From: Aquificaceae bacterium
GTDB taxonomy: Bacteria; Aquificota; Aquificia; Aquificales; Aquificaceae
Reading direction: 5' to 3'
DNA length: 14,194 nucleotides
Assembly (NCBI GenBank): GCA_015487835.1
Contig: WFOY01000213.1
Location: forward strand, 1-14,194
Shown here: piece after piece, positions 1 to 14,194 of the stretch
Layout: every line of letters begins with the position of its first letter
Numbering within the stretch: position 1 is the stretch's first letter
Translations under genes and position numbers: made by a program
The notes under the pieces: generated by a model
Seen by the model: only the letters and a program-made list of their open reading frames with translations
Told to the model about the DNA's origin: nothing
Database searches by the model: none

Positions 1-272
1 ACGAGGCTTACCCCGAGATGGCCCTTAGGGAGATGGCCAGGATAAGGGAGGAGACCTTGGAGAGGTTCGGCGTGGAGGAGGTCTTCATCCACCACAGGCT
101 GGGTGTGGTGCCGGTCGGGGAACCCTCCTTCCTGGTCGTTGTCTTCGGAGGTCACAGGGAGGAGACCTTCGGGGCCTGTAGGTACGCCGTAGACGAGACC
201 AAGAGAAGGGCACCCATATGGAAGAAGGAGGTCTTCACCTCCGGAAAGGGTGAGTGGGTCCTGGGGGCTTGA
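1..272 (+). CDS. moaE: Molybdopterin synthase catalytic subunit MoaE (3' part, cut by window start)
   Basis: Large subunit of molybdopterin synthase, which with MoaD transfers sulfur to cyclic pyranopterin monophosphate to make molybdopterin in the cytoplasm. The reading frame is open from base 3 and gives [11 protein letters not shown] before and through the first internal ATG (base 18), so the real start lies upstream. About 89 C-terminal residues are present of a usual 140-150. Visible family motifs are the (Y)EAYxEMA helix, the IHHRLG segment (HRxG-type), and the C-terminal APIWKKE followed by a GKGEWV segment, which carry the conserved lysines of the active site. The stop TGA (270-272) is one base before the moaA ATG, so the two are almost certainly co-transcribed. 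Family assignment is confident; the missing N-terminus cannot be judged. Confidence 0.9.
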
Positions 273-273
273 T

Positions 274-1269
274 ATGCTGAGGGACAGACTCGGAAGACCC
301 CTCAAGGACCTCAGGGTCTCGGTAACGGACAGGTGCAACTTCAGGTGCTTCTTCTGCATGCCTCCCGGAACCAAGATCGATTTCCTCCCCAGGGAGGACC
401 TCCTCTCCTACGAGGAGATAGCGAGGATAGTGAGGATAATGAGAAGCTTAGGAGTGAGGAAGGTCAGGATAACGGGAGGAGAACCCCTAGTCAGGGCACA
501 CCTGGAGAGACTCATAGAACTGATCAGCGAGACCGGTGTGGAGGACATAGCCCTCACCACCAACGGTTACCTTCTACCCGGCAGATCTGGACTCCTCAGA
601 AGTTCGGGGCTGAGGCGCATAACCGTCAGCCTGCCGACCCTTAAGAGGGAGAGGTTCAGGACCTTAGCCTGCAGGGACGTGGATCTTGGAAAGGTTATAG
701 AGGGCATAGAGGAGGCGAAGAGGGAGGGTCTGGAACCTGTGAAGATCAACATGGTCGTCATAAGAGGTTTCAACGATGACGAGATATTAGATGTGGCCGA
801 GTTCTGTAGGGAGAGGGGACTGACTCTTAGGTTCATAGAGTTCATGGATGTGGGTACCTTGAACGGTTGGACCCTCGACAAGGTCGTCCCTGCTGAGGAG
901 ATACTGAAGGTGCTCAGGACCCGTTACACACTTGAGGAGGTGGGTAGAGAGGACCCCAGCGAGACATCACTGAACTTCAGGTATTCTGACACAGACCTCA
1001 CGGTAGGCATAATCGCCTCGGTGACCAAACCCTTCTGCAGAAACTGTACGAGGATCAGGCTGTCAGCCGACGGCAAGGTCTTCACCTGCCTGTTCTCCTC
1101 AAGGGGCGTGGACATAAAGTCGCCCCTCAGGAACGGTGCCTCCGATAAGGAGATAGAGGATATACTCGTTAAAGTCTGGACACATAGGGAGGACAGGTAT
1201 TCAGAGATCCGAAGGGATCTGATCGGTAAGGATATACCCAAGGTGGAGATGTTCAGGGTGGGTGGCTAA
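274..1269 (+). CDS. moaA: GTP 3',8-cyclase MoaA (radical SAM)
   Basis: Catalyses the first step of molybdenum cofactor synthesis, rearranging GTP to 3',8-cyclo-GTP with S-adenosylmethionine. The protein is 331 residues, the usual size. The N-terminal radical SAM cluster is C21-x3-C25-x2-C28 within TDRCNFRCFFC. The SAM-binding GGEPLV motif follows near residue 70. The second 4Fe-4S site near the C-terminus is CRNC followed by a third cysteine 14 residues later (GKVFTC). The chain ends in the diglycine (RVGG) typical of MoaA. I chose ATG 274 over an in-frame GTG at 250 because MLRDRLGRPLKDLRVSVTDRC matches the family N-terminus and the GTG would overlap moaE by 23 bases. It sits one base after moaE. 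Its stop codon interlocks with that of the convergent TetR gene over four bases. Confidence 0.96.
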   Translation: MLRDRLGRPLKDLRVSVTDRCNFRCFFCMPPGTKIDFLPREDLLSYEEIARIVRIMRSLGVRKVRITGGEPLVRAHLERLIELISETGVEDIALTTNGYLLPGRSGLLRSSGLRRITVSLPTLKRERFRTLACRDVDLGKVIEGIEEAKREGLEPVKINMVVIRGFNDDEILDVAEFCRERGLTLRFIEFMDVGTLNGWTLDKVVPAEEILKVLRTRYTLEEVGREDPSETSLNFRYSDTDLTVGIIASVTKPFCRNCTRIRLSADGKVFTCLFSSRGVDIKSPLRNGASDKEIEDILVKVWTHREDRYSEIRRDLIGKDIPKVEMFRVGG

Positions 1270-1841
1270 GCCCTCAGCCCACCTAAGATAACCTTCTTCA
1301 CAGTCTCCCTGTCCTTTATTATCCTGCCCCTTCTGCCCCTTATGAACCACTGGAAAACCTTGGCCTGCATAAAACCTATGAAGGAGAGGCTGATCTCCTC
1401 CACATCTATGTCAGACCTTATGGTTCCCTCCCTTATGCCCTCCTCCAGGATCTCCCTTACCCTCTTAGCGTAGGCGTTCAGGAAATCAAAGATCATCTTC
1501 CTGAACTTCCTCCTGTTCGTTCTGGAGAACTCGAAGCAGAGTATCGGCGTTATGCCCTTCGTCTCCTCTAAAAGGTCCATGTGCCCCTCAAGTATGAGGT
1601 CCAGCTTCTCGAGGGCGTCTCTCCCCCTTCTGGTGGCCTCGTCGATCCTCCTAAGACACTCCTCCGTGTACCTGGTGACTATCTCCTCAGCTATCGAGTC
1701 CATGGAGGGGAAGTGCTTGAATATGGCAGCGTCCGATATGCCCAGCCTATCTCCTATGTTCCTTGCAGTGAACATCTTTAGGCCTTCGTAGGCTATTATC
1801 TGGGCACCGGCCCTCAGGATCCTCTCACGGGTTCCCAGCAT
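1266..1841 (-). CDS. TetR/AcrR-family transcriptional regulator, last gene of the sqr operon
   Basis: A 191-residue one-component regulator. Residues 1-50 form the TetR DNA-binding domain, with the helix-turn-helix around TARNIGDRLGISDAAIFKHF and the familiar HFxSMDxI continuation. The rest is the variable ligand-binding and dimer domain, so the ligand cannot be read from sequence. It has two cysteines, C62 and C102, both in the ligand-binding part. I prefer ATG 1841 because the homologous region begins there. An in-frame ATG at 1892 would add 17 poorly TetR-like residues and overlap sqr by 29 bases. No clear Shine-Dalgarno precedes 1841; translation may be coupled to sqr, which ends 22 bases upstream. 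The same-strand position behind sqr, and the palindrome at the sqr promoter, suggest it represses its own operon. That role is inference; family membership is clear. Confidence 0.9.
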   Translation of the reverse strand: MLGTRERILRAGAQIIAYEGLKMFTARNIGDRLGISDAAIFKHFPSMDSIAEEIVTRYTEECLRRIDEATRRGRDALEKLDLILEGHMDLLEETKGITPILCFEFSRTNRRKFRKMIFDFLNAYAKRVREILEEGIREGTIRSDIDVEEISLSFIGFMQAKVFQWFIRGRRGRIIKDRETVKKVILGGLRA

Positions 1842-1863
1842 TACTGAAAGTATAGCAGAACCC

Positions 1864-3147
1864 TCACGTGGGTGAACCCTCGCAGCTATCACAGGGTTCC
1901 ACGGCCTTCATCCTGAGGATCTTCTCCACAAGAAACTCCTCAAAGCTTGGGTATATATTGCCCCTCTTAACCTTCCAGAGGAAGTACCTCTCGAAGGCGG
2001 TCTTAGCCCAGTGGACCCACCTTCCTTTCCTTGACTTTACCCAGATCCTCGGAGGGATCACAGGGTTGGCGAGGAAACCGATCCCCTCATCCCCCATGTC
2101 AGCTATGCAGAGGGCAGCTAAGGTGGGCGCGTACCTTTCCTTTAGGCCTTTTATGTCGGCCACTATGTTGAAAGCCGCAGCCCTGGCCATACCCTCTATC
2201 ATCTGCCCCGTCTTAGGGGTCCCCGTTGGGACAGGTGTCTGGTCTACCGGGGGTATGAAAGCAACCACACCGACACCGTATACGTTACCGTAGGAGGGAT
2301 TCTGGAAGCACTTGTTAACTATAACCATACCGTTCTTTGGGTGGGCTACCTTGCTACCTGCGGACAGGACCACCTCAGGCCCTGCGAACTTGGGCATCAG
2401 CATGGTGAACTTGGAGGGAAGGTCCCTTGTGTTGCCCTCCAGGTCCTCGTAGACTACCCTCTCCCTCTCCACAGCCTTCACCTTTACGTTCGTCACGTAC
2501 CTTATGTCCTTCTCAGCGAACAGGTCCTCCATCAACCTTCTGGATGTCCCTATACCCCCGAGTCCGAGGTGACCAAGGTAAGGTTCCGAGGTCACGTAAG
2601 TTATAGACACCCTCCTCCTGAGACCTCTTTTAACCAGCTCATGGTGAACCATGAGGGCGAACTCGTAAGCGGGCCCAAAGCAGCTCACCCCTGGGATCGC
2701 ACCTACGACCACGGGGCCAGGATCCCTACAGAGGGCCTCGAACCTATCCCTTGTGGCCGCGGCGTGTTCGGCAGTGCATATGGACGCCGAGTTCTCCTCC
2801 ATGCCCTCGGCTTCGAACACAAGTTTTGGACCGGTCGCTATCACCAGATAGTCGTACCCTATCTCCCTGCCTGAGGAGGTCCACACCTTGCAGAGGTCAG
2901 GGTCTATCCTCTCGGCCCTCTCGTTTATAAACTCTACGCCAGCCCTGGACAGAACCGGACCCAGGGGGACCGTTATGTCCTCGAACCTCCTCCATCCCAT
3001 AGCCAAGTGAGGGTAGGCAGGTGTGAACCCAAAGTACGGTCTGTCCGATATCAGGGTGATCCTGATGTCCTTGGAGATCTTTTTTAGATTATAGGCGGTG
3101 GCTAAACCCCCTATCCCTCCTCCGATTACGACCACATGTTTTGTCAT
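1864..3147 (-). CDS. sqr: Sulfide:quinone oxidoreductase, Aquifex-like (type I)
   Basis: Monotopic membrane flavoprotein that oxidises sulfide to polysulfide or sulfur and reduces the quinone pool. The protein is 427 residues. It opens with the FAD dinucleotide fold VVIGGGIGGLATAYNL (residues 6-21), with a second nucleotide-fold segment near 95-107 (YDYLVIATGPKLV). Cysteines fall at C124 (SICTAEHA), C156 (GVSCFGPAYEF) and C347 (LCIADMG). From memory these are the numbered catalytic and flavin-linking cysteines of the A. aeolicus enzyme. The quinone/FAD region VPTGTPKTGQMIE and the amphipathic C-terminal tail (about 375-412), thought to anchor it to the membrane, are present. The tail ends in CDSC. 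Start ATG 3147 follows GGAGGG at six bases. A TetR gene follows on the same strand and an oxidase operon diverges upstream, fitting sulfide-driven aerobic respiration. Confidence 0.96.
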   Translation of the reverse strand: MTKHVVVIGGGIGGLATAYNLKKISKDIRITLISDRPYFGFTPAYPHLAMGWRRFEDITVPLGPVLSRAGVEFINERAERIDPDLCKVWTSSGREIGYDYLVIATGPKLVFEAEGMEENSASICTAEHAAATRDRFEALCRDPGPVVVGAIPGVSCFGPAYEFALMVHHELVKRGLRRRVSITYVTSEPYLGHLGLGGIGTSRRLMEDLFAEKDIRYVTNVKVKAVERERVVYEDLEGNTRDLPSKFTMLMPKFAGPEVVLSAGSKVAHPKNGMVIVNKCFQNPSYGNVYGVGVVAFIPPVDQTPVPTGTPKTGQMIEGMARAAAFNIVADIKGLKERYAPTLAALCIADMGDEGIGFLANPVIPPRIWVKSRKGRWVHWAKTAFERYFLWKVKRGNIYPSFEEFLVEKILRMKAVEPCDSCEGSPT

Positions 3148-3170
3148 GACAAGCCCTCCGGTCAGTTTTA

Positions 3171-3184
3171 TTAGTAAGTACTAA
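3171..3184. promoter_or_regulatory. Candidate TetR operator at the sqr transcription start
   Basis: A perfect inverted repeat TTAGTA-AG-TACTAA. It lies 24 bases upstream of the sqr start codon and covers about +4 to +17 relative to the start site predicted from the -10 box at 3194-3199. That is a position where a bound repressor would block transcription. The sequence resembles short TetR-family operators in type. The link to the TetR gene two genes downstream is inference. Confidence 0.6.
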
Positions 3185-3193
3185 CTCCTTTAA

Positions 3194-3223
3194 ATTATAG
3201 CTTGAATCTCCCAAAGAGTGTAA
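3194..3223 (-). promoter_or_regulatory. Predicted sigma-70-type promoter of sqr
   Basis: On the minus strand, a consensus -10 TATAAT (3194-3199) is preceded after an 18-base spacer by TTACAC (3218-3223) as the -35. The predicted start near 3187 gives a leader of about 40 bases that contains the palindrome at 3171-3184 and the GGAGGG ribosome binding site. The -10 is perfect; the -35 is weak, which would suit an activated promoter. Confidence 0.65.
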
Positions 3224-3238
3224 GAAATGAAATCTTAC
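3220..3238. promoter_or_regulatory. Dyad centred near -42 of the sqr promoter
   Basis: Inverted repeat GTAAGA-N7-TCTTAC with perfect six-base arms. It overlaps the predicted sqr -35 box, and its centre (3229) is at about -42 from the predicted start site. That is the usual position for an activator binding next to RNA polymerase. No regulator can be named. Confidence 0.4.
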
Positions 3239-3250
3239 CTGTAACTCATT

Positions 3251-3263
3251 TTTCTTCAAGAAA
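3251..3263. promoter_or_regulatory. Perfect dyad between the two divergent promoters
   Basis: TTTCTT-C-AAGAAA, arms fully complementary around one central base. It sits between the -35 boxes of sqr and coxC, centred at about -70 for sqr and -45 for coxC. It could be a shared regulator site, or a chance AT-rich palindrome. Confidence 0.3.
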
Positions 3264-3266
3264 GAC

Positions 3267-3295
3267 TTGCACTTCCTACACCCCCGCTATATGAT
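3267..3295 (+). promoter_or_regulatory. Predicted sigma-70-type promoter of the cox operon
   Basis: TTGCAC (3267-3272) and TATGAT (3290-3295) are separated by 17 bases, the ideal spacing. The predicted start is near 3302, giving a leader of about 54 bases before coxC. The leader carries the dyad at 3306-3319 and a GGAGGG site six bases before the start codon. Confidence 0.6.
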
Positions 3296-3305
3296 ATATG
3301 TCAAG

Positions 3306-3319
3306 CTGATTTATATCAG
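3306..3319. promoter_or_regulatory. CRP/FNR-like dyad just downstream of the cox start site
   Basis: CTGAT-TTAT-ATCAG has perfect five-base arms with a four-base spacer. It matches the FNR consensus TTGAT-N4-ATCAA at four of five positions in each half. At roughly +5 to +18 it would act as a repression site. No FNR-type gene is in this window, so the assignment rests on pattern alone. A short RNA hairpin is the alternative. Confidence 0.35.
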
Positions 3320-3355
3320 GGCGTTGAACATATGTTTACTTAAGGAGGGCTTGAG

Positions 3356-4135
3356 ATGGCGCAGGGAGCTGTCCATGAAGCTCACCATGAGTGGAGTGTT
3401 TGGCCCCTACCAATAGGCATAGGGACGCTACTCGTACCCATAGCTATAACGCTCTTCTTCCATTACCAGAGGCAGCTTGCGGGTCTGATAGTGGGAGGGG
3501 TTGCGATCGTTCTCATCCTGGTCGGGGCCGCAGGTTGGGCCAACGAGCACTTTACAAGAGAGTCCGACGTGGGCTTCGGGTGGATAGGTACGTTCGCCTT
3601 TCTCGTCTCTGAGATAGTTATATTCGGAACGCTCTTCGCAGCCTTCTGGATGGCACGGACAGCCCACGCAGACGAGTGGTCCAAGTGGGTGCCTGAAGGG
3701 GTAAGTCTTGGTATGGCAGGCGTACTTACCCTCATACTCTGGGCGTCCAGCTTCACTATATTTAAAGCTGAGACGGTCCTCGAGGAGGAGGGCGACACGG
3801 GAAAGGCTTTGATGTGGACCTTTCTTACCTTTATACTGGGTGCCCTGTTCGTTCTGCTGCACGTGAGGGAGTGGGCCCATCTCTGGGCTGAAGGGTTTAC
3901 CTTGAGTTCCAATATGTACGGTACTGGGTTTTACTCGCTGACAGGACTGCATACATCCCACGTGCTTGTGGGGCTTTTAGCCCAGCTTTACGTGATGGGC
4001 CTCCTCCTAACCGGCAAGATGACCAAGGAGAGACCTACACTGATGAAGGGGGTTTCCGTTTACTGGCACTTCGTTGATGTGATGTGGATGCTCGTGGCTG
4101 GAACAGCCTATCTTGTAGGGAGCACGGCTATATGA
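3356..4135 (+). CDS. coxC: Cytochrome c oxidase subunit III
   Basis: Integral membrane subunit of an A-type heme-copper oxidase; it carries no metal but stabilises subunit I. The protein is 259 residues with about seven hydrophobic segments. Conserved features are the SEIVIFGTLFAAFW segment (85-98, with the conserved glutamate E86), FYSLTGLHTSHVLVG (192-206) and YWHFVDVMW (236-244) in the last helix pair. The start codon ATG 3356 follows GGAGGG at six bases. It is the first gene of coxC-sco-coxB-coxA. Placing subunit III first differs from the common coxB-coxA-coxC order. Its stop overlaps the sco start (ATGA at 4132-4135), indicating translational coupling. Assignment is confident. Confidence 0.93.
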   Translation: MAQGAVHEAHHEWSVWPLPIGIGTLLVPIAITLFFHYQRQLAGLIVGGVAIVLILVGAAGWANEHFTRESDVGFGWIGTFAFLVSEIVIFGTLFAAFWMARTAHADEWSKWVPEGVSLGMAGVLTLILWASSFTIFKAETVLEEEGDTGKALMWTFLTFILGALFVLLHVREWAHLWAEGFTLSSNMYGTGFYSLTGLHTSHVLVGLLAQLYVMGLLLTGKMTKERPTLMKGVSVYWHFVDVMWMLVAGTAYLVGSTAI

Positions 4136-4923
4136 GGTTGGTCCTTACGTTCCTTATGCTTGCGGGTTACGCTCTGGCTACGGTTGTGGGAGGTGCCCAA
4201 GTATTCAAAAAGGACTTTTTTGACCCCTCCACACTCAGGATCGACGAGGGCAGATACCTCGGAAACTTCGTGGCGAACGTGGAGGTCATACTCGAAGACG
4301 GAACAAGAAAGAAGATCTACGACCTTATAAAGGATAAGCCCACAATACTTCTGCTCTCGTACTACACCTGTGAGGGATCCTGCCCCCTCAGGATAGACAA
4401 CCTGAACAAGCTGATAAAGACCACCTCTCTGAAGAAGAGGGACTTCAGGGTGCTCGTCCTCTCCTTCGACAGGGAGGACACCCTCGAGGATCTCAAACAC
4501 TTCAAGGAGGCCCACGGACCCTTCACAGACCACTGGGTCTTCGGTCTGATACCCCCTGAGGACATAGAGACCCTCACAGGTAGCGTAGGGTTTAAGTTCT
4601 TTTACTCCGAGAGGGACAAGACCTTCGTACACACCAACGTTTACATATTCCTGTCTCCGGACGGGAGGATAACCAGATACCTCTTCGGGGTGGTCCCCGA
4701 GGAGAAGGACGTTAGGATAGCCCTTGTAGAGGCGGAGAGCGGGAAGACCCAACTCAGCTCCCTGGTGGATCTAGCCCTTCTCGTGTGCTACACCTACGAC
4801 CCCTCCAGGAGCACCTTCGTGGTCAGCCCGACCATAATCTTCGGAGGCATAGGGTTCGCTCTGTTTGGAAGTGTGGCCCTGTTCGCCCTCATATCGGGCA
4901 GATTAGCAAGAAGGGAGGTGTGA
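4132..4923 (+). CDS. sco: SCO1/SenC-family copper chaperone with C-terminal membrane anchor
   Basis: Thioredoxin-fold protein that delivers copper to, or keeps reduced, the CuA cysteines of oxidase subunit II on the periplasmic side. The protein is 263 residues with an N-terminal signal or anchor (about 1-21). It has the copper-binding C80-x3-C84 motif (YYTCEGSC) and the third ligand H167 (FVHTNVYIFL) in the usual order. Unlike classical Sco proteins it also has a C-terminal hydrophobic helix (about 231-256) preceded by CYTYDPS. I recall this arrangement from other bacterial SCO-like proteins, with the domain held between two anchors or a cleaved signal plus one anchor. The ATG at 4132 overlaps the coxC stop. 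An upstream in-frame ATG at 4084 would lie inside coxC and break up the signal sequence. coxB follows after three bases. Confidence 0.9.
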   Translation: MRLVLTFLMLAGYALATVVGGAQVFKKDFFDPSTLRIDEGRYLGNFVANVEVILEDGTRKKIYDLIKDKPTILLLSYYTCEGSCPLRIDNLNKLIKTTSLKKRDFRVLVLSFDREDTLEDLKHFKEAHGPFTDHWVFGLIPPEDIETLTGSVGFKFFYSERDKTFVHTNVYIFLSPDGRITRYLFGVVPEEKDVRIALVEAESGKTQLSSLVDLALLVCYTYDPSRSTFVVSPTIIFGGIGFALFGSVALFALISGRLARREV

Positions 4924-4926
4924 GTT

Positions 4927-5637
4927 ATGGATCAGGTCTTTGCCTATCCAGCCAAGTGGTGGAACGAAGCGGTCGTGGTGTGGCTGGTGGTGGCTGTGGT
5001 GATCTACGCTGTAACCGCAGTGCCGGGTCTTTACTTCATCATGAAGTACAGGTTTAGGCCTGGGGAGAGAGAGGTGGGAGACCATGAGAAACACGGCCAC
5101 TGGGGTCTGGAGGCGCTCTGGACGATAGTTCCCACCATAGTGGTACTGGTCCTCGCCACATACTCCTTTGCCGTCTTCAAAAAGCAGAGGACGGTCCCCG
5201 AGGACGCCATGACCCTGAAGGTAACAGGCTTCATGTGGGGATGGCAGGTTGAGTATCTGGACGACAAGGGCAACACGGTGAAAACTGTGGTCACAGCCTA
5301 CAACCCCACCAGTTACGAAGCTCCCGAAGACCAGAAGATCGTTGTCCCCGCCGGAAAACCGATCAAGGTCCTGCTGACCTCCATGGACGTGGTTCACGCC
5401 TTTTACGTCATGCCCGCCAAGATAGTGGAGGACGCTGTCCCTGGAAGGATCACCTACCTCTGGTTCCAGATCAACAAACCCGGCGAGTACTGGGTCTTCT
5501 GCAGGGAGTTCTGTGGTACCGGGCACTCCCACATGTTCGCCAAGCTCAAGGTAGTGCCACCTGACCAGTTCGCCGCTTGGCTGAAAGGGGAGACCGACTT
5601 CGCAAAGCAGCCCGATGAGATAAAGGAGAACATATAA
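4927..5637 (+). CDS. coxB: Cytochrome c oxidase subunit II (CuA)
   Basis: Takes electrons from cytochrome c at the binuclear CuA centre and passes them to subunit I. The protein is 236 residues. Two membrane helices lie at about 15-38 and 62-84, followed by a periplasmic cupredoxin domain. CuA ligands are all present: H157 (DVVHAF), then C192, E194, C196, H200 and M203 in CREFCGTGHSHM. The aromatic electron-entry segment reads MWGWQVEY (103-110). There is no fused cytochrome c domain, so this is aa3-like rather than caa3-like, and no lipobox is seen. ATG 4927 follows GGGAGGTG near the end of sco. The AAGGAGGTG ribosome site for coxA overlaps its own stop codon. It depends on the adjacent Sco for metallation. 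Confidence 0.96.
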   Translation: MDQVFAYPAKWWNEAVVVWLVVAVVIYAVTAVPGLYFIMKYRFRPGEREVGDHEKHGHWGLEALWTIVPTIVVLVLATYSFAVFKKQRTVPEDAMTLKVTGFMWGWQVEYLDDKGNTVKTVVTAYNPTSYEAPEDQKIVVPAGKPIKVLLTSMDVVHAFYVMPAKIVEDAVPGRITYLWFQINKPGEYWVFCREFCGTGHSHMFAKLKVVPPDQFAAWLKGETDFAKQPDEIKENI

Positions 5638-5651
5638 GGAGGTGCGGTGAT

Positions 5652-7265
5652 ATGAGAGAGGCTGTGGCTGTACCCTGGTTCTCAGCAGGTATCAAAGAGT
5701 GGGTTTTCACAACGGATCACAAGAAGATAGGTATCCTCTACTTCACCACGGGACTCATAGCCTTCATAATCGCCGGCATATTCGGTATGCTGATCAGATT
5801 CGAGCAGAACGCCCCCGGCTTCCAGGTGGTGAGCCCGAACTTCTACAACTATCTACTCACGGGACACGGAGCTGTGATGCTCCTCTGGTGGGCGATAGCC
5901 GCCCACATAGGTGGTTTCGGTAACTTCCTGCTTCCCCTTATGATAGGTGCGAGGGACGTGGCCTTCCCGAGACTCAACGCTCTGAGCTACTGGGCCTTCT
6001 TCGGGGCAACGGTGATAGTTCTCCTTACCCTGATACCCGGAAACCACATAAAGATGATGTGGACCGGTTACCCACCCTACGCAGCCCATCCTGATGCAGG
6101 TGTGACCGCTTACTACGTCTTCGCCATACACCTACTCGGTGTCTCCTCCATAGCCACCGCTGTTAACTTCATCACGACCTACATAAGGATGAGGGCACCG
6201 GGTATAGGCTTCTGGAACACGAACCTATATGTACACTCTCTAATAGCCGCCAACGTCATCCAGCTGATAGGTGTCCCATCCCTCGCAGGTGCAGTGACGA
6301 TGCTCTTCTTAGACAGATACCTGGGGACCAACTTCTTCAACCCAAACTTAGGAGGGGATCCTCTCCTCTACCAGAACGTGTTCTGGTTCTACTCCCACCC
6401 TGCCGTTTACGTGATGATAATCCCCATATTCGGTTTCTACTCTGAGATACTCTCCACCTTCTCCAGGAAGCCCATATTCGGTTACAAGTCTATGGTCTTC
6501 GCCATATGGGGGATAGCTGTTATATCCTTTATAGTCTGGATACACCACATGTTCACCTCAGGAGTCCCCGACTGGGCTAGGGTCCTTATGTCCTACACCA
6601 CCGTTCTTGTTGCGGTCCCGACAGGTGTCAAGATCTTCAACTGGGTCGCGACCCTTCACGGAGGAGCCATAATCCTAAGATCTCCCATGCTCTACGCCCT
6701 TGGTGGTATATTCATGTTCCTGATAGGAGGTCTCACGGGTATACCCAACGCCATGGTCGCAATAGACCTTGGGGTCCACGACTCCCTGTTCGTGGTTGGC
6801 CACTTCCACTACGTCCTTGGGATGGCTCTGACCCTCGGTATATTCGGTGCTGTGATCTTCTGGTTCCCGAAGGTTGTGGGCAAGATGTACCCTGAGAACT
6901 TCGGGAAGATAAGCTTCTGGCTAGTCTTCATAGGTGCGAACATCTTCTACTTCACCCAGATGATCGTTGGCTTCATAGGCATGCCGAGAAGGTACCCGGA
7001 CTACCCACCGATCCCCGAGTGGGTCACCCTAAACCAGATATCCACGGTAGGCGCTCTCATCTTAGGTCTTGGTGTCCTCGTGTTTCTGATAGGTATCATC
7101 AAGGGGCTGACCAGCGGTGAGGAGGCAAACGACAACCCCTGGCAGTCACCCTCCCTCGAGTGGAGGGTCAAATCCCCCGCACCGGTGGACAACTTCGGTG
7201 AGAAACCTCCCCAGGTCGAACCGGACTACCACCCCTATAAATACGGTGCACCACCAACCTTTTAG
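5652..7265 (+). CDS. coxA: Cytochrome c oxidase subunit I, A2-type (YS motif)
   Basis: Catalytic, proton-pumping subunit that reduces O2 to water. The protein is 537 residues with about 12 membrane helices. Metal ligands: H72 (GHGAVMLLWW) and H386 for low-spin heme, H384 (VGHFHYVLG) for the high-spin heme, and H249, H298 and H299 (IHHMFTSG) for CuB. Y253 is in place for the His-Tyr cross-link. K-channel residues T324 and K327 are present in PTGVK. The D-channel glutamate of the usual HPEVY is alanine here (HPAVY). It is preceded by Y247-S248, the signature of A2-type oxidases such as the Thermus caa3 and Rhodothermus enzymes. The start follows AAGGAGGTG at seven bases. It is the last gene of the operon and a GC-rich hairpin follows. 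No heme A synthesis genes or subunit IV are in this window. Confidence 0.97.
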   Translation: MREAVAVPWFSAGIKEWVFTTDHKKIGILYFTTGLIAFIIAGIFGMLIRFEQNAPGFQVVSPNFYNYLLTGHGAVMLLWWAIAAHIGGFGNFLLPLMIGARDVAFPRLNALSYWAFFGATVIVLLTLIPGNHIKMMWTGYPPYAAHPDAGVTAYYVFAIHLLGVSSIATAVNFITTYIRMRAPGIGFWNTNLYVHSLIAANVIQLIGVPSLAGAVTMLFLDRYLGTNFFNPNLGGDPLLYQNVFWFYSHPAVYVMIIPIFGFYSEILSTFSRKPIFGYKSMVFAIWGIAVISFIVWIHHMFTSGVPDWARVLMSYTTVLVAVPTGVKIFNWVATLHGGAIILRSPMLYALGGIFMFLIGGLTGIPNAMVAIDLGVHDSLFVVGHFHYVLGMALTLGIFGAVIFWFPKVVGKMYPENFGKISFWLVFIGANIFYFTQMIVGFIGMPRRYPDYPPIPEWVTLNQISTVGALILGLGVLVFLIGIIKGLTSGEEANDNPWQSPSLEWRVKSPAPVDNFGEKPPQVEPDYHPYKYGAPPTF

Positions 7266-7294
7266 AAGCTGAGCAACCTCCTGAGCCGTCCTTT

Positions 7295-7325
7295 GGGGGC
7301 TCTGGCCCCCGCCTTCTGAATTTTT
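7295..7325 (+). terminator. Candidate terminator after coxA
   Basis: A strong hairpin GGGGGC-TCTG-GCCCCC at 7295-7310. It is not followed directly by a T-run; five Ts come ten bases later (7321-7325). It lies between the convergent coxA and uppP genes, where termination is expected. A very similar hairpin follows the rubrerythrin gene. Confidence 0.5.
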
Positions 7326-7348
7326 AAGATAAAATGGTAGTTATATCT

Positions 7349-8116
7349 TCAAAGAAAGAGGAGACCATAAACCAGAGCGACCACTATCCTGTAAACCCCA
7401 AACAGGGTGAACCCGTGGGAGTTGAGAAATCTTAAAAAAGTCCTCACTGTGATAAGGGCCGTAAAGAAGGCTGTTATGAAGCCCACACTTAGAAGTTCCC
7501 ACTGGGACCTGTCCAGATCACCACCAGTTTGCAGGAGGTCGTAACCCGTCGCAGCCAACATGGTCGGCACCGCCACCAGAAAGGAGAACTCGGCTGCCCT
7601 CTTCCTGGGCAGGCCCATGATCATGCCCCCCACTATGGTGGCTCCAGACCTGGAAACACCTGGGATAACGGCCAGCGACTGAAAGATCCCGATAATAAAA
7701 GCCCTACTGACAGGGAGGTCATCTATGTCCTTCAGGTGACAGAACCTCTCACAGTATCTGTCTGCCAGTATAAGGGCTATACCACCTAAGAACAAGCTCA
7801 CCACGACCACGAGGTCGTTCCCAATAAGATGGCCCTTTATAACCTTGTACAGGGCAAACCCGACTATACCGGTGGGGACGAAGGCTACCAGGATCCTCTT
7901 CCAAGTTTCCAAATCTTTGAGCAGACGTTCCCAGAAGACCACGAGGATAGCCAGTATGGCCCCCGTCTGTATTGCTATCTCGAAGCTCTTGGTAAACTCG
8001 TCGTGTTGGACACCTAAGATGTGGGCCGTAAGTATGAGGTGTCCGGTGGAGGACACAGGCAGGAACTCCGTTAGCCCCTCAACGATACCGAGCAGGAATG
8101 CGTCCCTCAGCGTCAT
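7349..8116 (-). CDS. uppP: Undecaprenyl-diphosphatase UppP (BacA family)
   Basis: Membrane phosphatase that recycles undecaprenyl pyrophosphate to the monophosphate carrier used for peptidoglycan and other envelope glycans. The protein is 255 residues with multiple hydrophobic segments. The two family motifs are present: EGLTEFLPVSSTGH (13-26, the ExxxE motif with the SSTGH stretch) and PGVSRSGAT near residue 153. The start ATG 8116 matches the family N-terminus (LLGIVEGLTEFLP directly after it). There is no Shine-Dalgarno in the 18 bases that separate it from the divergent gene. On its strand a TATAAT (8126-8131) ends nine bases before the ATG, which would give an almost leaderless mRNA. The neighbouring flavoprotein also acts on polyprenyl substrates, a possible thematic link only. 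Confidence 0.95.
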   Translation of the reverse strand: MTLRDAFLLGIVEGLTEFLPVSSTGHLILTAHILGVQHDEFTKSFEIAIQTGAILAILVVFWERLLKDLETWKRILVAFVPTGIVGFALYKVIKGHLIGNDLVVVVSLFLGGIALILADRYCERFCHLKDIDDLPVSRAFIIGIFQSLAVIPGVSRSGATIVGGMIMGLPRKRAAEFSFLVAVPTMLAATGYDLLQTGGDLDRSQWELLSVGFITAFFTALITVRTFLRFLNSHGFTLFGVYRIVVALVYGLLFL

Positions 8117-8134
8117 GGAGAGATAATTATACTT
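8117..8134. promoter_or_regulatory. 18-base divergent start region of uppP and the GGR-family gene
   Basis: The start codons of two divergent genes are only 18 bases apart. The interval is AT-rich and holds a minus-strand TATAAT (8126-8131) and a plus-strand GATAAT (8122-8127). Neither gene has a usable ribosome binding site. I see no convincing -35 hexamer in either direction, where it would lie within the opposite coding region. Confidence 0.45.
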
Positions 8135-9280
8135 ATGCCAAGGTACGACGTGGTCGTGGTCGGGGGAGGTCCTGCCGGTGCAACGTCCGCCAGGTTGCTC
8201 GCAGAGGCAGGTGTCAGGGTCCTCCTGCTGGAGAAGAAGAGGATCCCCCGCTTTAAACTCTGTGCCGGGTGCCTCTCCGCCAGGATAGAGGGACTCCTCC
8301 CCGAGTGTTGGAGACGTCTTGTGTTGAACGATATAAAGGGAGGGCTTTTAGGGTTCAGAGGTGAGAACTACCTAAGTGTTACCTCCGAAAGACCGGTGGC
8401 CTATATAGTCGACAGATCCGACTTTGACTCTTTCCTGGTTGAGGTGGCTGTGTCCTCAGGATCGGAACTCTGGGATGGGACGGAGTTTATAGACTTTGAG
8501 GAGGGATTTCCGCTGAAGGTCAGGACATCAAGGGGAACAGTCCAAACAGACTTTCTCATAGGTGCGGATGGCTTCTACACCAGAGTGGGGAAGCTCCTCG
8601 GCTACCGGAAGAGAAAGTTCTTCAGGTCCATCGAGTTCTGGACAGAGGGGACACTTGAGGACAGGGTCGTCATAGACATAGGTCTTGTGAGGAGAGGCTA
8701 CGGCTGGGTTTTCCCTAAGGGGGACAGATCGAGCGTTGGGATCGCCTCCTACGGTAGTGAGAACCTGATCGATGTCCTGAAGTCCTATGCGTCCGCAACC
8801 CCTTACCTGAACGGAAAGGAGGTCAAAGGAACCCTTGGCTGGATGATACCCTTCGCGGAGAGGGAGGAGGACCTGCATCTGGGGAAGGGCAGGGTGGCCC
8901 TGGTGGGTGACGCGGCCAACATGGTGGATCCCCTTCTCGGTGAGGGCATATACTACGGTGTCCTCGGGGGGAAGATCCTTGCGGAGGCCTTTATCGAGGA
9001 TCCTGCGAGGGTGGTGGATCTGTACAGAAAAAAGGTTAACGACATCATCACGCCCGAACTCGCACACGCTGCAAAGATAGCCCGGCTTGCCTACCGCTTC
9101 CAGAGAGTAGCCTTTAGGATGGGAGATAGGGCCATCCTCGGATTTCTGGGTCTTCTTGAGGGGAGGACTACATATCAAAACTTATATAAAAAAGGTTTAG
9201 TGGACTTTCTGATCTCTCTCTTGAATTTTGAAAATTTTTTGCATATAATAATAGATAAAATCTTAAGGAGGAGGTGGTAG
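8135..9280 (+). CDS. Geranylgeranyl reductase family FAD-dependent oxidoreductase
   Basis: Flavoprotein of the family that saturates double bonds in prenyl chains (archaeal lipids, chlorophyll phytol, some quinones). The protein is 381 residues. It has the FAD-binding GGGPAG (10-15), a CAGC cysteine pair (C43, C46) in the place of the conserved family cysteine, the YGWVFP motif (189-194) matching the family's YxWxFP substrate-site signature, and GDAANMVDPLLGEGI (258-272) contacting FAD. The last 40 residues are hydrophobic and basic (ending ILRRRW) and may contact the membrane. The substrate in a non-photosynthetic bacterium is unknown; a quinone side chain or a polyprenyl carrier are candidates. 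The start ATG 8135 fits the family N-terminus and is 18 bases from the divergent uppP start. Its AT-rich 3' end contains a promoter for the next gene, which starts two bases after its stop. Confidence 0.85.
   Translation: MPRYDVVVVGGGPAGATSARLLAEAGVRVLLLEKKRIPRFKLCAGCLSARIEGLLPECWRRLVLNDIKGGLLGFRGENYLSVTSERPVAYIVDRSDFDSFLVEVAVSSGSELWDGTEFIDFEEGFPLKVRTSRGTVQTDFLIGADGFYTRVGKLLGYRKRKFFRSIEFWTEGTLEDRVVIDIGLVRRGYGWVFPKGDRSSVGIASYGSENLIDVLKSYASATPYLNGKEVKGTLGWMIPFAEREEDLHLGKGRVALVGDAANMVDPLLGEGIYYGVLGGKILAEAFIEDPARVVDLYRKKVNDIITPELAHAAKIARLAYRFQRVAFRMGDRAILGFLGLLEGRTTYQNLYKKGLVDFLISLLNFENFLHIIIDKILRRRW
9221..9249 (+). promoter_or_regulatory. Internal promoter for the rubrerythrin cassette
   Basis: TTGAAT (9221-9226) and TATAAT (9244-9249) are separated by exactly 17 bases and lie within the 3' end of the upstream flavoprotein gene. 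The predicted start near 9256 gives a leader of about 27 bases with a strong AAGGAGGAGGTG ribosome site (9265-9276) before the ATG at 9283. The local sequence is much more AT-rich than its surroundings. Confidence 0.65.
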
Positions 9281-9282
9281 TT

Positions 9283-9720
9283 ATGAGCAAGAGCCTGCAG
9301 GGAACGAAGACCCTTGAGAACTTGAAGGCAGCCTTTGCGGGAGAGTCTCAGGCCAACAGAAGGTACCTCTACTTTGCCAGAGAGGCTGACATACAGGGCT
9401 ATCCCGATATAGCCAACATCTTCAGGGAGACCGCCGAGGGTGAGACAGGACACGCCTTCGGACACCTGGACATGATGAGGAAGTACGGAGGCGTTGACCC
9501 CGCTACTGAGAAGACCATAAACTCCCTCGAGGAGATGCTCGAGTCCGCCATAGCTGGAGAGACTTATGAGTACACAGAGATGTACCCTGGTTTCGCCAAG
9601 GTTGCCAGGGAGGAAGGTTTTGACGAGATAGCGGAGTGGTTCGAGACCCTGGCAAGAGCTGAGAAGTCCCACGCCGGAAGGTTCCAAAAGGCCCTCGACC
9701 AGTACAAGGCTTCCGCTTAA
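9283..9720 (+). CDS. Rubrerythrin without rubredoxin domain (sulerythrin-like)
   Basis: Ferritin-like diiron protein expected to reduce hydrogen peroxide in the cytoplasm. The protein is 145 residues against about 190 for classical rubrerythrin. It ends after the four-helix bundle, has no rubredoxin domain and no cysteine at all. All likely iron ligands are present: E21 (GESQANRRY), E54 and H57 (EGETGH), E93 and E96 (GETYEY), E127 and H130 (AEKSH), matching the classical rubrerythrin set. This shape resembles sulerythrin of Sulfolobus. ATG 9283 follows AAGGAGGAGGTG; an in-frame GTG at 9274 lies inside that ribosome site. It heads a cassette with an Fe-S protein and DUF3501 and probably has its own promoter. 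Lacking rubredoxin, it needs an external electron donor, plausibly the next gene's product. Confidence 0.92.
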
Positions 9721-9729
9721 CGTGCTCCC

Positions 9730-9746
9730 GGGGCTTCTCTGGCCCC
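9730..9746 (+). other. Hairpin between the rubrerythrin and Fe-S protein genes
   Basis: GGGGC-TTCTCTG-GCCCC in the 50-base gap after the rubrerythrin stop, followed by ATTCTT rather than a T-run. It closely resembles the hairpin after coxA (shared TCTGGCCCC side). It may be a partial terminator or a 3' stabiliser that raises rubrerythrin over the downstream products. Confidence 0.45.
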
Positions 9747-9770
9747 ATTCTTCAAACTTAGGAGAGGGTT

Positions 9771-11063
9771 ATGTACGAATCGAGTATAGGTGGTGTAAAA
9801 GAGTTTAACTTTGATATCAAGGACCCTAACTTCTACGACGAGGAGGCCATCTGGGAGGAGGCGAGGAGGGTCTTCTCCAAGTGCAAAGACTGTAGGATGT
9901 GTATCGGCTTCTGTCCTTCCTTCCCAACCCTCTTCGACGCGGTGGACAGGAACGATGACGACGTAAGCAAACTCTCGAAGGAGGAACTCGCAAAGCCCCT
10001 CGAACTATGCTTCCACTGCAAGCAGTGCTACTTTAGATGCCCCTACACCCCTCCCCACGAGTGGAGGATAGACTTCCCTCACCTATCACTCCGCTACAAG
10101 GCTTGGAAGTTCAAGAAAAAAGGTGCAGGACTCGTTCAAAGGCTCATGGTGAATACGGATCTGAACGGTAAACTGAACGCGGGCCACACAGCCCACCTCG
10201 TTAACACGTTCCTGAATGCCAGACCCGTCAGGGTGATCTTGGAAAATCTCGTGGGCATAGACAGGAGGGCCAAACTCCCTCCCTTCAACACCCAGACTTT
10301 CAGGGACTGGTTCTCAAAGAACAGAGGAAACACAAGCGGTGAGAACGGCAAGGTAGCCCTCTTTCACACATGCCTTATAAACTACAACTACCTGTCTAAA
10401 GGGATAGCCCTCGTAAGGGTCCTTGAGAAGAACGGTGTTCATATCGAACTCCCGGATCAGGAGTGCTGCGGCATACCCTACTTTGACATAGGGGATCTTG
10501 AAACTGCTCAGAGGAAGGCGAGGAGGAACGTTGAAAAACTGAAACCTTACCTCGACAGAGGTTACGACATCATCGTCCCCATACCCACCTGTGCCCTCCA
10601 GCTTAAGTACGAGTACCCCCTTCTCCTACCCGACGATCCGGACGTTAAGAGGATCTCGGAGAGGGTTTACGACGTCCACGAGTATCTCTGGAAGCTGAAC
10701 GAGGAGGGCAGGCTGAACAAAGACTTCAAGGTCTCCATGGGGAGGATAGCCTACCACATACCCTGCCACCTGAAGTCCCTCAACGTCGGTTACAAAGGCG
10801 TCGCCCTCCTAAGACTCATACCCGACACGAAGGTTCGTATAGTGGACAGGTGCTCCGGACACGATGGAACCTTTGGCGTCAGGAAGGAGACCTTCGACAT
10901 GGCCTACAAGGTAGGTTCCAGGCTCTTTGAGGATCTAAAGGCCCAGGAGTCCGACATCATAGTCTCTGAGTGTCCCCTCGCCAGCAACATGATAAGCCTT
11001 GGAACGGGCAAGACACCCCTCCACCCGATAGAGGTCCTCTACAAGGCTTACGGAGGTGAGTGA
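9771..11063 (+). CDS. GlpC/HdrD-type iron-sulfur protein with two CCG domains
   Basis: Cytoplasmic or membrane-peripheral electron carrier, 430 residues. The N-terminal part has two 4Fe-4S motifs of the form CxxCxxCxxxCP: C38, C41, C44, C48 and C80, C83, C86, C90. Two cysteine-rich CCG-type domains follow: C201 with C232-C233 (ECCGIPYFDIGD) and C274, then C332 (IPCHLKS), C361 (RCSGHDGTFG) and C401 (ECPLASN). The second domain has CSG in place of CCG, as I recall for GlpC-like proteins. Such domains bind cubane or noncubane clusters in heterodisulfide reductase and anaerobic glycerol-3-phosphate dehydrogenase. Here no HdrABC or GlpAB partner is present. Instead it lies between rubrerythrin and DUF3501, so I infer electron transfer to the diiron protein. 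GGAG precedes the ATG by six bases. Its stop overlaps the next start (TGATG). Confidence 0.88.
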   Translation: MYESSIGGVKEFNFDIKDPNFYDEEAIWEEARRVFSKCKDCRMCIGFCPSFPTLFDAVDRNDDDVSKLSKEELAKPLELCFHCKQCYFRCPYTPPHEWRIDFPHLSLRYKAWKFKKKGAGLVQRLMVNTDLNGKLNAGHTAHLVNTFLNARPVRVILENLVGIDRRAKLPPFNTQTFRDWFSKNRGNTSGENGKVALFHTCLINYNYLSKGIALVRVLEKNGVHIELPDQECCGIPYFDIGDLETAQRKARRNVEKLKPYLDRGYDIIVPIPTCALQLKYEYPLLLPDDPDVKRISERVYDVHEYLWKLNEEGRLNKDFKVSMGRIAYHIPCHLKSLNVGYKGVALLRLIPDTKVRIVDRCSGHDGTFGVRKETFDMAYKVGSRLFEDLKAQESDIIVSECPLASNMISLGTGKTPLHPIEVLYKAYGGE

Positions 11064-11650
11064 TGAGAAAGGTTACCATGTCCGACATCCTTAACCTCTA
11101 CGAGTACGAAAAGGTGAGACCTGAGAAGGTTAAGTACATAACCCAGCTAAAGAAGAAGAGGAGGGTCCACGCAGGGGACAAGGTGACCTTCGTCTTTGAG
11201 AACTTCGACACCGTCTGGTTCCAGATCCAGGAGATGATAAGGGCCGAGAGGATGGTGGACGAGAAGGACATCCAGTTCGAGATAGACACCTACAACGAAC
11301 TGATACCTGAGAAGAACCAACTCTCAGCCACCATGTTCATAGAGATACCCGATGCCGAGGAGAGGAGGAAGATCCTCCCTAAGTTGATAGGGATACATGA
11401 CACGGTCTACCTCCATATAGGTAACAAGCACACGATCAAGGCTGTGGCCGATGAAAAGAGCCAGATGGACTACGAGGAGGGTAAGGCCTCCGTAGTTCAC
11501 TTCTTGAAGTGGAACCTCACGCCTGAGCAGGTGGAGGACTTCAAGAGAGAACCCGTCAGGATAGAGATAAACCACGAGAACTACAAAGCCCTTGTGCAGA
11601 TACCACCCGAGGTGAAGGAGGAGCTGATAAAGGACCTGGAGAGCGATTAA
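11063..11650 (+). CDS. DUF3501 family protein
   Basis: Protein of 195 residues that I recognise as DUF3501; no biochemical function is known to me. Recognisable stretches are the N-terminal LYEYEKVRPE followed by a basic KKKRRVHAGD patch, then FENFDTVWFQIQEMIRAER (45-63), ELIPEKNQLSATMFIEIPD (79-97) and HDTVYLHIG (112-120). It has no cysteine, no membrane segment and no signal peptide. It is acidic-basic mixed and probably soluble, so it is unlikely to hold an Fe-S cluster itself. A role as partner, assembly factor or regulator of the two proteins before it is possible but unproven. ATG 11063 overlaps the Fe-S gene stop and has GGAGG six bases before it; the in-frame GTG at 11060 is less likely. 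The TGATG coupling makes co-translation with the Fe-S protein likely. Confidence 0.85.
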   Translation: MRKVTMSDILNLYEYEKVRPEKVKYITQLKKKRRVHAGDKVTFVFENFDTVWFQIQEMIRAERMVDEKDIQFEIDTYNELIPEKNQLSATMFIEIPDAEERRKILPKLIGIHDTVYLHIGNKHTIKAVADEKSQMDYEEGKASVVHFLKWNLTPEQVEDFKREPVRIEINHENYKALVQIPPEVKEELIKDLESD

Positions 11651-11661
11651 GATCATATCTT

Positions 11662-12411
11662 ATGCAGGTCCGCCTGAACCGTTACCTCTCCATGTGCGGT
11701 GTCACCTCACGTAGGAAGGCGGACGATCTCATAAAACAGGGCAGGGTTAAGGTAAACGGGGAGGTGGTGAGGTCACTCGGTGTGAGGATCGATCCTGATA
11801 CAGACAGGGTGGAGGTGGACGGTAAGGAGGTAAAGCCCCCTAAGAAGAGGTACGTAATCCTCAACAAACCCTCCGGTTACCTCACCCAGCTCGGGACCTC
11901 ACCGGACGGGAGGAGAACGATCCAGGAACTCATAAAGGACATACCCGAGAGGGTCTATCCCGTCGGAAGGCTCGACTACAACACGGAGGGGCTTTTGCTT
12001 CTTACGAACGACGGGGAGCTTGCCAACAGGGTCCTCCACCCCAGATACAAGTTGCCAAAGGTCTACGTAGCCCTTGTGAAGGGTGTGGTCCCAAAGAACA
12101 AACTGAGGAAGATGAGGGCGGGGATCGAGCTGGAGGATGCCTTCGCAAAGCCCGACGATGTTAAGATCCTGAGGTACGAAGGCCCGAGGACCTGGATACA
12201 GATAACCTTCCATGAGGGAAGGAAGCACATAGTGAAGAGGTTCCTCGCCAGGTTCGGTCATCCTGTTGTGAAGCTGATAAGGGTTGCCATAGGCCCGATA
12301 AGGTTGGGAGACCTTCCAAAAGGTAAGTGGAGAGATCTGACCGGGAGGGAGATCGGAAGACTGTTCAAAGCTGTTGGATTAAAATATTCTCCGCAGGAGG
12401 TGAAGGGATGA
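11662..12411 (+). CDS. rluB: RsuA/RluB/RluE-family rRNA pseudouridine synthase
   Basis: Converts a specific uridine in rRNA to pseudouridine. The protein is 249 residues. An N-terminal S4 RNA-binding domain (about 1-60: [21 protein letters not shown] and [10 protein letters not shown]) is followed by the catalytic domain with the nucleophile D105 in [29 protein letters not shown], and [11 protein letters not shown]. Length and motifs fit RsuA/RluB. Whether it acts on 16S or 23S rRNA cannot be settled from sequence, so the symbol is provisional. ATG 11662 lies 11 bases after the DUF3501 stop and has no Shine-Dalgarno. It is probably read through from the upstream cassette or coupled to it. Its stop overlaps the transaldolase start (ATGA). 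Confidence 0.9.
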
Positions 12412-13061
12412 AGTTCTTTCTCGATACAGCGGACATAGACCAGATAAGGACCGCAAGCGAGTGGGGCATCCTCGACGGCGTCACCACAAACCCCACGTTG
12501 GTGTCCAAGACGGGAAGGCCCTTCTTGGAGGTGGTAAAGGAGATCCTGAAGGTGGTGGACGGCCCCGTCAGCCTCGAGACAGTATCCCTGGACGCTGAGG
12601 GGATGATAAAGGAGGGGAGGATGCTCGCAGAACTGGGTGAGAACGTGGTCGTCAAGATACCCATGACACCGGAGGGCATGAAGGCCGTTCAGGTTTTAGA
12701 ATCCGAAGGGATCCCCACAAACGTAACCCTCGTGTTCTCACCCGTTCAGGCCCTGATAGCTGCAAAGGCTGGGGCCTCTTACGTTTCACCCTTCGTGGGA
12801 AGGATAGACGACATCTCAGGTGAAGGCATGAAGCTGATCAGGGAGGTGAAGGAGATATTCCTAAATTACGAGATAGACACCCAGATAATCGTGGCCAGCG
12901 TGAGACACCCCATGCATGTGGTTGAGGCAGCCCTGATAGGGGCCGACATATGCACCATGCCCTTCGCTGTTATGGAGAAGCTCTTTAAACACCCCCTCAC
13001 CGATAAAGGAATAGACCTCTTCCTGAAGGACTGGGAGAAGGTCCCCGATAAGCCCTTTTAG
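12408..13061 (+). CDS. tal: Small transaldolase (TalC/fructose-6-phosphate aldolase subfamily)
   Basis: Single-domain TIM-barrel enzyme of 217 residues that transfers a dihydroxyacetone unit between sugar phosphates in the non-oxidative pentose phosphate pathway. It has [10 protein letters not shown] at the N-terminus, GVTTNPTL (24-31) and the Schiff-base lysine K83 in [11 protein letters not shown]. It also has [22 protein letters not shown] and IIVASVRHP, all typical of short transaldolases and FSA-like aldolases. Substrate preference between transaldolase and fructose-6-phosphate aldolase cannot be read safely. ATG 12408 follows AGGAGGTG and overlaps the pseudouridine synthase stop. An upstream in-frame ATG at 12327 would lie in that gene. 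Its stop interlocks over four bases with that of the convergent ATPase gene. Confidence 0.93.
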
Positions 13062-14194
13062 GTCTTCACCGCACTTATGACCTCGCTCGAGGTGGTTATG
13101 CCTGCCTTCACCTTCTCTATTCCGTCCTCTATCATAGTTCTGAAGCCTCTTCCCCTTGCGAACTCCCTTATCTCGGTAGCGTCCTGGGTCTCGGCTACGA
13201 GTTTTTTAAGTTCCTCGTCGAGTTCAAGCACCTCAAAGATACCTATCCTCCCCCTGTAACCTGTCCCCAGGCACTCCTCACACCCCCTTCCCCTGTAAAA
13301 GGCACCTGTGTAGTCACCTATCCCAAGCTCCCTCAGCTCCTCCTCCGTGGGTTCGTACTCCTCCTTACAGTTTTCACAGATCCTCCTCACAAGCCTCTGG
13401 GCTATAACACCCTCAAGGGAGCTGGCGATGAGGAAGGGTTCTATACCCATGTCCGTGAGCCTGGTTACCGCCGAGGGGGCGTCGTTGGTGTGAAGGGTCG
13501 AGAGGACCAGGTGCCCGGTCAGAGCGGCGTGGACGGCTATGTCCGCCGTCTCCGAGTCCCTTATCTCACCAACCATTATGATGTCTGGGTCCTGTCTGAG
13601 GACAGATCTCAGCCCCGTAGCGAAGGTGAGACCGACCTTTGGGTTCACCTGTATCTGGCTAACCCCCTTTATCTGGTACTCGACGGGGTCCTCTATGGTG
13701 ATTATGTTCTTCTTAGGGTCCTTAACGTAAAGTATCATCGCGTAGAGAGTGGTCGTCTTCCCCGCACCTGTCGGTCCTGTCACGAGGACTATCCCGTAAG
13801 GCTTCTTGGCGAGCCTCCTTACCTTCTCCTCGTCTCTCTCCGACAGACCCAGGTCCTCAAGGTTTAGAAGCGATCCCGTCCTGTCCAGGAGTCTTAGGAC
13901 TACCCTCTCCCCGAAGACGGTGGGAACCACCGACACCCTTATGTCAAGGTCCCTGTTTCCTATCCTCACCCTTATCCTCCCGTCCTGGGGGACACGCCTC
14001 TCTGCCACGTTCAGGCTGGCCATGACCTTGATCCTCGAGACCACGTTCTGGTACGTTGAGGCCGGTACCTTGGCGACCTCATGGAGGACACCGTCCAACC
14101 TCATACGGACGATCGTTTCGTTCTCGTAGGGTTCGAAGTGTATATCGGAGGCGTTCACAGCTGAAGCCTTTATCAGGAGGGAGTTAACAAGACC
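13058..14194 (-). CDS. PilB/GspE-type assembly ATPase (C-terminal part, cut by window end)
   Basis: Hexameric ATPase powering type IV pilus extension or type II secretion at the inner face of the membrane. The frame is open to the window edge (reading [23 protein letters not shown]), so the N-terminus is missing and about 378 residues are visible. Numbered from the edge, Walker A is GPTGAGKTT (140-148), the Asp box is [10 protein letters not shown], Walker B is IIMVGE (205-210), and the His box is [14 protein letters not shown] four-cysteine zinc site (C273, C276, C305, C308; CENC and CEEC) is typical of PilB/GspE and absent from the retraction ATPase PilT. Without neighbours, PilB and GspE cannot be separated. 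A GTG at 14158 is internal and not a start. It is convergent with the transaldolase gene. Confidence 0.93.

Follow-up and report, generated by a model that had tools for sequence, protein, structure and literature searches.

Cardenas, Quatrini and Holmes (2016; PMC5114695) gave the names "aerobic-type" rubrerythrin, RFO and DUF3501 to a trio that co-occurs in 185 of 4461 genomes, is known from the Aquificae, with a three-gene arrangement in Hydrogenobaculum, and is also carried by archaea. The same authors described RFO-DUF3501 fusion and proposed RFO as a substitute for the rubredoxin domain. Eukaryotes carry the trio as well, with a predicted mitochondrial location (PMC7050145), and a hot-spring metagenome study reports it (PMC7852563). 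Ferriperoxin of Hydrogenobacter, a rubrerythrin, is an FNR-dependent peroxidase that reduces H2O2 and organic hydroperoxides and is required for growth at 10% O2; its reaction with O2 is very slow, its SOD activity is very low, and low ROS concentrations are bactericidal or inhibitory to the fpx disruptant (PMC3317640). It was assayed with FNR, and RFO and DUF3501 are not mentioned in the accessible parts of that report. A Sulfolobus rubrerythrin is induced by H2O2, and its gene is clustered with a glpC-like gene (PMC2739297).

The window, the whole stretch of 14,194 nucleotides from an Aquificaceae bacterium (contig WFOY01000213.1) that was analysed, holds a cassette that is this already known aerobic-type rubrerythrin system. 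An earlier, sequence-only reading had taken it for a candidate undescribed system; that claim falls, as the trio, its co-occurrence, the fusion and the electron-donor hypothesis all appear in Cardenas et al. (PMC5114695). The same reading had the Fe-S protein replace rubredoxin, in agreement with the published proposal (PMC5114695), and our search detected rubredoxin in none of the 64 family genomes, against 7 of 14 in the control. The features of the locus are as follows.

9221..9249, + strand: candidate cassette promoter, TTGAAT, 17-base spacer, TATAAT, within the 3'-terminal part of the preceding gene
9265..9275, + strand: Shine-Dalgarno sequence of rbr, with a similar GGAGG in relatives
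9283..9720, + strand: rbr, single-domain aerobic-type rubrerythrin (ferriperoxin/sulerythrin type), from Pfam and a sulerythrin match
9771..11063, + strand: rfo, GlpC/HdrD/EtfD-like Fe-S protein, putatively soluble, from Pfam, NCBIfam and a fold match
9882..9914, + strand: rfo ferredoxin motif 1, C38-x2-C41-x2-C44-x3-C48, putative [4Fe-4S] site
10008..10040, + strand: rfo ferredoxin motif 2, C80-x2-C83-x2-C86-x3-C90, putative [4Fe-4S] site
10353..10607, + strand: rfo CCG domain 1 (CCG1), C201, C232, C233 and C274, four cysteines as in E. coli GlpC
10746..10991, + strand: rfo CCG domain 2 (CCG2), degenerate, C332, C361-S-G and C401, with S362 and A404 replacing two canonical cysteines
11061..11065, + strand: TGATG, rfo stop and DUF3501 start, suggesting translational coupling
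11063..11650, + strand: DUF3501 (PF12007) protein of mixed helix/strand fold without cysteine, from Pfam, homologue of PDB 3fjv

Gene Organization and Expression Signals

The three plus-strand ORFs were all re-derived in the window (9283-9720, 9771-11063 and 11063-11650; 145, 430 and 195 amino acids), which bears out the compact same-strand cassette that had been described. The overlap claimed for the last two genes is present, the TGA at 11061-11063 and the ATG at 11063-11065 sharing one base, as is the strong ribosome site, AAGGAGGAGGT, at 9265-9275. The dedicated promoter fared less evenly. Taken alone, the sigma-70-like site at 9221-9249 is at chance level (two found versus 1.7 expected from shuffles), whereas the -10 block GCATATAATA is kept upstream of rbr in 13 of the 15 distinct relatives with upstream sequence (L155 has none, and L047 duplicates L148) and is weaker in L147 and L031. 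Four of these 13 relatives belong to other genera and lack the upstream gene of this window. The block also lies within coding sequence in most own-genus loci, and coding constraint could be an additional cause of its conservation there.

Neighbour counts, which are lower bounds because the clustering of neighbour ORFs overlooked many trio genes, give 11 of the 80 named loci a Fur-family ORF no more than about 120 bp ahead of rbr; Pfam was checked for two of the 11, and the distances come from the coordinates of a rubrerythrin profile with one wrong-frame row. A geranylgeranyl-reductase-family flavoprotein at 8135-9280 was considered as electron input and rejected: of the loci compared within the genus, 8 of 9 have it next to rbr (the exception being L149), but 0 of the 6 other-genus loci with upstream sequence do, and it is thus no fixed component of the system.

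Rubrerythrin and DUF3501

The rbr product matches Pfam Rubrerythrin (1.4e-32) and, in a PDB sequence comparison, sulerythrin chains (E about 1e-64). Seven positions, E21, E54, H57, E93, E96, E127 and H130, which we take, by analogy with rubrerythrin structures, to be the diiron ligands, do not vary in any of the 85 rubrerythrin rows, in keeping with the full ligand set that had been read from the window. The protein is also, as claimed, free of cysteine and of a rubredoxin domain. Some cysteine occurs in 27 of the 85 rows; CxxC was found neither in any of them nor in the remaining downstream parts of those ORFs.

The third protein matches Pfam DUF3501 at 1.1e-65 (221.7 bits against a cut-off of 25) and, as had been noted, contains no cysteine. 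Invariant polar residues, e.g., Q54, Q56, E57, E62 and E73, recur across its 54 rows. Natural RFO-DUF3501 fusions number at least 106 among the 120 matches listed, Nitrosomonas included, and no rubrerythrin-DUF3501 fusion was found in the loci checked. A model of the Nitrosomonas fusion is confident over most of each domain, and from its pTM of 0.68 we read the relative orientation of RFO and DUF3501 as not fixed. Searches with DUF3501 gave no match in phages and four Burkholderia replicons among plasmids; no biochemical work on either RFO or DUF3501 turned up in the main texts searched.

Co-occurrence and Gene Order

Among 136 Aquificota genomes, 41 hold the whole trio, 4 hold part of it and 91 none, with linkage varying by genus; a below-cut-off DUF3501 fragment with a stop (G037) and a DUF3501 fragment at a contig end (G045) are counted as present. 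RFO and rubrerythrin occur together in 41 of 43 RFO genomes and in 41 of 42 rubrerythrin genomes, and Fisher tests of trio co-occurrence over the 136 genomes gave 7e-30 to 2e-34, kinship uncorrected, which greatly exceeds chance. The same-strand order RBR-RFO-DUF was found in 51 of 80 named loci (counting L095, with an RFO fragment, and L078 and L086, with RFO in two frames), and 10 further loci show RFO-DUF with a contig end upstream. Recurrence of the trio in other bacteria, which had been stated earlier, is borne out by named loci from Aquificota, Actinomycetota, Proteobacteria, Chloroflexota, Nitrospira and others, and in the neighbourhood count DUF3501 was not mostly found apart from the other two. 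These observations support the view that rubrerythrin, RFO and DUF3501 form one functional unit; the module is genuine and very probably serves peroxide defence, one of the two roles that had been proposed.

A second class of 148 genomes was scored with RFO at 200 bits or more (G188, with 220 bits, a 618-aa frame and neither rubrerythrin nor DUF3501, being excluded by hand) and rubrerythrin at 73% identity or more (which excludes G162, G292 and G181, at 57, 62 and 41%); here 32 carry all three, 15 carry rubrerythrin and DUF3501 only, and DUF3501 without rubrerythrin occurs in 0 of 47. A strong RFO match was absent from 11 of 11 genomes with rubrerythrin and DUF3501 outside Aquificota and Proteobacteria, whose completeness is not given. 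DUF3501, in turn, is missing next to the rubrerythrin-RFO pair of L158, and the divergent pairs of L156 and L157 lack it too. With rubrerythrin keeping either partner without the other, rubrerythrin is the hub. Because some lineages keep rubrerythrin and DUF3501 without RFO, RFO is not the sole electron route and another donor must exist; by the same token, the three loci without DUF3501 mean that this protein is not indispensable.

Beside the lone genes of Aquificota (7 RFO and 5 DUF3501 loci), no consistent donor gene was found. Judged from ORF starts, one lone RFO (L170) has a peroxiredoxin-like ORF directly upstream, and another (L165) has a divergent glutaredoxin/PDO-like ORF with CDTC.

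Fe-S Protein

Fifteen cysteines are present in the window RFO. Pfam CCG matches it in two stretches (5.7e-21) and Fer4 models match weakly (2e-5 to 6e-4, below cut-offs); a PDB sequence search gave no match at E 0.001, and the fold match spans EtfD residues 253-748. Both 4Fe-4S motifs that had been reported (C38-C48 and C80-C90) are there. As for the two CCG-type domains, the first stands, with its cysteines retained by all 69 RFO rows as well as by the divergent L156 and L157, but the second has no CCG motif (CSG, no CxxC) and retains three of five ligand cysteines in all 69 rows. In the two divergent RFOs the CCG2 cysteines are down to 1 and 0, with the ferredoxin and CCG1 cysteines intact. 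Since CCG2 is eroded and these other cysteines persist, the sequences suggest that electrons probably run from the ferredoxin clusters through CCG1 to rubrerythrin. Thiols, which had been offered as one electron source, become less plausible, because RFO has neither the five-cysteine CCG2 motif nor a full CxxC in domain 1. The accessible parts of Cardenas et al. (PMC5114695) do not mention the degeneration of CCG2, and we found no report of it in print; it is a refinement beyond the published account.

Proposed Mechanism and Alternatives

We assign a probability of roughly 65% to the reading in which the cassette works as the published aerobic-type system, with rubrerythrin as peroxidase, RFO as an Fe-S wire acting through CCG1, and DUF3501 as accessory. 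By homology with the Hydrogenobacter protein, the ferriperoxin-type diiron rubrerythrin would reduce H2O2 and organic hydroperoxides. RFO would be a soluble wire in which two cubane [4Fe-4S] clusters pass electrons to the CCG1 cluster, and the latter would reduce rubrerythrin directly in place of rubredoxin; a flavoprotein or the quinol pool is the probable electron source for RFO itself, as for its relatives GlpC, LutA and EtfD. Having lost ligands required for an Hdr-type non-cubane cluster, CCG2 more likely has a structural or docking role than a thiol-reducing one. DUF3501, a cysteine-free accessory with rubrerythrin as its constant partner, probably acts in one of two ways, as a dock between rubrerythrin and the electron donor or as an assembly factor for the diiron enzyme.

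A bolder proposal, which we put forward tentatively and do not favor, is that RFO is a distinct CCG class, a soluble Fe-S wire that has shed the Hdr-type cluster in CCG2 and directly reduces a diiron peroxidase from a special terminal CCG1 cluster, which may be linear or open, with DUF3501 clamping the enzyme to RFO or to alternative donors. To our knowledge, no earlier CCG protein has a diiron enzyme as terminal acceptor; if this proposal is true, RFO would be the first, the others ending at quinone, thiol or flavin. A hub rubrerythrin, separately lost accessories and the decay of CCG2 against a retained CCG1 make the electron path and the role of DUF3501 testable, and these patterns predict both the cluster that reduces rubrerythrin and the lineages that need another donor.

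The physiological donor might instead be FNR with NADPH (or ferredoxin), with RFO put to another use, such as an electron drain to or from the respiratory chain or a redox sensor. NADPH and FNR sustain ferriperoxin activity in vitro without RFO, DUF3501 or other proteins (PMC3317640), and RFO-less lineages exist (11 of 11 and 15 of 47 genomes, above). We nevertheless consider this rather unlikely, given how closely RFO tracks rubrerythrin in Aquificota (41/43 and 41/42) and given that 51 of the 80 named loci have it placed between the two other genes. FNR is, moreover, a promiscuous reductant in such peroxidase assays. For DUF3501, a role as maturation factor or metal chaperone of the diiron site, rather than docking adaptor, is possible though doubtful: it fits the company of rubrerythrin without RFO in 15 of 47 genomes, the lack of cysteine and the invariant polar residues, but sits poorly with the fusion to RFO in Nitrosomonas, with no rubrerythrin fusion in the loci checked, and with recombinant ferriperoxin from E. 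coli, apparently holoprotein, made without DUF3501 (PMC3317640).

Nomenclature is a hazard here, as the window RFO nearly reaches the NCBIfam GlpC cut-off (277.8 against 278, 0.2 bits short) and some sources call RFO-DUF3501 proteins GlpC. A plain GlpC (anaerobic glycerol-3-phosphate dehydrogenase subunit C) that sits beside rubrerythrin by chance is nonetheless a scarcely credible identity for the Fe-S protein: none of the 64 family genomes has GlpB above the cut-off of its model, against 2 of 14 in the control (57 of the 64 have sub-cut-off matches, mostly short and N-terminal), all 69 RFO rows lack two GlpC cysteines, and RFO shows conserved order and co-occurrence with rbr. Linked RFO is GlpC-like yet a separate family. 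It is also very improbable that rubrerythrin serves mainly as a ferroxidase, iron store or O2 reductase; Pfam Ferritin does match the rbr product, but ferriperoxin is peroxidase-active and very slow with O2, and its disruptant is ROS-sensitive (PMC3317640).

Comparison With Known Systems

Ferriperoxin (Hydrogenobacter thermophilus) and sulerythrin (Sulfolobus tokodaii, PDB 1j30 and others) are single-domain and rubredoxin-free like the window protein, whereas classical two-domain rubrerythrins carry a C-terminal rubredoxin [Fe(SCys)4] domain. The Fe-S subunits GlpC, HdrD, LutA and EtfD have a membrane or flavin partner, and none lies within the RFO cassette; EtfD-type ETF:quinone oxidoreductase combines a membrane region with a CCG wire that holds a linear [3Fe-4S] cluster. 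HdrD and HdrB, which carry out thiol/disulfide catalysis at non-cubane clusters, show the complete C...CC...CxxC motif, of which RFO has four of five cysteines in domain 1 and three of five in domain 2; E. coli GlpC has all five in its CCG domain 2, where RFO has CSG and C..A instead. The CCG2 cysteines that RFO has lost are retained by two other types of CCG protein in all 5 of the related genomes compared. DUF3501 has a solved structure in PDB 3fjv (Burkholderia pseudomallei, 34% identity), titled protein of unknown function. Set against the aerobic-type rubrerythrin system as laid out in the accessible parts of its description (PMC5114695), the locus matches in families, arrangement, phylum and the proposed role of RFO, and nothing essential differs.

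Conservation of the cassette and its place among known systems

Three genes of the window make up the cassette:

9283-9720, + strand: rbr, rubrerythrin (RBR; Pfam Rubrerythrin)
9771-11063, + strand: rfo, Fe-S protein (RFO; Pfam CCG, weak ferredoxin matches)
11063-11650, + strand: DUF3501 gene (Pfam DUF3501)

The compact same-strand arrangement described in the sequence-only reading was recovered, with the rfo stop sharing one base with the DUF3501 start (TGATG), and is conserved. The source genome, which its relatives place in the Aquificota, is a 1.33 Mb draft (81% complete), and the nearest genus-named DUF3501 relatives among the 120 matches listed are Hydrogenivirga proteins (83-84% identity). 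As that reading also held, neither the rubrerythrin nor the DUF3501 protein of the window contains cysteine, and the rubrerythrin has a full diiron set: seven positions, which we take to be the diiron ligands, are unchanged in 85/85 rows. Cysteine occurs somewhere in 27 of these rows and CxxC in none. The dedicated promoter proposed earlier stood in part. Its sigma-70-like site (9221-9249, upstream of rbr) is alone not above chance, but the -10 block GCATATAATA recurs 5' of rbr in 13 of the 15 distinct relatives having upstream sequence, four of the 13 coming from genera without the upstream gene seen in the window. The rbr promoter lies inside the 3' end of a geranylgeranyl-reductase-family flavoprotein gene (8135-9280), which adjoins rbr in 8/9 same-genus loci and 0/6 others. 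Elsewhere in the window, a sulfide:quinone-reductase-like flavoprotein gene (1864-3147, - strand; below family cut-offs) overlaps a TetR-family regulator gene (1266-1892, - strand).

Exactly this trio was described by Cardenas, Quatrini and Holmes (2016; PMC5114695), who named the Fe-S protein RFO, reported all three genes together in 185 of 4461 genomes, and proposed that RFO makes up for the lack of a rubredoxin domain. Their paper also notes that RFO and DUF3501 are fused in Nitrosomonas and that Hydrogenobaculum (Aquificae) has the three-gene form. Further work reports the trio from eukaryotes, where a mitochondrial location is predicted (PMC7050145), and in a hot-spring metagenome (PMC7852563). 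Because the trio, its co-occurrence and the proposed role of RFO are published, the earlier claim of an undescribed system fails, while its idea that the Fe-S protein stands in for rubredoxin coincides with the published central hypothesis. The cassette is thus a system already published; it is real and well conserved, and very probably serves peroxide defence. What the present analysis sharpens are two questions, which route the electrons take and what DUF3501 does.

Co-occurrence and separable accessories

Among 136 Aquificota genomes, DUF3501 and RFO were each found in 43 (for DUF3501 counting two fragments, one at a contig end in G045 and one below cut-off with a stop in G037), and rubrerythrin of the close type, at 79% identity or above, in 42; 11 more genomes with matches at 31-45% identity were excluded as other rubrerythrin types. 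All three genes occurred in 41 genomes, none in 91, and some only in four drafts of 65-90% completeness (G008, G041, G047, G054), in line with the recurrence of the trio noted beforehand. Linkage differs by genus: the trio is together in 8/11 genomes of g1 (split over contigs in the remaining three) and 5/5 of g4, RFO lies apart from an RBR-DUF pair in 11/11 genomes of g3, g8 and g9, and DUF3501 lies apart from an RBR-RFO pair in 14/14 of g6 and g11. Co-occurrence therefore withstands different gene orders. All Aquificota trio genomes belong to one family, so these represent fewer events than genomes.

A second, unrelated class was covered by 148 genomes around one of the Acidimicrobiales, counting RFO from 200 bits and RBR from 73% identity upward. 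Of these, 32 carried the trio, 15 RBR and DUF3501 only, five RBR and/or RFO without DUF3501 (three of these cases ended by a contig edge), and 96 none. At one locus, L158 (genome G193), RBR and RFO overlap and DUF3501 was found neither downstream nor elsewhere in the genome; it was likewise not found with the divergent RBR and RFO genes of L157 (G181; RFO at 2360-3676) and L156 (G162, under the count threshold; RFO at 1971-3218). Rubrerythrin is the hub of the trio, and either accessory can be lost singly, since none of the 47 DUF3501 genomes of this class lacked RBR and both RFO-less and DUF-less cases occur.

Across taxa, we kept 80 named DUF3501 loci from at least 532 confirmed in a contig scan, some Aquificota loci lying on contigs that the phylum search had also covered. 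The order RBR-RFO-DUF on one strand was found at 51, including L078 and L086 (RFO in two frames) and L095, where a mere 47-residue RFO fragment (1335-1475) lies between rbr and DUF3501, a genomic or assembly deletion. Fourteen had RBR-DUF without local RFO, ten RFO-DUF with a contig end upstream, and five DUF3501 alone (three with a contig end upstream). A search of the whole genomes behind the 19 loci lacking RFO nearby found full-length RFO elsewhere in 5/6 Aquificota and partial RFOs in 2/2 Proteobacteria; a strong RFO match appeared in none of the 11 others, three of which gave weak matches (76-130 bits) that are probably other CCG proteins. Cardenas et al. ask by what route electrons reach the rubrerythrin of Thermoproteales, where DUF3501 is present and RFO absent (PMC5114695). 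Some RFO-DUF3501 fusions (among P0122-P0227) are named glycerol-3-phosphate dehydrogenase subunit C in source databases, likely a mis-annotation.

Neighboring genes and peroxide

At 11 of the 80 loci kept from at least 532 (mostly actinobacterial: L058, L061, L068, L071, L076, L097, L099, L109, L112, L121, L124), rbr is preceded at a distance of up to about 120 bp by a Fur-family ORF, Pfam-confirmed for L061 and L112, and PerR-like control is plausible there. In Sideroxydans the trio adjoins OxyR (PMC7852563), and in Sulfolobus solfataricus transcripts of a rubrerythrin cluster including a glpC-like gene rise with H2O2, with one rubrerythrin protein spot up and two down (PMC2739297). Together, the upstream Fur, OxyR and H2O2 induction support a peroxide role. 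Hydrogenobacter thermophilus ferriperoxin, grouped by Cardenas et al. with the aerobic-type rubrerythrin trio (PMC5114695), reduces H2O2 and organic hydroperoxides driven by NADPH and FNR, and its disruptant does not grow at 10% O2 (PMC3317640).

At 12 of the same 80 loci, a GlpD/GlpO-like FAD enzyme is encoded divergently from the rubrerythrin genes (L058, L061, L064, L069, L087, L098, L100, L102, L109, L110, L113, L121), joined at some by an FAD-linked oxidase or FGGY kinase. The oxidase occurs near rubrerythrin genes at nine loci (one being Hydrogenobacter L048), as does the kinase; one example of each of the three was Pfam-checked. Such neighbors could be an H2O2 source beside its scavenger.

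Electron supply and the RFO cysteine sites

Rubredoxin (PF00301) was found in 0/64 family genomes (control positive in 7/14), which makes a rubredoxin donor unlikely in the family. A GlpC role for RFO has a point in its favor, the window protein being 0.2 bits short of the GlpC model cut-off. GlpB exceeded its cut-off in 0/64 family genomes (control, 2/14), with weak, mostly short, N-terminal matches in 57; RFO is therefore probably not a GlpC partnered with GlpB, consistent with the missing Glp partner remarked on earlier. The fold predicted for RFO, modelled within a natural fusion from Nitrosomonas (mean pLDDT 88), resembles LutA, mycobacterial EtfD and HdrB; Hdr proteins serve disulfide reduction. 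In EtfD, electrons move from ETF to menaquinone (PMC13083937). In one Aquificota genus, lone RFO genes adjoin a peroxiredoxin-like ORF at one locus (L170, region 4390-6294) and a glutaredoxin/PDO-like ORF with CDTC at another (L165, region 3605-5669), neighbors not seen at other lone RFO loci.

The window RFO has 15 cysteines, eight in two ferredoxin motifs, four in CCG domain 1 (CCG1) and three in CCG domain 2 (CCG2). Across 69 rows compared with E. coli GlpC (near-identical rows and a few repeated contigs included), the ferredoxin cysteines are kept wherever rows reach (64-69 rows, the rest gaps) and those of CCG1 in all. Of the two CCG-type domains reported from sequence, CCG1 thus keeps its four cysteines, but CCG2 (C332, C361-S/A-G, C401) lacks an intact CC and CxxC: the second cysteine of CC is Ser in 68 rows and Ala in one, while in CxxC the second cysteine has given way to Ala in 65 rows, to Gly in three and to Ser in one. 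We found no mention of this degeneration in the literature searched. Erosion goes further in the DUF-less divergent RFOs, with one of three CCG2 cysteines left in L157 and none in L156, while CCG1 and ferredoxin cysteines persist in both; L158 retains all three. The simplest reading is that CCG2 would lie off the electron path, with CCG1 as the exit cluster toward rubrerythrin.

In five related genomes (leaving out one further frame present in three), two other CCG protein types have C-C-G as well as CxxC preserved in each of their two domains, for example ECPLC where RFO has ECPLA, and a third has a single CCG motif. EtfD, where Thr stands in place of one CC cysteine, has a linear [3Fe-4S] cluster (PMC13083937), and by analogy RFO may carry unusual clusters.
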